Below, piece by piece: positions 1-64,000 of a DNA stretch of 64,000 bases. Made by a program: the position numbers and the translations under genes. The notes beneath the pieces were generated by a model. The model was not told the origin of the DNA. It searched no databases and saw only the letters and a program-made list of their open reading frames with translations. The DNA is from Palleronia aestuarii. GTDB lineage: Bacteria; Pseudomonadota; Alphaproteobacteria; Rhodobacterales; Rhodobacteraceae. How positions within the stretch are numbered: the stretch's first letter is position 1; each line of letters opens with the position of its first letter. Where the stretch lies: contig NZ_QKZL01000007.1 in NCBI RefSeq assembly GCF_003253995.1, forward strand, positions 124,001 to 188,000, given 5' to 3'.

Positions 1-109
1 GCCGGCGCCGTCTCAGGAAGCGGCCCGCGTAGTCCAGCGTGACATGCGCATCGGCCGCGCCCGCAAATCCGCGCTCGAGCTTGCGGGCGACCGGCAGGTC
101 CGCGCTCAC
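1..109 (-). CDS. ureE: Urease accessory protein UreE, N-terminal part
   Basis: UreE is the nickel metallochaperone that delivers Ni to the urease apoprotein complex in the cytoplasm. Only about 36 N-terminal codons are in the window; the rest lies beyond base 1. The reading frame gives LPVARKLERG followed by VTLDYAGRFLRRRR, which fits the start of UreE (a beta strand ending in LDY.GR...RR). A GTG at 107-109 is the nearest in-frame start after the upstream gene, and no convincing Shine-Dalgarno precedes it, so the start is uncertain. It follows ureC and the DUF1127 gene on the same strand, where ureE normally stands. Confidence 0.6.
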   Translation of the reverse strand, partial: MSADLPVARKLERGFAGAADAHVTLDYAGRFLRRRR

Positions 110-125
110 GCCAACATGTCCGGGA

Positions 126-350
126 TCAGTAGTACATGACATCCCGGAAGACGTGACGGACGATGTCCTGACGGCGCAGTCCGAGCTTGGCGAGTTCCGC
201 GTCCGATTTGGCGTTCAGGCGTTCGACCTGCTTGGTGCGGGCCTGGCTTTCCATGATGAGAACCATCGTTTCGGAGAACCGGGCGTAACCGTTCGCAAGC
301 GCCTGCCGCAGGCCTGTGAGCGGAGCGTGATGTTTGATCGTAGCGTGCAT
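126..350 (-). CDS. DUF1127 (YjiS-like) small protein inside the urease operon
   Basis: A 74-residue basic protein whose C-terminal half carries the DUF1127 signature (RLNAKSDAELAKLGL then RQDIVRHVFRD). DUF1127 proteins are small, Arg-rich, mostly uncharacterised alphaproteobacterial proteins; some have been linked to RNA turnover and phosphate or stress physiology. The ATG at 348-350 was chosen because AGAGG lies 6-10 bases upstream; longer in-frame starts exist but lack a site. It sits between ureC (120 bases upstream) and ureE (16 bases downstream) on the same strand, so it is likely co-transcribed with urease, though nothing in the sequence ties it to nickel insertion. Confidence 0.75.
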   Translation of the reverse strand: MHATIKHHAPLTGLRQALANGYARFSETMVLIMESQARTKQVERLNAKSDAELAKLGLRRQDIVRHVFRDVMYY

Positions 351-470
351 TGGAAACCTCTTTGAACTTCCAGTCTGGTTTCCTCCCTTGCCTGACAAGA
401 TAGCCATTGGGCCCTGAACGCCTAGCCGTCGATCTCTCATAGCCGCATTGCAGCATTCGCAACCCCGATC

Positions 471-2180
471 TCAGAACAGGAAGTATCTCTGCGCCATCGG
501 CAGCGTTTCCGCTGGTTCGCAGGTCAAAAGTTCACCATTTGCGCGAACTTCGTAGGTTTCCGGGTCAACTTCGACCGTCGGTAACGCATCGTTAAGGATC
601 AGGTCCCGCTTACCAATACCCCGCGTTCGCTGCACCGCAGCGGTTCGCTTGGCGAGACCGAGCGTGCCGCGCAGATCCGCAGCCTCCGCGGCGGCCGAGA
701 CGAAGGTGATGGAGCTCTCGGTTCTGGCGCGTCCGTAGGCCCCGAACATCGGGCGGGTATAGACCGGCTGCGGCGTCGGGATGGAGGCGTTCGGATCGCC
801 CATCTGCGCCGCGGCAATCGAGCCGCCGATCAGTACCATTTCGGGCTTCACGCCGAAGAAGGCCGGGTTCCACAGGACGAGATCGGCGCGCTTGCCGACC
901 TCGACGGACCCGATCTCGTGGCTCATGCCATGCGCGATGGCGGGGTTGATCGTGTACTTCGCGATGTAGCGGCGGACGCGATAATTGTCGTTGTCGCCCG
1001 TCTCTTCCGGCAACCGACCGCGCTGCTTGCGCATCTTGTCGGCCGTCTGCCAGGTGCGGATGATCACCTCGCCGACCCGGCCCATCGCCTGGCTGTCGGA
1101 CGCGATGATCGAGAACGCGCCCATGTCGTGGAGGATGTCCTCAGCCGCGATCGTCTCCCGCCGGATGCGGCTCTCGGCGAAGGCGATGTCCTCGGGGATC
1201 GATTTCGACAGGTGATGACAGACCATCAGCATGTCGAGATGCTCCTCGAGCGTGTTGACCGTGAAGGGCCGCGTCGGGTTCGTAGACGACGGCAGTACGT
1301 TCGCGTCGCCGCAGATCTTGATGATGTCGGGCGCATGACCGCCACCCGCGCCCTCGGTATGGAAGGCATGGATGGTCCGGCCCTTCATCGCGGCGACCGT
1401 ATCCTCGACGAACCCGCTCTCGTTCAGCGTGTCGGTGTGGATCATCACCTGCACGTCCATGTCGTCCGCGACCGTCAGGCAGCAATCGATGGCCGCGGGC
1501 GTCGTTCCCCAATCCTCGTGCAGCTTGAGCGCGCAGGCGCCACCCTCGATCATCTCCACGAGCGCGTCGGGGCGCGAGGCGTTCCCCTTGCCCGAAAGAC
1601 CGAGATTGACCGGGAAGGCGTCGAAGCTCTGCAGCATTCGCGCGATATGCCAGGGCCCCGGCGTGCAGGTCGTCGCCAGCGTGCCATGCGCGGGGCCGGT
1701 GCCGCCGCCGAGCATCGTCGTGATGCCGGAGGCGAGCGCGTCGTCGATCTGTTGCGGGCAGATGAAGTGGATGTGGCTGTCGAAGCCCCCCGCGGTGAGG
1801 ATGCGCCCTTCCCCGGCGATCGCCTCCGTTCCGGGGCCCACGATGATGTCGATGTTCGGCTGCGTGTCGGGATTGCCGGCCTTGCCGATCGCCACGATGC
1901 GCCCGTCCCTGAGCCCCACATCCGCCTTCACGATGCCGGAGTGATCGACGATCAGCGCGTTGGTGATGACCGTATCGACGGCCCCTTCGGCGCGGGAGGC
2001 CTGGCTTTGCCCCATCCCGTCGCGGATCACCTTGCCGCCGCCGAACTTCACCTCCTCGCCATAGGTGGTGAGGTCACGCTCGACCTCGATGATCAGGTCG
2101 GTATCGGCGAGCCGGACGCGATCGCCGATCGTGGGGCCGAACATGTCGGCGTAATCGGCGCGGGAAATCTGGACGGGCAT
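471..2180 (-). CDS. ureC: Urease subunit alpha
   Basis: Catalytic subunit of urease, hydrolysing urea to ammonia and carbamate in the cytoplasm. At 569 aa it has the usual length. All active-site residues are visible: H136 and H138 (SHIHF), the carbamylated lysine K219 (ALKLHEDWG), H248 (IHTD), H274 (HTEGAGG), the flap Cys/His pair around C321-H322 (VCHHL) and D362 (ASDSQAMG). A strong GGAGG lies 7 bases before the ATG. It is preceded by a perfect stem-loop and an inserted 106-aa gene that separates it from ureB, and followed by the DUF1127 gene and ureE. Confidence 0.98.
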
Positions 2181-2192
2181 GGCACCTCCGGG

Positions 2193-2221
2193 GCATCGGT
2201 CGGATCGAGACTGACCGATGC
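2193..2221 (-). promoter_or_regulatory. Stem-loop just upstream of ureC
   Basis: A perfect 9-bp inverted repeat (GCATCGGTC / GACCGATGC) with an 11-base loop begins 12 bases before the ureC start codon, leaving only the Shine-Dalgarno between stem and ATG. There is no T-tract. It lies between the phasin-like gene and ureC and could mark RNA processing, mRNA stabilisation or partial termination inside the operon; which one is inference. Confidence 0.5.
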
Positions 2222-2282
2222 CGCCGCCGTCCTCAAGGGATGCACGTCCGGGATCGCGTCCCGCGCGGCGGCATGCTCAAAA

Positions 2283-2603
2283 TCAGAGCATGCAACCGTG
2301 CGTGAAGCCGCGCTTGGCCAGACGCTTCTGGTTCGCGCGCGTCTTCTGGCCGATGGGCTTGAGCCACGCGGAGTAGATTTCCTCCGCGGACCCGCCGCTG
2401 ATCGCCTTCCGCATCGCCGCATTCTGCGCCGCCATGAGCGTCGGCCCCTTCTCGCTGATCATGCGGGAATTCTCGCTGGGCGCGACAGCCCAGAGCCCGG
2501 CCATCCCCATCATCCTGTAGACGATCACGGACTGTGCCTCCGCAGCCATTCGCCAGCCCGCGAAGGCGGCGTTCATCGTGTCGAGGGGGTTGAAGCCGTA
2601 CAT
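2283..2603 (-). CDS. Small phasin-like protein of the Rhodobacterales 'antifreeze/antibiotic ABC transporter'-named family
   Basis: A 106-aa, Met- and Ala-rich helical protein beginning MYGFNPLDTMNAAFAGWRMA and ending in a basic segment (TRANQKRLAKRG). The pattern (GMAGLWA, then ENSRMISEKGP, then EIYSAWLKPI..KT.AN.KRL) matches a small Rhodobacterales family that databases often name antifreeze protein or antibiotic ABC transporter; those names have no functional support. The amphipathic-helix pattern recalls phasins. AAAGGA precedes the ATG. It lies inside the urease operon between ureB and ureC, an unusual position; role unknown. Confidence 0.7.
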   Translation of the reverse strand: MYGFNPLDTMNAAFAGWRMAAEAQSVIVYRMMGMAGLWAVAPSENSRMISEKGPTLMAAQNAAMRKAISGGSAEEIYSAWLKPIGQKTRANQKRLAKRGFTHGCML

Positions 2604-2713
2604 GCCTGTATCCTTTATACTGCGATACTGACGCTATGCCGCTTCCTTGGACACTACCAGAAATTAATGGGCATAGCCGCTGTGCAGAAATCGAGTGGAA
2701 CCGGCAGACCGGT

Positions 2714-3019
2714 CTAGATCGGACCCATGACGGCTGCGTTGAACCCGAAGATCCGCCGGTCGCCTGCATAGGGTATGAGGGCGACCTCGCGCCGTTGACC
2801 CGGTTCGAACCGCACGGCCGTTCCCGCCGCGATGTCGAGGCGATGGCCGTGAGCGGCCTCCCGGTCGAAATCGAGCGCGGAGTTCGCCTCCGCGAAATGG
2901 TAGTGGCTGCCGACCTGGACCGGGCGATCGCCGGTATTCGCCACCATCAGCGTGATCGCCGCCCGCCCCTCGTTCAGCGTCAGCGTGCCCTCGGCGGGCA
3001 GGATCTCTCCGGGGATCAT
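2714..3019 (-). CDS. ureB: Urease subunit beta
   Basis: Structural beta subunit of the (alpha-beta-gamma)3 urease. The 101-aa protein starts [16 protein letters not shown] and contains the family core [22 protein letters not shown], followed by [21 protein letters not shown]. The ATG at 3017-3019 was chosen from the conserved MIPGE start; the open frame extends upstream over ureA but is not coding there. It begins 11 bases after ureA. Separate ureA and ureB genes, rather than the fusion seen in Helicobacter, are normal for this group. Confidence 0.97.
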
Positions 3020-3030
3020 GGCGTGTCCTC

Positions 3031-3333
3031 TCAGCGGATGGGGTCGTGAACGGTGACGAGCTTGGTGCCGTCGGGGAAGGTTGCCTCCACCTGGACGTCG
3101 TGGATCATCTCCGGCACCCCCTCCATGCATTGCTCCCGCGTGATGACCTGCGCGCCCGCTTCCATCATGTCGGCGACGGAGCGGCCGTCACGCGCGCCCT
3201 CAACGACCGCGTCGGTGATCAGCGCGATGGCCTCGGGATGGTTCAGCTTCACGCCGCGCGCGAGGCGTTTCCGCGCGATCTCGGCCGCCATCGCGACCAT
3301 CAGCTTGTCCTTCTCGCGGGGGGTCAGTTGCAT
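3031..3333 (-). CDS. ureA: Urease subunit gamma
   Basis: The 100-aa gamma subunit of urease, full length, starting [20 protein letters not shown] and containing [10 protein letters not shown] and [12 protein letters not shown] and the C-terminal [20 protein letters not shown], all family hallmarks. Its ATG directly abuts the ureD stop codon (3334-3336), so the two genes are likely translationally coupled. ureB follows after 11 bases. Confidence 0.98.
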
Positions 3334-4194
3334 TCAGAGCCTCCAGACAGCGGGCAGGGAGCGTCCGGTCAGCCGGTCGAGAACCGGCAGCACGATCCGC
3401 CTGAGCGCGTAGCCGTCACCGGCCAAGGCGCGCAGGGCGATCATATCCCCGGAGATCGCGGAGACACCAGCACTCTCGGGCAGAAGCGCGCGGATCGCCT
3501 CGAGATGCGCCGCGGCGTCCGGCGCGATATAGATAAGGGTCGCCACCGCGCCCGCACCGCCACCGATAGCGGGTCTGGACAGATGCGCCCGGAGATCGCC
3601 CGCCATGGCGATCGCGTCGAGATAGAGGGGCTCACCCTGCCGGCGGATGGCGACGCGATCCGAGACCCGCGCCGCCCGCAGAACCTCGCCGCGCGCGTGC
3701 CGTCCGAAGAGGAGCGATTCGATCATCAGGAACCGCGCATCTTCGGCAAGGTCCACGTCGAGACGGCGGTCGAGCGACGACCGCTCGTAGAGGATCGTTT
3801 CCTGCGGCAACCAGTCGATCCGTGCGCCGGACCCGACCTCGAGCCTCGTCCTGACCCGGCCGACTTCACCGGGCTGCGCGGCATAGGCACGCTCCGCCGC
3901 CTGGCTCGTCATCGTCAGATGCGCTCCCGCCTCTGCCGCGGCAGCGATCTCGAACCGGTCGCCGCCCGTGATCCCCCCGGCGGTGTTGATGAACACCGCT
4001 TCCACCCTTTCGCCGCGGCGGCGCGGGAATAGAAGCTTCGCCGCCCCCGATTGCCTGAGCGTCGCGAGGCGCGGACGCCCTCCCGCCCCGCGCGCGACGC
4101 GCAGGATGGCGGTGCCCACGGCGCGCGGCTGCCGCGGATCGGAGGCCAAGGCCACCGCCTCTCCGCAATCCGGTTTTTCAATGCGATCGGTCAT
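3334..4194 (-). CDS. ureD: Urease accessory protein UreD
   Basis: UreD (UreH) is the scaffold through which UreF and UreG deliver nickel to the urease apoenzyme. The 286-aa protein has the family features: LRQSGAAKLLFPRR near the N-terminus, the INTAGGITGGDRF turn, then AERAYAA and LPQETILYERSSLDRRLDVDL. It is the first gene of the minus-strand urease operon, so the operon promoter should lie in the 226-base divergent interval shared with dctP (4195-4420). Confidence 0.96.
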   Translation of the reverse strand: MTDRIEKPDCGEAVALASDPRQPRAVGTAILRVARGAGGRPRLATLRQSGAAKLLFPRRRGERVEAVFINTAGGITGGDRFEIAAAAEAGAHLTMTSQAAERAYAAQPGEVGRVRTRLEVGSGARIDWLPQETILYERSSLDRRLDVDLAEDARFLMIESLLFGRHARGEVLRAARVSDRVAIRRQGEPLYLDAIAMAGDLRAHLSRPAIGGGAGAVATLIYIAPDAAAHLEAIRALLPESAGVSAISGDMIALRALAGDGYALRRIVLPVLDRLTGRSLPAVWRL

Positions 4195-4350
4195 CCCGGA
4201 TGGCCTACGCCGTCCGGTGCGCGGCTCGCAAGGCGATCACGGAAGCTCCCGCATGAAAACCTTGCGGCGAGCCCGAGATGGTATACCGTTCGGGATGGGA
4301 GGAGTTCGCGACGATGGGAAACACGATCCCCCGGATTGCCGGGACGTCTG

Positions 4351-4370
4351 GGCAGGTGCCGAGACCTGCC
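4351..4370. promoter_or_regulatory. Inverted repeat in the ureD-dctP divergent interval
   Basis: GGCAGGT and ACCTGCC form a perfect 7-bp inverted repeat with a 6-base spacer, 50 bases upstream of dctP and 157 bases upstream of ureD. It could be an operator for a regulator of the TRAP transporter or a leader hairpin. No regulator gene is adjacent, so function is inferred from position only. Confidence 0.3.
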
Positions 4371-4420
4371 GCGTGAGATCGCGCGAACGCTCGAAGCAAG
4401 ACCTCAGGGAGGAGACCGAC

Positions 4421-5404
4421 ATGAAGAACACACCCGCCACGATGATCGCGATGGCCGCCACCGCGCTGACCGCCCTGCCCGTCACGGCGCAGGAAGCGGA
4501 GCGCGTTCTGCGGTTCGCACATGTCTACGAATCGAGCGAGCCGTACCAGAGCTGCGCCGTGGACGCGAACGCCGACATCATGGAAGCGACCGACAACCGG
4601 CTCGGCTGGGAGGTCTTTCCGGCCTCGTCGCTGGGATCGGAGGTCGAGATCAACGAGGCGCTGGGCCTCGGCACGGTCGACATCATCTATACCGGGCAGC
4701 TTTTCGCAGGCCGTGCGTACGGTCCGATCGCGATCGGCGGGGCGCCGTTCATGTTCCGCGACTTCGATCATTGGGACCAGTACCGGCAGAGCCCGCTTTT
4801 TGAGGAACTCGCGCAGGGCTACGAGGACACGACGGGCAACCACATCACGTCGCTGGGCTATTACGGCAACCGCCACGTCACCTCCAATAAGCCGATCGCG
4901 ACGCCCGAGGACATGCAGGGCCTGAAGATCCGGGTGCCGAACGCGACGCTCTACATGATGTTTCCCGAAGCCGTAGGTGCGAACCCCACGCCCATCGCCT
5001 TTGCCGAAGTCTATCTCGCGCTCCAGCAGGGCACGGTCGACGCGCAGGAAAATCCGCTGCCGACGATCCAGGCCAAGAAGTTCTACGAAGTTCAGTCGGA
5101 CATCAACCTGACGGCCCATATCACCGATGCGCTCCTGACGATCGTGGGCGGTCCGACCTGGAACAGCCTCGACGAGGCCGACCAGAAGGCGCTCGACACC
5201 GTGCTCGACGAGGTCTCGGCCTGCTTCACCGAGGCGATCCGCACGTCGGAGGAAGAGCTCAAGTCCTGGTTCGAGGAGCAGGGCGTGTCGGTCAACGAGG
5301 TCGACCGCCAACCGTTCATCGATGCGGTCCAGGCCGTCCATAACGGCGACATGGCGAGCTGGGATCAGGAGACCTACGACCGCCTCCAGGCGATCGGTCA
5401 GTAA
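4421..5404 (+). CDS. dctP: TRAP transporter substrate-binding protein (DctP family)
   Basis: Periplasmic binding protein of a tripartite ATP-independent periplasmic (TRAP) transporter, which captures an organic acid and hands it to the DctQM membrane pair. The 327-aa product has a signal peptide (MKNTPATMIAMAATALTALPVTAQ) and a DctP domain with LGLGTVDIIYTG, GLKIRVPNA (conserved carboxylate-binding Arg) and VDAQENPLPTI. The ATG at 4421 follows AGGGAGGAG; the open frame running further upstream is not coding. dctQ and dctM follow. The ligand is probably a carboxylate or dicarboxylate but cannot be told from sequence. Confidence 0.93.
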   Translation: MKNTPATMIAMAATALTALPVTAQEAERVLRFAHVYESSEPYQSCAVDANADIMEATDNRLGWEVFPASSLGSEVEINEALGLGTVDIIYTGQLFAGRAYGPIAIGGAPFMFRDFDHWDQYRQSPLFEELAQGYEDTTGNHITSLGYYGNRHVTSNKPIATPEDMQGLKIRVPNATLYMMFPEAVGANPTPIAFAEVYLALQQGTVDAQENPLPTIQAKKFYEVQSDINLTAHITDALLTIVGGPTWNSLDEADQKALDTVLDEVSACFTEAIRTSEEELKSWFEEQGVSVNEVDRQPFIDAVQAVHNGDMASWDQETYDRLQAIGQ

Positions 5405-5417
5405 TCTGCTGTCGTTC

Positions 5418-5448
5418 GGGGCGCGGGCGGCATGGTCCGCGCCCCTTT
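5418..5448 (+). terminator. Hairpin with short T-run between dctP and dctQ
   Basis: A perfect 9-bp GC stem (GGGGCGCGG / CCGCGCCCC, loop of 10) followed by TTTC begins 13 bases after the dctP stop and ends 22 bases before the dctQ ATG. It looks like an intrinsic terminator used as an attenuator. In TRAP operons the binding protein is needed in excess, so partial termination here would fit. Confidence 0.6.
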
Positions 5449-5470
5449 CAAGGATACGAAAGGAGCGGCG

Positions 5471-6031
5471 ATGGCGGAGGAGGAAAGACGCGAGGTGCCC
5501 GAGGTGCATCTCGAGGAGGCGGACATCGACCTGCGGGATTTGCGATGGGACGACAGTCTCGTCCTGGTGATCTTCTGGGTTCTGGCCTTCATCGTCTTCT
5601 TGCAGTTCTTCACCCGATACGTGCTGAACAACTCGCTCGGCTGGACGGAGGAGATCGCGCGGTTTCTGCTGATCGCCGTGACTTTCACCGGCGCCATCAT
5701 GGCCACGCGCAAGAACGAGCATATCGCGGTGGAGTTCGTCTATCGCTGGGTCCCGCGTCCGGCCCGGCGGGTGGCGCAGACGCTGATCGACATCGTCACG
5801 ACAGGTTTCTTCGCCATTCTGACCTACCTGACCTTCATGCTCTCCGGACGCACGTTCCAGATGATGGTCTCGATCGATGTGCCCAAGTCGCTCGTCTACT
5901 ACTACGTATCCGCCTGCTTCGCGGCGATGACCCTCTATGCAGCCTGGAACACCTGGCGGCACCTGCGCGACAAGACGAGCCGCCTGATCGACCCCGAAGC
6001 ACACGCGGCCGAAACCCGGACGATGGAGTAG
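5471..6031 (+). CDS. dctQ: TRAP transporter small permease (DctQ)
   Basis: A 186-aa inner-membrane protein with four hydrophobic segments and the DctQ core TRYVLNNSLGWTEEIARFLL. An acidic, soluble N-terminal stretch of about 35 residues precedes the first helix. AAAGGAG before ATG 5471 fixes the start rather than the upstream GTG/ATG candidates. It forms the small membrane subunit that pairs with DctM in sodium-driven uptake and lies 7 bases before dctM. Confidence 0.93.
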   Translation: MAEEERREVPEVHLEEADIDLRDLRWDDSLVLVIFWVLAFIVFLQFFTRYVLNNSLGWTEEIARFLLIAVTFTGAIMATRKNEHIAVEFVYRWVPRPARRVAQTLIDIVTTGFFAILTYLTFMLSGRTFQMMVSIDVPKSLVYYYVSACFAAMTLYAAWNTWRHLRDKTSRLIDPEAHAAETRTME

Positions 6032-6038
6032 GTACGAA

Positions 6039-7316
6039 ATGAGCATCATCCTTCTCTTCGTCATCCTCTTCGCCCTGCTGATCCTGGGCGTGCCGGTGGC
6101 CATCGCCCTCGCGGGATCGAGCGCGATCTTCATCCTGTTCGGGCCGACCCCGCCGATGGTCGTCGCGCACCGCATGATCAACGGCGTCGACAGCTTCCCG
6201 CTCCTGGCCGTTCCGTTCTTCATCCTCGCGGGCAATCTGATGAACACCGCCGGCATCACCGAGCGGATCTTCAACTTCGCCCTCGGCCTCGTCGGCTGGA
6301 TGCGTGGCGGGCTCGGTCACGTGAACGTGGGCGCGTCGGTGATCTTCGCGGGCATGTCGGGCGCGGCGGTCGCGGATGCCGGCGGCCTCGGCGCGATCGA
6401 GATCAAGGCGATGCGCGACGCGAACTACGATCCGGGCTTCGCCGTCGGCATCACCGCCGCCTCCTCCACGATCGGGCCGATCATTCCGCCGTCCCTGCCG
6501 ATGGTGATCTACGGCGTCGTCGCCGGCGCCTCCATCGGACAGCTCTTCGCGGCGGGCTTCGTGCCGGGCCTCGTCATGGCCCTGTCGCTCATGCTGATGA
6601 TCGCCTTCTTCGCGCGGCGGCGGAACTTCCCGCGCGACCGGCCCTTCGCGCTCGCCTATCTCTGGGCGTCGTTCAAGGCGGCGTTCCTGTCCCTCCTGAC
6701 CCCCGTAATTATCGTAGGCGGCATCCTCTCCGGCGCCTTCACCCCCACGGAAGCCGCCGTCGCGGCCTGCGCCTACGCGCTGTTCCTGGGTCTCGTCGTC
6801 TATCGCACGCTCACCTGGCGGCGGTTCCTCCGGGTGAGTTTCGACACGATCGAGACGACCGCCGTCGTGCTTCTCGTCGTCGCCGCGGCAGCCATCTTCG
6901 CGTGGATCCTCACGTCGAACCGGGTACCGGAACTCGCCGCCGGGGCGCTGCTTTCGGCGTCCGACCGCCCGTGGGTGATCCTGATCCTCATCAACCTCAT
7001 CCTGCTGGCCGTGGGCTGCTTCATGGAGACGGTCGCCGCGATCACCATCCTCGTCCCGGTGCTCCTGCCCGTCGCGGTAGAGCTCGGCATCGACCCGGTG
7101 CATTTCGGGGTGATCATGGTGCTGAACCTCATGCTGGGGCTTCTGACGCCGCCCGTGGGCATGGTGCTCTACGTGCTCTCGCGCGTCTCCGGCGTCCCGT
7201 TCGAGCGGTGCGTCGTCGCGACCTCGCCCTTCCTGATCCCGCTCGTGCTGGTGCTGATCCTCATCACCTTCGTGCCGGCGATCACCATGTGGCTGCCGAC
7301 GGCCATCTACCGGTGA
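6039..7316 (+). CDS. dctM: TRAP transporter large permease (DctM)
   Basis: The 425-aa large membrane subunit, about 12 hydrophobic segments, which forms the ion-coupled transport channel of the TRAP system. Typical DctM sequences are present: VPFFILAGNLMNTAGIT, GASVIFAGMSGAAVADAGG, ASSTIGPIIPPS and the C-terminal GLLTPPVGMVLYV. It ends 12 bases from the stop of the convergent gene at 7329. The set is complete as dctP-dctQ-dctM with no adjacent regulator. Confidence 0.95.
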   Translation: MSIILLFVILFALLILGVPVAIALAGSSAIFILFGPTPPMVVAHRMINGVDSFPLLAVPFFILAGNLMNTAGITERIFNFALGLVGWMRGGLGHVNVGASVIFAGMSGAAVADAGGLGAIEIKAMRDANYDPGFAVGITAASSTIGPIIPPSLPMVIYGVVAGASIGQLFAAGFVPGLVMALSLMLMIAFFARRRNFPRDRPFALAYLWASFKAAFLSLLTPVIIVGGILSGAFTPTEAAVAACAYALFLGLVVYRTLTWRRFLRVSFDTIETTAVVLLVVAAAAIFAWILTSNRVPELAAGALLSASDRPWVILILINLILLAVGCFMETVAAITILVPVLLPVAVELGIDPVHFGVIMVLNLMLGLLTPPVGMVLYVLSRVSGVPFERCVVATSPFLIPLVLVLILITFVPAITMWLPTAIYR

Positions 7317-7328
7317 GACCCGACCGGA

Positions 7329-7652
7329 TCAGAGGTCGATCTCACCGTCCATCGGCGTGTCGCGGGGCGTCTTGCGGCGGATGAGGATGTCGCCGTTCGG
7401 CAGGACCTCCGGCGGGTGGTAGCGGCCGAGATCGTCGATATCGAGGCCCTCGAAATCCCAGGCCTCGAGCGCATCGGCGAGCTTGCGCATCTCGGGGTCC
7501 ACCGTGCCCATCAGCCCGCGCAGGAGCGTCCGGGCGCCCTCGCCGAGCTGGTCGAGACCGTTGCGGATGTCGTCCGGCTCGCCGGTTTGTTGGGCGTATG
7601 CCGGAGAGAGGCTCAGAAGAGCTCCGAGCAGCAGGGGTGCAAAGCGTTTCAT
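7329..7652 (-). CDS. Small secreted protein of unknown function
   Basis: A 107-aa protein with a clear signal peptide (MKRFAPLLLGALLSLSPAYAQ), so probably periplasmic. The mature part is acidic, with a helix-forming LDQLGEGARTLLRGLMG segment, then a Tyr-His-Pro-Pro turn and a C-terminal NGDILIRRKTP strand. Related Rhodobacterales proteins are often mislabelled AAA+ ATPase; no ATP-binding motif exists here. No good ribosome-binding site precedes the ATG. It converges with dctM. Function unknown. Confidence 0.7.
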   Translation of the reverse strand: MKRFAPLLLGALLSLSPAYAQQTGEPDDIRNGLDQLGEGARTLLRGLMGTVDPEMRKLADALEAWDFEGLDIDDLGRYHPPEVLPNGDILIRRKTPRDTPMDGEIDL

Positions 7653-7746
7653 GGGGACGGAGCATAGGGCGTCCGGCCATTATTGCGAAGCCGCTTCGAT
7701 GCGGCCGCGCGATCACAACCCCGGCAGGCCACGACCGGTGGGGGCG

Positions 7747-8430
7747 TCAGGCAGCCCGCGCGGCCTGGATCTCGTCCCACGCCCGGTTGATCGCGACGAG
7801 CCGTGCTTCGGCAAGCCGGACGGCTTCCTCGGGAACGCCGCGCGCGATCATGCGGTCGGGATGCGTATCGCGGACCCGCTGGCGCCAGACGCGCCTGACC
7901 TCCGAAAGCGGCGCATCCGCGTCCACGCCCAGCACCGCCCAGGGATCGGGATCGGCCCCGGGCACGAAGCGGCTCCGCAAGCCGCGGAACTGCCGCTCGT
8001 TCAGCCCGAAGATCTCGCGCACGCGGTCGAGGAAGGCCTCCTCGTCCGGATGGTAATCGCCGTCGGCGACCGCGATGTGGAAGAGCCCTTCCATCAGGTC
8101 GATCAGGATTGGATGATCGGGGCCGAACATGCGCGCGATGCGCCGGGCGTATTCCTCGAACCCGGCGACGTCCTGCCTCGCGAGATTGAAGACCCGCGCC
8201 GCGGCGGGCTCGTCCGGTCCGGGAATGTGGAACACCTCGCGGAAGGCCGTCACCTCGTTGCGGGTGACGCGCCCATCGGCCTTGGCCATCTTGGCTCCGA
8301 GCCCGATCACGGCGATGGTGAAGGCGACGGTGCGCTCCGGTGACGTCCGCATACGGTCGAACACCGCGGCGAGGCCCTCGCCGGATGCCAGGGCCGCAAG
8401 GGCCTCGGTTATCCTCTGCCAGATCGACAT
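7747..8430 (-). CDS. DjlA-like protein (TerB domain plus J domain)
   Basis: A 227-aa cytoplasmic protein with a TerB-like helical domain (about residues 40-150, with AKADGRVTRNE and AVADGDYHPDE acid patches) and a C-terminal J domain containing the DnaK-stimulating HPD motif (RDTHPDRM). J domains stimulate DnaK ATPase. Unlike Escherichia coli DjlA there is no N-terminal membrane anchor evident. The ATG 8430 (MSIWQRITEALA) matches family starts. It follows the VOC gene by 8 bases, an apparent two-gene operon. Confidence 0.88.
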   Translation of the reverse strand: MSIWQRITEALAALASGEGLAAVFDRMRTSPERTVAFTIAVIGLGAKMAKADGRVTRNEVTAFREVFHIPGPDEPAAARVFNLARQDVAGFEEYARRIARMFGPDHPILIDLMEGLFHIAVADGDYHPDEEAFLDRVREIFGLNERQFRGLRSRFVPGADPDPWAVLGVDADAPLSEVRRVWRQRVRDTHPDRMIARGVPEEAVRLAEARLVAINRAWDEIQAARAA

Positions 8431-8438
8431 GGGTGAGT

Positions 8439-9071
8439 TTAACCTGCGGCGACCGCGCTCGACAATCTCCGCATGCCCATGGCCGTGAGGATCTCGGCCT
8501 CGAGCGACGGAACCGGTCCCGGCTCCAGGGTCACGCGGTCCAACTGGCCGAGCACGGGCCAGTTCAACTGCAATTCCTCGGATCGCGGATGCCGCAGGAT
8601 CAGACGCTCGAACCTCAGATCGGAGGGCGGCAGCAGATCCTGCGCGCATGTCCCGCCCGTCCACGAGATGAGAGGCGGTGCGATCCCGTCATACGGCATC
8701 CGTCCGCCGGGCGGGGCCGTCATCGACCAGGATAGATCGCCACGGGCAAGGTCGATGATCTCGCCCAGCATGTCCGGCGCCTGCGCGACCTCTGCGCGGA
8801 GATCGTCGCAGCGGGCCACCCATGACGCGAGCCGCGGCGCTCCGGGATCGGCGTCGAGACCGAACATCCGTGCGCGCGACGGCTCGGGCGCGTCGGGATC
8901 GACAGCGATCACCTCGATATAAACCTCCGGGCCGAGCGACAGGAGGAGGTTGTGCGTGCCCATACCGTCATGACGACCACCCGGACCCGGCGCGACGCCA
9001 AGCGCCTCGGCGACATGGTCCGATCCGGCCTCGAGGCTCGGGGCGGTCACGACGAGGTGGTCGATCCGCAT
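8439..9071 (-). CDS. VOC (glyoxalase-like) family protein
   Basis: A 210-aa protein beginning MRIDHLVVTAPSLEAGSDHV, the typical start of vicinal-oxygen-chelate proteins, with THNLLLSLGPEVYIEVIAVDP as the second strand pair of the module. Metal-ligand candidates are H4, H43 and E54. It belongs to the glyoxalase-like group of unknown substrate. ATG 9071 follows AAAGGAG by 6 bases. Although it lies next to methylmalonyl-CoA mutase, it is longer than and unlike methylmalonyl-CoA epimerase, so an epimerase role is not supported. Confidence 0.8.
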   Translation of the reverse strand: MRIDHLVVTAPSLEAGSDHVAEALGVAPGPGGRHDGMGTHNLLLSLGPEVYIEVIAVDPDAPEPSRARMFGLDADPGAPRLASWVARCDDLRAEVAQAPDMLGEIIDLARGDLSWSMTAPPGGRMPYDGIAPPLISWTGGTCAQDLLPPSDLRFERLILRHPRSEELQLNWPVLGQLDRVTLEPGPVPSLEAEILTAMGMRRLSSAVAAG

Positions 9072-9161
9072 GATCATCTCCTTTCGCGGGGCATGTTCCC
9101 GTGGCACGGGCGTTCGCTCGCACCCAAACGACGCGAGGACGGTCCCGGGTTCCCTGCGAGT

Positions 9162-11288
9162 TCAGGCGGCCTTGTCGCGCGCTTCGCGGATGAGCGAGAG
9201 GATGCGCGCGGCGGCGTCCGGGATATTCGTGCCGGGCCCGAAGATGGCGGCCACGCCAGCCTGCCGCAGGAAGTCGTAATCCTGGGCCGGGATCACACCG
9301 CCACAGACGACGAGGATGTCGCCCGCGCCCCGCGCGCGCAATGCCTCGACGAGCTTCGGTGCGAGGGTCCGGTGACCCGCCGCCTGGCTGGAGATGCCGA
9401 CGACGTGGACATCGTTGTCGAGCGCGTCGTCGGCCGCCTCCTCCGGTGTCTGGAAGAGCGGTCCGACATCGACGTCGAAGCCGATATCGGCGAAGGCCGT
9501 GGCGATCACCTTGGCCCCGCGATCGTGCCCGTCCTGTCCCATCTTGACGACCAGCATCCGGGGCCGCCGCCCCTCGTCCTCCGCGAAGGCCTCGACGTCG
9601 CCCTGGATTCGGGCATAACCCTCGTCACCTTCATAGGCCGCGCCGTAGACGCCCGAGAGCGTCCTGACCTCAGCACGGTGGCGACCGAACACCTCCTCGA
9701 GCGCGTGGGAAATCTCGCCCACCGTCGCGCGCGCACGCGCCGCCTCCACCGCGAGCGCGAGGAGGTTGCCATCCCCCTCCGCCCCGGCCTTGAGCGCGGC
9801 GAGCGCCCGGTCGCAGGCGTCCTGGTCGCGGTCCGCCCGCAGCGTCTCGAGCCGCGCCATCTGGCTCTTTCTCACGCCCGCATTGTCGATGGAGCGGATA
9901 TCGAGATCATCCTCCTTCTCTAGGCGGAACCGATTGACGCCGACAATGACCTCTTCGCCGCGGTCGATCGCAGCCTGCTTGCGGGCCGCCGCCTCCTCGA
10001 TCCGGAGCTTCGGCATCCCGCTCTCGACGGCCTTCGTCATGCCGCCAAGCTCGTCCACCTCCGCGATCAGCGCGCGGGCCTTCTCTATCAGGTCGGCGGT
10101 GAGCTGCTCCACGTAGTAGGAGCCCGCGAGCGGATCGACGACGTTGGTGACCCCGGTCTCGTGCTGCAGGATGAGCTGCGTGTTGCGCGCGATGCGAGCG
10201 GAGAAATCCGTGGGCAGCGCGATCGCCTCGTCGAAGGAATTCGTGTGCAGCGATTGCGTGCCGCCGAGGACCGCCGACATCGCCTCGTAGGCCGTCCGCA
10301 CGATGTTGTTGTAGGGATCCTGCTCCGCGAGGCTCACGCCGGATGTCTGGCAATGGGTCCGGAGCATGGAGGATTTCTCCTCCTTCGGCTCGAATTCCTG
10401 CATGATCTCGTGCCAGAGGAACCGCGCGGCGCGCAGCTTCGCGGCCTCCATGAAGAAGTTCATGCCGATGGCGAAGAAGAACGACAGCCGCCCGGCGAAA
10501 CGATCGACATCCATGCCGCGCGCCACCGCCGTCTTCACGTATTCCTTGCCGTCGGCCAGCGTGAAGGCCAGCTCCTGCACCAGGTTCGCCCCCGCTTCCT
10601 GCATGTGGTAGCCGGAGATCGAGATGGAATTGAAGCGCGGCATCTCGGTGGCGGTGTACTCGATGATGTCGGCGACGATACGCATCGAAGGCTCGGGCGG
10701 ATAGATGTAGGTGTTGCGGACCATGAACTCCTTGAGGATGTCGTTCTGGATGGTCCCCGAGAGCCGCGCGCGCTCCACCCCCTGCTCTTCTCCCGCGACG
10801 ATGAAGCTCGCCAGAACAGGGATCACCGCGCCGTTCATCGTCATCGAGACCGAGATGTCCTGGAGCGGGATGCCGTCGAAGAGGACCTTCATGTCCTCGA
10901 CCGAGTCGATGGCGACGCCCGCCTTGCCGACATCTCCCTCCACCCGCGGATGGTCGCTGTCGTAGCCGCGATGGGTGGCGAGGTCGAAGGCGACGCTTAC
11001 CCCCTGCTGTCCCGCGGCGAGGTTGCGGCGGTAGAAGGCGTTCGATTCCTCCGCGGTCGAGAACCCCGCGTATTGGCGGATCGTCCAGGGGCGGCCCGCA
11101 TACATCGTGGCCTTCACGCCGCGCGTGAAGGGCGGCTCGCCCGGCAGCGTACCCATGTGCTCATGCGGGGCCGGACCCGTCCCCGCATGGACTGGGGCGA
11201 CGTCGATCCCCTCCGCCGTGCGCCAGGTCAGGTCCTCGATGGTGCGGCCCCGCAATTCGCCTTCCGCGCGCTTCTGCCAATTGTCCAT
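9162..11288 (-). CDS. Methylmalonyl-CoA mutase
   Basis: Adenosylcobalamin-dependent mutase converting (R)-methylmalonyl-CoA to succinyl-CoA, the last step of propionyl-CoA use. The single 708-aa chain has the TIM-barrel substrate domain ([39 protein letters not shown]) and a C-terminal B12-binding domain with the base-off signature DGHDRG (DxHxxG) and a [12 protein letters not shown] segment. Two adjacent ATG codons (11291 and 11288) follow GAGG; the second has the better spacing. pccA and pccB, which make its substrate, lie downstream on the map and on the same strand, separated by a DUF4174 gene on the opposite strand. Confidence 0.96.
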
Positions 11289-11383
11289 CATCCAATCCTC
11301 GTCCCGCGGCGCACGGTCACATCCACGCAAGACCGTGCGGGGTTCCGCTTCTTATTACGCCCTTGCCGCACTATATCCATAAC

Positions 11384-11893
11384 ATGATGCGGCTGGCCCC
11401 ATTCCTCATACTTTTCGCAGGTCTCTCGACGACGCTTCCCGGCGCCGCTCAGGAAACCGAACAGACCGTGGTTGCGACGGAGACGCCCGTGCTCACCGCC
11501 CCAGTGGATCGCTGGCGGGAAGACCCGCAGGTCCGGTTCGAGTCGATCGACGTCGAACTCGACGATTTCAAGTGGATCGCCCGACCGGTCGTTGTCTTCG
11601 CCGACAGCCCGAACGATCCTGCCTTCCAGGAGCAGATCGACCTGCTCGCCGGCCGTGCGGAGGATCTCGCGCGCCGTGACGTGGTGGTGATCACCGATAC
11701 CGAGCCCGACGCCATGTCCGACCTGCGACGCCGATTGCGTCCTCGCGGCTTCATGATGGTGCTCATCGGCAAGGATGGCGACGTCAAGCTGCGCAAGCCT
11801 TTCCCCTGGGATGTGCGTGAGATCACGCGCAGCATCGACAAGATGCCCATGCGGCTTCAGGAGCTTCGCGAACAGCGCAACGCGAACCAGTAG
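11384..11893 (+). CDS. DUF4174 secreted protein
   Basis: A roughly 168-aa protein with an N-terminal signal peptide (MMRLAPFLILFAGLSTTLPGAAQ) and a DUF4174 thioredoxin-like region: WIARPVVVFADSPNDPAFQEQ, then VVVITDTEP and GFMMVLIGKDGDVKLRKP, ending in the DVREITRSIDKMP motif. Members are periplasmic or exported and uncharacterised. There is no Cys pair, so no redox activity is expected. Start is one of two adjacent ATGs (11384/11387), neither with a clear ribosome-binding site. It is transcribed away from the mutase gene and converges with pccA. Confidence 0.8.
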   Translation: MMRLAPFLILFAGLSTTLPGAAQETEQTVVATETPVLTAPVDRWREDPQVRFESIDVELDDFKWIARPVVVFADSPNDPAFQEQIDLLAGRAEDLARRDVVVITDTEPDAMSDLRRRLRPRGFMMVLIGKDGDVKLRKPFPWDVREITRSIDKMPMRLQELREQRNANQ

Positions 11894-11935
11894 CAGCCAC
11901 CGCCCGCAAGGCCGAGGCCCGCCGCGCGCGATCCG

Positions 11936-14026
11936 TCATTCGAACTCCATGATCACGTCGTCCACCGCGAGGGAATCGCCCGCTGCGGCGCGGATGCGCG
12001 TGACCTTGCCCTTGCGTTCGGCACGCAGGATGTTCTCCATCTTCATGGCTTCGACGGTGCAGAGATTCTGACCGACCTCCACATCGTCGCCCTCCGCCAC
12101 CGCGAGCTTCACGACGAGGCCCGGCATCGGGCAGAGCAGGAGCTTCGACGTGTCCGCCTCCTCCCGCACCGGCATCAGCGCGGCCAGACGCGCCTGCCGC
12201 GGCGACCAGACATGGACGTCGAGCATCGCGCCACGGGTTCGGAGCCGGTAGCCGCCGGTGATCGGCTCGACCTTCAGGACGAGCGGCGCGCCGTCCACCT
12301 GGAGCCGCGCGAGCGGTTCGCCGGGCCGCCAGTCGGAGGCCACGCGGCGCTCCGTCCCGTCCTCGAACCGGACCGTCGCGCCGTCGCGGTCGGCGTCGGT
12401 CACCAGGTTCCAAGTCCGCCCGTCGATATCCACCACCCAATCCGTGCCGATCTTGCGCTCGTGGTTGCCCATGCGGCCGGAGATGCGGGTTCGGCGGATC
12501 TCCTCGACACGGTGCATGGCGGCTGCCGACGCGGCGATCCGCGCGAGCGCGTCGTCGGAAAGCGCGACGCCCGAGAAGCCCCCCTCGTATTCCTCCGCGA
12601 TGAAGGCCGTCGTCATCTCGCCGGCGACGAATTTCGGATGATCCATCACGGCGGCGAGGAATGGCAGGTTGTGACCGATCCCCTCCATCTCGAACCGGTC
12701 GAGCGCCAGCCGCATGGCTTCGAGCGCACCGTCGCGATCCTCGGCCCAGGTGCAGAGCTTGGCGATCATCGGGTCGTAGTACATCGAGATCTCGCCGCCC
12801 TCGAAGACGCCGGTATCGTTGCGGACCGCCGTGTCGCCCGCGGGCGCCTCGCTTCCGTCCGGCAACGGGAGCCACTTGCCCGAAACCTGCAGCGGACCTG
12901 CCGAGCGTTCGGCCGGCGGGCGGTAACGGATCAGCCGGCCGATCGAGGGCAGGAAACCGCGATAGGGATCCTCCGCGTAGACCCGGCTCTCGATCGCCCA
13001 ACCGGTGAGCTTTACATCATCCTGGGTGAACCCGAGCGGCTCGCCCGCGGCGACCCGGATCATCTGCTCCACCAGATCGACGCCGGTGATGAGTTCGGTC
13101 ACCGGATGCTCGACCTGCAGCCGGGTGTTCATCTCGAGGAAATAGAAGTTCCGGTCGCCGTCGACGATGAACTCGACCGTCCCGGCCGAGGTATACCCTA
13201 CCGCCTGCGCGAGCGCGCAGGCCTGCTCGCCCATCGCCTTCCGTGTCGCCGCGTCGAGGAACGGCGAAGGCGCCTCCTCGATGACCTTCTGGTTGCGGCG
13301 CTGGATCGAGCATTCGCGCTCACCCAGGTAGATCGTGTTGCCGTGCTGGTCGGCGAGCACCTGGATCTCGATATGGCGCGGCTGCGTCACGAACTTCTCG
13401 ATGAAGATCCGGTCGTCGCCGAAAGAATTGGCCGCCTCGTTCTTCGAGCTCTGGAAGCCCTCGCGCGCTTCCTCGTCGTCCCAGGCGATCCGCATTCCCT
13501 TGCCGCCACCGCCGGCGGAGGCCTTGATCATCACCGGATAGCCGATCTCGGAGGCGATCCGCACGGCCTCGTCCGCATCCTCGATGAGGCCCATGTGGCC
13601 CGGCACCGTGCTCACGCCCGCTTCGTCGGCGAGCTTCTTTGAGGTGATCTTGTCCCCCATCGCCTCGATCGCGCCCTTGGGCGGGCCGATGAAGGCGACC
13701 CCCTCCTTTTCCAGCGCGGCAGCGAATTTCGGGTTCTCGCTGAGAAACCCGTAGCCCGGATGCACCGCATCGGCGCCCGTCTCGCGGATCGCCCGAAGCA
13801 CATTGTCGATGACGATGTAGGATTCGTTGGCCGGGGCCGGACCCACATGCACCGCCTCGTCGGCCATGCGGACATGCAGCGCGTAGCGGTCCGCGTCGGA
13901 GAAGATCGCGACGGTCGGGATCCCCATCCGCTGCGCCGTCTTGATCACGCGGCACGCGATCTCGCCGCGATTGGCGATCAGAAGTTTGGAGAAGAGTGCG
14001 CCGCCCGTGCGGCGTGTGGAACTCAT
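11936..14026 (-). CDS. pccA: Propionyl-CoA carboxylase alpha subunit (biotin carboxylase and BCCP)
   Basis: ATP-dependent biotin carboxylase subunit of propionyl-CoA carboxylase, producing methylmalonyl-CoA with PccB. The 696-aa product contains the biotin carboxylase domain (LLIANRGEIACRVI, MIKASAGGGGKGMR, FLEMNTRLQVEHPVTE), the BT linker domain (around 500-600) and a C-terminal biotinyl domain with AMKMEN, modified lysine near K662. It closely follows Ruegeria-type PccA. ATG 14026 overlaps the stop of the upstream small lipoprotein gene (ATGA), implying coupled translation; the N-terminus is about 9 residues longer than usual. Confidence 0.95.
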   Translation of the reverse strand: MSSTRRTGGALFSKLLIANRGEIACRVIKTAQRMGIPTVAIFSDADRYALHVRMADEAVHVGPAPANESYIVIDNVLRAIRETGADAVHPGYGFLSENPKFAAALEKEGVAFIGPPKGAIEAMGDKITSKKLADEAGVSTVPGHMGLIEDADEAVRIASEIGYPVMIKASAGGGGKGMRIAWDDEEAREGFQSSKNEAANSFGDDRIFIEKFVTQPRHIEIQVLADQHGNTIYLGERECSIQRRNQKVIEEAPSPFLDAATRKAMGEQACALAQAVGYTSAGTVEFIVDGDRNFYFLEMNTRLQVEHPVTELITGVDLVEQMIRVAAGEPLGFTQDDVKLTGWAIESRVYAEDPYRGFLPSIGRLIRYRPPAERSAGPLQVSGKWLPLPDGSEAPAGDTAVRNDTGVFEGGEISMYYDPMIAKLCTWAEDRDGALEAMRLALDRFEMEGIGHNLPFLAAVMDHPKFVAGEMTTAFIAEEYEGGFSGVALSDDALARIAASAAAMHRVEEIRRTRISGRMGNHERKIGTDWVVDIDGRTWNLVTDADRDGATVRFEDGTERRVASDWRPGEPLARLQVDGAPLVLKVEPITGGYRLRTRGAMLDVHVWSPRQARLAALMPVREEADTSKLLLCPMPGLVVKLAVAEGDDVEVGQNLCTVEAMKMENILRAERKGKVTRIRAAAGDSLAVDDVIMEFE

Positions 14027-14184
14027 CGCGGGCACATCTGGGGAACGACGCCCTTGCAGGGATCGTCGGGAGCGTATTGCGGGCCCCACGCCTCGTCGAT
14101 GATCGGCCCCGATGGTACCGGTGGCGCGCATCCGGCGAGGCCGCAGACCACGATCAGGCCGGCAAAGGGCAAATATCGACGCAT
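14023..14184 (-). CDS. 53-aa lipoprotein translationally coupled to pccA
   Basis: A tiny lipoprotein not obvious from length alone: MRRYLPFAGLIVVCGLAGC with a lipobox (LAGC, Cys19) and a mature tail of 34 residues rich in Pro and containing two further Cys (DDPCKGVVPQMCPR). AGGGAG lies 5-9 bases before the ATG. The stop TGA overlaps the pccA ATG (ATGA). Expected to be anchored in the inner or outer membrane through the lipidated Cys. No function is known; the tight link to a cytoplasmic carboxylase gene is unexplained. Confidence 0.8.
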   Translation of the reverse strand: MRRYLPFAGLIVVCGLAGCAPPVPSGPIIDEAWGPQYAPDDPCKGVVPQMCPR

Positions 14185-14296
14185 CTTCACTCCCTCGGTC
14201 TTTATTTTCGCATTGATGCCACGCCCGCGAAGGCCGAGACAACTGCCAAAACTTCAAGGATCGGGAAGGGGTTGCGCGATATACGCCCGAAGGAAT

Positions 14297-14319
14297 GGTC
14301 CGATCGGGGAGATCGGACC
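14297..14319. terminator. Strong hairpin between the 14477 gene and the pccA lipoprotein gene
   Basis: A perfect 9-bp inverted repeat (GGTCCGATC / GATCGGACC) with a 5-base loop. It lies 158 bases past the stop of the 14477 gene on the minus strand. There is no T-run on either side, so it is a factor-dependent terminator or stabilising stem at best. Between 14320 and 14380 the sequence is AT-rich (tatatatcatt) and could hold the promoter for the lipoprotein-pccA pair. Confidence 0.45.
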
Positions 14320-14476
14320 ACCTAGGCGTCATCTGCTATATATCATTAAAGCGTGAATTGTGCTGGATATATGGGCGCTCTAACGCGGTCGCGCCGCTCC
14401 AGTTCCACCGCAAGCAACGAAATTCCTCGGCGAGCCCATCTCGGGATCGACGATACGGCAACCGCAGGGTCTCGCA

Positions 14477-14824
14477 TCACCCGTCGAGGAGGCCGGGAAA
14501 CGTCGCATCCGCGCGTTGCCGGTCGATTCGGAGCATGGCGGTATAGCTCGTCGGATCGAAGGGCTCCTCCGCGGCCACGACTTCACGTCCAAACAGCCAG
14601 GACAATCGACCCGCATCGAGATTGCCGCGCTCGAACGGCTCCGCACCGAATTGCAGCCAGAGCGCGTGCAAGAACGCCTCGTCGGCGCGTCGGTCGCCCG
14701 CCCGGCGGTCTGCGAAGCGATCCCGTGCGACGATCCGGGTCGCGCCCTTCGGGTTCGACCGCCGGATCGTGAACTGGAAATCCGTTCCGGGGAGCCGCCC
14801 GGGAAAACCGCGATGCTTGATCAT
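14477..14824 (-). CDS. Conserved hypothetical protein in the pcc cluster
   Basis: A roughly 115-aa soluble protein starting MIKHRGFPGRLPGTDFQFTI, followed by ATRIVARDRFADRRAGDRRA and a helical AFLHALWLQFGAEPFERGNLDAGRL segment. I recognise it as a Rhodobacterales protein that accompanies propionyl-CoA carboxylase genes, without known function. A GTG at 14833 lies nearer the AAAGG than the ATG at 14824; the ATG is preferred because the conserved sequence begins there. No transmembrane or metal motif is evident. Confidence 0.65.
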   Translation of the reverse strand: MIKHRGFPGRLPGTDFQFTIRRSNPKGATRIVARDRFADRRAGDRRADEAFLHALWLQFGAEPFERGNLDAGRLSWLFGREVVAAEEPFDPTSYTAMLRIDRQRADATFPGLLDG

Positions 14825-14885
14825 GTCGTGCACATCGCCTTTCGCCGGCCGGCGGACAGACCCGGGGTCCGTCCGCCAGGTGGGA

Positions 14886-15026
14886 TCAGTACTTGCTGTA
14901 GGTCGGCTCGGGCTGAACCATCGGCGCGGGTTGCGTGTAGGTCACCGGCTCTTCGCGCGGGCCGCCACACGCGGCGGCGAAGGACACCAGGGCCAGGCCC
15001 GCGATGATCTTGATAGAGTTCGACAT
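14886..15026 (-). CDS. 46-aa lipoprotein in the pcc cluster
   Basis: A very small lipoprotein: MSNSIKIIAGLALVSFAAAC with lipobox FAAAC (Cys20) and a 26-residue Pro-, Glu- and Tyr-rich tail (EEPVTYTQPAPMVQPEPTY). AAAGGA precedes the ATG. Roseobacter propionyl-CoA carboxylase clusters commonly hold a similar gene near pccB, so the pair is conserved, but its role is unknown. It lies between the unknown 14477 gene and the ridA gene on the same strand. Confidence 0.78.
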   Translation of the reverse strand: MSNSIKIIAGLALVSFAAACGGPREEPVTYTQPAPMVQPEPTYSKY

Positions 15027-15207
15027 GGTCGGTTCCTTTGTCTCGTTTTCCGCGGGCTTCCGGATCGCGATCCGGGCCGCCCGACGCATCATGCGCGCGG
15101 GACCGTCGCATGGCCATAAGACATTGGCAATACGCGGCTATGTCGGACGCGGGACGACGGCAATCTGTGGCTGGCCGGCATCAAGCGGCGAGGCCGTCGC
15201 GGGGAGG

Positions 15208-15600
15208 TCAGCTCCGCGGGGCGGCCAGGCAATCGATCTCAACGAGCGCGCCCACGGCGAGGGCCGTCACCCCAATCGTCGTGCGCGCCGGGCGACGATC
15301 TTCGGGAAAGAACTCCGCATAGACCTCGTTGAAGCAAGCGTAATCGCGCTCGAACTCCGTGAGATAGCACCGGCACTGGACCACGTCGCCGAGATCGAGG
15401 CCGAGACCGTCGAGGACCAGGCGCAGGTTCTCCATCACCCGCCGGGTCTGCGCCTCGATCCCGTCCGGCAGGGGCGCGTCGGGCGCTGCGGGATCGGTCG
15501 GCATCTGCCCCGTGAGCGCCACCCAGCCCGAGGCCTCGACCGCGTGGGAGAATGGCGCGACCGGGCGGGGCGCGTCGGGAAACAGGTGGAACTGGGGCAA
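15208..15600 (-). CDS. RidA family protein (enamine/imine deaminase type)
   Basis: A 130-aa member of the RidA/YjgF/UK114 family, trimeric proteins that hydrolyse reactive enamines or imines formed by PLP enzymes. Family residues visible are FSHAVEASGWVALTGQMP near the N-terminus, VMENLRLVLDGLGL, and RTTIGVTALAVGALVEIDCLA (substrate-binding Arg in the RTT turn). The start appears to be a TTG at 15598-15600, 21 bases after pccB, so it is probably co-transcribed with it. Many RidA subfamilies have no defined substrate. Confidence 0.85.
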   Translation of the reverse strand: MPQFHLFPDAPRPVAPFSHAVEASGWVALTGQMPTDPAAPDAPLPDGIEAQTRRVMENLRLVLDGLGLDLGDVVQCRCYLTEFERDYACFNEVYAEFFPEDRRPARTTIGVTALAVGALVEIDCLAAPRS

Positions 15601-15621
15601 TGGGGTTCTTTCGGTCAGGGA

Positions 15622-17154
15622 TCAGAGCGGAATGTTGTCGTGCTTCTTCCAGGGGTTCTCAAGTCGCTTGCCCCTGAGCGAGGCGAAGGCGCGGCAGACC
15701 CGCTTTCGCGTCGAATGCGGCAGTATGACCTCGTCGATGAAGCCCCTCTCCGCCGCCTTGAACGGGTTGGCGAAGTTCTCCTCGTATTCCGCCGTCCGCG
15801 CGGCAATCTTGTCGGCATCGCCGAGCTCCGATCGGTAGAGGATCTCCGTGGCACCCTTGGCCCCCATCACCGCGATCTCGGCGGTGGGCCAGGCATAGTT
15901 GAAATCGCCCCTGAGGTGCTTGGAACTCATGACGTCGTAGGCCCCGCCATAGGCCTTGCGGGTGATCACCGTCACCTTCGGCACGGTGGCCTCCCCATAG
16001 GCGAAGAGGAGCTTCGCGCCGTGCTTGATGACGCCCCCGTATTCCTGCCCCGTACCGGGCAGGAAACCGGGTACGTCCACAAGTGTGAGGATAGGGATGG
16101 AGAAGGCGTCGCAGAACCGCACGAACCGGGCCGCCTTGCGCGACGCATCGATGTCGAGGCACCCCGCGAGCACCATCGGCTGGTTCGCCACGACCCCCAC
16201 GGTCGAGCCCTCGAGGCGGACGAAACCCGTCAGGATGTTCTTGGCGAAATTCTCCTGGATCTCGTAGAAATCTCCCTCGTCGGCGAGTTTCGCGATCAGT
16301 TCCTTCATGTCGTAGGGCATGTTGGGATTGTCGGGGATCAGCGTGTCGAGACTGTCGTCGATCCGGTTGGGCGCATCGAAGAAGGGACGGACCGGAACGG
16401 TGCCGCGGTTGGAGGCGGGCAGGAAATCCACGAGCCGGCGCACCTCGATCAGCGCCTCGACATCGTTCTCGAACGCCGCGTCGGCGACCGACGACTTCCG
16501 CGTATGGGTCGAGGCGCCGCCGAGCTCCTCCGCCGTCACGACCTCGTTCGTCACCGTCTTCACGACATCGGGCCCGGTGACGAACATGTAGGACGAGCCC
16601 TTCACCATGAGGATGAAATCGGTCATCGCGGGCGAGTAGACCGCGCCGCCCGCGCAGGGCCCCATGATCACGCTGATCTGCGGGATCACGCCCGACGCCA
16701 TCACGTTGCGCTGGAACACCTCGGCATAGCCCGCGAGGCTCGCCACGCCCTCCTGGATGCGGGCGCCGCCCGAATCGTTGAGCCCGATCACCGGCGCGCC
16801 GTTCTGCATCGCCATGTCCATGATCTTGCAGATTTTTTTCGCGTGCGTCTCGCTGAGCGAACCGCCGAGCACGGTGAAATCCTGCGAAAAGACATAGACC
16901 TGCCGACCGTTGATCGTGCCCCAGCCGGTGATGACGCCGTCGCCGTAGACCTTGTTCTCGGCCATGCCGAAATCCGTCGCCCGATGGGTGACGAACATGT
17001 CGAACTCCTCGAAGGAATCCTCGTCGAGCAGCAGGTCGAGCCGCTCGCGCGCGGTCAGTTTGCCCTTTCCGTGCTGCGCCTCGATCCGGGCGTCGCCGCC
17101 GCCTTTGCGCGCATCGGCACGCCGTGCTTCCAGTTGATCGAGGATATCCTTCAT
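15622..17154 (-). CDS. pccB: Propionyl-CoA carboxylase beta subunit (carboxyltransferase)
   Basis: The 510-aa carboxyltransferase subunit transferring carboxyl from carboxybiotin on PccA to propionyl-CoA. The N- and C-terminal crotonase-like halves are visible with the acyl-CoA and biotin oxyanion loops: [47 protein letters not shown] and [16 protein letters not shown]. The ATG at 17154 ([12 protein letters not shown]) fits the family and follows AAGGACGGGACGAG. It heads a minus-strand cluster leading through ridA, a lipoprotein, an unknown gene and another lipoprotein to pccA. Confidence 0.97.
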
Positions 17155-17319
17155 CTCGTCCCGTCCTTCGGTTCCGTCCGCGCCACAGTATGACGGTGCA
17201 TCTCGCCTCGGAAAGGGCAAAGTCCCCGGCGGACGATCCGAACGTCGATGGAGAGGCATGTCTACAGCGCATACCGGCCATGCATTGGATCACCGGCGGC
17301 TGCGGCTTAGCTTCGCAGG

Positions 17320-18552
17320 ATGACGAATTTTTCACCAGTCCGCTTCCTCGATTCGCGCACACCGCCGCATATCGCGACACTGATCCTCGTCACCTCCCTC
17401 TCGGCGCTGTCGATGAACCTGTTCCTGCCGTCGCTGCCGAACATGACGACGTTCTTCGAGACCGATTACGGCATCGTGCAGATTTCCGTCGCGGGCTACC
17501 TTTTCGTCAACGCGGCGATGCAGCTCATCATCGGCCCCGTCTCCGACCGTTACGGGCGGCGCGCGGTTCTCCTGACCTGCATCGTGATCTTCATCCTCGC
17601 CTCCTTCGCCTGCGCGGTGGCGACGAACATCTGGGTGTTCCTGTTCTTCCGCATGGTGCAGGCGTCGATCGTCGCCGGGATCGTGCTGCCGCGGGCTGCG
17701 ATCCGGGATCTCTTCTCCTCCGATCGCGCGGCCTCCATGATCGGATGGGTGACGATGGGCATGTCGGTCGCGCCGATGATCGCGCCGGCCTTCGGCGGCA
17801 TCCTCGACGGATTTTTCGGCTGGCAGGCGAACTTCGTCACGCTCGGCCTTCTGGGCATCGGCGCCCTCGCACTGGTCTGGTTCGACATGGGTGAGACGGC
17901 GGAGCGCTCGACGGGCAACATGCGCGAGCAGATCGCGCAATATCCGCAACTCCTGAAGTCGAGGCGGTTCTGGGGCTACGCCGCCACGTCCGCCTTCGCT
18001 TCAGGCGCGTTCTTCGCCTATCTCGGCGGCGCGCCCTATGTCGGATCCGAGGTCTTCGGGCTCACCCCGTCCGCCCTCGGCATCCATTTCGGCATGCCCG
18101 CCATCGGCTACATGATCGGAAACGGCATCTCGGGGCGCTATTCCGCGCGCATCGGCCTCCAGCGGATGCTGGTCTGGGGCACGATCATCAACGCGGCCGG
18201 CCTCGTCGCCGCGGTCCTCGTCTTCTATTCGGGCCTCGCCTCCGCGGTTCTCTTTTTCGGGTTCATGACCTTCGTGGGCCTCGGCAACGGTCTCGTGATG
18301 CCGAACGCGACCGCCGGCATGTTGAGCGTGAAACCGCATCTCGCGGGAACGGCCTCGGGCCTCGGCGGCGCGATCCTGATCGCCACGGGCGCGGTGCTCT
18401 CGGCCGTCGCGGGCTTCATCCTCTCCGGCTCCGCGAGCGCGCTGCCGCTTCTGGAACTGATGGCCGGCTCCGCCCTTCTCGCGGTGGTGACGATCGCGCT
18501 GACGATCAGGCGGGAGGCCCGGCTCGCGGCGGCGGGCGCCCCCGCCGAGTGA
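17320..18552 (+). CDS. Bcr/CflA family MFS multidrug exporter
   Basis: A 410-aa inner-membrane protein with 12 predicted transmembrane segments. The drug:H+ antiporter-1 features are present: SLSALSMNLFLPSLPNM in TM1, the loop 2-3 motif GPVSDRYGRRAVLL and the RMVQASIVAG motif. The Bcr/CflA group exports bicyclomycin, chloramphenicol and related compounds; the actual substrate here is unknown. It faces pccB across a 165-base interval and ends 4 bases from the convergent hemerythrin gene. Confidence 0.9.
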   Translation: MTNFSPVRFLDSRTPPHIATLILVTSLSALSMNLFLPSLPNMTTFFETDYGIVQISVAGYLFVNAAMQLIIGPVSDRYGRRAVLLTCIVIFILASFACAVATNIWVFLFFRMVQASIVAGIVLPRAAIRDLFSSDRAASMIGWVTMGMSVAPMIAPAFGGILDGFFGWQANFVTLGLLGIGALALVWFDMGETAERSTGNMREQIAQYPQLLKSRRFWGYAATSAFASGAFFAYLGGAPYVGSEVFGLTPSALGIHFGMPAIGYMIGNGISGRYSARIGLQRMLVWGTIINAAGLVAAVLVFYSGLASAVLFFGFMTFVGLGNGLVMPNATAGMLSVKPHLAGTASGLGGAILIATGAVLSAVAGFILSGSASALPLLELMAGSALLAVVTIALTIRREARLAAAGAPAE

Positions 18553-18556
18553 GCTT

Positions 18557-19129
18557 TCAGCCGATCTCCGGGGCGTAGGTCAGGATCACCGGCACGACGA
18601 GGTCCTCCTCGTCGGTCAGGTGCCGATCGAGGAAGGTTTCGAACCCGCCGAGCGTTTCCTCGAGCGTCCCGGCACCCGCTTTCGGATCGGCGGACGACAA
18701 TCCCCGCAGCATCCCGTTCGTCGTCTCCGCGAGCCCGTTCAGATGGCCATCGAGCGCATGATGATCGGCGTCGAGGAGCGTGAAGCCCCGTTCGAGCCGT
18801 GCGTCGAGCCCCTGCAGGACCGGGAAGTAATGGTGGTCCTCGATCGAATGATGCGCGTGCAACTCACCGAGGAAGAATTGCGCCAGGCGCGCCGTCTCGC
18901 GCCCGTAGCGCTCCGGCGCGGTGCGACCGTCGAGGAAGGCTTGCGAGCCGCCGCGCAGCTTGCCGAGCACGTCCCGGAACATGAGGTGCCTGTCGAGCCA
19001 GAACCGCGTCAGCGGGCTGAAGTTCGGATGCGCCTCCCAGGTTCCGCGCGGCAGTTTCTCGACCAGGACGCGAAGCGCGTCGGGCAACCCCTCGCGTGTC
19101 TCGAGGCCTATCGCTGTGCCGTCCGCCAT
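18557..19129 (-). CDS. Hemerythrin-like domain protein
   Basis: A 190-aa soluble four-helix protein with a hemerythrin-type His/Glu pattern: [42 protein letters not shown] and [17 protein letters not shown]. These would hold a non-heme di-iron centre used in oxygen, NO or iron sensing in related proteins. The start ATG 19129 lies inside the 3' end of betA (22-base overlap) with GGGAG upstream, so it is probably expressed with betA. A link to choline use is not established. Confidence 0.85.
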
Positions 19130-20760
19130 GCAGGATGCTCCCAGGGTTCCGCCGCATCGCGCGGCAATCTCCGGCCCAATATATGATCGGATGCCTTCTC
19201 GCCCACCATGATGGAGGGCCCGTTGAGATTGCCGTTCGTGACCTGCGGAAAGATCGAACTGTCGACGACGCGCAGGCCCTCCACCCCGATCACGCGGCAA
19301 TCGGGATCGACGACCGCGCCGGGATCGTCCGGCATGCCCATCCGGCAGGTACCACAGGGATGATAGGCGCTCTCGGCATGGTCGCGGATCACCGCGTCGA
19401 GATCGTCGTCGCTCGCGACCTCCGCACCGGGAAGGAGTTCGCCGGCGGAGAAGGCCTCGATGGCGGGCTGCGCGAAGATCTCCCGCGTTAGCCTGATCGC
19501 GGCGCGGAAGTCGCGCCAGTCCTCATCGGTCGACATGTAGTTGAACCGGATCTCGGGCGCGCCCGCCGGCGTGCCGTCGCGCAGCCGCACGGTCCCGCGC
19601 GAGGGCGAGCGCATCGGCCCCACATGCGCCTGGAACCCGTGACCCGGCGCGATCATCTTCCCGTCGTAGCGCACGGCGAGCGGCAGGAAATGGATCTGGA
19701 TGTCGGGATAGGGCACACCCGGCGCGGAGCGCAGGAAGGCGCAGGTCTCGAACTGGTTCGACGCGCCGGGACCACGCCCCGCGAGCGCCCAGAGAAGCGC
19801 GACCCGCGCGCGTCCGATGGGCCCCCAGTGGCGAAAAAGCGAGACGGGCTTCGACGCGCGCATCTGCACGTAGAGTTCCAGGTGATCCTGCAGGTTCCCG
19901 CCGACGCCGGGCCGGTCGACCGCGACCTCGATGCCCCGCTCCGCCAGATGTGCCCCCGGCCCGATGCCCGACAGCATCAGAAGCTGGGGCGAGTTGATCG
20001 CGCCGGCCGAAAGGATCACCTCCCGCCGCGCCCGGACCGTCTGCTTCTTCAGCACGATGCCACGGGCACGCCCGTCCACGATCTCCACCCGCTCCACCCT
20101 GCCCCGGACGAGGCGGCAGCGTTTCGTAGCGAGCGCGGGGCGAAGGTAGGCTTTCGCCGCCGACCAGCGGCGCCCGCGCCAGATCGTGGCCTCCATCGGC
20201 CCGACCCCCTCCTGCCGGGCGCCGTTGTAATCGGGCGTGGGGGCGTAGCCCGCCTGTGCACCGGCCTGCTCGAAGGCAGCGACGAGCGGGTTGTCGCGGG
20301 TCCCGCGCGAGATGTGGAGCGGCCCGGTCCGGCCGCGCCACTCGGGGTCCCCGCCATGCCCGCCATCGTGCCACTGCTCCATCCGCTTGAAGTACGGCAG
20401 CACGTCGGCAAAGCCCCACCCCTTCGCACCCAATCTCTCCCAGGTGGCGTAATCGCCGGGATGGCCGCGGACATAGACCATGCCGTTGATCGAGGACGAA
20501 CCGCCGATCACGCGGCCCCGCGGGCAGGCGAGACGGCGATCGCCCAGATGGGGCTCAGGCTCGGAACGGTAACCCCAATCGTAGCGCGGCATGTTCATCG
20601 GAAAGCTGAGCGCCCCGGGCATGTTGATGAGCGGCCCCCAATCGCTGCCGCCATCCTCGACGACCACGACGGAATGCCCGGCCTCGGCCAGACGATAGGC
20701 CACCGCGCAGCCCGCGGATCCCGCTCCGACGACGACGTAATCGATCTCGATCATGGTCAT
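19108..20760 (-). CDS. betA: Choline dehydrogenase (GMC oxidoreductase)
   Basis: FAD enzyme oxidising choline to betaine aldehyde. The 550-aa protein has the N-terminal FAD dinucleotide motif ([16 protein letters not shown]), GMC signature 1 ([19 protein letters not shown]), signature 2 ([19 protein letters not shown]) and the C-terminal catalytic region [10 protein letters not shown] with H near 455, plus [10 protein letters not shown]. It overlaps betI by 4 bases (ATGA). betI upstream and choX across the operator support choline as substrate. No betaine-aldehyde dehydrogenase gene (betB) lies nearby. Confidence 0.92.
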
Positions 20761-21305
20761 GCCCGGACCGCCGCGAGGATCCGCGCGACCGCCGCCCTGC
20801 CGTCGAAGCGAGGCTCCGTCACGGCCCGAAGGTAAGTCCCGTCGATGAGCGCCGCCACCGTCTCCGCCGCCTCCGCGGCGCGCGGGTGTCCCTCGGAACG
20901 CAGCGCGTGGCGCAGGTTCGAGCGCAACCGCAGCTGGTAGATCCGCAGGAGCCGCCGCGCCCAGTCGGACCTCTGCGCCTCCACGTAGAATACCAGCCAG
21001 GCCGCGACGGTGAGGGGACGGAAATTCTCCGGCGCGACGCTCGCCGACACGATCGATGCCAGCCGGTCGCCCGATCCGGAAAGACCCTCGCGGACCGCGC
21101 TGCTGTAATCGGCGAGGATCTGGCGCATCGCGCCCTCGAGCATCTGCGCCTTGCCGCCGAAATAATGATGCGCCAGCGCCGGGGACATGCCCGCCTGCCG
21201 CGCGATCGCGGCCACGGTGACGTCGAGCCCGGAGGTGCCCACCTGCGCTATGGCGGCGTTGACCAGCGCCTTGCGCCTGATACCTTCGCTGTCGGGTCTC
21301 GCCAT
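20757..21305 (-). CDS. betI: TetR-family choline-responsive repressor BetI
   Basis: A 182-aa repressor with an N-terminal TetR helix-turn-helix ([26 protein letters not shown]) and a C-terminal ligand domain containing the BetI-typical [11 protein letters not shown] and LIDGTYLRA. BetI represses choline genes and is released by choline. It is the first gene before betA and diverges from choX; a perfect palindrome sits 45 bases upstream of its start, consistent with autoregulation. Length (about 180-195 aa) agrees with the family. Confidence 0.93.
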
Positions 21306-21349
21306 CGTCTAGGTCCTTCCAAGGGATCGTGCGACATCGATAAATTTGT

Positions 21350-21369
21350 TTGATTGATCAGTCAATCAA
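21350..21369. promoter_or_regulatory. Probable BetI operator
   Basis: TTGATTGA-TCAG-TCAATCAA, a perfect 8-bp inverted repeat with a 4-base spacer in the 81-base interval between betI and choX. It ends 17 bases before the choX ATG, so a bound dimer would block both divergent promoters. TTGA/TCAA half sites are what is expected for BetI in proteobacteria; the specific assignment is inference from location. Confidence 0.8.
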
Positions 21370-21386
21370 CAGCGTAGGGGAAGAAC

Positions 21387-22310
21387 ATGATGAAATCGTC
21401 CATCGGAGCCGTGGCGCTCACCGCCGCTGCCACGACCGCTCTCGCCGATTGCGAAACGGTCACCTTCTCCGATGTCGGCTGGACCGACATCACCGCCACC
21501 ACCGCGGTCGCGACCGTGGTGCTCGACGCGCTCGGCTACGACACGGAGACGAAGGTGCTCAGCGTGCCCTTCACCTACGCGTCCCTCGCCGAAGGCGATG
21601 TCGACGTGTTTCTCGGCAACTGGATGCCCACGATGGAGAACGACATCGCCCCCTACCGCGACGATGGCAGCGTGGAGACGGTTCGCGCCAACCTCGAAGG
21701 GGCGAAATACACGCTCGCGACCAACGCCGCCGGCGCCGCGCTGGGGATCGAGAGCTTCTCCGACATCGCCGGGCATGCCGACGCGCTCGAGAGCGAGGTC
21801 TATGGCATCGAGCCCGGCAATGACGGCAACCGCCTGATCCAGACGATGATCGAGGAGGATGCGTTCGGGCTGGGAGATTTCGACATCGTGGAAAGCTCCG
21901 AACAGGGCATGCTGGCGCAGGTCGAGCGGGCGAGCCGTCGCGAACAGCCGATCGTGTTCCTGGGCTGGGAGCCGCATCCGATGAACGCGCAGTTCGACCT
22001 GACCTATCTGACGGGGGGCGACGAGTATTTCGGTCCCGATCTCGGCGGCGCCACGGTCTATACGAACGTCTCCGCGGGTTATGCGGAGAGCTGTCCGAAT
22101 ATCGGGGCGTTCCTCGACAATCTCTCCTTCACGCTCGAGATGGAGAACGAGATCATGGGCGCCATCCTGAACGACGGCACCGATCCCGAGGCCGCCGCGA
22201 CGACTTGGCTGACGGAGAACCCGGAGGTGCTTTCCGATTGGCTCGACGGGGTGACGACGCAATCGGGAGAGCCGGGGCTCGAGGCGGTCGAGAACGCGCT
22301 CGGGTTCTGA
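21387..22310 (+). CDS. choX: Choline ABC transporter substrate-binding protein
   Basis: A 307-aa periplasmic binding protein with a signal peptide (MMKSSIGAVALTAAATTALA) and an OpuAC/ChoX domain. Family segments include VTFSDVGWTDITATTAVATVVL, VFLGNWMPTMENDI (Trp cage residue), PIVFLGWEPHPMN and GYAESCPNIGAFL. These Trp and Tyr residues form the aromatic cage around the choline quaternary ammonium. AGGGGAAG precedes the ATG. Its permease and ATPase partners are not adjacent: choWV-like genes occur at 40.5-42.5 kb. Confidence 0.93.
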   Translation: MMKSSIGAVALTAAATTALADCETVTFSDVGWTDITATTAVATVVLDALGYDTETKVLSVPFTYASLAEGDVDVFLGNWMPTMENDIAPYRDDGSVETVRANLEGAKYTLATNAAGAALGIESFSDIAGHADALESEVYGIEPGNDGNRLIQTMIEEDAFGLGDFDIVESSEQGMLAQVERASRREQPIVFLGWEPHPMNAQFDLTYLTGGDEYFGPDLGGATVYTNVSAGYAESCPNIGAFLDNLSFTLEMENEIMGAILNDGTDPEAAATTWLTENPEVLSDWLDGVTTQSGEPGLEAVENALGF

Positions 22311-22320
22311 TCCCGGCCCG

Positions 22321-22863
22321 ATGCGCGCCTTCCTCGCCCTCGACCTGCCCGAAGAGCTGACCGCGGCGCTCGCGACCGCGCAGGAGGGGATCCGCGCGGG
22401 GCGGGTCGTGCCGGAGGAGGATCTGCACCTCACCCTCGCTTTCCTGGGCGAGGTCCGGCTCGACGCGCTCGACGATCTTGTTCTCGATCTGGAAATGTTG
22501 CGGCCCGGCCCGATCCGGATCGAGGCCGCCGGGCTCGAGATGTTCGGCGGTCCGAACCCGAGCTCGCTCCATATCCGCGTCGACGCCGCGCCCGAGCTTC
22601 TCCATCTCCAGCGCAAGACGGAGACGATGATCCGCCGCGCGGGCCTTGCCCTGCCCCGTCGCCGCTTCGTGCCGCACGTGACGCTCGCGCGCTTTCCGCG
22701 CACCATGAGTGCCGAGGACCATGCCCGGCTGGGACGTTTCCTCGCGGCGAAAAGCGACCTGCGGCTGCCGCCCGTCTGGAGCGACAGCCTCAGCCTGATG
22801 CAGTCGCGGCTGACCTCGGAAGGCCCGATCTACGACCCGATCGAAACCTTCGCGCTCGCCTGA
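22321..22863 (+). CDS. thpR: RNA 2',3'-cyclic phosphodiesterase (2'-5' RNA ligase family)
   Basis: A 180-aa cytoplasmic 2H phosphoesterase. Both catalytic HxT motifs are visible: H36-L-T38 (EDLHLTLAFLGE) and H119-V-T121 (VPHVTLARFP), symmetrical across the two lobes. The family opens 2',3'-cyclic phosphates, for example at tRNA half ends. It starts 10 bases after choX, so is presumably co-transcribed, but no functional link with choline uptake is expected. It ends 8 bases from a convergent gene. Confidence 0.93.
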   Translation: MRAFLALDLPEELTAALATAQEGIRAGRVVPEEDLHLTLAFLGEVRLDALDDLVLDLEMLRPGPIRIEAAGLEMFGGPNPSSLHIRVDAAPELLHLQRKTETMIRRAGLALPRRRFVPHVTLARFPRTMSAEDHARLGRFLAAKSDLRLPPVWSDSLSLMQSRLTSEGPIYDPIETFALA

Positions 22864-22870
22864 AGTGGTA

Positions 22871-23422
22871 TCATGGCGCGAGCCATTTGCCCTGGAACCC
22901 GTCGCCGCGGTCGAACACGGCGCGAAGATGCGGGTCTAGGCTCAGGTCGACCACGTCGAGCGACACGACATGCCCCGTCAGCACCGCGAACCTCTCCCGA
23001 TCGGCGGTTCGGTCGTGGTCTTCCGGCGTCTCGATCGGCGTGCCCGGCGCAGGCCGGTTGCCGTAGTTCAGCCGCGCGACCTCCGGCATTGCCGCCCATA
23101 CCGCGTTCAGCTCCGTGCCCGCGATGACCTTCATGTCCACCCGCGCGCGGAGCTGGACCTGTGTCTGCGGATCCCAGAAGAGAAAGGTCGCACGCGGCTC
23201 CGCGCGCAATTCCGCGACCTTCGGCGAAGCGAGATCGGTCTGCGCCCCGATCACCGCCCTGTCGCGGCAGGCCTCCCGCAGGACCACGAGCCGTGCCTCG
23301 GCGCCGCCGTCGAGGCCCGTCGTCGCCAGTACCGGGCTGCGCCAGGGATGGGCGGCGTCGTCTACCGCATCCATCAATCCCTGCCAGCACCGCGTCCAGA
23401 TCGCACGTGGATCATCATTCAT
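22871..23422 (-). CDS. Pyridoxamine 5'-phosphate oxidase-like FMN protein
   Basis: A 183-aa protein of the split-barrel FMN-binding (PNPOx-like) fold: HPWRSPVLATTGLDGGAEARLVVLREA, then FLFWDPQTQVQLRARVDM and DRERFAVLTGHVVSLDVVDL. It is close to the Alr4036-type group and differs from biosynthetic PdxH, so vitamin B6 synthesis should not be assumed. The ATG (23422) overlaps the end of the AttH-type gene by 8 bases, making it the last gene of the 26876-27532 ABC operon. Confidence 0.85.
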   Translation of the reverse strand: MNDDPRAIWTRCWQGLMDAVDDAAHPWRSPVLATTGLDGGAEARLVVLREACRDRAVIGAQTDLASPKVAELRAEPRATFLFWDPQTQVQLRARVDMKVIAGTELNAVWAAMPEVARLNYGNRPAPGTPIETPEDHDRTADRERFAVLTGHVVSLDVVDLSLDPHLRAVFDRGDGFQGKWLAP

Positions 23423-24464
23423 AACCCGTCATCTCAAGATACCCCCCACCAGAATGACTGCCTTCCACCATGAAGGGACCTTCCCAATAGGGAAAGGCAA
23501 GTGGCATCCAGCATTCGGGGTTGAGGGCGCGGACCGTGACGTCGAGCCCGTGATCGGGCAGCGTGACCCGCCAGACGACGGGAACGTCGCGTCCGGCCAC
23601 CCGCGCGGTCTCGAGAGGTTCGGCGCCGAACGCCCCGTCGGGATACGGCGTGGGCGTGCCATCCGCGGCGATCCATGTCGCTGCGGTGAAGTCCGGCCCC
23701 GTCCCGCGGAGCCGGAATCCCATCAGCTTCTCTCCGCCATCGAGATGGAGAGAGAACCAGTCCCACCCGTTCTGCCCCTCGTCGAGCGGCTGCGACGACC
23801 ATTCGCGGTCGAGCCAGGCCTGGCCCGTCACCTCCACATCGCCGTCCGGCAGTCGCAGCGTTCCCTCCGCGCGGTAGAAGGGCTGGGAATAGTAATGGCT
23901 CGCCTGGCCGGAGGCGGACTTGACCGAATATCCCTCGTCGCCCTGCAGGACGAACGGTCCCTGCGCGGCAAGCCGCAGGTCGTAGGAAAAGTCCGTCCCG
24001 GCGGCGCGCATGGTGACATCCGTGAGGGAGGGGCCCTCGAGCGCCCAGTCGTCGATCGCCGCGCGGAACGGATCGACCGTGACCCCCGCCTGACCGATCC
24101 CGCCCCGTGCGAGCCGCTCGGCCGCGAGGTGCCGGGTCTCGCTCGTCACCGCCGCATGGCCCATCCAGGCCTGCGGGTTGCCCCACCCGTCCGTCGGACC
24201 GTCGGGCGCGAGCGCGGAGCGGAAGAGCGTCCACTGCACGCCGTAAGGCGTCCCGTCCGCCGCGGCGAGGTTGGCCGTGACGTACCACCATTCGATCCGG
24301 AAGGCCGGATGCGGCGCGTGATCGCCGGGAAAGACGAGCCGCGTGTCCGGCGAGGGCTGCGCGAACGTCTCCGACGTCTCCCCGAGGCCGGCGAAACCCT
24401 GCGCGCGGAGGGGGCCCGCCGCGAGCGTCGCGCCCGCCCCGAGGATCAGCGTGCGACGGCGCAT
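23415..24464 (-). CDS. AttH-type lipocalin-like secreted protein
   Basis: A 349-aa exported protein with a signal (MRRRTLILGAGATLAAGPLRAQG; the RRRT start is Tat-like) and a CrtC/AttH lipocalin-like two-barrel domain: RIEWWYVTANL near the N-terminus, GYSVKSASGQASHYYSQPF and AWLDREWSSQPLDEGQNGWDWFSLHL. These are hallmarks of the predicted secreted hydrolase family COG5621. It is always found beside an FtsX-like permease and an ATPase, as here, so a role in moving or binding a lipophilic molecule in the periplasm is inferred. It starts 3 bases after the permease gene. Confidence 0.85.
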   Translation of the reverse strand: MRRRTLILGAGATLAAGPLRAQGFAGLGETSETFAQPSPDTRLVFPGDHAPHPAFRIEWWYVTANLAAADGTPYGVQWTLFRSALAPDGPTDGWGNPQAWMGHAAVTSETRHLAAERLARGGIGQAGVTVDPFRAAIDDWALEGPSLTDVTMRAAGTDFSYDLRLAAQGPFVLQGDEGYSVKSASGQASHYYSQPFYRAEGTLRLPDGDVEVTGQAWLDREWSSQPLDEGQNGWDWFSLHLDGGEKLMGFRLRGTGPDFTAATWIAADGTPTPYPDGAFGAEPLETARVAGRDVPVVWRVTLPDHGLDVTVRALNPECWMPLAFPYWEGPFMVEGSHSGGGYLEMTGYE

Positions 24465-24467
24465 GGA

Positions 24468-26879
24468 TCACCTCTCATTTGCGAAGACCTTCAGGAGATC
24501 GGAGGGCGGCATCCGCACGAGCCGGCGCGCCGGCGCGAGACCGGCAAGGAGCGCCGCGAGCAACGACAGACCTGCCAGGACCAGCCAGTCGCGCGGGAAG
24601 AAATGCAGAGGCAGCTTCCACCCGAACGCCTCCACATTGACGACCTGGAGGAGGATCCAGGCCAGCATGAGCCCCACCGGCAGCGCCGCCACGAAGGTCA
24701 GGGCCGCGAGAAGGGCCGCGCGCAGGAGCTCCAGCCGGGCGAGCCGCGCCCGTGTCAGGCCCAGCGCCCAGACCGGCGCGAGCTGCGGCTGGCGCATCGT
24801 GGCGAGCGTCATGAGCGAGGTGAGGATCGCAAAGCCCGCCACCCCCAGCGTCAGCACGTTGAGCGCTGAGGTCACGGCGAAGGTCCGCTCGAAGATGGCG
24901 AGGGAGAACTGCTTGACCGAAGCCTGATCGGAGATGTTTCCGGGCGGCAGGCCGAATTCGGTCACGAGGGCCCGCGTCAGCTTCTCGACTCGGCCCTCGT
25001 CGAGCCGCAGGGCGAATTGGCGGCGCGGGATACCGGGAAAGAGGGCGTCGAACCGGTCGAGCCCGATCATCGCCTGCGCGTTCGGGTTGCCGTAATCGCT
25101 GTAGACGCCCGCCACCGGTACGTTCTCCCCGTCCGGCAGGGCGATCTCGTCGCCGGGCCAGAGATCCGCCCGCCGGGCGAGCTGCTCGTTGACGAGGACG
25201 GCCTGCCCCGACGAGACGCGCGTCCAGACGTCGGGAGATTGATCGATAAGGGGCCAGTGATCGGTATAGATCACGTCGTGGGCGAAGCCGTAGAATTCCA
25301 CCGGGCGTCCGGCGATCTCTCCGTCCGCGCTCCGGATGGGCAGGACGGCATCGACGCGAGGCGCGAGGAATTCCTGCAGCCGCCGCCCCTCGGCATCCGT
25401 CTCCGTGGTGACGTAGAGCTCCGCCGCTAGCCGCTGGTCGAGCCAGCCGGTGAAGGTCAAGCGGAAGGACTGCACCATCGTGCCCACGCCGATATTGGCC
25501 GCGAGCGCGAGGAGGAGCGCCATCAGCGCAAGGCTGAGCCCCGGGAGCTGCTGCCGCGTATCGGCCCAGAACCATTCCGCGAGCGGCCCCCTCGTCACGC
25601 GCGCGAGGCCCGCCAGTACCGCATGGAGAAAGATCGGCAGCATGAGGGCTGCCGCGACGAGAAGCGAGCCCAGTAGCAGGAAGGAGGAGACGAGCCCCGA
25701 CCCCACCCAGCCCACGAGAAGGCCGGTGACGGCGAGCAGGACCGCCCCCACCGCCTGCCAGCGCATCGTCGCGGCCGACGCACGTGCCCAGGCACGGGGC
25801 TGCGCGGGCGCGAGGAGCGGCAGCCGCGCGACCTGCACCAGCGAGCCCGCGGCCGCGATGGCGGTGCCGAGAACCGCGATGGCGATCCCCGCGAGCCACC
25901 AGACGGGCCGCAGGCTCAACGTGCCCTCCACGTCCGCGCCGTAGAGCCCGCGCAGCGTCGCGGCGACATCGGGAAGCAGCATCGTCGCGATGAGCCAGCC
26001 CAGCGCCACGCCGAGCGTCCCCGCGATGAGCGCGAGGACGAGAAGCTCCGCGGACAGGAGGCCGAGCAGCACCCCGCGGCCGATCCCGAGAGCGCGAAGC
26101 GTGCGGAAGACGGGCCGGCGCTGTTCGAAGGCCAGACCGATCGCGCCGCGGACGATGAAGAGGCCCACCGCGAAGCTCAGCAGCCCGAAGGCGGTGAGGT
26201 TCAGGTGGAAACTGTCGGTCAGCCGCGCGATCTCGCCCCCGCCCGTCTCCGGCGCCTCCCGCACGAGATCCGGCGCGACCTCCTCGAGCGGCGGCGCCGT
26301 GAGATCGCTGGGTCCCGTGACGACGAGCCGGCTCAGCTCCCCGTTCCGCCCGAGAAGCCGCTGCGCCGTGCCGATATCGACATAGGCCGCGTTGGGCGGC
26401 ACGTTCCTGCCGGTGATCCGCGGCGGCAGGTCCGTGCCCTCGAGCCGGTCGGCCGTGTCCTGATCGACGACGAGTTGTCCGGGCGGCGTCAGGAACGACA
26501 GGTCGACCCCGGATTGCCCGAGTTCCTCCGGCAGGTCTTCCGCGGGGAGGGTGAAGGGATCGACCCCGATGATGCGAAGCGACGTGCCGTCGAGATCGAG
26601 CCGCCCTTCCAGAAGCGGGCTCACGGCCCAACCCGCCCGCCGCAATGCGATATACGTCTCCTGCGCGATCGGTTCGCCGTCGCGCCGGGCGAGCGTGTCG
26701 CGCGCGGGACCCGCGAGGGTCTGTGCCGCACGGTCGTAGCTCGCGCGCGCCTCCGCGTTGATCGCCTGCACGCCCGACCAGAGCGCCGTCGCGGTGGCGA
26801 GGCCGAGCATCAGCGTCACGAGCTGGAACGGATGCCGCCACCAATGCGACAGGAGCGCTTGCAGGCCGGCGGCGATCAT
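24468..26879 (-). CDS. FtsX-like ABC transporter permease (AttFG/MacB-type)
   Basis: An 803-aa membrane protein with two FtsX repeats, each with transmembrane helices flanking a large periplasmic domain: TM1 near residue 20, periplasmic part about 40-235, TM2-4 about 240-350, four central helices, second periplasmic part about 480-650 and three final helices (VLTLGVAGFAILTSLMTLATM). Single-polypeptide duplicated FtsX permeases of this type work with LolD/MacB-like ATPases as mechanotransmitters rather than classic channels. Its ATG overlaps the ATPase stop (ATGA). Confidence 0.88.
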   Translation of the reverse strand: MIAAGLQALLSHWWRHPFQLVTLMLGLATATALWSGVQAINAEARASYDRAAQTLAGPARDTLARRDGEPIAQETYIALRRAGWAVSPLLEGRLDLDGTSLRIIGVDPFTLPAEDLPEELGQSGVDLSFLTPPGQLVVDQDTADRLEGTDLPPRITGRNVPPNAAYVDIGTAQRLLGRNGELSRLVVTGPSDLTAPPLEEVAPDLVREAPETGGGEIARLTDSFHLNLTAFGLLSFAVGLFIVRGAIGLAFEQRRPVFRTLRALGIGRGVLLGLLSAELLVLALIAGTLGVALGWLIATMLLPDVAATLRGLYGADVEGTLSLRPVWWLAGIAIAVLGTAIAAAGSLVQVARLPLLAPAQPRAWARASAATMRWQAVGAVLLAVTGLLVGWVGSGLVSSFLLLGSLLVAAALMLPIFLHAVLAGLARVTRGPLAEWFWADTRQQLPGLSLALMALLLALAANIGVGTMVQSFRLTFTGWLDQRLAAELYVTTETDAEGRRLQEFLAPRVDAVLPIRSADGEIAGRPVEFYGFAHDVIYTDHWPLIDQSPDVWTRVSSGQAVLVNEQLARRADLWPGDEIALPDGENVPVAGVYSDYGNPNAQAMIGLDRFDALFPGIPRRQFALRLDEGRVEKLTRALVTEFGLPPGNISDQASVKQFSLAIFERTFAVTSALNVLTLGVAGFAILTSLMTLATMRQPQLAPVWALGLTRARLARLELLRAALLAALTFVAALPVGLMLAWILLQVVNVEAFGWKLPLHFFPRDWLVLAGLSLLAALLAGLAPARRLVRMPPSDLLKVFANER

Positions 26880-27532
26880 GCGGAGACGACGCCCCGCGAG
26901 AGATGGACACGCCGACCCATGCGTTCGGCGAGCGCGCGGGAATGCGTCACGGTCAGGAGCGCCGCACCGGTTTCGGTCACGAGCTCGAGCATCAGGGTCA
27001 GGACCGCCGCGCCGCTCTCCTCGTCGAGATTGCCCGTAGGTTCGTCGGCGAGAACGAGGCGCGGTCGCGCCGCGAGGGCCCGCCCGATCGCGACGCGCTG
27101 CTGCTGCCCCCCCGATAGCTGTTCGGGATACTTGCGCAGATGCGCCTCGAGCCCGAGACGGCGGGCGAGCTCGGCGTTCCAGTCGGGATCGCATCTGCCG
27201 GCGAGCCGCGCCTGGAACGCGACGTTCGCGGCCGCGTCGAGCGAGGGGACGAGGTTGAATTGCTGGAAGATCACGCCGATCCGTTCGCGCCGAAGCCGCG
27301 CGCGGCGGTGATCGTCGAGCGCTCCGATCTCGACATCGTCGAGGACGACACGTCCGGCATCCGGCGTGTCGAGGCCGCCGATCACGTGCAGGAGGGTCGA
27401 TTTGCCCGACCCGCTCTCCCCCGTCAGGGCCAGCGTCTCTCCCGCGTCGAGCGCCAGATCGATTCCGCGGAGCACCGGCACGGGCCCGTCCGCACCGGGG
27501 TAGGATTTCGTAACGCCTTCGACGCGGAGCAA
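26876..27532 (-). CDS. ABC transporter ATP-binding protein (LolD/MacB type)
   Basis: A 218-aa ATPase with Walker A GESGSGKST, Q-loop (FQQFNLVPSL), signature LSGGQQQRVAIGRAL, Walker B LVLADEPTG and the H-loop (LTVTHSRALA). The LolD-type GNLD sequence follows Walker B. No ATG fits the family start; a TTG at 27530-27532 with GAGG 8 bases upstream gives the expected MLRVEGVTKSYPG beginning. First gene of the operon ATPase-permease-AttH-PNPOx, whose promoter should lie within 27533-27710. Confidence 0.9.
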   Translation of the reverse strand: MLRVEGVTKSYPGADGPVPVLRGIDLALDAGETLALTGESGSGKSTLLHVIGGLDTPDAGRVVLDDVEIGALDDHRRARLRRERIGVIFQQFNLVPSLDAAANVAFQARLAGRCDPDWNAELARRLGLEAHLRKYPEQLSGGQQQRVAIGRALAARPRLVLADEPTGNLDEESGAAVLTLMLELVTETGAALLTVTHSRALAERMGRRVHLSRGVVSA

Positions 27533-27710
27533 ATCGTCATCCTCATACTGACCACAAGGGACGTAACCTTCAGGTCCGCCGAAGGAACGGGGTGCGACAA
27601 TCGTACAACTGCCGGATCGACCTGCCGGTTGCGCAACCATTGATTGCAAGATGACGCCGCCCGAGCAGCTTATACATGCGTCAGGTTGCCCCGCACGTCA
27701 TGCGGAGCCA

Positions 27711-28376
27711 TCAGAAGGGATGTGGACGCCCATCCCAGGTCTCGAAAGCTCCGGTCGTGGCGAGATCGAGCGCATCGAAGCGCTCCAGCAATCCCGCGGC
27801 GGAGTTCTCCGGCGTGAGCGCCGCGGAGGCTCCCCCCATGTCCGTCCGGACCCAGCCCGGATGATAGATGGCGACGGCGACCCCGTCGGATTTCAGATCG
27901 CGTGCGAGATTGCGGCCCAGGTTGATCGCCGCGGCCTTCGAGGCGCGATAGATCAGGCTGCCGCCCGACGCGATCTCGGACGAGCCCATCTGGGAGGAAA
28001 TGATGGCCACTTTTCCACCCGCCTGGCGCAAGGCCGGCAGGAAGGCCTGGATCGTCAGGAAGACGCCCGTGACGTTCGTCGCGAAACCCGCCTCCCACAT
28101 TTCCGGCGGATAACCCTCCGCAAGCGACTGTCCCTTGTCGGGATAGATACCGGCGTTGCAGACGAGAAGATCAAGCGGTGGCTCTCCCCAGGCTTCGCGG
28201 CAAGCGGTGACGGAGGTGGGATCGGTCACGTCGAGTGCGAGCCAGCCCTCTTCCCGCGCCTGCCGGGCGGTACCGGTGACCTCGACACCCCTACCCCGCA
28301 ACGCCGCATGGAGCGCCGCTCCGATGCCGCGGTTGGCGCCCGTGACGAGCGCCCGGCGGGCCCTGTCGCCGCTCAA
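27711..28376 (-). CDS. Short-chain dehydrogenase/reductase
   Basis: A 221-aa NAD(P)-binding SDR with the TGxxxGIG cofactor motif (ALVTGANRGIGAAL), NNAG-type segment (LLVCNAGIYPD) and the catalytic S...YxxxK (IISSQMGSS ... YRASKAA). The substrate is unknown. Translation apparently starts at a TTG (28374-28376) that overlaps the stop of the DUF1178 gene (TTGA); no other start fits the conserved N-terminus. That makes it coupled to the upstream gene. Confidence 0.85.
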   Translation of the reverse strand: MSGDRARRALVTGANRGIGAALHAALRGRGVEVTGTARQAREEGWLALDVTDPTSVTACREAWGEPPLDLLVCNAGIYPDKGQSLAEGYPPEMWEAGFATNVTGVFLTIQAFLPALRQAGGKVAIISSQMGSSEIASGGSLIYRASKAAAINLGRNLARDLKSDGVAVAIYHPGWVRTDMGGASAALTPENSAAGLLERFDALDLATTGAFETWDGRPHPF

Positions 28377-28777
28377 TTGACTTTCGCCCGGGGCAGGAAC
28401 GGCAGCGGCGCGACCGGGATCCCGTCCTCGACAAGCTTGCGGGCCTCGCCGATGCGGGCCTCGCCGTAGATCGCGCGCCTTGCGCTGCTGCCCTCGTGCA
28501 TCGCCCTCGCCTCCTTGACGAAATCCGCGCCAACGTAGTCGGACTGCGCCTCGACGCGACGGCGAAGTTCCGCGAGCGGATGCTCCTCCTTGGCCGGCTC
28601 CGGGGCGGCGTCCTGCCCCGACACACGAGGGGCCATCAAGGCTTTCTCGACCTCCGTCGAATTGCAATCCGGACAGGCGACCTGACGCGCATCGCGCAGC
28701 GCATCGTATGCCGATCCGGAGCGGAACCAGCTTTCGAAGGCATGGCCGTCGCGACATCTGAGACTGTAACGGATCAT
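28373..28777 (-). CDS. DUF1178 family protein
   Basis: A 134-aa protein starting MIRYSLRCRDGHAFESWFRS with a CxxC pair (CPDCN) and Cys8, a likely zinc ribbon, followed by an acidic linker and a C-terminal helical region ending EDGIPVAPLPFLPRA. DUF1178 proteins are widespread in alphaproteobacteria and often adjacent to NUDIX or carbon-nitrogen hydrolase genes; function is unknown. Its stop overlaps the SDR start. The NUDIX gene lies 71 bases upstream on the same strand. Confidence 0.88.
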   Translation of the reverse strand: MIRYSLRCRDGHAFESWFRSGSAYDALRDARQVACPDCNSTEVEKALMAPRVSGQDAAPEPAKEEHPLAELRRRVEAQSDYVGADFVKEARAMHEGSSARRAIYGEARIGEARKLVEDGIPVAPLPFLPRAKVN

Positions 28778-28848
28778 CTCTGGCGGAACTCCCGCGTGAT
28801 TTCCGTATCATGTAGGAAGCTTGCGGCCCTCGGTCCAGCCGGGGCCGG

Positions 28849-29355
28849 TCAGCGGCGGATGCGGCGGGGATCGAAATCCTTCAGGATGCGGGCGAGCTCG
28901 GGCTCCTGCACCAGGGCGGACGCCTTCGACGGGGTCGTCCAGCGCCGCCGCCGCTCGTCGCGCTCCGGCCAGTCGTCGAGGACCGTCTTCGTCTGCAGCG
29001 GAAAGACCGCGACGACGCAGGGCAGGTCGTCGCCGCTCATTTCCTTCGTGTAGGTGAAGATGCCGATGCAGCGATCGTCGACCTTGCCCTTCACGCCCGC
29101 CTCCTCGAAGGCTTCGGTCGCGGCGGCCTCGGCCGGGGTCGCGCCATCCATCGGCCAGCCCTTCGGCACGACCCAGCGTCGCGTCCTGCGCGATGTCACC
29201 AGCAGGACCTGGACCTTGTTCTTCCGCACGCGCCAGCACAGGGCGCCGAACTGCGTCCGGACGTCACGCTTCCCGTTCGGCGGGACATTCATCGGGCGGA
29301 TCATGGGGCCGGACAAATCCATCGGGCTACTCGATTGCTGCGGTGCTTTCGGCAT
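28849..29355 (-). CDS. NUDIX hydrolase
   Basis: A 168-aa NUDIX protein, which cleaves nucleoside diphosphates linked to another moiety. The NUDIX box is visible as GWPMDGATPAEAAATEAFEEAGV, with TEA-EE in place of the more usual REU-EE, close to the diphosphoinositol polyphosphate phosphohydrolase type (WVVPKGWP). The start is uncertain: ATG 29355 has only a short-spaced AGGA; internal ATGs 18-63 bases downstream are alternatives, and the conserved domain begins near residue 33. Confidence 0.87.
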   Translation of the reverse strand: MPKAPQQSSSPMDLSGPMIRPMNVPPNGKRDVRTQFGALCWRVRKNKVQVLLVTSRRTRRWVVPKGWPMDGATPAEAAATEAFEEAGVKGKVDDRCIGIFTYTKEMSGDDLPCVVAVFPLQTKTVLDDWPERDERRRRWTTPSKASALVQEPELARILKDFDPRRIRR

Positions 29356-29589
29356 TATCCTGCCGCAAATTTTTATATTTCATTAATCTCGATCGAGACC
29401 CCCGCTCGCTTTCCAGCATTCGCCGTGATTTGACCTGGACGATCGACTACCTATCCTCCCGGTAATGTATGACAATGCCGTAGAATCGTGCCTCGCCGCA
29501 ATGCCTGCTCCGCCGCCGGCCATTCGGCCAGGTGTCGTTGTGCCGCGGCGGCGTCGGATCCCGGGGGCCATCCTCTCTGCGGTCCCTGC

Positions 29590-30708
29590 GTGACGCCGCG
29601 CTTCATCGGCTCGGAGATCTACCGCGGATCGAGCTACGGAACACTCCATCCCCTGCGGATCCCGCGCGTCTCCACCGTCATCGACCTCGCCCGGGCCCTG
29701 GGGTGGCTGTCGTCGGAGCGCTATCTCACCTCGCCCCGCGCCAAGCCCGCGGCGCTCGCCGCCTGGCACGATCCCGTCTATCTCGACGTCCTGCAGCGCG
29801 CGGAGCGGGAGGGGACGGTCTCCGACGAGATCCGCCTGCGCCACAATCTCGGCACCGCGTCGAACCCGGTCTACCCGGAGGTGTTCCGCCGCCCCGCGAC
29901 GGCGGCCGGCGGCTCCATCATGGCGGGCGGGCTCCTTGCTGCGGGGGGACGCATCCACAATCCCGGCGGCGGGACGCATCACGGGTTGCCCGACCGCGCC
30001 AACGGCTTTTGCTACCTGAACGATCCCGCGCTCGCGATCCTGAGTCTGCGCCGGGCGGGTGCCACGCGCATTTCCTACGTCGATATCGACGCGCATCATT
30101 GCGACGGCGTGGCGCACGGATTCGCCGACGATCCGGAGGTGCAGATCGTCTCCACCCACGAGGAGCGGCGCTGGCCCTTCACCGGGCATATCGAGGAGCG
30201 CGGCGCGGGAGAGGTCTGGAACCTGCCGGTCCCGCGCGGCTTCAACGACACGGAAATGGCGGCGATCCGCGAGCGGGTGATCCTGCCGCGCGTCGCCGCG
30301 TTCCGGCCGGATGCGATCATCCTGCAATGCGGCGCGGACGCGGTCGAGGAGGATCCGCTCTCCCGCCTTGCGCTGTCGAACAATGCCCATGCCGACATCC
30401 TCCACGGCCTGCTGCCGATGGCGCCGCGCTTCCTGCTGCTCGGCGGGGGCGGCTACAATCCCTGGTCGGTAGGTCGGCTCTGGACGCGCATGTGGGGCGA
30501 ATTGTCGGAGGCGGAGATGCCCGACATCCTGCCGCCCGCGGCCGAGGCCGTGCTGCGCGGGCTCGAGTTCCGGCACAACCGGCTGGGTCGGAACCCGCCG
30601 GAGCACTGGTTCACCACGCTCGTCGATCCGCCCCGGCCGGGTCCGCTCCGCCCGGACGTCGCGGACCGTATCGCGGCGCTCGAGGCCCGCGCGCGCGTCT
30701 GGGTCTGA
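29590..30708 (+). CDS. Histone deacetylase-like/AcuC-type amidohydrolase
   Basis: A roughly 372-aa zinc-dependent arginase-fold deacetylase. Metal and active-site signatures are visible: GGGTHHGLPDRANGFCYLNDPALAI (catalytic His pair), VDIDAHHCDG (zinc Asp/His) and ILQCGADAVEEDPLSRL, then LLLGGGGYNPW. Bacterial members deacetylate small acetylated amines or proteins; the substrate is unknown. A GTG at 29590 (TPRFIGSEIYRGSSYG) was chosen because homologues begin there; no strong ribosome-binding site is visible. Confidence 0.88.
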   Translation: MTPRFIGSEIYRGSSYGTLHPLRIPRVSTVIDLARALGWLSSERYLTSPRAKPAALAAWHDPVYLDVLQRAEREGTVSDEIRLRHNLGTASNPVYPEVFRRPATAAGGSIMAGGLLAAGGRIHNPGGGTHHGLPDRANGFCYLNDPALAILSLRRAGATRISYVDIDAHHCDGVAHGFADDPEVQIVSTHEERRWPFTGHIEERGAGEVWNLPVPRGFNDTEMAAIRERVILPRVAAFRPDAIILQCGADAVEEDPLSRLALSNNAHADILHGLLPMAPRFLLLGGGGYNPWSVGRLWTRMWGELSEAEMPDILPPAAEAVLRGLEFRHNRLGRNPPEHWFTTLVDPPRPGPLRPDVADRIAALEARARVWV

Positions 30709-30713
30709 GCGGT

Positions 30714-31496
30714 TCACGAGGCCGCCTTCTCCCGGTCCAGTGCCGCCTTGCACCGTGCCACCGCATCGCGCGAGGCGGCGGCGAGGAGGGAGACGTCGTT
30801 CGAACAGACGATCAGGCGGTAGCCGTCGCGCCCGAGCGCGCCGCAATCGCGCGCGCCCTCGATGCCGCCGACGAGCATGTCCGCCTGCGACGCGGCCTCC
30901 TCCACCCGTGACATCGCCGCGACCACGTCCGGCGCGTCGAGTTGCTCGAAATGGCCCATGGAGCCTGCGAGGTCGTTGGGCCCGATGAAGACCATGTCGA
31001 TCCCCTCGACCGCCATGATCTCCTCCGCCGCCTCGACCGCGTCGCGATGCTCGATCTGCACGGCGAGGAAGACCTCCTCATTGGCTTCCGCGCCGTAGAG
31101 CGGCCACGCGCCGTAGCCCGAGGCCCGGACGATGGACGCCGCGTAGCCCCGCCGTCCCATCGGGGGGTAGCGGACGAAGGAGGCGATGTCGCGGGCCTGC
31201 GCGACCGAGTTCACCATCGGCACGATCAGCGACCGCGCGCCCCGGTCGAGCGCCCGTTTCAGCGTCGCCTCCGACGGGTCGGGCACGCGGACCATCGCGT
31301 CGCCGCCCGAGGCCTCGACCGCGCGGATGAGGCCCAGTCCCTCCTCGAGCCCGGCCGCGCCATGCTCGCAGTCGATGACGAGGACGCTCCAGCCGGTGCG
31401 TACGAGGATCTCGGCCACCTCGGGGGATCCGGTCTCGAGCCAGGCTGCGATGATCGTCTCCCCGTCCCGCAACCGGCGCTTCACTCCGTTCCGCAT
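30714..31496 (-). CDS. HpcH/HpaI-type class II aldolase
   Basis: A 260-aa metal-dependent pyruvate aldolase of the HpcH/HpaI/citrate-lyase fold: WSVLVIDCEHGAAGLEEG (active-site region), MVRVPDPSEATLKRALDRGA and LIVPMVNSVAQA, VQIEHRDAVEAAEEI and DMVFIGPNDLAGSMG (metal and base ligands). AGGAGG precedes ATG 31496 by 8 bases. The open frame running upstream is not coding. It diverges from amaB across 157 bases; whether it feeds lysine breakdown products is an open question. Confidence 0.9.
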   Translation of the reverse strand: MRNGVKRRLRDGETIIAAWLETGSPEVAEILVRTGWSVLVIDCEHGAAGLEEGLGLIRAVEASGGDAMVRVPDPSEATLKRALDRGARSLIVPMVNSVAQARDIASFVRYPPMGRRGYAASIVRASGYGAWPLYGAEANEEVFLAVQIEHRDAVEAAEEIMAVEGIDMVFIGPNDLAGSMGHFEQLDAPDVVAAMSRVEEAASQADMLVGGIEGARDCGALGRDGYRLIVCSNDVSLLAAASRDAVARCKAALDREKAAS

Positions 31497-31653
31497 CGCA
31501 CGTTCCTCCTGCTGTCCTCTGCCTCGACCATCCGACGTCGCGCAGGGCGCTGCAACCGCTTCCAACTCGGCGGGCGGTACGCCAGTGTCGGGCCGAGATT
31601 CGCGCGCCCCCGCGATGCGGCGCGCGGCGCAATGAAAGAAGGAACCCCGCCCC

Positions 31654-33153
31654 ATGTCCCACGACGCCATCCTCGCTGCCTGCGGTCTGGACCGCGACCG
31701 GATCACCGGGGGAACGCTCGCCGTCACCACACCCGTCGACGGCAGCGAGATCGCCCGGGTTCCGGTCACGGACAGGTCCGGCGCGGAGGCGGCGATCGCC
31801 CGGGCGGCGACGGCCTTCGAGGTCTGGCGGCAGGTCCCCGCGCCGCGGCGGGGCGAACTCGTGCGGCTCCTCGGCGAGGAATTGCGGCGGGAGAAGGAGA
31901 ACCTCGGCCGCCTCGTGACGCTCGAATGCGGCAAGATCCTGCAGGAGGGCCTCGGCGAAGTGCAGGAGATGATCGACATCTGCGACTTCGCCGTGGGCCT
32001 GTCGCGACAGCTCTATGGCCTGACCATCGCCTCCGAGCGCCCCGGCCACGCGATGCGGGAGAGCTGGCATCCGCTCGGTGTCGTGGGCATCATCACCGCC
32101 TTCAACTTCCCCGCGGCGCCGTGGAGCTGGAACGCGGCCATCGCGCTCGTCTGCGGCGACCCGGTGATCGCGAAGCCGTCGGAGAAGACGCCTCTGACGC
32201 AGCTGGCGATCCAGGAGATCTGCGACCGTGCTCTGGCGGCCTTCGGGGATGCGCCGGAGGGCCTCATCCAGACGCTGATCGGCGGGCCGGAACTCGGTGA
32301 GGCGCTGACCGCGTCGCCGGACGTGGCGCTCGTCTCCGCCACCGGCTCCGTGCCGATGGGCAAGGCGGTCGCGGGCGACATGTCGAAGCGCCTCGGCAAG
32401 ACCATTCTGGAGCTTGGCGGCAACAACGCGATGATCGTGGCCCCCTCCGCCGATCTGGAGATGGCCGTGCGCGCCATCGTCTTCTCCGCCGTGGGTACGG
32501 CCGGTCAGCGCTGCACGTCGCTCAGGCGGCTCATCGTGCACGAGGACATCTACGACGAGCTCGTCCCGCGCCTCGTGAAAGTCTACGAGGGGCTCGCCAT
32601 CGGCTCCCCGCTGGAGAACGGTATCCTGGTCGGGCCGCTGATCGACGCCGCCGCCTTCGACGCGATGCAGGCCGCGCTCGATACCGCCCGTGCGGAGGGC
32701 GGCACGGTCCATGGCGGCGGCCGGGCGATGGGAGAGACCTATCCCGACGCGGCCTATGCCACACCCGCCATCGTCGAGTTGCCCGCGCAGGGCGAGATCA
32801 TGCGGCAGGAGACGTTCGCGCCTATCCTCTACGTCGTGAAATATCGCGAGATCGGTGATGCCATCCGGATCCAGAACGACGTGCCGCAGGGACTTTCCTC
32901 CTGCATCTTCTCGACGGATGTGCGGGAGACGGAGCTCTTCCTTTCCGCGCAGGGCTCCGATTGCGGCATCGCCAACGTCAATATTGGCCCCTCGGGCGCG
33001 GAGATCGGCGGGGCCTTCGGCGGCGAGAAGGAGACGGGCGGCGGCCGCGAAAGCGGATCGGATGCGTGGCGCGCCTACATGCGCCGGCAGACGAGCACGG
33101 TGAACTATTCCACCGAATTGCCGCTCGCGCAGGGCATCTCCTTCGAGATCTGA
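31654..33153 (+). CDS. amaB: ALDH7 family aldehyde dehydrogenase (piperidine-6-carboxylate/aminoadipate semialdehyde type)
   Basis: A 499-aa NAD-dependent aldehyde dehydrogenase. Catalytic residues are clear: N in ITAFNFPAAPWSWN, E in LELGGNNAMIV and C in GTAGQRCTSLRRL. The C-terminal region SDCGIANVNIGPSGAEIGGAFGGEK and TGGGRESGSDAWRAYMRR is diagnostic for the antiquitin (ALDH7) group, which oxidises alpha-aminoadipate semialdehyde in lysine and pipecolate breakdown. Together with the oxidase 4 bases downstream this matches Pseudomonas AmaB/AmaA. It is not BetB. Confidence 0.88.
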   Translation: MSHDAILAACGLDRDRITGGTLAVTTPVDGSEIARVPVTDRSGAEAAIARAATAFEVWRQVPAPRRGELVRLLGEELRREKENLGRLVTLECGKILQEGLGEVQEMIDICDFAVGLSRQLYGLTIASERPGHAMRESWHPLGVVGIITAFNFPAAPWSWNAAIALVCGDPVIAKPSEKTPLTQLAIQEICDRALAAFGDAPEGLIQTLIGGPELGEALTASPDVALVSATGSVPMGKAVAGDMSKRLGKTILELGGNNAMIVAPSADLEMAVRAIVFSAVGTAGQRCTSLRRLIVHEDIYDELVPRLVKVYEGLAIGSPLENGILVGPLIDAAAFDAMQAALDTARAEGGTVHGGGRAMGETYPDAAYATPAIVELPAQGEIMRQETFAPILYVVKYREIGDAIRIQNDVPQGLSSCIFSTDVRETELFLSAQGSDCGIANVNIGPSGAEIGGAFGGEKETGGGRESGSDAWRAYMRRQTSTVNYSTELPLAQGISFEI

Positions 33154-33157
33154 AGAG

Positions 33158-34456
33158 GTGGCACGGCGCCCCGCCCCCCGGATCCTCTGGCGCGAGACGG
33201 CGCCCGAGGACGCCTCCTACCCTCCCCTCGAGGGGACGCTCGACGTAGATGTGGCCGTAATCGGAGGCGGGTTCACCGGAATCTCGACGGCCTACCACCT
33301 GGCCGCCTCCGGTGTCACCGTCGCGGTGCTTGAGGCCGAGACGATCGGCTTCGGCGGGTCGGGGCGCAACGTGGGGCTCGTCAATGCCGGGCTCTGGATG
33401 CCGCCCGACGCGGTCGAGGCGGAACTCGGTGCGGAGGAAGGGGCCGCGCTGAATGCCCGGCTGGCCGACGGACCCACTCTGGTCTTCGAGCTAATCGAAC
33501 GGCTGCAAATCGAATGCGAGGCGGTGCGGCAGGGCACGCTTCACCTGGCGCATTCGCCCTCCGGTCTGCGCGACCTCGAGGATCGACATGCCCAGCAGCG
33601 CACCCGGGGATCACCGGTACGGCTTCTCGATGCGGAGGAGACGGCGCGGCGCACCGGCTCGACGGCCTTCCACGGGGCGCTCTGGGACGCGCGCGCGGGG
33701 ACGATCCAGCCACTCGCCTATGTCCAGGGACTGGCCCGCGCCGCCGCCGCGCAGGGCGCACGGATCTGCGAGCATTCCGTCGTCGAGAGCACCGTCCGCG
33801 ATGGCGGCGCCTGGCGGCTCGTCACGCGGAACGGAATTGTGCGGGCCCCGCGCCTCGTACGGGCCACGAACGCCTATGGCACGGGCGGCGGCGGCCCGAA
33901 CCCGATCATCGCGGCGCATTACTTCCAACTCGCGACCGCACCGCTAGCCCCGGCGGAGCGGGAACGGATTCTCGCGGGGGGCGAGGGATGCTGGGATACG
34001 GCGACGATCATGTCGTCCTTCCGGATGGATCGGGCGGGCCGCCTGATCCTCGGCGCACTTGGCGATCTTGGCGGCGCAGGAGGCTCGGCGCATCGTGGCT
34101 GGGCGAAAAGGAAACTTCGCCACCTTTTCCCACGGCTGCGCGATCTCGACTTCGAACACGCCTGGACAGGGCGCGTGGCGATGACGTCGGCGCACCTGCC
34201 GCGGGTGGAGCGGCTGGGCGAAGGCGCCGTGTCTATCTTCGGATATAGCGGCCGCGGGATCGCACCCGGTACCGTCTTCGGACAGGCGGCCGCCAACTGG
34301 GCCACCGGACAGGGAACGTTCCCGGTGGTGATTACCGACCCGGTTCGCGAACCGCGTGCCGCGCTTCGGTCCGCCGCCTACGAAAGCGGCGCCACGCTTT
34401 TTCACCTCATCGATTCTCGCCGGAGCGCACCGATCGGCCCGGACCGAGGGACCTGA
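33158..34456 (+). CDS. amaA: FAD-dependent oxidase, pipecolate oxidase-like
   Basis: A 432-aa D-amino-acid-oxidase-type flavoprotein: GxGxxG motif at VAVIGGGFTGISTAYHLA, ATG-like second segment (GSGRNVGLVNAGLW) and the C-terminal FGYSGRGIAPGTVFGQAAANW covering the isoalloxazine. It starts at GTG 33158, 4 bases after amaB, overlapping a GAAGAGG ribosome site, so the two are co-translated. The partner suggests L-pipecolate to piperidine-6-carboxylate oxidation; another secondary amino acid as substrate is possible. Confidence 0.75.
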   Translation: MARRPAPRILWRETAPEDASYPPLEGTLDVDVAVIGGGFTGISTAYHLAASGVTVAVLEAETIGFGGSGRNVGLVNAGLWMPPDAVEAELGAEEGAALNARLADGPTLVFELIERLQIECEAVRQGTLHLAHSPSGLRDLEDRHAQQRTRGSPVRLLDAEETARRTGSTAFHGALWDARAGTIQPLAYVQGLARAAAAQGARICEHSVVESTVRDGGAWRLVTRNGIVRAPRLVRATNAYGTGGGGPNPIIAAHYFQLATAPLAPAERERILAGGEGCWDTATIMSSFRMDRAGRLILGALGDLGGAGGSAHRGWAKRKLRHLFPRLRDLDFEHAWTGRVAMTSAHLPRVERLGEGAVSIFGYSGRGIAPGTVFGQAAANWATGQGTFPVVITDPVREPRAALRSAAYESGATLFHLIDSRRSAPIGPDRGT

Positions 34457-34863
34457 TCCGGCCGCTAGTCGAATAGACCGCGCCGGTTTCGAAGACCTAT
34501 CTTTCAACACGAACGGGCCGTTACCCGATCCGATAATCGGTCCGCGACCGTACGATCGGTAAAGATTCCCTGAACGTGCGGCAGGTTATCCCGGTATCCG
34601 ACGGCCGCGTCGCCTGTCTGGAAAGGTTTCCGGGCTCGGCGATCTGGCCGTCGGACCTGACCCCCAGAGGTTTCGAACCCGGCGCCCTCCTCCAACCCTG
34701 ACCGCCCGCGCAGCGCGCAGGCCTCGCCCCGGACATCCTACCGACCGACCGGATCATTCGAACCTTTCCGCCGAAAGGCGCGTGTTCGGGTCTCGAAACG
34801 TCAAACGTCACCTGCCGGCTTCCCGGCGGGCGATCCGCCCTGAAAATCAGACGGAAGGACGAC
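34457..34863. other. 407-base gap upstream of the spike module
   Basis: No gene is recognised. Short open frames here have no ribosome sites or family features. Short inverted repeats occur (CCTTTC/GAAAGG near 34769 and GGCGG/CCGCC near 34827-34841). A GGAAGGAC lies just before the ATG at 34864. The interval probably holds the promoter and leader of the spike genes. Confidence 0.5.
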
Positions 34864-35139
34864 ATGCCACGGATGAAGTACCAATCGGAAACGAAGTACC
34901 TGCCGCCTGGCGAACCACATTACCGCGACATCACGCTGATGGTCGATCCGGGCAACGGCGGTGGCCGAATCGAGATTCAGGTGATGGATGCCAGCGGCGA
35001 TACCGAAGCCGCCTGGTACACTCCCGAGGACGGGGCGACCTACCAGGTCAAGGGCGCCTTCGCGGTCCGTCGGGCGAACACCCCCCCCATGCGCATCATC
35101 AGCTTCAACGGCGCAAAATTCGAGGTTATCGGCAAATGA
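34864..35139 (+). CDS. 91-aa protein paired with the beta-helix spike protein
   Basis: A small, beta-rich, soluble protein (MPRMKYQSETKYLPPGEPHY, then RDITLMVDPGNGGGRIEIQV and FAVRRANTPPMRIISFNGAKFEVIG) without signal peptide, Cys or membrane segment. Its stop overlaps the next ATG (ATGA at 35136-35139), so the two are translated together. A short beta protein directly before a large fibre protein resembles the base plus fibre pairing of head spikes in Rhodobacter gene transfer agent (ghs genes) or of phage tailspikes; this is by arrangement, not homology I can prove. Confidence 0.55.
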   Translation: MPRMKYQSETKYLPPGEPHYRDITLMVDPGNGGGRIEIQVMDASGDTEAAWYTPEDGATYQVKGAFAVRRANTPPMRIISFNGAKFEVIGK

Positions 35140-37958
35140 GCGATTCAATCCACCTGGGATCCATTTTTCTCAAGCGTAGCGTGACGGCCGGCGCGGGGAC
35201 GATGATCCCGGTCATTTCGATCTCCCCCACGACAGGTGTCGTCGAGAGCACGATTCCGGGCGCGCCGCATCCGTGGAAGGTGAACGATGTCACCGTCACT
35301 GGCGTGACGGAGAACCCGACGACGCTGGCAGAACTCGGGGCCAATGCCGGGGACGTCATTTCTGCAAAGATCAAGAGGTATTCCGCCCAGGCCATCGTTC
35401 CCGATCTCCCGGAGGTCTCACCGCCATCGGATAACCCGATCATCATCACGATCAATGCCACCTTCGATCCCGCGAGTCCCACCGATCAGACCGAGATCCG
35501 TCTCGTCGCGCCGGAGACTGCGGATGCCACGGCCAAAGTCAGTCTCGATGCACTGACACTCGACTCCCGCGATATCCGCGCAGAGGTCATCGAACGCGAC
35601 GGTGATCTGGTCCTGCCGCAGTCCACGGCGGGCGTCCTCCAGGCTGAATGGCGGATCTCCACCGACGCCGGATATTTCGTCACCACCATCGAAACGACCG
35701 TTACGGCAGCGACGGCCGAAGAAGAAGCCGATGCCGGCACCCCCGTCACGGACGGTGGAACCGATAACGCGACGGATCAGGTCGAGGCGCCGGGCTCCAA
35801 TGTGCCGGGCAATGATCTTCCCACGATCACCTCCGAGCCCAGCTTCGAACCCGCGCTTCCCAAGACGGGCCAGACCGTCTCGCTGCTCCCGCCGACCGTC
35901 GACTCGCAGACGGCCTCGATCACGCTGAAGAGCGTTCTTGCCGGCGGCATCGATGTCACCGGTCAGGTGCGCGAAATCTCCGGGACGCAAACGATCACGG
36001 TTTCCGCGCCGGGCGAGCTCGTTGCCACGTGGCGCGTCGCGGATGGCGGAGCGGAACTCGCCGTCGAGGCGAAGGTCGTCGTGTCGTCCAGTGCCGGCGC
36101 CGATCTCGAGAAGGCGAGCGTGATCGTGCACAGGGTCGACGACGTCGCGCCATCCGGAGCGATCTTCGAGATCAAGGACATTTCCGAAGACGTCTACGCC
36201 ACGGCGGGATTCGTCTGGGAATTCTCCGATGGCGGCGATTACAAGGCGTTGCGCGATGGCCATCCGTGGAAGATCGACGGCAAACGCTGGTGCCTCACGC
36301 CGAAGGCCGTTCGGGTCTTCGAGACGCCGGGTCAGGTCAAGTGGACACTCGATATTCACTACAAGGGCCAGCATCGTCGTCTGTCCGGTTCGCTCGACGT
36401 GCGCGATCCGGCAACGGTCGTTCCCGATGCCAACCGCTTCCACGTATCGCCTTCCGGAACCTTCCCAAAAGGTGCCGCCAATACGTTCGCGAGCTTCGAT
36501 GCGGCGCAGAAGGGTGCGCTCGCCCGATCGAAGGACATCAAGTCCCCGGTGGCGATCCTGTTCCGGGCGGGCGAAGAGCATTCCGCAGGCTTCATCGAGG
36601 CTGCCGACGGTTTCAAGAACGGATTGTGGATCACGCGGTACGGCGATGGCGTCAATCCGCTGCTCAAGCCGCGCAGCGATCAGGGCAGCATTCTGACCCT
36701 CCGGTCGTTCCAGGGCGTCAAGACCTCGGGGCTCGACTTCAAGGCCGGATGGGACCAGTCGACGGAGACCAACTCGCTCGACAAGCTCTATGACGGGATC
36801 GCGGTCGAGAACTTCAATCGGCACGATTACCGGACGAACCTCCTCCTGCACGATTGCCGGTTCGAGGGCTGCCGCTTCGGCGTCAACATGACGGTTTCGG
36901 TCACCAATCAGGACGGAAAGGCGGTTGATTTCGGCTATCACAGCGGCACGGCCGTGCTCTCGGAACTGCAGGCGATCCGTCCCGACACGAAAGGGTGGTC
37001 GAGCCTCGACTACAACTTCTACGGCGCGGCGGAGCGGATCGGTTTCTGCGGAATACGATCAAACCAGCATCCCGATGCGCTCGGCGGCGGTTACGGCAAG
37101 AACAACACCCACAACCAGCACGGGATCGTGCGCCTGGTTTCCGCAAGATCGGCGGTCATGTGGGCCTTCGACGGCGACTCGAAGGTCGGCTGGACCAAGG
37201 TCGGCTCCAACAAGGACGGCGGTTTGCTGAAACAGATCCCGGCCCACCAGCCCGTGATCCGGTGGGGTGCCTCGGGGTGGCTGCTCGGGTCCGAAAGCTG
37301 CCTCGGCGGGGCCGTGGCGGAAGGTGGATCCGGCATCCATGTCGGGACCTCGTCGAGCAATGCTGTTTCCCGTCCCGGTCGCCACACGATCTGCAACAAT
37401 CTCGTCGTCGCGTCGGCGAACAGCATGTCGGCCATCACCGCGGCCTATGCGGGGACGAGCGTGCATACGAACATCGTCATCTGTCCCGATTCCCGCCCGG
37501 AATATTACAGCGGGTTCCAAAACTTCATCCAGCTCTGGGGTCCGGGTACGCAGGACGAATTCGGCAGTATCGACTTCAAGTTCTGGGCCTTCAGCAACTC
37601 GCTCATCAACCTCAACGGCAAGCCCTGCAACAAGGGCAACGTCGCGACCGGTGGCGCGGTCAAGGAGATCATCGTCTCCAACAACCTCGTCCATGCCCCG
37701 AAGGAGTATACCGGCGCGGTCACGTCGCATGGTCCGCTCGACGACACGGTGATCCTGCAGCCGCAATACAAGGGTCACCGCTGGGCGGACTCGCCGAAGC
37801 TCGACACCGCCTACGCCACGCCGGCCAACACGGTGTCGCTCTACCGGCCACTGGAGGGTGCGGGAGCGATCGGAGCGGCGGATCCCGCCAAGCCGGTCTC
37901 CGAACTCGATTTCTTCGGTCGGCTCAGGGGCGCCGTGAAGAACATCGGCGCGATTTGA
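35136..37958 (+). CDS. Large beta-helix spike/fibre protein (phage or gene-transfer-agent-like)
   Basis: A 940-aa protein lacking a signal peptide. The N-terminal 430 residues are beta-rich modules with repeated features: HPWKVNDVTV near residue 50 and HPWKIDGKRW near 380, and Thr/Ser/Asp-rich Ig-like segments with an acidic linker (about 185-235). From about 435 (FHVSPSGTFPKGAANTFASF) the sequence resembles pectate-lyase-type right-handed beta-helices: regular Asn/Gly turns, TNLLLHDCRFEGCRFG, YNFYGAAERIGFCGIRSNQH. It ends FDFFGRLRG-like (ELDFFGRLRGAVKNIG), common in beta-helix proteins. Such folds bind or cut surface polysaccharide. No other phage gene is adjacent. Confidence 0.6.
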   Translation: MSDSIHLGSIFLKRSVTAGAGTMIPVISISPTTGVVESTIPGAPHPWKVNDVTVTGVTENPTTLAELGANAGDVISAKIKRYSAQAIVPDLPEVSPPSDNPIIITINATFDPASPTDQTEIRLVAPETADATAKVSLDALTLDSRDIRAEVIERDGDLVLPQSTAGVLQAEWRISTDAGYFVTTIETTVTAATAEEEADAGTPVTDGGTDNATDQVEAPGSNVPGNDLPTITSEPSFEPALPKTGQTVSLLPPTVDSQTASITLKSVLAGGIDVTGQVREISGTQTITVSAPGELVATWRVADGGAELAVEAKVVVSSSAGADLEKASVIVHRVDDVAPSGAIFEIKDISEDVYATAGFVWEFSDGGDYKALRDGHPWKIDGKRWCLTPKAVRVFETPGQVKWTLDIHYKGQHRRLSGSLDVRDPATVVPDANRFHVSPSGTFPKGAANTFASFDAAQKGALARSKDIKSPVAILFRAGEEHSAGFIEAADGFKNGLWITRYGDGVNPLLKPRSDQGSILTLRSFQGVKTSGLDFKAGWDQSTETNSLDKLYDGIAVENFNRHDYRTNLLLHDCRFEGCRFGVNMTVSVTNQDGKAVDFGYHSGTAVLSELQAIRPDTKGWSSLDYNFYGAAERIGFCGIRSNQHPDALGGGYGKNNTHNQHGIVRLVSARSAVMWAFDGDSKVGWTKVGSNKDGGLLKQIPAHQPVIRWGASGWLLGSESCLGGAVAEGGSGIHVGTSSSNAVSRPGRHTICNNLVVASANSMSAITAAYAGTSVHTNIVICPDSRPEYYSGFQNFIQLWGPGTQDEFGSIDFKFWAFSNSLINLNGKPCNKGNVATGGAVKEIIVSNNLVHAPKEYTGAVTSHGPLDDTVILQPQYKGHRWADSPKLDTAYATPANTVSLYRPLEGAGAIGAADPAKPVSELDFFGRLRGAVKNIGAI

Positions 37959-38015
37959 ACGCGGATCCCGGTACCCGGCGACGCCGCAGCGCATCTTAAT
38001 TGTCAGAACCAGACC

Positions 38016-38040
38016 GGCCCGTGCGATCCTCGCGCGGGCC
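38016..38040. terminator. Hairpin between the spike gene and the convergent DksA-like gene
   Basis: GGCCCGTGCG / CGCGCGGGCC forms a 10-bp stem (one G-U pair) with a 5-base loop, centred in the 108-base interval between two convergent genes. The position suits a bidirectional terminator, although no long T-run follows on either strand. Confidence 0.5.
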
Positions 38041-38066
38041 GATTGCGCATGTCGGCGACCGGGTCC

Positions 38067-38339
38067 CTACTTGAGCTGGCTGTCCTTACTCGCGCGGCGA
38101 TTGATGCCGGCCGCAGGTCTTTGGCGAGCGTCCCGCTCGGATTGACACTCGATGCAAAGCTGAACGCCCGGGCGGGCCGCCCGGCGGGGTTCCGGGATCG
38201 GCTCCTCGCATTCGGCGCAATGGGTACGCGACGCTGCACCCGTGGGGACCTGGCGGGACCTGAGACGGGCGAGTTCGTCGGCGACCGACGCCTCGATCTG
38301 CTCGTTCACCGCACCGTCGCGTGCCCAACCGCCTGCCAT
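38067..38339 (-). CDS. DksA/TraR-type zinc finger protein
   Basis: A 90-aa protein with the C4 zinc finger of the DksA/TraR family: CAECEEPIP, then GVQLCIECQ (CxxC...CxxC). An acidic-basic N-terminal helix (VNEQIEASVADELARLR) precedes it. The length is that of TraR-like short members, which bind the secondary channel of RNA polymerase; whether this one does is unknown. AGGAGG lies 8 bases before the ATG at 38339. It converges with the spike gene and diverges from argO. Confidence 0.88.
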   Translation of the reverse strand: MAGGWARDGAVNEQIEASVADELARLRSRQVPTGAASRTHCAECEEPIPEPRRAARPGVQLCIECQSERDARQRPAAGINRRASKDSQLK

Positions 38340-38432
38340 GTCCGATCCTCCTGCCAGTACCATAGGAATATCACCCGGGGATGGCAACGCGCGGGGCTGG
38401 ACCTCCCCTCGGGGGGGGCGTAGGTCGGCGCC

Positions 38433-39029
38433 ATGACGTCGTTCGTTCCCGGCTTTGCGCTCGGGCTGTCCCTCATCGTTGCCATCGGTGCGCAGAATGC
38501 CTTCGTCCTGCGACAGGGTCTCGCCCGCGCGCACGTGTTCCCCGTCTGCCTCACCTGCGGGCTTTCCGATGCCCTGCTTATCGCCGCGGGCGTCGCGGAG
38601 TTCGGCTGGGTGGTTTCGTCCGCGCCGTGGATCGAGCCCGTGTTCACCTGGGCGGGGGCCGCGTTCCTCGCCGTCTATGGCGCGTCGTCGATGCGTCAGG
38701 CGCTGCGCGGAACCGCCGTGCTCTCGGTCGAGGTGCGCGCGGCCGGGCGGCTGCCGGCGGTGCTCGCGACATGTCTCGCCCTGACCTGGCTCAACCCGCA
38801 TGTCTATCTCGACACGGTGGTGCTGCTCGGATCGGTGGCCAGCACCTATCCCGACCGGCTCCAGTTCGCGCTCGGCGCGATCACGGCCTCCTTCGCCTTC
38901 TTCTTCGCGCTGGGCTACGGCGCGCGGCTCTTGGCGCCGCTCTTTGCGCGCCCTGTCGCGTGGCGCGTGCTCGACGGGATCGTGGGCCTCACCATGTGGA
39001 CCCTCGCCGCCATGCTGCTGCTGAAATGA
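38433..39029 (+). CDS. argO: LysE/ArgO family amino-acid exporter
   Basis: A 198-aa inner-membrane exporter with five to six transmembrane helices. The LysE family features are present: FALGLSLIVAIGAQNAFVLRQG at the start, AFLAVYGASSM, and the central ALTWLNPHVYLDTVVLLGS (conserved NPH). ArgO exports arginine and related basic amino acids. Its stop overlaps the ATG of the following DMT gene (ATGA), so both exporters are translated together. Confidence 0.9.
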   Translation: MTSFVPGFALGLSLIVAIGAQNAFVLRQGLARAHVFPVCLTCGLSDALLIAAGVAEFGWVVSSAPWIEPVFTWAGAAFLAVYGASSMRQALRGTAVLSVEVRAAGRLPAVLATCLALTWLNPHVYLDTVVLLGSVASTYPDRLQFALGAITASFAFFFALGYGARLLAPLFARPVAWRVLDGIVGLTMWTLAAMLLLK

Positions 39030-39916
39030 CCCCCCGGGAGAGCCGTCCGGCCGCGGGATTTCTCTGGATGCTCGCGACGAGCTTCCTCTTCGTCGGCGTG
39101 ACGGCGGGGGTCAAGCATCTGGGCGACCGCGTTCCGGCCCCGGAAGCCGCGTTCCTGCGATATCTTCTCGGGCTCGTCTTCCTGCTGCCGATCATGGGAG
39201 GGCTGCGCAGGGCGCGGATCGGGCGGCGGGCCATGTCGCTCTTTGCCCTGCGCGGCTTCATCCACGCCCTGGGCGTGATGCTCTGGTTCTACGCCATGAC
39301 GCAAATCCCGCTCGCGGAAGTCACGGCGATGAATTACCTCACGCCCGTCTACCTGAGCCTTGGTGCCGCGCTCTTCCTGGGCGAGCGGCTCGCCTGGCCG
39401 CGGATCAGCGCCATCGTCGCGGCGCTGATCGGGGTGGCCATCATCCTCAGGCCCGGGTTCCGGGAGATCGACCCCGGCCATCTCGCCATGCTCGGGACGG
39501 CGATCTTCTTCGCCGCCTCGTACCTCATCGCGAAGATCATGACGGATACGGTGGCCCCGTCCCTCGTCGTGGCGATGCTGTCGATCACGGTGACGATCGG
39601 GCTCGCGCCCTTCGCGATCGCCGTCTGGGTCTGGCCGACTTGGAACGAGATGGGCTGGCTCCTGCTCATCGCCTGCCTCGCGACCTCGGGGCACCTGACG
39701 ATGACGCTCGCCTTCCGCGCGGCGCCGATCACGGTGACGCAGCCCGTGACGTTCCTGCAGCTCGTCTGGGCGACGATCCTCGGCTACGTCATGTTCGGAG
39801 AGGCGGTCGACATCTACGTGATCACGGGCGGGCTCATCATCATCGCATCGGTGGTCGTCATCACCATCCGCGAGGCGCGGCGGCCGAAACCGCCGCAACC
39901 GCCGATCGCGCCCTAG
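39026..39916 (+). CDS. EamA/DMT family transporter
   Basis: A 296-aa membrane protein with ten hydrophobic segments arranged as two EamA repeats (residues about 10-140 and 155-285). Conserved parts are FLRYLLGLVFLLP, MTQIPLAEVTAMNYLTPVYLSL and PVTFLQLVWATILGY. DMT members export metabolites or amino acids; the substrate is unknown. The start ATG overlaps the argO stop. Its 3' end overlaps the convergent ExoD gene by 4 bases. Confidence 0.9.
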   Translation: MTPRESRPAAGFLWMLATSFLFVGVTAGVKHLGDRVPAPEAAFLRYLLGLVFLLPIMGGLRRARIGRRAMSLFALRGFIHALGVMLWFYAMTQIPLAEVTAMNYLTPVYLSLGAALFLGERLAWPRISAIVAALIGVAIILRPGFREIDPGHLAMLGTAIFFAASYLIAKIMTDTVAPSLVVAMLSITVTIGLAPFAIAVWVWPTWNEMGWLLLIACLATSGHLTMTLAFRAAPITVTQPVTFLQLVWATILGYVMFGEAVDIYVITGGLIIIASVVVITIREARRPKPPQPPIAP

Positions 39917-40494
39917 AAGACGATCGAGGCGAAGGCTGTGTAGAGCGCGCCGGCCGATACCGCGAAGGCCAGGAGCATCAGGATCCCGTCGCGCAGGACG
40001 AGGGCGAGACCGATCGCGGCGATCGCCCCGTGCGGCAGGGCGGCGGCGAGGGGGACGAATTCGAGCGGCGGCACGATGCAGGCGAGAACGGCGCACAGGA
40101 TCGCGGCGACGCGGTTCGCAGCCGGGCCCGTCAGGATTTCCAGGCGGTTTCCGAACCACCGGTCGAGCCGCCGGGCCGGACCGCGCATCCATTCCACGGC
40201 GGAGTGCAGCCTGTCGTCGTCGACGGCACGGGACTTGATGATGCGGGGCATCCAGACCCGGTCGCGCCCGAGGGCGATCTGCACCGCCACGATCAGGACG
40301 ATCAGCGCGAAGAACGTGGGCAGGGTCGGGATCGCGGACAGGGGCGAGACGCCAAGGATCGCCGGCACGAACAGAAAGACGCCGCTGCCGCGATGGCCGA
40401 GCTTGTCCATGACGTCGGCGACGCTCACCGTGTCCTCGCTGCCCGCAAGATCGTCGAGATCGTCGAGAATGCCCCCGATGCCGTCCTGAGCCAT
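39913..40494 (-). CDS. ExoD family membrane protein
   Basis: A 193-aa membrane protein of the exopolysaccharide synthesis ExoD family: an N-terminal soluble helix (VSVADVMDKLGHRGSGVFLFVPA), then hydrophobic segments with SAIPTLPTFFALIVLIVAVQIALGR truncated here to the recognisable core, RVWMPRIIKSRAV and several C-terminal helices. In Sinorhizobium ExoD affects exopolysaccharide and alkali tolerance, but its biochemical role is unclear. The ATG 40494 follows the choV gene by 49 bases on the same strand. Confidence 0.85.
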   Translation of the reverse strand: MAQDGIGGILDDLDDLAGSEDTVSVADVMDKLGHRGSGVFLFVPAILGVSPLSAIPTLPTFFALIVLIVAVQIALGRDRVWMPRIIKSRAVDDDRLHSAVEWMRGPARRLDRWFGNRLEILTGPAANRVAAILCAVLACIVPPLEFVPLAAALPHGAIAAIGLALVLRDGILMLLAFAVSAGALYTAFASIVF

Positions 40495-40543
40495 GTTCGC
40501 GCCTCCCGCAGCCTTGCGCGGATCCGTCCGCGCCTCGGCGCCG

Positions 40544-41569
40544 TCAGTCGCGCGGATCGGCGAGGCGTGCAAGGACGGACGCACGGCTGACCTGACCGAT
40601 GAGCTCTCCGGCCTCCGTCACGCCGATGGGCGCGTCGCTCTCGCCGGTAGCGGAGATCACGGTCCGGATGCCGGTTTCGGCGTCGAGCGTACGGTCGGGC
40701 GCACCCGCCGCGGGCTCCATCGCGTCGCGCGCGGTCAGGACGCCCAGGGGATTCATGTGGGCTACGAAATCGGCGACGTAATCGTTGGCGGGCGCCTTGT
40801 AGATGTCGCGGGGCGTGCCGTGCTGGACGATGCGCCCCCCTTCCATGATCGCGATCCGGTCCCCGAGCCGGAACGCCTCGTCGAGGTCGTGGCTGACGAA
40901 GAGGATGGTCCGGCCAAGGCGGGATTGCAGATCGACGAGCTCGTCCTGCAGCCGCGTGCGGATGAGCGGGTCGAGCGCGGAGAAGGGCTCGTCCATCAGG
41001 AGGATCGGCGCGTCGGTGGCGAAGGCGCGGGCGAGGCCCACACGTTGCTGCATCCCCCCCGACAGTTCGCCGACGCGGCGATCGGCCCAGTCCCCGAGGC
41101 CCACGAGGTCGAGCTGCTGCCGCACCCTTTTGTGCCGCTCGCGGCGCTTGAGGCCGCCGAGCTCGAGCCCGAGGCCCACATTCTCCGCCACGCTGCGCCA
41201 GGGCAGGAGGCCGAATTGCTGGAACACCATCGCCACGTGGCGCAATCGCAGGCGCCGCAACTCCCGGCCCCTGGCGCGCGTGACGGCGATCTCCTCCCCT
41301 CCGGCCCGGACCAGGACCTCGCCGCGGGCGATGGGGTTGAGCCCGTTGACCGCGCGCAGGAGCGTGGACTTGCCCGATCCCGACAGCCCCATCAGGACGA
41401 GAATCTCGCCCTCCGGCACGTCGAGGGAGCAATCGTGGACACCGAGGACCTGCCCCGTCCGGGACTCGATCTCGCGCCGGTCGAGGCCCTCGTCCATGAG
41501 CGGCAGGGCCGCCTCGGCTTCGTCGCCGAAGACGATGGAGACGGCCTGGAACGTGATCGCGGCGTTCAC
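40544..41569 (-). CDS. choV: Choline/glycine betaine ABC transporter ATP-binding protein
   Basis: A 341-aa ProV/ChoV-type ATPase. Walker A is GLSGSGKST, the signature LSGGMQQRVGLARAF, Walker B ILLMDEPFSALDP and the H-loop FVSHDLDEAF. The first 45 residues are the family-specific N-terminal extension and the C-terminal 70 residues form a CBS-like part (NPLGVLTARDAM, then VTEAGELIGQVSR). It starts with GTG 41569 overlapping the permease stop (GTGA). The ChoV assignment rests on family and on the choX gene elsewhere in the window. Confidence 0.85.
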   Translation of the reverse strand: MNAAITFQAVSIVFGDEAEAALPLMDEGLDRREIESRTGQVLGVHDCSLDVPEGEILVLMGLSGSGKSTLLRAVNGLNPIARGEVLVRAGGEEIAVTRARGRELRRLRLRHVAMVFQQFGLLPWRSVAENVGLGLELGGLKRRERHKRVRQQLDLVGLGDWADRRVGELSGGMQQRVGLARAFATDAPILLMDEPFSALDPLIRTRLQDELVDLQSRLGRTILFVSHDLDEAFRLGDRIAIMEGGRIVQHGTPRDIYKAPANDYVADFVAHMNPLGVLTARDAMEPAAGAPDRTLDAETGIRTVISATGESDAPIGVTEAGELIGQVSRASVLARLADPRD

Positions 41570-42459
41570 TTGCCCTTCACCCGCAGCATCCGGTCGAGCA
41601 CGATCGCCACGACCACGATGACGAACCCGCTTTCGAAGCCGAGCGAGGTGTTGACCTGGTTGAGGGCGCGCACGACCGGCACGCCGAGACCGTCCGCGCC
41701 GACGAGCGCCGCGATCACCACCATCGAGAGCGACAGCATGATCGTCTGGTTGAGCCCCGCCATGATCTGCGGCAGTGCGGAGGGCAGTTCCACCTTCCAC
41801 AGAAGCTGCCGCCGGGTCGCACCGAACGCCTCCGCCGCCTCGACGAGCGGGGCGGGCGTGGAAGAGATCCCGAGATGCGTGAGCCGGATCGGCGCGGGCA
41901 GCACGAAGATCACGGTCGCCATGAGGCCCGGCACCATGCCGATGCCGAAGAAGACGATGGCCGGGATGAGGTAGACGAAGGTGGGCAGCGTCTGCATCAG
42001 GTCGAGCACCGGGCGCATCCAGGCGTAAAGCCGCGGCCGGTGCGCCGCCGCGATGCCGATGGGAACGCCCAGCGCCATGCAGACGACGCAGGCCGACAGC
42101 ACGAGCGTGAGACTTTCCGCCGTCTCCTCCCAATAGCCCTGATTTAGGACGAAGAGGAAACCCAGCGCCACCAGGAGACAGGTCTGCCAGCGCCGTTGCA
42201 GCGCCCAGGTCAGCGCCACGAACACCGCGATGACCACGATCGGATGCCAGGCTGCGGGGTAGAGCGGCACCGGCTCCGCGCTGCCGGTGAGCCAGCCGAT
42301 CCCGGGCGGCGAGAGAAAGAGCGCGAGGAGCGCGTCGATCAGCGTCTCGAGAAAGATCGCGAGGGTGTCGAAGACGAAGGCGCCGTTGTCCTGCAGCCAG
42401 TCGAAGATCCGGCCCGCGATGGCGCCCACGGGGATCTTGTGGTCGGTCAGGAAATCCAC
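41566..42459 (-). CDS. choW: Choline/glycine betaine ABC transporter permease
   Basis: A 297-aa ProW/ChoW-type inner-membrane permease with about seven helices and the binding-protein-dependent transport signature EAAEAFGATRRQLLWKVELP. MQTLPTFVYLIPAIVFFGIGMVPG is typical of the quaternary-amine subgroup. The start is taken as GTG 42459 (VDFLTDHKIPVG); no strong ribosome site is visible and an earlier start cannot be excluded. It precedes choV, with no binding-protein gene alongside. Confidence 0.85.
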   Translation of the reverse strand: MDFLTDHKIPVGAIAGRIFDWLQDNGAFVFDTLAIFLETLIDALLALFLSPPGIGWLTGSAEPVPLYPAAWHPIVVIAVFVALTWALQRRWQTCLLVALGFLFVLNQGYWEETAESLTLVLSACVVCMALGVPIGIAAAHRPRLYAWMRPVLDLMQTLPTFVYLIPAIVFFGIGMVPGLMATVIFVLPAPIRLTHLGISSTPAPLVEAAEAFGATRRQLLWKVELPSALPQIMAGLNQTIMLSLSMVVIAALVGADGLGVPVVRALNQVNTSLGFESGFVIVVVAIVLDRMLRVKGK

Positions 42460-42532
42460 GTGTCCGGCCCCGTCATCTCTCGCCCCTGCCTCGGTTCGGT
42501 CCGACCATGGCCGGATCGCGGGGCAAAGGGAA

Positions 42533-42565
42533 GCATTCCCGCGCTTCTGCATGGTCCGGGAATGC
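42533..42565. promoter_or_regulatory. Inverted repeat upstream of choWV
   Basis: GCATTCCCG and CGGGAATGC form a perfect 9-bp inverted repeat 15 bases apart, in the 201-base divergent interval between choW and the metallo-beta-lactamase-fold gene. It is unlike the BetI-type site at 21350. Operator or leader stem are both possible. Confidence 0.4.
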
Positions 42566-42660
42566 CATGGACGCGAGGAGGCGAGCATCTTGTCGCCGAA
42601 TGGCACCGATGTAGGGTGTACGTCGCGCGTCCATGTCTAAATAGGAGGGAATTCCGACCA

Positions 42661-43467
42661 ATGAGGACGACGACGATGACCAGCAGACGCACGTTTCTGA
42701 CCATGACGGCCGCGACCGGCGCCGCGATCACGATCCTGCCCTTCGCCAGCCGGGCCCAGGGCGGCGGAGAGAACGTCTTTCCGACCGATAGCGGTGAGAT
42801 CGTCGTCCATCCGATCGAGCATGCGAGTTTCGTGATGGAGACACCCGTGGGTGTCATAATCGTCGATCCGGTCGGGGATCCGAGCCTCTACGCGGACTTT
42901 CCCGATCCCGACCTGATCCTCATCACCCACGAGCACGGCGATCATTTCAACCAGGAGACGCTCGACGCGATCTCGAGCGCGCGGACCCAGATGATCGTCA
43001 ACACCGCGGTCTACGACATGCTCCCCGAGGCGATGCGCGCGATGACCCAGCAGATGGGCAACGGCGAGACCACGGACGTGCTCGGCTTCGACGTGGAGGC
43101 GGTGCCCGCTTACAACATCACCGAAGGACGGCTCGACTATCACCCGATGGGCCGCGACAACGGCTACATCCTGTCGATCGACGGCCTGCGGATCTACATC
43201 GCGGGCGATACCGAGGGGACGGAGGAGATGCGCGCGCTCGATGAGATCGACATCGCCTTCGTGCCGATGAACCTCCCGTTCACGATGGATGCGACCCAGG
43301 CCGCCGACGCCGTCGCGGCCTTCGCCCCGGCCTATGTCTACCCATACCATTACCGCGGCCGCGACGGCGGCACGCAGGATCCGCAGGAGTTCGCGCAGCT
43401 CCTCGGGGAAACGGATGCGGGGACGGAAGTGCGGATCGGGGAGTGGTATCCGAACGGCATGGGCTGA
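42661..43467 (+). CDS. Exported metallo-beta-lactamase-fold protein (UlaG-like)
   Basis: A 268-aa protein with a twin-arginine-type signal (SRRTFLTMTAATGAAITILPF) and an MBL domain: HASFVMETPVGVIIVDPVG, metal motif THEHGDHF (HxHxDH) and a later AGDTEGTEE (metal Asp), plus YPYHYRG. The layout matches UlaG-like L-ascorbate-6-phosphate lactonase relatives of unknown substrate. AGGAGG lies 12-17 bases before ATG 42661; a second in-frame ATG is at 42676. Divergent from choWV. Confidence 0.88.
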   Translation: MRTTTMTSRRTFLTMTAATGAAITILPFASRAQGGGENVFPTDSGEIVVHPIEHASFVMETPVGVIIVDPVGDPSLYADFPDPDLILITHEHGDHFNQETLDAISSARTQMIVNTAVYDMLPEAMRAMTQQMGNGETTDVLGFDVEAVPAYNITEGRLDYHPMGRDNGYILSIDGLRIYIAGDTEGTEEMRALDEIDIAFVPMNLPFTMDATQAADAVAAFAPAYVYPYHYRGRDGGTQDPQEFAQLLGETDAGTEVRIGEWYPNGMG

Positions 43468-43474
43468 TCCCGGC

Positions 43475-44164
43475 TCAGAGCACGTGCGCGGCCCGGGGCG
43501 TCGCCCGGCGGAGATAGACCTCGACGAGCACGAGGTAGGGCAGGTAGAAGGCGAAGACCTGCACGCGGTCGAAAGGGCCCGTCAGGCCTTCGTTCGACCA
43601 GAGGCCGCCGGTGACCGCGTACCAGAGCACGTAGTGGACGCGGAAGAGCCACGATCCGAGGATGAGCACGGCGAGGCGGAGCGCCCAGCGCCGATGGGCC
43701 GCGAACTCACCGGCCCGCGCCCGGCTTATCGCCATGATCGCGGCGAGGCCCAGGAGCAGGCCGTAGATCGCGAAGCCCGCATCCATGACCGGACCGCCGA
43801 TCGTGCCGCGCGTGCCGATGAAGACGAGGCCGCCCAGCGCCGCCACGAGCCCGAGCGTCACGATCCCGCGCCCCGTCCAGCGATGGAGCGCGGGCCAGCG
43901 GCGGCGCAACGGGGGCAGGATCTGCAACGGCACCGCGAGGGTGATCGCGGCGCCTGCGAGCATGTGGAGGGAGAGCCCCGTCTCCGCCACCGGGGCGCGG
44001 CCCGCGAACAGGTAGCTCTCCGACCCGAGATCGCCTGTGAGCGACCGCCACCCGAACGCGGCGGCGTAGAGAATGAAGGGGACGACCGCGAGACCGAAGA
44101 CGACCGCGCCCGCGATCGCGAGGATGCGGGTCCGGCGACGCTTCGAAACGGACTGCTCGATCAT
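43475..44164 (-). CDS. DUF2306 membrane protein
   Basis: A 229-aa protein with seven hydrophobic segments and DUF2306 features: the HMLAGAAITLAVPLQILPPLRRR helix with an in-membrane His, LHRWTGRGIVTLG and EFAAHRRWALRLAVL followed by LFRVHYVLWYAV. Conserved His residues could hold heme but this is not established for the family. The ATG 44164 (MIEQSVSKRRRTR) was chosen over an upstream ATG. It converges with the MBL gene and diverges from the selD fusion. Confidence 0.82.
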   Translation of the reverse strand: MIEQSVSKRRRTRILAIAGAVVFGLAVVPFILYAAAFGWRSLTGDLGSESYLFAGRAPVAETGLSLHMLAGAAITLAVPLQILPPLRRRWPALHRWTGRGIVTLGLVAALGGLVFIGTRGTIGGPVMDAGFAIYGLLLGLAAIMAISRARAGEFAAHRRWALRLAVLILGSWLFRVHYVLWYAVTGGLWSNEGLTGPFDRVQVFAFYLPYLVLVEVYLRRATPRAAHVL

Positions 44165-44242
44165 CCTTCGCCCCTGAGCTTTTCTGGGGATCGTAATCGC
44201 GGGCTTGCGAAGTTCCAGATCGCCGCGCCGAAAGGTCGCCAT

Positions 44243-44295
44243 CCGTCAGGTGCCGCTGACGGGGCCTCGCCTCCCTCCGACGCTTCTGCGAGAAG
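44243..44295 (+). promoter_or_regulatory. Two stem-loops in the leader of the selD fusion gene
   Basis: CCGTCAG/CTGACGG (44243-44262, 6-base loop) and CTTCT/AGAAG (44283-44295, GCG loop) lie 43-95 bases upstream of the ATG at 44338. They do not match a riboswitch class I know. They may structure the mRNA leader; regulation by selenium is speculation. Confidence 0.35.
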
Positions 44296-44337
44296 GCGCC
44301 ACCGCTTCCCGTGCGGCCCGCGCGAAAGGACGAACCG

Positions 44338-46497
44338 ATGCGAGACCCTCTGCCCCTCAGCCGCGACCTGGTGCTCGTGGGCGGCGGGCATGCCCATGCG
44401 CTCGTGCTGAAATCCTGGGGGATGAAGCCGTTGCCGGGCGTGCGGCTCACCCTCGTCAATCCCGGCCCGACGGCGCCCTATACGGGGATGCTGCCGGGCT
44501 TCGTCGCAGGCCACTACACGCGCGACGACCTTGAGATCGACCTCGTGCGGCTCGCGCGGTTCGCAGGCGCGCGGATCGTGCTCGGACGGGCCGTGGGCCT
44601 CGACCGGGCGGCCGGGGAGATCGCGATCGAGGACGACATCCTCGGGATGCGCCATATCGGCTACGACGTGGCCTCCCTCGATATCGGCATCCATTCGGAG
44701 ATGCCGGACCTACCGGGCTTCGCGGAGCACGCCGTTCCGGCAAAACCCCTCGCGCGGTTCGCCGAACGCTGGGCGGCCCGGCGGGAGGCGGGCGAAACCG
44801 GGCCCATGGCCGTGATCGGCGGGGGCGTCGGCGGCGTGGAGCTCGCTCTGGCCATGGCCTTCGCGACCGGTGGCCGCGTGACGCTCATCGATGGGGGACG
44901 GATCCTCTCCGGCGTCGGACCGGCCGCACGAACGGAACTCCTCCGGGCGCTCGACCGGCATGGCGTCGAGCGGGTCGAAGGCGCCGAAGTCGTGGCGATC
45001 ACGGGCGACGGCGTGACGCTCGCCGACGGACGGGAGATCGCGGCCACCTTCGTGACCGGCGCGGCGGGGGCGCGGCCGCACGACTGGCTGCGAAAGACCG
45101 GGCTCGACCTGCACGAGGGCTTCGTGCGGATCGACCGTCACCTCCGGTCCATTGGCGATCCGGCGATCTTCGCGGCGGGCGATTGCGCGCATATGGATTT
45201 CGCGCCCCGTCCGAAGGCCGGCGTCTTCGCGGTCAGGCAGGCGCCCGTCCTCGCGGAGAACCTGCGCGCGGCACTCTCGGGGGGGCGGCTCCGCAGCTAC
45301 CGGCCGCAACGCGACTACCTCAAGCTCGTCGCCACGGGGGAGAAATCCGCAGTGGCCGACAAGTGGGGCCTGCGCCTCTCGGGGCCCTGGCTCTGGCGTT
45401 GGAAGGACCGGGTCGACGCGAAGTTCATGGCGAAACTGAGGGATCTGGAACCGATGGCGCCGCCGCCCCTGCCCCGTCGGCATGCCGAGGGTCTCGCGAC
45501 GCTCACGGCACAGACGCCCTGCGGCGGCTGCGCGGCGAAGGTCGGCCGCGCCACGCTCGGGGCCGCGCTCGCGGCACTTCCGGGGGCCGCGCGCGATGAC
45601 GTCGAACTTGGCGCGGGCGACGACGCCGCGATCCTCCGGATCGGCGGGGCGCGGCAGGTGCTGACGGTCGATCAGCTCACCGGCGTGACGGAGGACCCGG
45701 CGCTTCTCGCCCGGATCGCGGCGCATCACGCGATGGGCGACTGCCTCGCCATGGGAGCCGTCCCGCAGGCGGCGCTGAGCCTCCTGACGCTGCCCCGCGC
45801 CTCGCCGCGGATAGAGGCCCGAATGCTCGCGGAGATCAGCGCCGCCGCGGGGGCGGTCTTCGTCGATGCCGGCGCGGCCGTGGTGGGCGGGCACAGCGCC
45901 ACCGGACCCGCGCTCGCGATCGGCTACACCGTGACCGGCCTCCTCGAAGCGGAGCCGCGGGCGCTCGGCGCCGCGCGGGCGGGCGACGTTCTGCTTTTAA
46001 CCCGTCCGCTCGGAACCGGCATCCTGCTCGCGGCCGAAATGGCGCTCGCCGCCCGCGGGCCCGATGTGGCGGCGGCTTGGCGGCAGATGGCCGCGCCGCA
46101 GGCCCCGCTCCTCAAGGCGCTTGCCCCCGCCCATGCGATCACGGACGTGACCGGATTCGGGCTGGCCGGGCATCTCATGGGACTTCTCGACGCCTCCGTC
46201 CTCGCCGCCGATCTCGACCTGGGTGCGCTGCCGCTTCTCGACGGCGTGGCGGCCCTCCTCGACCGGGGCGTCCGGTCGTCGCTCCACGCGTCGAACCGTG
46301 CCGCCCTCGACCGGATGCGGATGCCCGAGGACACCCGGAGCGAGATCCTCTTCGATCCGCAGACGGCGGGCGGCCTTCTCGCGTGCCTTCCGGAGGGGGA
46401 AGCTGAGGCCGTCCTGCGCGCGCTCCGGGCGGCGGGGGGGCGCGCTTGGCGGATCGGGCGACTGACGGAGGGGCCGCCGGAGATTCGCGTCGCCTGA
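44338..46497 (+). CDS. selD: FAD oxidoreductase fused to selenide, water dikinase (SelD)
   Basis: A 719-aa fusion. Residues about 1-375 are an NDH-2-like pyridine-nucleotide oxidoreductase (VLVGGGHAHALVL, MAVIGGGVGGVELALA, FAAGDCAHM). Residues about 385-719 are SelD, which makes selenophosphate from selenide and ATP. The catalytic region is TPCGGCAAKVG, with Cys398 and Lys401 standing in for E. coli Cys17 and Lys20; GDDAAIL, VDQLTGVTEDP and the C-terminal DPQTAGGLL follow. AAAGGA precedes the ATG. Such fusions are known in marine bacteria. The mnmH gene facing it uses selenophosphate. Confidence 0.93.
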   Translation: MRDPLPLSRDLVLVGGGHAHALVLKSWGMKPLPGVRLTLVNPGPTAPYTGMLPGFVAGHYTRDDLEIDLVRLARFAGARIVLGRAVGLDRAAGEIAIEDDILGMRHIGYDVASLDIGIHSEMPDLPGFAEHAVPAKPLARFAERWAARREAGETGPMAVIGGGVGGVELALAMAFATGGRVTLIDGGRILSGVGPAARTELLRALDRHGVERVEGAEVVAITGDGVTLADGREIAATFVTGAAGARPHDWLRKTGLDLHEGFVRIDRHLRSIGDPAIFAAGDCAHMDFAPRPKAGVFAVRQAPVLAENLRAALSGGRLRSYRPQRDYLKLVATGEKSAVADKWGLRLSGPWLWRWKDRVDAKFMAKLRDLEPMAPPPLPRRHAEGLATLTAQTPCGGCAAKVGRATLGAALAALPGAARDDVELGAGDDAAILRIGGARQVLTVDQLTGVTEDPALLARIAAHHAMGDCLAMGAVPQAALSLLTLPRASPRIEARMLAEISAAAGAVFVDAGAAVVGGHSATGPALAIGYTVTGLLEAEPRALGAARAGDVLLLTRPLGTGILLAAEMALAARGPDVAAAWRQMAAPQAPLLKALAPAHAITDVTGFGLAGHLMGLLDASVLAADLDLGALPLLDGVAALLDRGVRSSLHASNRAALDRMRMPEDTRSEILFDPQTAGGLLACLPEGEAEAVLRALRAAGGRAWRIGRLTEGPPEIRVA

Positions 46498-46498
46498 T

Positions 46499-47551
46499 CT
46501 ACGCCACCCCGCCGATCGTCGCGACGATCCGGTCGGCGAGACGCTCCAGCGCATCCTCGTCCAGCGAGTCGGTCTCGAGGGTCGCAAGGCGGTCCGGCTC
46601 GCCACGCGCGCGCTGCTTGGCGTATCGCGGGTCGTAATGCCATTCCATGAGCTCTCCCGCGAGCTCCGCATGCAGCCCCTTCGCAGCGAGACCGCGCCAT
46701 GCCGCGACCCGCGCCGTGCCCTGGAGCCGCGTCAATCCTTCGAGGATGGCGTGGAGCCGGCCGGGATCCGATGCGAACATCGTGTAGGTCCGCGCGAGGT
46801 AATCGGCCCGGGCCGCGCGGGGCGCCTCGATCGTCAGCCGCGGCGCGCGGCGCATGGCGGCCCAGAGGGAGGGCGGCACGCTGCGGTCGCCGATCTTGCT
46901 CGATTCGGCCTCGACGAGGACCGGGCGAGCCGGATCGAGGCTGCGGATCCGCTGCGCCAGGGCCGATTCGAACGCCTTCTGCGACGGCTGCGGCCCCATC
47001 CCGCCAAAGACGGAGCCCCGGTGGTTCGCGAGCCCCTCGAGATCGAGGATCTGCAGACCGCGTGCCCGCGCGAGATGGAGAAGATCGGTCTTGGCGGTCC
47101 CGGTATACCCGTCGAGGAGGACGACCTTCGCCGGGAAGGGCGCGTCGTAGAGGGCCGTCTTCACCAGGACACGGTAGCTGCGATAGCCGCCCTCGAGCAC
47201 GGACACGCGCCAGCCGATCTGGCCCAGGATCACGGCGAAGGAATTCGAGCGTTGCCCGCCGCGCCAGCAATAGACGAGCGGGCGCCAGCCGCCGTCGTGG
47301 CCGGCGAGCGGTCCCTCGATATGGCGCGCGGCGTTGCGCGCCACGATCGCGGCGCCGATCTTGCGGGCGAGAAACGCGCTCTGCTGCACGTAGATCGTGC
47401 CCACGCGGGCACGTTCGTCATCGTCGAGAACGGGAAGGTTCACCGCGCCCGGGACATGATCTTCGGCGTATTCCGACGGCGAACGCACGTCGATGATCGC
47501 GTCGTGGTCGGACGTGGCGAGGCTTTCGAGATCGGGGGGCGCGAAGGGCAT
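46499..47551 (-). CDS. mnmH: tRNA 2-selenouridine synthase
   Basis: A 350-aa protein (SelU/YbbB) replacing sulfur by selenium in the wobble 2-thiouridine of tRNAs for Lys, Glu and Gln, via a geranylated intermediate. It has a rhodanese domain (IIDVRSPSEYAEDHVPGAVN) with catalytic Cys in YCWRGGQRS and a P-loop domain with DGYTGTAKTDLL, where Ala replaces the usual Gly before Lys. Start ATG 47551. It faces selD with a single base between stop codons, an arrangement that supports joint function though not joint transcription. Confidence 0.93.
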   Translation of the reverse strand: MPFAPPDLESLATSDHDAIIDVRSPSEYAEDHVPGAVNLPVLDDDERARVGTIYVQQSAFLARKIGAAIVARNAARHIEGPLAGHDGGWRPLVYCWRGGQRSNSFAVILGQIGWRVSVLEGGYRSYRVLVKTALYDAPFPAKVVLLDGYTGTAKTDLLHLARARGLQILDLEGLANHRGSVFGGMGPQPSQKAFESALAQRIRSLDPARPVLVEAESSKIGDRSVPPSLWAAMRRAPRLTIEAPRAARADYLARTYTMFASDPGRLHAILEGLTRLQGTARVAAWRGLAAKGLHAELAGELMEWHYDPRYAKQRARGEPDRLATLETDSLDEDALERLADRIVATIGGVA

Positions 47552-47732
47552 GGCGCGGTGTATCGCGCGCGCGGTTGGCTGAAAAGTCGCGAACGTCGCA
47601 TGCCCCTCCTGCGGCAGGAAGGTCACGCCTGCGCCATCTCGCCCTATGCGTGTGCTCACATTCCCGTCGGGGACTATCGGCAAGGGTATGCGACAGGTAG
47701 GCTTCTCGTCGACCGAACACGGATCGAGGCTC

Positions 47733-48539
47733 ATGACGCGCAGTTTGACATCTCTTCTCGCCACGGCGGCGCTCTCTATCCTTGTCGGGGGGAGCGCCGA
47801 GGCGGCGCAGTGCGGCAATACGGCCGCGGGCTTCGAGCCCTGGAAGCAGCAATTCGCGCGGGAGGCCGCGGCGCAGGGGATCGGCGCGCGGGGCCTGCAG
47901 TCGCTCGCCGATACCCGCTACGCACAGGAGACGATCGCCGCCGACCGCGACCAGCGGAGCTTTCGCTATTCCCTCGACCGCTTCCTCGAAATCCGGGGCG
48001 GGCCCACGATCGTGTCGCAGGGACGCCGCCGCAAGGCGCAGCATCCCGACTTCTATGCCGCTCTCGAACGGGATTACGGCGTTCCGGCGGGCGTCCTGCT
48101 CGCCATTCACGGAATGGAGACGGGCTTCGGCAACTTCATGGGCGACAGCAACGTCGTCTCGTCCATCGTGACGCTGGCCTACGATTGCCGGCGGTCGGAC
48201 TTCTTCACCGGCCATGCGCTGGCGGCGCTCGCCCTCGTCGATCGCGGATCGATCTCGCCCGCGACGACGGGTGCGCGCCACGGGGAGGTCGGGCACACGC
48301 AATTCCTGCCCGGCAACGTCCTGCGCTACGGCGTGGACGGGAACGGCGACGGTCGCGTGGACCTGACGAACGTCGTCGACGCGATGGCCTCCACGGCGAA
48401 TTTTTTGCGGCAGAAGGGCTGGCGTCCCGGATTGGGCTACCAGCCGGGCGAGCCGAACTTCCCTGCGATCGAGGCCTGGAACGCCGCCTCGGTCTACCAG
48501 CAGGCGATCGCGCTTCTCGCGGCGCAGATCGACCGCTGA
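47733..48539 (+). CDS. Lytic murein transglycosylase (MltB-like)
   Basis: A 268-aa exported enzyme that cleaves peptidoglycan with formation of 1,6-anhydro-MurNAc. It has a signal peptide (MTRSLTSLLATAALSILVGGSAEAA) and an MltB/SLT-2 domain: LDRFLEIRGG, VLLAIHGMETGFGNFMG with the catalytic Glu, and RHGEVGHTQFLPGNVLRYG. GATCGAGG lies just before the ATG. No lipobox is present, so it is periplasmic rather than lipid-anchored. Its stop lies within a palindrome shared with the convergent cyclase gene. Confidence 0.88.
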   Translation: MTRSLTSLLATAALSILVGGSAEAAQCGNTAAGFEPWKQQFAREAAAQGIGARGLQSLADTRYAQETIAADRDQRSFRYSLDRFLEIRGGPTIVSQGRRRKAQHPDFYAALERDYGVPAGVLLAIHGMETGFGNFMGDSNVVSSIVTLAYDCRRSDFFTGHALAALALVDRGSISPATTGARHGEVGHTQFLPGNVLRYGVDGNGDGRVDLTNVVDAMASTANFLRQKGWRPGLGYQPGEPNFPAIEAWNAASVYQQAIALLAAQIDR

Positions 48540-48553
48540 GCCAATTGGCTCAG
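48536..48553. terminator. Perfect 18-bp palindrome over two convergent stop codons
   Basis: CTGAGCCAATTGGCTCAG is self-complementary and contains the stop codons of both the transglycosylase gene (TGA 48537-48539) and the GGDEF gene (TCA at 48550-48552). It would fold identically in both transcripts. No T-run follows. Confidence 0.45.
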
Positions 48554-49575
48554 GTCGCCGCGCGCCGCAGGTCGCCCAGTTGCGGTACGGGAAGCGGCGC
48601 GTCGGGAGAGAAGATCGTGTGCCGCCCCCGCCCCTCCTGCTTCGACTGGTAGAGCGCCCGGTCGGCATCGGCCATCATCCGTTCGGCCTCCGGCTGCGCA
48701 TAATCGGTCGAGATCGCGGTGCCGAGGCTGCCCGAAATCCGGCAGGGCCGCCCTTCGAAAAGGACGGGGCGCTCTAGCTTCTCGATCATGCGTTCCCCGA
48801 TTCGCTCGAGCGCCGTGCGATCGGTCATCGCGTCGAAAAGGACCACGAACTCGTCTCCGCCGACGCGGGCCACCGTATCGCAGCTGCGCGTGACCTCGTT
48901 CAACGCGCGCGCCACGGCCTCCAGCACCAGATCGCCCGCGGCGTGACCTTCGGTGTCGTTGACCTGCTTGAAGAAATCCAGATCGACCCGGCAGAGGGAG
49001 AAGGGCACGTTGTCGGCGAGCATCCTGCGCAGAACGGTCTCGAGCGCGCGGCGGTTGCGCAGACCGGTCAGCATGTCGGTCACCGCCTGCTCCTCGGCGG
49101 CGGATTTCGCCCCTTGCAACCGGTCGATCAGGCGACGCGATTCCGCCATCGCGGCGGCCTTCGCCTCGATGAGATAGAGCATGTCGACGGTCATGTCCGT
49201 CGGGCTGAAATCGCTGTTGGTCAAACCGCCGCCGCCGAGATCGGAGAGCTCGGAGAGGGCGAGGGTCAGGTTGATGAGCGCGCCGCCATCCTCCGAGAGC
49301 GACACGAGAACGCCGCGGAACTGCACGCCGCGCCCCTCGAGAAGACGCAGGTGGAGCCGGCGCCCGACGGCACCGAGAAGGCTCTCGGCATCCACGATAT
49401 CGGCGGGGCGGGAGACGGCGAAGACCTTGAGCGCAGAGCGGCCCATGTAGCTCCGCGTGCCCGCCTGCCGTCGGAAGGCCGGGCCGACATGGATGATCCG
49501 TGCGGAGCGATCGAGAAGGACATGCATCGGCAGCAGCGTGTCGAGCGCCTGCGTCTGCATCCCGACGACGCTCAT
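48550..49575 (-). CDS. HNOBA-GGDEF diguanylate cyclase
   Basis: A 341-aa soluble protein: an N-terminal heme-NO-binding-associated (HNOBA, PAS-like) domain (about 1-130), a coiled helix (about 134-165, resembling the signalling helix) and a GGDEF domain (about 165-330). GGDEF is at 239-243, with an intact inhibitory RxxD site (R230-D233), so it should make c-di-GMP with product feedback. HNOBA domains couple H-NOX sensors to output enzymes; the upstream H-NOX gene overlaps this one by 4 bases (ATGA), so they form a sensor-effector pair. Confidence 0.9.
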   Translation of the reverse strand: MSVVGMQTQALDTLLPMHVLLDRSARIIHVGPAFRRQAGTRSYMGRSALKVFAVSRPADIVDAESLLGAVGRRLHLRLLEGRGVQFRGVLVSLSEDGGALINLTLALSELSDLGGGGLTNSDFSPTDMTVDMLYLIEAKAAAMAESRRLIDRLQGAKSAAEEQAVTDMLTGLRNRRALETVLRRMLADNVPFSLCRVDLDFFKQVNDTEGHAAGDLVLEAVARALNEVTRSCDTVARVGGDEFVVLFDAMTDRTALERIGERMIEKLERPVLFEGRPCRISGSLGTAISTDYAQPEAERMMADADRALYQSKQEGRGRHTIFSPDAPLPVPQLGDLRRAAT

Positions 49576-50159
49576 ATCACACTCGCCAGCTCGAAGCTGC
49601 GCCCTTCGGCGAACGAGGTCGACAGGACAGCGATCTCGATCGTCCAGGCCCCGTCCACGGGGCCGTCTGCGAGATCGAGAAAGACCAGGGCGCCGTAATC
49701 GTCGGCCAGCGCGCGCAACACGCCGAGAATCACGTGGACCATGCCTTCCGGTGTCGCTCCGCAGCGCAGCCGGTACCGATCGGGTTCAAGCTCCGCCAGT
49801 TCCAGCGTCGGGATCACCAGGTCCGGAACCGCGAGCCGCACCCGGTCCGGCAAGTCGTCGAGCGAATCGAGGAAATCGACGAAACCCGCACCACCGAACC
49901 GCAGGAGCCGCCGAATCCGGGCCATGTTCGGGTGCGACACGAGATAGATGCCCAGATCCTCGAGCAGATCGGCCCGCGGCTTGCGCAACACCCGCGTCGC
50001 CGCGTCGATCACCGTCAGCGTGACGGAATCATCGTAGTCCAGCATCGCCTCGAAGGACGTGAAATCGAGCCGCGCGACCTCGGCCACCCTCATCCATCGC
50101 GCCGAGCCGTAGACATCCTCCACAAAGCTCTGGAGCGACCTGTTCATCAATCCGTGCAT
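49572..50159 (-). CDS. H-NOX-fold protein apparently lacking heme ligands
   Basis: A 195-aa HNOB/H-NOX-type protein (MHGLMNRSLQSFVEDVYGS start; LLRFGGAGFVDFLDSLDDL; ILGVLRALADDYG near the C-terminal part). H-NOX proteins sense NO through a heme bound by a proximal His near residue 102 and a YxSxR motif near 131-135. Here, in the aligned positions, residue 104 is Pro (DDLPDRV) and Cys133-Ala135-Pro137 replace YxSxR. The only His residues are at 2, 76 and 142. It is coupled to the HNOBA-GGDEF gene. It may bind another ligand or heme differently. Confidence 0.85.
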   Translation of the reverse strand: MHGLMNRSLQSFVEDVYGSARWMRVAEVARLDFTSFEAMLDYDDSVTLTVIDAATRVLRKPRADLLEDLGIYLVSHPNMARIRRLLRFGGAGFVDFLDSLDDLPDRVRLAVPDLVIPTLELAELEPDRYRLRCGATPEGMVHVILGVLRALADDYGALVFLDLADGPVDGAWTIEIAVLSTSFAEGRSFELASVI

Positions 50160-50266
50160 GTGCTGATCCCCATCCTCACGGGTGCGGGGTAGCATCGCGA
50201 ACTTAAGGTTTTGCTAGCGCGCCCCGTCCAGCCATGGGTCGGTCGCGCCGGAACGCCACGTCACGC

Positions 50267-50545
50267 TCATGTCCAGTGCATCTCGTCGCCGCCTGGAAGC
50301 GCGGCGCGTGCCTGCAGGACGCTGTCGAGGGGCAGCCCCTCGGCCTCGCAGAATTCCCGAACCCGCCGATCGTCCTGCGCAAGGAAGTCGAGAACTGCCG
50401 CAAGGAAATCGGGATCGTTTACTTTAGCGCGAACATGAACCAAATCCGTACCTGTGGAGTTGAGGAACTTATGGAACAAACCGTCCCGTCCAACGATCCA
50501 ATCCAAGGCACGCGCTGCCACTGTCTCGGCATGATCTCGCCGCAT
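50267..50545 (-). CDS. DUF3572 family protein
   Basis: A 92-aa soluble, largely helical protein starting MRRDHAETVAARALDWIVG, with the DUF3572 pattern GLFHKFLNSTGTDLVHVRAKVNDPDFLAAVLDFL. The family is alphaproteobacterial and often stands near the PleD/DivK response regulators, as here (50641, opposite strand). GAGG precedes ATG 50545; an upstream GTG is less likely. Function is unknown. Confidence 0.85.
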   Translation of the reverse strand: MRRDHAETVAARALDWIVGRDGLFHKFLNSTGTDLVHVRAKVNDPDFLAAVLDFLAQDDRRVREFCEAEGLPLDSVLQARAALPGGDEMHWT

Positions 50546-50640
50546 CCTGACCTCAATTCTCACTGCCGAAAGATTTTGTTAAGCGCGTTTGTGAGAGGGT
50601 ACACCGTGAAAGCCGGAACTTATCAACAGCAAGGATGCTG

Positions 50641-52071
50641 ATGTCCCGACGAGTACTCATTGTCGATGCGACAGCCACGAACCGGATCGCCCTGAAGGCA
50701 TCCCTGTCTGCCGCTCGGTACCAGGTGACCGCCGTCGCTAACGCGACGGAGGCGCTGGCGGCCTTCGTGCGTGACGGAACGGATATCGTCGTCTGCGACG
50801 TCGACCTTCCCGATATGACCGCTCAGGACTTCTGCGCCCGCATGCGATCCGATCACGGATCCTCCACCCCTCCGATCGTGGTGGTTAGCGATCGTGACGA
50901 TGCCGAGTTCCGAATCGCGGCGCTTGAGGCCGGTGCATCGTCGATCGTGCGTCGGCCGATCGACCGTCAATGGCTGCTCACGACGATGCGCAGCCTGCTG
51001 CGCGCGAGCGAATCGCGCGCCGAACTGCACCGCCGGACGCAGACCGCCTCCCGGCTGGGCTTCGCTGAGGCTTCCTCGCCGTTCGAGACCCCTGGCCGCA
51101 TTGCCATCGTCGGCGAGAAAAGCGCCACGGCCTCCGCAATCGCGCGCGAATTGCGCCGCAGCGCTCCGCACGACATCAGCGTCATCTCGCCGAGCGAGGC
51201 CCAAGCCGTGGCTGATAGCGACGCGCCTCCCGACCTTTTCGTATTGTCTCATCAGGAGGGCGATATCGACGAGGTCCTCTGGATCCTCGCGGAGCTTCGC
51301 GCGAGCGGTCATGCCCGGCGGGCCGCCTTCGTGGTGGAATACGATCCCGAGATGCCCGACAAGGGCGCGCGCGCCCTTGATCTCGGCGTCAACGACCTCG
51401 TGCCCTGTTACGCGAGCGCGGAGGAGCGGAGCCTGCGCATCCTGCGTCAGTTGAAGCTCAAGCGCGAGACGGACGCGCTGCGCGCGAGCGTCGATGCCGG
51501 CCTCGTCATGGCGGCCTTCGATCCGCTGACGGGTCTCTACAATCGGCGCTACGCGATGCATCACCTCGCAGTCCTCGCGGCGCGGCCGCACGCGGCGGGG
51601 CGCGGTTATGGCACGCTGCTCGTCGATGTCGACCACTTCAAGGCGGTGAACGATACCTTCGGGCATCCGGCGGGCGATGCGGTGCTGCGCCAAGTGGCCG
51701 ATCGCCTGCGCGAGAACATCCGCGATGTCGATCTCGTGGCGCGCATCGGGGGCGAGGAGTTCCTGATCGCGATGCCGGACACTGCGCCCGACGAGGCGAT
51801 GATCGCCGCCGAACGACTTAGGACGGCCATCTCGGCGACGCCCATCACCACGACGTCGGGCACCGATATTGCGGTGACAGTCAGCATCGGGGCGGTTTGT
51901 GCGATCAGCGATCCGGACTCGGCCCTGGCATCGGCCGATGCCGCGCTTTACCGCGCCAAGGCGGAGGGCCGCGACCGCACCCGTCTCGCCGACGACGCCC
52001 GGGACCGGCTTCGCGGACCGCGCGGCCTTGTCGATTACCCCCTCGCACCCCCTGCGGAACGGACGAACTGA
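50641..52071 (+). CDS. pleD: PleD-type response regulator with GGDEF domain
   Basis: A 476-aa regulator: N-terminal receiver domain with phosphoacceptor D53 (VVCDVDLPDM), a second adaptor receiver-like domain (about 145-275, acid pocket not conserved) and a GGDEF domain with GGEEF at 370-374 and RxxD I-site (RDVD) just before it. This REC-REC-GGDEF layout is that of Caulobacter PleD, which controls polar development and motility through c-di-GMP. AAGGA with 5-base spacing selects ATG 50641 over ATG 50635. It diverges from the DUF3572 gene, and DUF983 follows. Confidence 0.9.
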   Translation: MSRRVLIVDATATNRIALKASLSAARYQVTAVANATEALAAFVRDGTDIVVCDVDLPDMTAQDFCARMRSDHGSSTPPIVVVSDRDDAEFRIAALEAGASSIVRRPIDRQWLLTTMRSLLRASESRAELHRRTQTASRLGFAEASSPFETPGRIAIVGEKSATASAIARELRRSAPHDISVISPSEAQAVADSDAPPDLFVLSHQEGDIDEVLWILAELRASGHARRAAFVVEYDPEMPDKGARALDLGVNDLVPCYASAEERSLRILRQLKLKRETDALRASVDAGLVMAAFDPLTGLYNRRYAMHHLAVLAARPHAAGRGYGTLLVDVDHFKAVNDTFGHPAGDAVLRQVADRLRENIRDVDLVARIGGEEFLIAMPDTAPDEAMIAAERLRTAISATPITTTSGTDIAVTVSIGAVCAISDPDSALASADAALYRAKAEGRDRTRLADDARDRLRGPRGLVDYPLAPPAERTN

Positions 52072-52180
52072 CTGTTCCCATCCGGGTTTCGCGACAACCC
52101 GCCGCAAGCGTCCCACACGGGCCCTGCTGACACGCGCGGCAGGGAGGAGTAAGGCTACGGCCAAAGAGAGGACGCAGCCC

Positions 52181-52576
52181 ATGTTCGACAATCCCGACGA
52201 GGACCGGGTGGAAGAGGATCGCGCCGATCGCCCGCTGAAACCCGCCCTTCTGAACGGGTTCCGGCGCAGATGTCCGAATTGCGGGTCCGGCCCCGTGCTG
52301 AAGGGATATCTGACGGTCAGGGCGCGCTGCTGCGTCTGCGGGGAGGAATTGCAGCATGCCCGCGCCGACGATGCGCCGGCCTATCTGACGATTCTCCTCG
52401 TGGGCCACCTGATGGCGCCCTTCCTGCATGTCGTGTTCGTCGCGTTCCGGCCGCCGCCGATGGTGCTCGCGACGATCTTCTGCACGGCCTGCGTCGCGCT
52501 GTCGCTTTACCTGCTGCCGCGGCTGAAGGGGATGGTCGTGGCTTTCCAGTGGGCGCGGCGGATGCACGGGTTTTGA
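52181..52576 (+). CDS. DUF983 membrane protein
   Basis: A 131-aa protein with an N-terminal zinc-ribbon-like CPNCGSG...CCVCGEEL and two hydrophobic segments (APAYLTILLVGHLMAPFLHVVF truncated core; ATIFCTACVALSLYLLP). DUF983 proteins are common in alphaproteobacteria, often near cytochrome oxidase or rnr genes; function unknown. GAGAGGA precedes the ATG. Its stop overlaps the TTG start of the NUDIX gene. Confidence 0.88.
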   Translation: MFDNPDEDRVEEDRADRPLKPALLNGFRRRCPNCGSGPVLKGYLTVRARCCVCGEELQHARADDAPAYLTILLVGHLMAPFLHVVFVAFRPPPMVLATIFCTACVALSLYLLPRLKGMVVAFQWARRMHGF

Positions 52577-53229
52577 GTTCCGAAAACATTCCCGTCCGCG
52601 ATGCCGCGACGATCATCGTGATCCGTGACCGCCACGCTGCACCGAGCGTCCTGATGGGCCAGCGTGGCAAGGCGGCCGTCTTCATGCCCGATAAAGTCGT
52701 CTTTCCCGGCGGGGCCGTCGATCCCGGCGATGCGGCCATCACCCTTGCCGGGCCCCTCCCCGACGCCTGCGCGCGGCGGCTCGGCCCCGATGGGGCGACC
52801 TTCGCCGCGGCGGGTATCCGCGAACTCTGGGAAGAGACGGGTCAGGTCGCGGGCTGCCGCGCCGATTGGGCGGAGGCGCCGGGCGATTGGCGAGGTTTCG
52901 CGGCTACGGGTCACCGCCCCGATGCGCGGGGTCTGCGCTACGTCTTTCGCGCGATCACACCGCCCGGTCGACCGCGCCGGTTCGACGCGCGCTTCTTCAC
53001 GCTCGACGCAGAAAGCCTGGCCAGTGATCCAGACGATTTTTCGGCCGCGGGGGACGAGCTCGCGAACCTGAAGTGGATCCCGATCGAGGAGGCCCGCGGC
53101 CTCGACCTGCCCTACGTCACCGCGATCGTTCTCGCGGAAGTCGCCGCGCGATTGCCGTCTCTCGACACGCCCGACCGCATCCCCTTCTTCGACGGCGACG
53201 CGCCGGAGGTTCGCGACGCGGCACGCTGA
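52573..53229 (+). CDS. NUDIX hydrolase with extended NUDIX box
   Basis: A 218-aa NUDIX protein. The glycine part (KVVFPGGAVDPGD) and the catalytic part (AAGIRELWEETGQV) of the NUDIX box are separated by an insertion of about 30 residues, as in CoA- or NUDT-type relatives with split boxes. No ATG exists before the conserved PVRDAATIIVIRD start; TTG at 52573-52575 overlapping the DUF983 stop (TTGA) is the probable start codon. Substrate unknown. Confidence 0.85.
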   Translation: MSSENIPVRDAATIIVIRDRHAAPSVLMGQRGKAAVFMPDKVVFPGGAVDPGDAAITLAGPLPDACARRLGPDGATFAAAGIRELWEETGQVAGCRADWAEAPGDWRGFAATGHRPDARGLRYVFRAITPPGRPRRFDARFFTLDAESLASDPDDFSAAGDELANLKWIPIEEARGLDLPYVTAIVLAEVAARLPSLDTPDRIPFFDGDAPEVRDAAR

Positions 53230-53234
53230 ACGCC

Positions 53235-53789
53235 TCATGGCGTGCCGGTCTGGTCCGTGACTTGCAGCTTCGACAGATCGTAGCCGTTATGGGCGAGGAT
53301 GCGCCGCGCCGCCTCGAACCGATCGGGTGTGATTTCCGGCGTCCGGTTCAGGATCCATCCGGCCCGTCCGGACGGTACGCCCACGACGGCGGTCCGATAG
53401 CCCTCGTCGACCCAAAGCACCCAGTAGGGTGCGATGAACGGCACGCCGTCGAGGCGTACCTCGAGCCGGCCCGGCCCCGTCACGACGGCGTCTCCTTCGA
53501 TCTCGCGCAGCGCACCGTCACGTCCCGTGCAGGAATTCGCTACAGCGAAGGAGCCGTCGCCGCGCGGGGTGTAGATGGCCTGCGTCTTGCGGCATCCGGT
53601 CTGGAACGGCATCGGGAAGGAAGCGATCTCGTACCAGCGGCCTGCGTAGCGCGAGGGGTCGAACGCGGCGGCCGAGGCGATTGGCACCGATGTATCGCGG
53701 TAGCTGCGTGCCGGTAGAAGCGGCGACTCGGTCGAGCAAGCGGTAAGCATCAGGAGCGCGGCAAGGGCGCTCAACACGCCGCGGCTCAC
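53235..53789 (-). CDS. blc: Blc-type outer-membrane lipocalin lipoprotein
   Basis: A 184-aa lipoprotein: N-terminal VSRGVLSALAALLMLTAC with lipobox (LTAC) and a lipocalin domain with the GxW motif (YAGRWYEIASFPMPFQTGC), then WVLWVDEGYRTAVVGVPSG and the C-terminal GWILNRTPEI. Blc binds lysophospholipids and fatty acids at the outer membrane. It starts with GTG 53789 overlapping the stop of the SGNH hydrolase gene (GTGA), implying coupled expression. Confidence 0.88.
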   Translation of the reverse strand: MSRGVLSALAALLMLTACSTESPLLPARSYRDTSVPIASAAAFDPSRYAGRWYEIASFPMPFQTGCRKTQAIYTPRGDGSFAVANSCTGRDGALREIEGDAVVTGPGRLEVRLDGVPFIAPYWVLWVDEGYRTAVVGVPSGRAGWILNRTPEITPDRFEAARRILAHNGYDLSKLQVTDQTGTP

Positions 53790-54412
53790 GAAGCGAGGCC
53801 CCGGACGACCGGCAGGAGCGCGCGGGCAAGCGTCTCGTGCGCTTCCGCATCGAGGTGGATGCCGTCGAGCGGATCGACCGCGATGACGCCGTTCGCGTCG
53901 AAGAAGGCCGCGCCTTGTTCTTGCGCCACCCGCTCCATGTGACCGGGCAGGCTCGCCGCGCGGTCCTCGGCGCCCGCGAACATCTCCGCGAAGGCGCCGG
54001 TCTCCCGCACGCGGGGCGGACAGATCAGGAGCCGCCGCGCCTCGGGCGCGATCTGCGCCACGGTGACGAGCAGCCGTCCGGCGGAATTCGCGATGTCGAT
54101 CCCGCGAAGCGCGAAACGGGCCTTTTGGTCGTTCGTGCCGAGCATGATCGCCACGATGTCGATCGGCGCGTGGCTTTGCAAAAGCGGCGTGAGAAGCGTC
54201 AGCCCGTTGCGTCCCGCCCCTTCGACCGGGTCGTCGCTCGTGCAGGTCCGCCCCGGCAATCCCTCGACCGTGATCCGCCAATCGGCCCCGAGCCCCACGG
54301 CAAGACGCCCGGCCCAGCGCGCCTGTGTGTCGAGCCGCAGGCGCCCCTCCGGATCGGGCTGCGCCAGGGTGCCGTGGGTGTTGCTGTCTCCGAAGATCAG
54401 AAGGTGGGGCAT
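53786..54412 (-). CDS. SGNH/GDSL hydrolase
   Basis: A 208-aa SGNH-fold esterase. Catalytic blocks are visible: Block I FGDSNTHG (Ser), Block II Gly in GLPGRTC, Block III LGTNDQK (Asn) and Block V DGIHLD (Asp/His). There is no signal peptide, so it is cytoplasmic, resembling arylesterase or carbohydrate-esterase relatives. GGAGGA precedes ATG 54412. The following lipocalin gene is translationally coupled; a shared role in lipid handling is inference only. Confidence 0.9.
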   Translation of the reverse strand: MPHLLIFGDSNTHGTLAQPDPEGRLRLDTQARWAGRLAVGLGADWRITVEGLPGRTCTSDDPVEGAGRNGLTLLTPLLQSHAPIDIVAIMLGTNDQKARFALRGIDIANSAGRLLVTVAQIAPEARRLLICPPRVRETGAFAEMFAGAEDRAASLPGHMERVAQEQGAAFFDANGVIAVDPLDGIHLDAEAHETLARALLPVVRGLAS

Positions 54413-54473
54413 TCGTCCTCCGCATGTCCCGTGATCGGATGAAGCCAATCCGATCGACACCGGCGGCGCAAGC

Positions 54474-55514
54474 TCAATAGGGCATCGGATGGGACCGGTG
54501 GATGTCCGCGATCTCCTCGAGCACGGTTTCGTCGAGCCTTGTCTCGACACCGTCGATCACCCGCTCGAGCTGCTCCATGTTCGTGGCGCCGAATATCGGG
54601 ATCGTGGCTACCGGGCGGGTCCGCGTCCAAGCAAGCGCGAGGTGGACGGGGTCGATCCCGTGCTGCTCCGCGAGGTCGAGATAGGCCCCGACCGCATCAA
54701 AGGCCCGGTCGGTCGCGCGGCCGCCGAGTGTCTCGTTCGTGGCCTTCCGCGAGGCGGCGGGCACCTGCCCGTCCTGGTACTTGCCCGTCAGGAGGCCCGC
54801 GGCGAGCGGCGAATAGGCCAGAAGCGTCACGTCCTCGTTGTAGCACGCCTCGGCGAGGTCGGTGTCGAATTGCCGGCAGAGAAGCGAATACTCGTTCTGG
54901 ATCGTGGCGACGCGGGGGCCATTCGCCGCCGCCGCCGCGTCCTGCCAGCGGCAGATGCCCCAGGCGCTGTCGTTCGAGAGGCCGAAGGCGCGGATCTTGC
55001 CCTCCGCCACGAACGCCGCGAGCGTCTCCATCAGCGCGGCGAAATTGTCCCGGACCTCTGCCGCGTCCTGGCCGGTGGGATCGAAATCCCACGCCTTGCG
55101 GAAATGGAAGCTGCCGCGATTGGGCCAGTGGAGTTGGTAGAGATCGACATGGTCGGTGGCGAGCCGTGCGAGCGATCCCTCGAGTGCCGTGCGCAGCGTC
55201 TCGGGCGTGATCGGCGCGTGATCGCGGACGAGCGGGCTCGGCCCGGTGCATTTGGTGGCGAGCACGATGTCGTCGCGCCGCCCGGTGCGGCGGATCCAGT
55301 TGCCGATGACGGCCTCCGTATCGCCCACCGTCTCGGCCGTGACGGGATTGACGGGATACATCTCCGCCGTGTCGACAAAATCGATGCCCGCGTCGAGCGC
55401 CCGGTCGAGTTGGGCATGGCCGCCCGCCTCGTCCGTTTGCCGTCCCCAGGTCATCGTGCCGAGGCACCAGGCCGAGACCTCGATCCCGGTCCGCCCCAAT
55501 TCGATCCGCTCCAT
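54474..55514 (-). CDS. Aldo/keto reductase (Tas-like)
   Basis: A 346-aa NADPH-dependent reductase of the AKR superfamily. It shows the barrel start LGRTGIEVSAWCLGTMTWG, catalytic Asp/Tyr (VDTAEMYPVN), Lys (VLATKCTGPS) and His (DLYQLHWPNRG) positions, and the C-terminal cofactor loop IPIFGATNMEQLER. The closest group is Tas/YeaE-like with unknown natural substrate. It lies 61 bases upstream of the SGNH gene on the same strand and diverges from the 55631 gene. Confidence 0.9.
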   Translation of the reverse strand: MERIELGRTGIEVSAWCLGTMTWGRQTDEAGGHAQLDRALDAGIDFVDTAEMYPVNPVTAETVGDTEAVIGNWIRRTGRRDDIVLATKCTGPSPLVRDHAPITPETLRTALEGSLARLATDHVDLYQLHWPNRGSFHFRKAWDFDPTGQDAAEVRDNFAALMETLAAFVAEGKIRAFGLSNDSAWGICRWQDAAAAANGPRVATIQNEYSLLCRQFDTDLAEACYNEDVTLLAYSPLAAGLLTGKYQDGQVPAASRKATNETLGGRATDRAFDAVGAYLDLAEQHGIDPVHLALAWTRTRPVATIPIFGATNMEQLERVIDGVETRLDETVLEEIADIHRSHPMPY

Positions 55515-55630
55515 GCGCTTTTCTCCGATCCGCTGTCGCAGGGAGGCCTAGGCGGGCCGGGTGGGAAGATCCAGCCCGCATCGGAACGGAAAATGTTGAG
55601 AACGAAATAAGAACATGCAATGCTGTGCCC

Positions 55631-56209
55631 ATGTCGATTCACGCGCCTCACCTCCTCCTCCGCGGCCCGCGCCGCCCTGCCCCGGACGGGATCGCCTTCG
55701 CCCCGGGGCTCACCCTCGCGCCTGGCCGGGTACACGAGATCTGCGGCCCCGCACGGCGCAGCCTTGCCCTTCGGATCGCCGCGCGGATGGCTGGCCCGGT
55801 TCTCTGGATCCTGCCCGAATGGAGCCCGGTCCGGCCCAATCCCTGCGGTTTTGCCCGCACCCTCGCGCCGGGACGGCTCGTCTACGCCACCCCCGACCGG
55901 AGAGAGGATCTGCTCTGGTCGATGGAACAGGGGCTCAGGAGCGGGGTGGTACCGCTCGTCGTGGCGGACCTGCCCGAGCCCCCCGCCCTCACGCCGGTGC
56001 GCCGCCTGCACCTCGCCGCGGAGGCGGGGGCCGGAACGGGGGGAGCCGGTCCGCCCCTGGGCCTTCTGCTCACCCCCGAGGGCGCCGCGCCGGGGGTGGA
56101 GACGCGCTGGCGGATGGCGCCCGATCACCGTCCGGGTGACCGGGGCTGGCACCTGGCGCGGCTGCGCGCGCGGTCGGCGCCGGAAGGCGAATGGCGTTTG
56201 GGCACATAA
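55631..56209 (+). CDS. ImuA/RecA-like protein without a P-loop
   Basis: A 192-aa soluble protein with a degenerate RecA-core pattern: GRVHEICGPARRSLALRIAA, where a Walker A would be expected but GxxxxGK is missing, then GPVLWILPEW, PGRLVYATPDRREDLLW and LVVADLPEPPALTPVRRLHLAAE and LLLTPEGAAPG. The order is that of ImuA proteins, which accompany ImuB and DnaE2 in SOS mutagenesis, but neither partner is adjacent and the chain is shorter. ATG 55631 follows a GTG two codons upstream. Function is unknown; nucleotide binding is doubtful. Confidence 0.6.
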   Translation: MSIHAPHLLLRGPRRPAPDGIAFAPGLTLAPGRVHEICGPARRSLALRIAARMAGPVLWILPEWSPVRPNPCGFARTLAPGRLVYATPDRREDLLWSMEQGLRSGVVPLVVADLPEPPALTPVRRLHLAAEAGAGTGGAGPPLGLLLTPEGAAPGVETRWRMAPDHRPGDRGWHLARLRARSAPEGEWRLGT

Positions 56210-56607
56210 GGAACCTGGGCGCGAATCTGCCGATCGAACCGAAAACGACGGGACAGGATCGGTCGCGAGGCGATCGACCATTTTCCCGATCGCCACCGCG
56301 ATGCCCGGCATTCCGATACCGCCCACGCGCAACGTCTTGCCGCGCCTGGAAGAGCAGCGCCGGCAGGACACATGCGGTCCCGTGCCCGCCGATCACTTCC
56401 GATAGGTCAAACGACGCCGCGATTCCCCTTACCGCACGTCCCGGCCCCTATTCTCGACTTGTCCGCGGTCGCGTGGAAGAGCCGCGACCCCCGGCGCCGG
56501 GCGGATCGGCACGAGGTGAGCGGGCCGGACGCGACGGCAACGATCCTCGGCCCGGCAAGAAAAAACGGACAGGACGATCCAGGTAACGACATATTCGACA
56601 TGAATGG
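56210..56607. other. 398-base gap without a recognised gene
   Basis: Open frames on both strands here have no family features or good ribosome sites. The minus-strand frame at 56250-56330 (VGGIGMPGIAVAIGKMVDRL) reads a little like coding sequence and might be a decayed remnant, but no stop-to-start unit could be defined. Confidence 0.4.
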
Positions 56608-57633
56608 ATGACGCGGCGACCGCGAAGGGCTACCTTGCGTCACCGACAGGCCTCGAGGGCGAGGCGATGCGGGAGGTTGCGCAGATTGCATGTTCCGACA
56701 CTGGCCCGAGACAAGAGACGCCCATACGAACCCTCGAAAGGCGTCCTGAGCGAACAGCCTGACGATCTGCTGAACGGACAGGGCTGGCGCGCGGCCTGGG
56801 CGGTGCTCCGGGAGGCGCTCCTGCGCCTCTGGAGCGACGATGCCTTCGGTCTGGCGGGCAACGTCGCGTTCCGCACGCTGCTCGCGGTCTTCCCGTTCCT
56901 GATCTTCACCTCCTCGCTCACGGCCTTCGTGGGCGATCGGTCGATGGCCGACGGCCTCATCGGGTTCCTGATCTCCATCGTTCCCGCAGCCCTCGTCGAT
57001 CCGATGGTCTCGGAGGTCGACAAGATCATGAGCGTCCAGCGGGGCAGCGCGCTCGGCCTCGGCATCCTCCTGACGATCTGGTTCGCGGTGGGCGGCGTCG
57101 ATGGCGTCCGCGTCGGCCTCAACCGCGCCTACGCCATTCGGGAGACCCGCTCGACCCCGATGCTCTACGTCCTGCAGAGCGGCATGGTGGTGATGTGCAG
57201 TCTCGTTCTGACGATGATCGGTTATCTCGTCGTGCTCGCCCCTCGGGCCGAATCCTGGGTCGACGCGCTTCTCCCGGGATTCGACCCCTCCTCCACGACG
57301 ATCGCCATGGCACGTTACTTCATCGCGGCCACGCTCCTGATCGTGGCATTGTTCGTAGCCCACGTCTTCCTTCCCGCGCGTCGGACGCGTTTCGTCAACA
57401 TCTGGCCCGGGGTGCTCTTCACCACCGTCGCGTGGATGGCACTCGGATCCGTCTTCACGTTCTACCTTGGTCATTTCGACGGATACGCGAGCTACTACGC
57501 GGGTCTCGCGGGGATCATGGCGGCACTTTATTTCGTCTATCTCGCCGCACTTCTCCTGATCTTCGGGGGCGAACTCAATCGCGCCCTCCGGATCCGCCGT
57601 CTGGCGCGCGCCATGAAACAGGACGATACGTAA
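56608..57633 (+). CDS. YihY/BrkB family membrane protein
   Basis: A membrane protein with six hydrophobic helices and YihY features: LAGNVAFRTLLAVFPFLIF, LTIWFAVGGVDGVRVGLNRAY, ARRTRFVNIWPGVLFTTVAWM and YYAGLAGIMAALYFVYLAALLLIFGGELNRA (as separate blocks). Long misnamed RNase BN; the true function is unknown. The start is doubtful: ATG 56608 gives 341 aa, but the first 45 residues are Arg-rich and unlike the family, so translation may begin downstream, near 56745, where GAAAGG precedes a CTG. Confidence 0.85.
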   Translation: MTRRPRRATLRHRQASRARRCGRLRRLHVPTLARDKRRPYEPSKGVLSEQPDDLLNGQGWRAAWAVLREALLRLWSDDAFGLAGNVAFRTLLAVFPFLIFTSSLTAFVGDRSMADGLIGFLISIVPAALVDPMVSEVDKIMSVQRGSALGLGILLTIWFAVGGVDGVRVGLNRAYAIRETRSTPMLYVLQSGMVVMCSLVLTMIGYLVVLAPRAESWVDALLPGFDPSSTTIAMARYFIAATLLIVALFVAHVFLPARRTRFVNIWPGVLFTTVAWMALGSVFTFYLGHFDGYASYYAGLAGIMAALYFVYLAALLLIFGGELNRALRIRRLARAMKQDDT

Positions 57634-57644
57634 GGGGGGACGCG

Positions 57645-58793
57645 TCACGTCCAGTAGAGCAGTTGCGCCCCCGGCAAGCGAGCGGCCGCCTGCCCCTCGA
57701 GCGTCGCGCGCATCTCCCGCATCAGGGGGGCCGGATAGACGTATTTGCGGCCGCCGAACTTGTTGCGCTTGACCGTACGGACGGCCGGATCCATCTCCAG
57801 TCCAGTCGCGGGATACCAGCCGAGAAGGACGTCGCGCGATCCGGGCGTGAAGCGGTGGGTGATGAGCTCGACGGTCACATCCGCCCCTGCTGGGAGAGCG
57901 GCGGACGCGGCCGCGAAGAGGCGGTCGTAGGCCCCCTCCCAATCCTCGACCGGCATGATCGGCGCGACCGTGAGGCCCACCTTGTAACCCGCACGGGCAA
58001 GACGCCCCATCGCCGCGAGACGGGCAGCGAGCGGCGCCGTGCCGCCCTCGAACCGGCGGGTGATCTCCTCCGCGTTGACCGAGAGGCGCACCCGCGTCCG
58101 GCCACCATGCACCGCCGCCTCGAGCGAAGCGGTCTCCGCGAACTTGGTGGTGAACCGCAGGCTGAGATCGTCGGAGCGCTCGCCGAACCACGAAATCGTC
58201 TCGGACAGGCACCCCGACAGAGGCTCGAGCGCCAGAGGGTCGGTGTAGCAGGACGCCTCGAAAGTCGTGCCCTCGCCGGCCCGGTCGGCATTCGTAGACG
58301 TGATCCGCCCCTGCCCCGAAAGTGGCGGCAGGTGTTCGAGTATCTCGGGGAGATTGACGAAGAGACGAGTGACCGGTGGCCCCTTGAGCGAGCCCGCGAG
58401 ATAACAGTACTGGCAATGCGCCGGGCAGCCGGTGGCGAGATCGAAGCGCCAATCCGCGGAGGGCGGGATCGGCTGCGGCCGCATCGCACCCGCGGAGGCG
58501 ACGGTCACCGCGAGGGTCGATTTCGCGCGGCGGTATTCGGTGCGCGGATCGTCGTCCTTGAGCCCCGTGATCCGATCGCCGGCAAGCTCCACGATCTCCG
58601 CGCCCATTGCCGCCGCGCGTTCCGCGACCCGCCCCGCCATCGGCCAGTCCCGCGCGGCCCGCGTTAGAAGAACGCGCCTCGGCCGGAACGGCCGCCCATC
58701 CTCGTGACCTCCGGGAAGTGTCCGAGCGAGGGTATCGGGATCTTCGCGTGGCGATCTTGTGCGGGACGGGGCGATATGTGGAGCGTCGGGCAT
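57645..58793 (-). CDS. splB: Spore photoproduct lyase-like radical SAM protein
   Basis: A 382-aa radical SAM enzyme. The cluster motif C123-x3-C127-x2-C130 (GCPAHCQYCYL) is intact. A Cys in FEASCYTDPLALEPL (C182) matches the hydrogen-donor Cys141 of Bacillus SplB, so it may repair a thymine dimer-type lesion. Rhodobacterales do not sporulate; homologues occur in many alphaproteobacteria. Start ATG 58793 lacks a strong ribosome site. It converges with the YihY gene. Confidence 0.82.
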   Translation of the reverse strand: MPDAPHIAPSRTRSPREDPDTLARTLPGGHEDGRPFRPRRVLLTRAARDWPMAGRVAERAAAMGAEIVELAGDRITGLKDDDPRTEYRRAKSTLAVTVASAGAMRPQPIPPSADWRFDLATGCPAHCQYCYLAGSLKGPPVTRLFVNLPEILEHLPPLSGQGRITSTNADRAGEGTTFEASCYTDPLALEPLSGCLSETISWFGERSDDLSLRFTTKFAETASLEAAVHGGRTRVRLSVNAEEITRRFEGGTAPLAARLAAMGRLARAGYKVGLTVAPIMPVEDWEGAYDRLFAAASAALPAGADVTVELITHRFTPGSRDVLLGWYPATGLEMDPAVRTVKRNKFGGRKYVYPAPLMREMRATLEGQAAARLPGAQLLYWT

Positions 58794-58931
58794 AAGGCCG
58801 AAACATCCGTCATCGCTGCCGGGTCCGGCGACAAAAGCGCCCAGCGAGGCCGCCCGCACTCGATGGTTGGCATTACGCCGATGCAGAAGGGCTGCCGGAG
58901 CCCGAATGACACTGCGGTCAGGGCAAGCCTA

Positions 58932-59803
58932 GACTCAGGGCTCATAGCCAATAGATGACGGTGGCGGTGAGCGCGATGGCCGAGAGGAAGACCTCGGGGC
59001 ATCGGTCACAGCGCGTGGCCACACGGCGCCAATCCTTGATGCGGCCGAACATGATCTCGATACGATGTCGGCGCCGGTATCTGCGTTTGTCGTATTTGAT
59101 CGGGATCGTGCGCGACTTGCGCGGCGAAATGCAGGCCCGAATTCTGCTTTCCGACAGAGAGTTACGGAACCAGTCGGCGTCGTGGCCGCGGTCGGCGAGA
59201 AACCAGTCCGATTGCGGAAAGCCGCTCTGGAGCGCGAGCGCGCCCTTGTAGTCGCTGATTTGGCCGGCGGCTATAATGAGGCGGACAAGGCGACCCTCGC
59301 GGTCGGTGACGGCATGGAGCTTGGTATTCATCCCGCCGTCCTCGGGGAAACGATCCACCGGATCGTCTCCTGATCCTCGAACTCCGCCCGATCAGGCGGC
59401 CACGCCCCCCTTTTGAAGGCGCAGGCTTGAGGCCGTCCGGTGCGCCTTCAGATGGGTCGTGTCGATCATGATCGTCCGGCAATCGGCTTGCTCGGCGGCG
59501 AGCCCCTCCATGATCCGCGCGAACGCGCCCATGCGGCTCCACCCGATCCAGCGATTGTAGAGCGTCTTGTGCGGGCCGTATTCACGCGGCGCGTCCCGCC
59601 AGCGCAAACCGTTGCGATCGATGAATACAATACCACTGAGTACGCGCTTGTCGTCCATCCGGCGACCGCCATGCGACTTCGGGAAACAGGGGCGCAGCCG
59701 CACCATCTGAGCGTCGGTCGGCCAGAAAAGATCACTCATCGTCAGCCTCCTTCTGGCGAAGGCTGAATCACGCAGCGCCGTCCTGATCGATGGGTCCTGA
59801 GCC
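58932..59803 (-). mobile_element. IS5-group insertion sequence (IS427-like), 872 bp
   Basis: Bounded by terminal inverted repeats GACTCAGGGCTCAT (left) and, on the other strand, GGCTCAGGACCCAT (right), 11 of 14 matching, with TA on both flanks (58930-58931 and 59804-59805) as expected for TA target duplication. It contains the two-part transposase gene. The right-end leader of about 70 bases is identical to bases 63857-63929, where a second element begins in opposite orientation. Confidence 0.8.
58942..59739 (-). pseudogene. IS5-family (IS427-type) transposase, disrupted
   Basis: The first part (59392-59739, 115 aa, MSDLFWPTDAQMVRLRPCFP start, MIDTTHLKAHRTASS with the first catalytic Asp) ends at a stop after a G6 slippery run (AAAAGGGGGGC). 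The second part (from 59334, MNTKLHAVTDREG, LADRGHDADWFR and RIEIMFGRIKDWRRVATR) carries the remaining DDE residues. In this group the parts are joined by a -1 frameshift, but about 40 extra bases follow the slippery site, putting both parts in the same frame with the stop between, so a full protein cannot be made by one slip. Confidence 0.75.
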
Positions 59804-59833
59804 TAAGAAATGCACAGATGGCGCGTCTTGAAT

Positions 59834-60883
59834 GGCCTTGTTGCACATATCGGTGAGAAGGATTCACTTCGGGAATCCTGATAGTTAGATCGATGGCATG
59901 CCAAAGCCTGCCAACACCCGCTACCGCACGACGAACTGGTCTGACTATAACGCTGCGTTGAAGCGGCGAGGATCGTTGTCCGTCTGGTTCGATCCTGAAA
60001 TGTCCCGGCAGGCGGATCGAAACGGCAAGCGTGGCCACCCCCAGACCTTCTCCGACAGCGCCATTCAGACCTGTCTCACGCTGAAAGTCCCGTTCGGCCT
60101 GCCGCTTCGCCAGATCGTCGATCTCGTCGAGAGCCTGATCGAGATGGCCGGGCTCGACTGGCCCGTTCTGGACTATTCGACGCTGTGCCGACGTCAGGCT
60201 CGGATCCAGGTACAGATCCCGTATCGGCGCTCCGGCAAGCCGCTGAGCCTGCCGATCGACAGGACCGGCATCCGTTTTCGTGGCGACGGCGAATGGCTGG
60301 CCCGCAAGCACGGTGCGACGCGCAGACGCGAATGGCGGAAGGTTCATCTAACAATGGACACCGCCACTGGCGATATCCGTGCGGTCGAATTTACCACAAG
60401 CAGACAGGGCGATAGCCCGATCCTGCCGGAGCTGCTGTCGCAGATCCCGGCCGACGAGGGCATTGAGACAGTCACGGCCGACGGAGCCTATGACACACGC
60501 CGCTGCCATGCGGCGATCCTCGAGCATCGCGCCGAACCGATCATCCCGATCCGTCGCAATGGGCGAGCGTGGAAGCCGGACTGCCCTGCCGCGATATCGC
60601 GAAACGAGATCCTGAAGGCGACGCGCTGTGTGGGGTGATCGATCCGGAAGAAATGGGCAGGCTATCACATCCGAAGTCGCGTCGAGGCCCGGATGAACCG
60701 CCTCAAGCTCTTCTGCGACCAGATCATGTCACGAGACCCCGATCGCCAGACCGCCGGAATTCAGACCCGCATCGCCATCATGAACCGCTGCTCGGCCCTT
60801 GGAAGGGCCGAGATCGAAGCCGTTGCCTGAGCCCAACGGGGAAAGGACAGAGCATCATCACCTCCGATTAGCGCAACAGGGTC
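59834..60883 (+). mobile_element. IS5/IS903-like insertion sequence, about 1,050 bp
   Basis: Ends are defined by imperfect inverted repeats GGCCTTGTTGCAC (left) and, on the other strand, GACCCTGTTGCGC (right), typical of the IS903 subgroup. It starts 30 bases beyond the end of the neighbouring IS. No 9-bp target duplication is visible, so the ends have drifted or the element has rearranged. Confidence 0.7.
59898..60830 (+). pseudogene. IS5/IS903-type transposase with in-frame stop
   Basis: The open frame is continuous over 311 codons except for one TGA at 60636-60638. Before it: RYRTTNWSDYNAALKRRGSL start, LPIDRTGIRFRGDGEW (first Asp), KVHLTMDTATGDI and VTADGAYDTR (second Asp). After it, in the same frame: RKKWAGYHIRSRVEARMNRL with the catalytic Glu, ending RAEIEAVA. 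A CGA to TGA change would explain the stop, so it is a nonsense rather than frameshift mutation. The shortened 246-aa product lacks the DDE glutamate and should be inactive. Confidence 0.85.
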
Positions 60884-61117
60884 AGCCTGCATCTTGGTGA
60901 GAACGACAAGGAAGTTCGCTGCACCATCGGAATCGACTTCCCGGCGGGGCATTTATGGTGTGACTGCCCCACGAAAGTATTCTGCACATCGACCGGAAGT
61001 GGTGAAGCTGTTGGATCGAGAGCGCTCGCGCGGCGCTGAACCGCCTACTCGAAACGTGGCAATCATTCCGTTCGCTGCGATCCGCCAAAGCGAAGCTGGT
61101 GACGATCGAGACGATCC

Positions 61118-61243
61118 AAGACCATCAAAAACGACCATGTCTCGAACAAGCCGCCGGGCGTCCGCAGCGAGATCGACTTTCTCCAGGGTCTGTTCGAACA
61201 GCCTGAAACGCAGACCATGAAACTGCATTTTGCGCGGAGCTAG
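61118..61243 (+). pseudogene. Transposase-like C-terminal remnant
   Basis: A short frame reading TIKNDHVSNKPPGVRSEID, then FLQGLFEQPETQTMKLHFAR and a TAG stop. It has no start and the upstream continuation (NRLLETWQSFRSLRSAKAK) is in another frame, so a frameshifted end of a transposase is likely; the IS family is not recognised. The rest of 60884-61260 holds nothing definable. Confidence 0.35.
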
Positions 61244-61274
61244 TTGACGCAACTGTCCCATATTGGCCATGGAG

Positions 61275-61295
61275 CCGCCCCCCTTTCGGGGGCGG
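61275..61295. terminator. GC hairpin downstream of the chemoreceptor gene
   Basis: CCGCCCCC and GGGGGCGG form an 8-bp stem with a CTTTC loop (GAAAG on the minus strand), 28 bases beyond the stop of the minus-strand mcp gene. No T-run follows, but the stem is very stable and a terminator role is likely. Confidence 0.55.
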
Positions 61296-61322
61296 GCATG
61301 TGACGGTGCTTCCGGTTCGCAA

Positions 61323-63065
61323 TCAGCCGGCGTAGCGCTGAAAGTCGGTGTTGCTAACCTCTTCGGAGGCGAGGTCGAGGTCGAAAGCCTCGACGGTCGA
61401 TCTGGGGGTCGGTCGGGGTCGGGCGTCGTTGGCGGGCGTGGGGGCGACGCCCTCGATGTCGAAATACGAGATCACGCCGGTCAGCTGCGCGCTCTGCGCG
61501 GCGAGTTCCTGGCTGGTGGCGGCCGATTGTTCGGCTGCGCCGGCGTTCTGCTGGATGACGGCGTTGAGCTCTCGGATCGCCTGATTGATCTGCTCGGCGC
61601 CCACGTTCTGCTCACGCGTCGAGGCCGAGATCTCCTGCACCAGATCCGCCGTGCGCTGGATGTTCGGGACCAGCGTCTCGAGCATCCGGCCCGCCTCGCC
61701 CGAGACATCGACCGTCTCGACCGAAAGCGCGCTGATCTCGGCCGCGGCCTGCTGCGAGCGCTCGGCGAGCTTGCGCACCTCCGAGGCCACCACCGCGAAA
61801 CCCTTGCCGTGGCTGCCCGCCCGCGCCGCCTCGACCGCCGCGTTGAGCGCCAGCAGGTCGGTCTGACGGGCGATCTCCTGGATGATGGTGATCCGCTCGG
61901 CAATCGTCTTCATCGCGCGCACGGCGTTCGCCACAGCCTCGCCGGAGCGACGTGCATTCTCGGCGGACTCGCCGGCGATCTTCTCGGTCTGACTCGCATT
62001 GTCGGCGTTCTGGCGGATATTGGCAGTCATCTCCTCGATCGAGGCCGAGGCCTCCTCGGCTGCCGAAGCCTGCTGTGTCGATCCCGCCGACAGCCGCTCG
62101 GCGGTCGAGGACAGGCTCGACGCGCCGTCGGCCACATGCGCAGCGCTGACGCTCGCATTCGAGATTACTTCGCGCAGGCGGCCCACCATGTCGCGCAGCG
62201 CGTGACCCAGGCGGTCGTCCTCGGAGCGTGGCGTCACCTCGACCTTCAAGTCCCCCTTCGCGATCGCTTCCGCCGACGAACTCATCCCCCGCAGGTCGGC
62301 CACCATCCGGTCCATCGCGCTCATCAATCGGCCGATCTCGTCGCGGCGGGTGGTGGATGTATCGACCTGCAGATCGCCGCACGCGACCGCATCGACCACG
62401 CCGACGGCGCGGTCGAGACCGCGTCGGATCGTGCGCGTCAGAAGGGTGCCGATGAGGATCGCGCCCAGCACGATGGCGACCGCGCTCGCGATCGTCACCA
62501 TGGTCGAAAAGGTCTCGACCGCCTCCTTCTCGGCCGCGCGGATCTCGAGCAGGGCGCTCTCTGCGGCGAAGAAGTCGCCTTGGACGCCGCGTATGCGGTC
62601 CATGAACTCTTTGCCGGCGCCCGAAGCCTCGATCTGTCGAGCCTCTTCCACGGTCGAGGGATCGCCCATCAGGTCGATAGCCGGAGCGGCAATCGTCTCG
62701 CGCCACATGGCCTCCGCCTCGCGCAGCTCCACGAGCCGCTCCTGCTGCGCAGGATTGTCGGAGGTGAGGGAGAGAAGCTCGGCGATCTCCTCCGCGAACA
62801 TCTGCTGGCCCATCTCGTAAGGTTCGAGAAAGGCGGTGTCGCCGGAGATGAGATAACCGCGCAGGCCGGTCTCCTGATCCACGACCGCCGCGAGGGCCGT
62901 GGTCGCGTGTTCCAGCACGTCGTAGGTGTGGATGTTCCAGCTGTCGACGGATCTGATATCCGCGAGGCCCTTGAGCGACACCGCGGAGGCCGCGATGGCA
63001 ATCGTCACGATCGCAAGGAAGCCGAGCGCCAGCTTGCGGGAAATCGTCAGGGCCTTGAAGAACAT
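61323..63065 (-). CDS. Methyl-accepting chemotaxis protein with CHASE3 sensor domain
   Basis: A 580-aa transmembrane chemoreceptor: TM1 ([18 protein letters not shown]), a helical CHASE3-type periplasmic domain (about 30-190, with [15 protein letters not shown]), TM2 (about 195-218), two HAMP segments (about 220-330) and the signalling domain. The hairpin tip is [21 protein letters not shown], identical to active receptors, so it should control CheA. The CheR-binding NWETF pentapeptide is absent. AGGAG precedes ATG 63065. It is the only intact non-transposase gene between the two IS5-group elements; the ligand is unknown. Confidence 0.93.
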
Positions 63066-63689
63066 TCCATTTGTCTCCTGGTCAATGCCGCTTGGGAATC
63101 GGCAGTGCGGGATGTTGCGGCGGATCGGCGGGGCCTCTACCATCGGGGCGGACGATCGCCCCCACAGGTGTCGCGTGGCCATCCGGCCAGCACCCGTTGC
63201 GCAAGGGGGATCGGCGACCCGATGCGGCCACCCCTTCGCGGTGCGCGGCGCGGCCTTAACGGGATTTCGCGGACGGGCATCGGATTTCCTCGACGGGTTG
63301 CGCAATGGTGCCGCCGAAATACGCAAAGAATTTGAAGATAAGTTTAACCAGCGGCCGAAACCGCCGCGCTTCCTGCGCGCAGGAGGGTCGGCAATGGGGG
63401 GATGAGGCGCGAGGTACGGATACAAGGCGGTCGGGGTGAGGTTTCGGGTGACGTACGCCCGATCAACGAACCGTTTCGCAAGCCGCCGCGGCGGTCAGGC
63501 GCCCGACTGCTGTGGGCCAGGGACGGGGCGCTTGAGCAACGTGCCCGAGTGCACCTTCTTGGATGAAAAGCCCGAAGAGGAGATCGTCGGCGTCAAGGCT
63601 GTCTGCGGCAACCGATTTCGGGTAGCCCACGTCACCGTCCTCTCCGCGTAACGTGGAAAGCGAGAGCTTTGTGGCCCAGCCGCAGTCCG
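63066..63689. other. 624-base gap between the chemoreceptor and a gene remnant
   Basis: No gene could be supported on either strand; short open frames at 63436-63651 (plus) and 63463-63708 (minus) have no family features. The first 60 bases hold the mcp ribosome site and probably its promoter. A stretch at 63310-63350 is AT-richer than the surroundings. Confidence 0.4.
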
Positions 63690-63853
63690 TCAACGCTGTC
63701 TTTTCCACCGCTCCGACGCCGCGACCTCATAGGTCTCTTGCGCCTCGGCCAACGCGGCCTCGAGATCTTCAAAGTCAACTCGAACTGGGCGGGGTTCAAC
63801 TTCACCGTTCGGGGGTTGAACCGGGCTCGCTTCATCTCTTTGGACAGATGTTC
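63690..63853 (-). pseudogene. 3' remnant of a gene cut by the right-hand IS
   Basis: A minus-strand frame reads RDEASPVQPPNGEVEPRPVR, then VDFEDLEAALAEAQETYEVA and SERWKRQR with a TGA stop (63690-63692). It runs into the IS boundary at 63854-63856 without a start codon. The acidic helical composition and codon choice look genuinely coding, so the 5' part was probably separated by the insertion. The protein family is not recognised. Confidence 0.45.
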
Positions 63854-63855
63854 TA

Positions 63856-64000
63856 CGCTCAGGACCCATCGATCAGGACGGCGCTGCGTGATTCAGCCTT
63901 CGCCAGAAGGAGGCTGACGATGAGTGATGTTGCTTTGGCCGACCGCCGCGCAGATGGCGCGGCTGCGCCCCTGTTTCCCGAAGTCGCATGGCAGGCCGCG
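63856..64000 (+). mobile_element. Left end of a second IS427-like element (runs off the window)
   Basis: Begins with CGCTCAGGACCCAT after a TA dinucleotide (63854-63855), then matches the leader of the 58932-59803 element base for base from 63857 to 63929 before diverging. The element continues beyond base 64000. Its orientation is opposite to the first copy, with transposase genes reading outward from the segment between them. Confidence 0.8.
63927..64000 (+). CDS. IS5-family transposase, N-terminal part
   Basis: ATG 63927 gives MLLWPTAAQMARLRPCFPKS, which aligns with the first copy's LFWPTDAQMVRLRPCFP. Relative to the first copy there is one extra base near the start, so the ATG used there (63920) is out of frame here and a shifted ATG restores the frame. 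Only 24 codons are in the window. Confidence 0.7.
   Translation, partial: MLLWPTAAQMARLRPCFPKSHGRP

Follow-up and report, generated by a model that had tools for sequence, protein, structure and literature searches.

Does an isolated pair of genes in Palleronia aestuarii encode a surface spike, and if so, which particle would carry it? The pair lies within the window (the whole 64,000-nt stretch of DNA that was analysed), and was first described as a possible orphan head-spike locus of a gene transfer agent (GTA). The locus comprises the following features:

34457..34863, plus strand: region upstream of the pair (407 bp), without TTAA
34853-34859, plus strand: GGAAGGA, ribosome-binding site ahead of P0002
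34864..35139, plus strand: P0002, a 91-aa ORF of the phrog_13099 family, the proposed spike base
35136..35139, plus strand: ATGA, the sequence in which the stop codon of P0002 and the start codon of P0001 overlap
35136..37958, plus strand: P0001, a 940-aa ORF, the proposed spike
38067..38345, minus strand: DksA/TraR-type zinc-finger protein (phage-type family phrog_54), a convergent neighbour and only a candidate member of the module

The frames, coordinates, and ATGA overlap are as described in the first-pass annotation, which had the 91-aa gene coupled to the 940-aa gene; the overlap suggests that P0002 and P0001 are translationally coupled. The annotation was also right that phage and GTA clusters are distant from the pair: the pair is on contig C7, 26 kb from the contig end, while the GTA-type cluster is on C4 and a prophage is on C1. 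Its claim that the composition is like that of the genome is roughly correct, but the GC3 of the pair (0.80 and 0.77) is low compared to the host (0.855 +/- 0.032; 38 script-picked host ORFs) and near the values for the GTA and prophage loci (0.81-0.82, with some host ORFs included in the prophage locus). No capsule genes were recognised beside the pair in the ORF lists of the flanks, and the start sequences of the flanking ORFs showed none that we recognised as an integrase or phage structural gene. In the four relatives compared (G004, G007, G008, and G013), the left-flank gene has a homologue of just 53-54% identity that sits among mostly different neighbours, and thus no empty site could be read.

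The small protein connects the pair to virions. P0002 matches the model of phrog_13099 (E = 1.3e-6), a family of virion proteins from N4-like roseophages; RPP1 gp80, which belongs to it, was detected in virions by mass spectrometry, according to PMC4193335. In the alignment of the P0002 family, 21 columns are invariant across 18 rows. A profile of these 18 rows, of which P0002 is one, matches P0002 alone in its own genome (E = 3.3e-19) and nothing in the other 324 of 325 sampled genomes of the family, and scans of IMG/VR and GTDB contigs that used P0002 as the sole query yielded no confirmed relative. Matches to the P0002 family are mostly in roseobacter phages (27 records; 18 and 25 IMG/VR loci). 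Like gp80 of the N4-like roseophages (Rhodovirinae), P0002 has a partner gene directly downstream: in 9 of 18 IMG/VR contigs (L022, L025, L027, L028, L031, L034, L036, L038, and L039), the phrog_13099 gene shares one base with the beginning of the next ORF downstream, which is 362-779 aa long, and in the remaining 9 there is a gap. However, the roseophage layout combines phrog_13099 with phrog_12736 or shorter ORFs, P0001 is unrelated to the large partners save for a weak patch, and no phage genome surrounds our pair.

The nearest relatives of P0002 that we found, WP_143090282 and WP_262386612, come from Roseobacter denitrificans and R. litoralis; in both species the gene is on an EPS plasmid, within an EPS cluster. 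These relatives also have an ATGA overlap onto the next ORF, but the partner is an ORF of 64-71 aa followed by an ORF of 617-626 aa annotated as a sialate O-acetylesterase, not a beta-helix spike. P0002 has only weak matches in the PDB (best, “Depolymerase,” E = 0.16), and the AlphaFold model of P0002 with 17 relatives is of low confidence (pLDDT 57), with no Foldseek match at E <= 0.001 and no VIA-align match at Z 2.

The large protein can be divided into the following segments, all on the plus strand:

35256..35384: linker-like segment (W..DGV.I.G.T), aa 41-83 (hhalign probability 1.6%, weak and suggestive only)
35430..35726: Ig-like repeat 1 (labelled by inspection), aa 99-197 (z = 19.1 with a 249-aa prophage protein)
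35811..36104: Ig-like repeat 2, aa 226-323 (z = 15.4 with the same protein)
36378..37955: conserved spike domain, probably a right-handed beta-helix, aa 415-940

The first-pass annotation described P0001 as having Ig-like N-terminal modules, a beta-helix C-terminal half, and no signal peptide. The modules are confirmed as two repeats homologous to each other (z = 11.2 versus shuffles) and to the 249-aa prophage protein, which is located at C1:272 kb, but “Ig-like” is a label by inspection, and a Pfam search of P0001 found no family above the cut-off. A putative third repeat (aa 324-421) gave z values of -0.4 and 1.2 against the two repeats and 3.5 against aa 1-98. The C-terminal half is indeed a conserved domain: aa 415-940 are homologous to 18 relatives (z 8.9-45 in shuffle-controlled alignments, compared to -0.6 to 1.8 for five unrelated control proteins). 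The helix itself is less firm, with a weak match of profile A5 to lacto-N-biosidase in the PDB (E = 0.0034) and a Pfam Beta_helix match in 1 of 13 spike-family members (E = 0.0035) that is absent from P0001; AlphaFold of P0001 alone gave a low-confidence model (pLDDT 33). We label these ~520 aa a probable right-handed beta-helix. A Sec signal peptide is not clearly present in P0001, although hydrophobicity is moderate over aa 18-29 (peak of 1.61 over 12 residues, versus 1.71-2.21 in four presumed-exported controls). P0001 lacks a GGxGxD motif, matched nothing in the phage collection at E 0.01, and was assigned to no phrog family. The aa 41-83 segment resembles the linker of the N4-like roseophage partner proteins; beyond this weak patch, nothing in the N-terminal part aligned to those proteins, and aa 415-940 gave z = 1.0 against one phrog_12736-type partner.

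Relatives of the spike half were found in both phage and polysaccharide settings. The 1374-aa tailspike of the organism's own C1 prophage shares the C-terminal half of P0001, and P0001 has no alignment to its aa 1-560. Among the 325 sampled genomes, nine others contain the spike half, and in five of these (G116, G221, G162, G285, and G349) it lies at a distance of 1-13 kb from a base gene of phrog_12296. Spike and base are on opposite strands in four of the five; in G116, base, fibre, and spike are all on one strand. On plasmid pRGUI04 of Rhodovulum sp. P5, genes for base, fibre, and spike stand in succession. Homology between its 998-aa spike and P0001 covers aa 459-905 of the latter and, as in our pair, a small base gene leads, but this base belongs to phrog_12296, a distinct fibre of 296 aa comes before the spike, and the run is in an EPS cluster. 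Several spike-half relatives are within EPS/XrtD clusters (some annotated, some judged from ORF starts), and three are in prophage-like settings (its own C1, G007 C1, and G128 C1, judged from ORF lists). The closeness of spike and base in relatives may partly reflect their shared location in EPS clusters; since four of five are on opposite strands and both genes are in EPS-type clusters, closeness need not mean joint function. Altogether, an orphan spike module is well supported because P0002 belongs to a virion family and the spike half occurs in prophage and EPS-locus spikes and near base genes. We consider it probable that the pair encodes a virion-type surface spike, whichever particle carries it.

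Is it a GTA head spike? The annotation held that absence of any GTA or phage from a genome with the pair would refute this. Such an absence was not observed: the genome has the C1 prophage and, on C4, an RcGTA-type cluster with a GTA_TIM megatron (PF13547, E = 6e-148). Like the RcGTA head spike (Rcc01079 base and Rcc01080 fibre, GhsA/GhsB; PDB 6TBA), the pair has a small base gene followed by a larger gene and is outside the main GTA cluster; a surface-polysaccharide target is known for RcGTA and would be shared by the pair. Unlike RcGTA, P0002 is in phrog_13099 while the RcGTA base is in phrog_12296, P0001 is 940 aa compared to 325 aa for the RcGTA fibre, and no capsule genes are recognised alongside. 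The profile comparison with GhsA (Rcc01079) suggested in the annotation found no detectable similarity of P0002: hhalign gave 13.4, within the range of 60 column-shuffled profiles (11.2 +/- 2.6, maximum 19.4), and homology was rejected at the sequence level. With the Roseobacter sequences added to the P0002 profile, hhalign still detected no similarity to Rcc01079. No match to phrog_12296 was obtained in this genome, even with E allowed to reach 1, and 6 of 13 congeners have one (E <= 1.4e-19). We recognised EPS-type genes next to the base of G003, G007, G010, and G012, and none in G001 or the seen part of G011.

The RcGTA fibre starts with an alternating hydrophobic/Gly docking peptide, IALGLGLGL, as described in PMC7296036. 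P0001 begins MSDSIHLGSIFLKRS, without an LGLG-type docking peptide. A DNA pattern coding for IALGLGLGL had three matches in 248 family genomes, none head-fibre-like on inspection. TTAA, which we take to be the CtrA half-site motif, is absent from the 407 bp upstream of the pair, and one copy of TTAA-N7-TTAA is upstream of the GTA cluster; a promoter motif common to both was therefore rejected. For the R. capsulatus head-spike promoter, a CtrA half-site is reported in PMC9638019. TspA (Rcc02623) is the RcGTA tailspike, with a beta-helix that has been shown (preprint PMC13420450). P0001, with its probable beta-helix, would likewise be a large spike whose gene is away from the main GTA cluster; TspA is GTA-associated, has a PF12218-like cap, adjoins lysS, and is not described as having a base protein. 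Among the ORFs flanking our pair, lysS was not recognised. No Pfam-model match to PF12218 was found in P0001 or the genome, though the model might miss a cap that is only PF12218-like. Thus, the virion-family base, the spike half in a prophage tailspike and near base genes, and the GTA cluster fit a GTA head-spike locus, but this identity is only possible because no Rcc01079 similarity, LGLG peptide, adjoining capsule genes, or upstream CtrA half-site could be recognised; the P0002 profile also matches this genome only, among 325 sampled.

The pair may instead have arrived with an N4-like or temperate phage and be a moron or remnant with no role on the GTA particle. The predominance of roseobacter phages among P0002-family matches, the adjoining phage-type DksA/TraR gene, the GC3 similarity to the GTA and prophage loci, and the lack of P0002 profile matches in the other sampled genomes (0 of 324) are consistent with such an origin. 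We nevertheless find it doubtful: the two reading frames are undamaged, the overlap and the ribosome-binding site are kept, the flanks have no recognised integrase or phage structural gene, P0001 is not of the N4-like partner type, and two other host species have kept the base in EPS clusters. EPS-cutting enzymes are common in EPS clusters, where several spike-half relatives reside, and P0001 has its moderately hydrophobic stretch. A reading in which P0001 is secreted and modifies EPS together with an accessory protein, with no tie to a particle, is still unlikely given the lack of a clear signal peptide and of a GGxGxD motif, the virion family of the 91-aa partner, and the three prophage-like settings of spike-half relatives. 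Least probable is that P0001 serves the resident C1 prophage as a spare, or mixes with its tailspike: the prophage shares the repeats (249-aa protein) and the spike half (1374-aa protein) with P0001, but has its own full-length spike, whose presumed tail-attachment part (aa 1-560) has no counterpart in P0001.

We favour the reading that the pair is a spike cassette whose base is of an alternative type and which may serve the GTA. P0002 would be the base or adaptor that docks onto the particle, and P0001 the spike, with an N-terminal docking part, an Ig-like stalk, and a beta-helix half that would bind, and perhaps cut, surface polysaccharide. Coupled translation would yield P0002 and P0001 together, and the spike would assemble inside the cell and exit by lysis on the particle. 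We infer the fold of P0001, its polysaccharide target, its docking on P0002, and the carrier, including the location of the spike on GTA particles. The cell's own GTA is the most likely carrier, a tentative choice; an incoming or resident phage comes next, as a distinctly weaker candidate; otherwise, the pair would be idle or active without a particle. There is some possibility, which we hold speculatively, that GTA spike cassettes are swappable, such that this genome lost or never had an RcGTA-type base, and its GTA uses an unrelated N4-like-phage base and a beta-helix spike aimed at cells with a specific polysaccharide.

The surface parts of GTA particles influence which cells receive their DNA. 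The P0002 family is a second set of small, spike-base-like proteins encoded by bacteria; its gene layout is similar, and its sequences have no detectable similarity to the RcGTA base. Two of its three host species have it in an EPS cluster, and the spike family is found near RcGTA-type base genes. Relatives of both proteins lie beside EPS genes, and this suggests a possible reuse of such spikes by bacteria on DNA-carrying virus-like particles. If the spikes are on GTA particles, the choice of gene-transfer partners would be set by exchangeable cassettes that GTAs have in common with phages.

The proposed spike base (P0002) and the proposed spike (P0001) are encoded by adjacent genes on contig C7 of this genome, which is in 77 contigs (window, C7:124001-188000). 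The pair, its nearest downstream neighbour, and the resident prophage are laid out as follows:

34864-35139, + strand, P0002 gene, 91-aa ORF
35136-37958, + strand, P0001 gene, 940-aa ORF
38067-38345, - strand, DksA/TraR-type neighbour (phrog_54, E = 4.9e-18; PF01258)
G000:C1:254-281 kb (L011, L012), siphovirus-like prophage; family match for the portal; tail, amidase, integrase, and 1374-aa spike read from the ORFs

The P0002 stop and P0001 start share ATGA, and a ribosome-binding site (GGAAGGA) lies ahead of the P0002 gene. The two-gene module described in the first-pass annotation is confirmed, with an overlap that suggests translational coupling, as is its separation from phage and GTA clusters: an RcGTA-type cluster lies on C4 and the prophage on C1. 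Neither protein matched a Pfam family above cut-off. The description of the composition as similar to the genome holds roughly, but GC3 is 0.80 (P0002) and 0.77 (P0001), under the host ORFs (0.855 +/- 0.032, n=38) and near the GTA and prophage loci (0.81-0.82).

P0002 matches phrog_13099, a virion structural protein family of N4-like roseophages (E = 1.3e-6). By tblastn, it matched 10 phage records from roseobacter hosts (E 1e-4 to 8e-3), and a phage family member as query matched 27 such records; all four examined of these 27 are N4-like (Schitoviridae, Rhodovirinae). One member, RPP1 gp80, was detected in virions by mass spectrometry, according to PMC4193335, which labels it a "host-like protein, 10 predicted beta-strands." Among 18 IMG/VR contigs, the family gene runs one base into a larger ORF downstream in 9 and is followed by a gap in the other 9. 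Closer relatives came from three host records in a plasmid collection, two from R. denitrificans and one from R. litoralis (pROLI127). In the two Roseobacter plasmids examined (L167, L168), an 86-aa gene, whose product matches phrog_13099 (E about 1e-14), overlaps a 64-71-aa ORF by ATGA; the third member is a 617-626-aa ORF with the annotation sialate O-acetylesterase. In both species, this trio sits in an exopolysaccharide (EPS) cluster, with glycosyltransferase, nucleotide-sugar dehydrogenase, and flippase genes around it. The phrog_13099 model matched 1/345 sampled family genomes and an 18-row P0002 profile 1/325, in both cases this genome; with each genus represented by roughly a single genome, rare occurrences could have escaped these samples. 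P0002 as query matched none of 59 other relatives, including 13 congeners. Among the papers listed by our literature searches, we recognised none on host-encoded spike bases of the phrog_13099 type.

In P0001, aa 99-197 and aa 226-323 are mutually homologous repeats (z = 11.2 against shuffled sequences), for which "Ig-like," from the first-pass annotation, is kept here as a label without a family match. The C-terminal half (aa about 415-940) has 18 homologous proteins in shuffle-controlled alignments (z 8.9-45, with G285 the lowest, against z -0.6 to 1.8 in five negative controls). Judging from sequence, the beta-helix proposed for this half is likely, not proven: the PDB match is to lacto-N-biosidase (E = 0.0034), Pfam Beta_helix matched 1 of 13 P0001-domain members, and AlphaFold gave no usable model of P0001. 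The resident C1 prophage encodes a 1374-aa tailspike-like protein homologous to this half and, upstream, a 249-aa protein with the P0001 repeat (z = 19.1); the ORF lengths and starts of IMGVR_UViG_2593339276 equal those of this prophage. A relative in another prophage-like locus (L018 7591-10647) has a GDSL/SGNH esterase domain at its C-terminus (PF13472, E = 5.8e-13). Such a domain is compatible with polysaccharide modification. The P0001 domain occurs in 10/325 family genomes at E <= 1e-5, counting this one, and P0001 was matched in 2 of 13 other congeners. Plasmid occurrences are Jannaschia W003, Palleronia LCG004, Rhodovulum P5, and Ruegeria SCSIO 43209, and EPS and XrtD exosortase genes surround the domain in all three records examined (Jannaschia, Rhodovulum, Ruegeria).

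The RcGTA head spike GhsA/GhsB consists of base Rcc01079 and fibre Rcc01080. An 85-aa protein of phage RcapNL matches Rcc01079 in PDB 6tb9 (E = 2.9e-30), a match also mentioned in PMC8601537, and belongs to phrog_12296; therefore, we equate phrog_12296 with the RcGTA base family. It is found in 100/295 family genomes and 6/13 other congeners (E <= 1.4e-19) and is absent from this genome (E up to 1). From reading ORF starts, EPS-type genes adjoin the base in G003, G007, G010, and G012; none were recognised beside it in G001 and the part of G011 covered. Many fibres downstream have an LGLG-like start, and some loci have no clear fibre. At G007:C5 and G011:C14/C44, no clear fibre accompanies the RcGTA-type base gene; the P0001-like spike is on the base's contig near EPS-type genes in G007 and at the end of a different contig in G011.

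A phrog_12296 base lies 1-13 kb from the P0001 domain in five of the nine other family genomes that have this domain: G116, G221, G162, and G285 (positions from profile searches) and G349 (base read from ORFs, then confirmed by family). The strands agree only in G116, where base, 379-aa fibre, and spike are consecutive, and are opposite in the other four. The base is on a different contig in G330 and G289, none was reported in G128, and the G154 domain match spans 1.5 kb where a contig ends. Rhodovulum P5 pRGUI04 has a run of base (phrog_12296, E = 1.5e-25), 296-aa fibre, and 998-aa P0001-like spike (z = 27.5), with base and fibre one base apart and fibre and spike overlapping by ATGA. About 80 residues of this fibre also match phrog_12736 (E = 2e-5), the family to which phrog_13099 partners belong. 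These runs and nearby bases indicate that spike half and base co-occur in some relatives. By rough estimate, two loci would rarely fall within 13 kb of a 4-Mb genome by chance (under 1% per genome), though both may merely be EPS-cluster genes. In the papers listed by our searches, we recognised no description of this nearness. Compared with these relatives, the pair has a base of another family, and its stalk and spike half form a single chain.

The first-pass annotation proposed an orphan GTA head-spike locus. The genome does have an RcGTA-type cluster: on C4, family matches identify a portal and a megatron of 1317 aa bearing GTA_TIM and Rcc01698_C. Beyond gene layout, the likeness to GhsA/GhsB was not supported. 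Profile comparison detected no relationship of P0002 to the Rcc01079 family. TTAA, which we take to be the CtrA half-site motif, is absent from the 407-bp region upstream of the pair, whereas TTAA-N7-TTAA precedes the GTA cluster. For the RcGTA spike genes, PMC9638019 reports CtrA half-sites. P0001 lacks the fibre docking peptide as described in PMC7296036, and no capsule genes were recognised near the pair, unlike the R. capsulatus spike genes, which adjoin capsule genes (PMC10218006). Therefore, we do not file the pair as a GhsA/GhsB member, though it may function like one.

The neighbours were previously called unrelated, including a DksA-like gene. This gene, of a zinc-finger family (PF01258), is of the phage/TraR type, convergent with the spike gene and about 110 bp away, and may belong with the pair to one acquired segment. 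By tblastn over the compared loci, it was found only in loci of this same place. Transposase-like ORFs were read at window 58942-60638, near the end of C7, which lies 171 bases beyond the window.

Layout and homologies are observed, and we infer docking, substrate, and carrier as follows. Translational coupling would yield base and spike together, with P0002 as the foot on a particle, the Ig-like part of P0001 as a stalk, and the putative beta-helix as the end that binds, and perhaps cuts, polysaccharide; release would be by lysis. PF12218 had no match in this genome, where a homologue of the RcGTA tailspike TspA may still occur. TspA, described in a preprint (PMC13420450) as a detachable GTA tailspike, shows that the spikes of GTAs encoded outside the cluster are of more than one kind.
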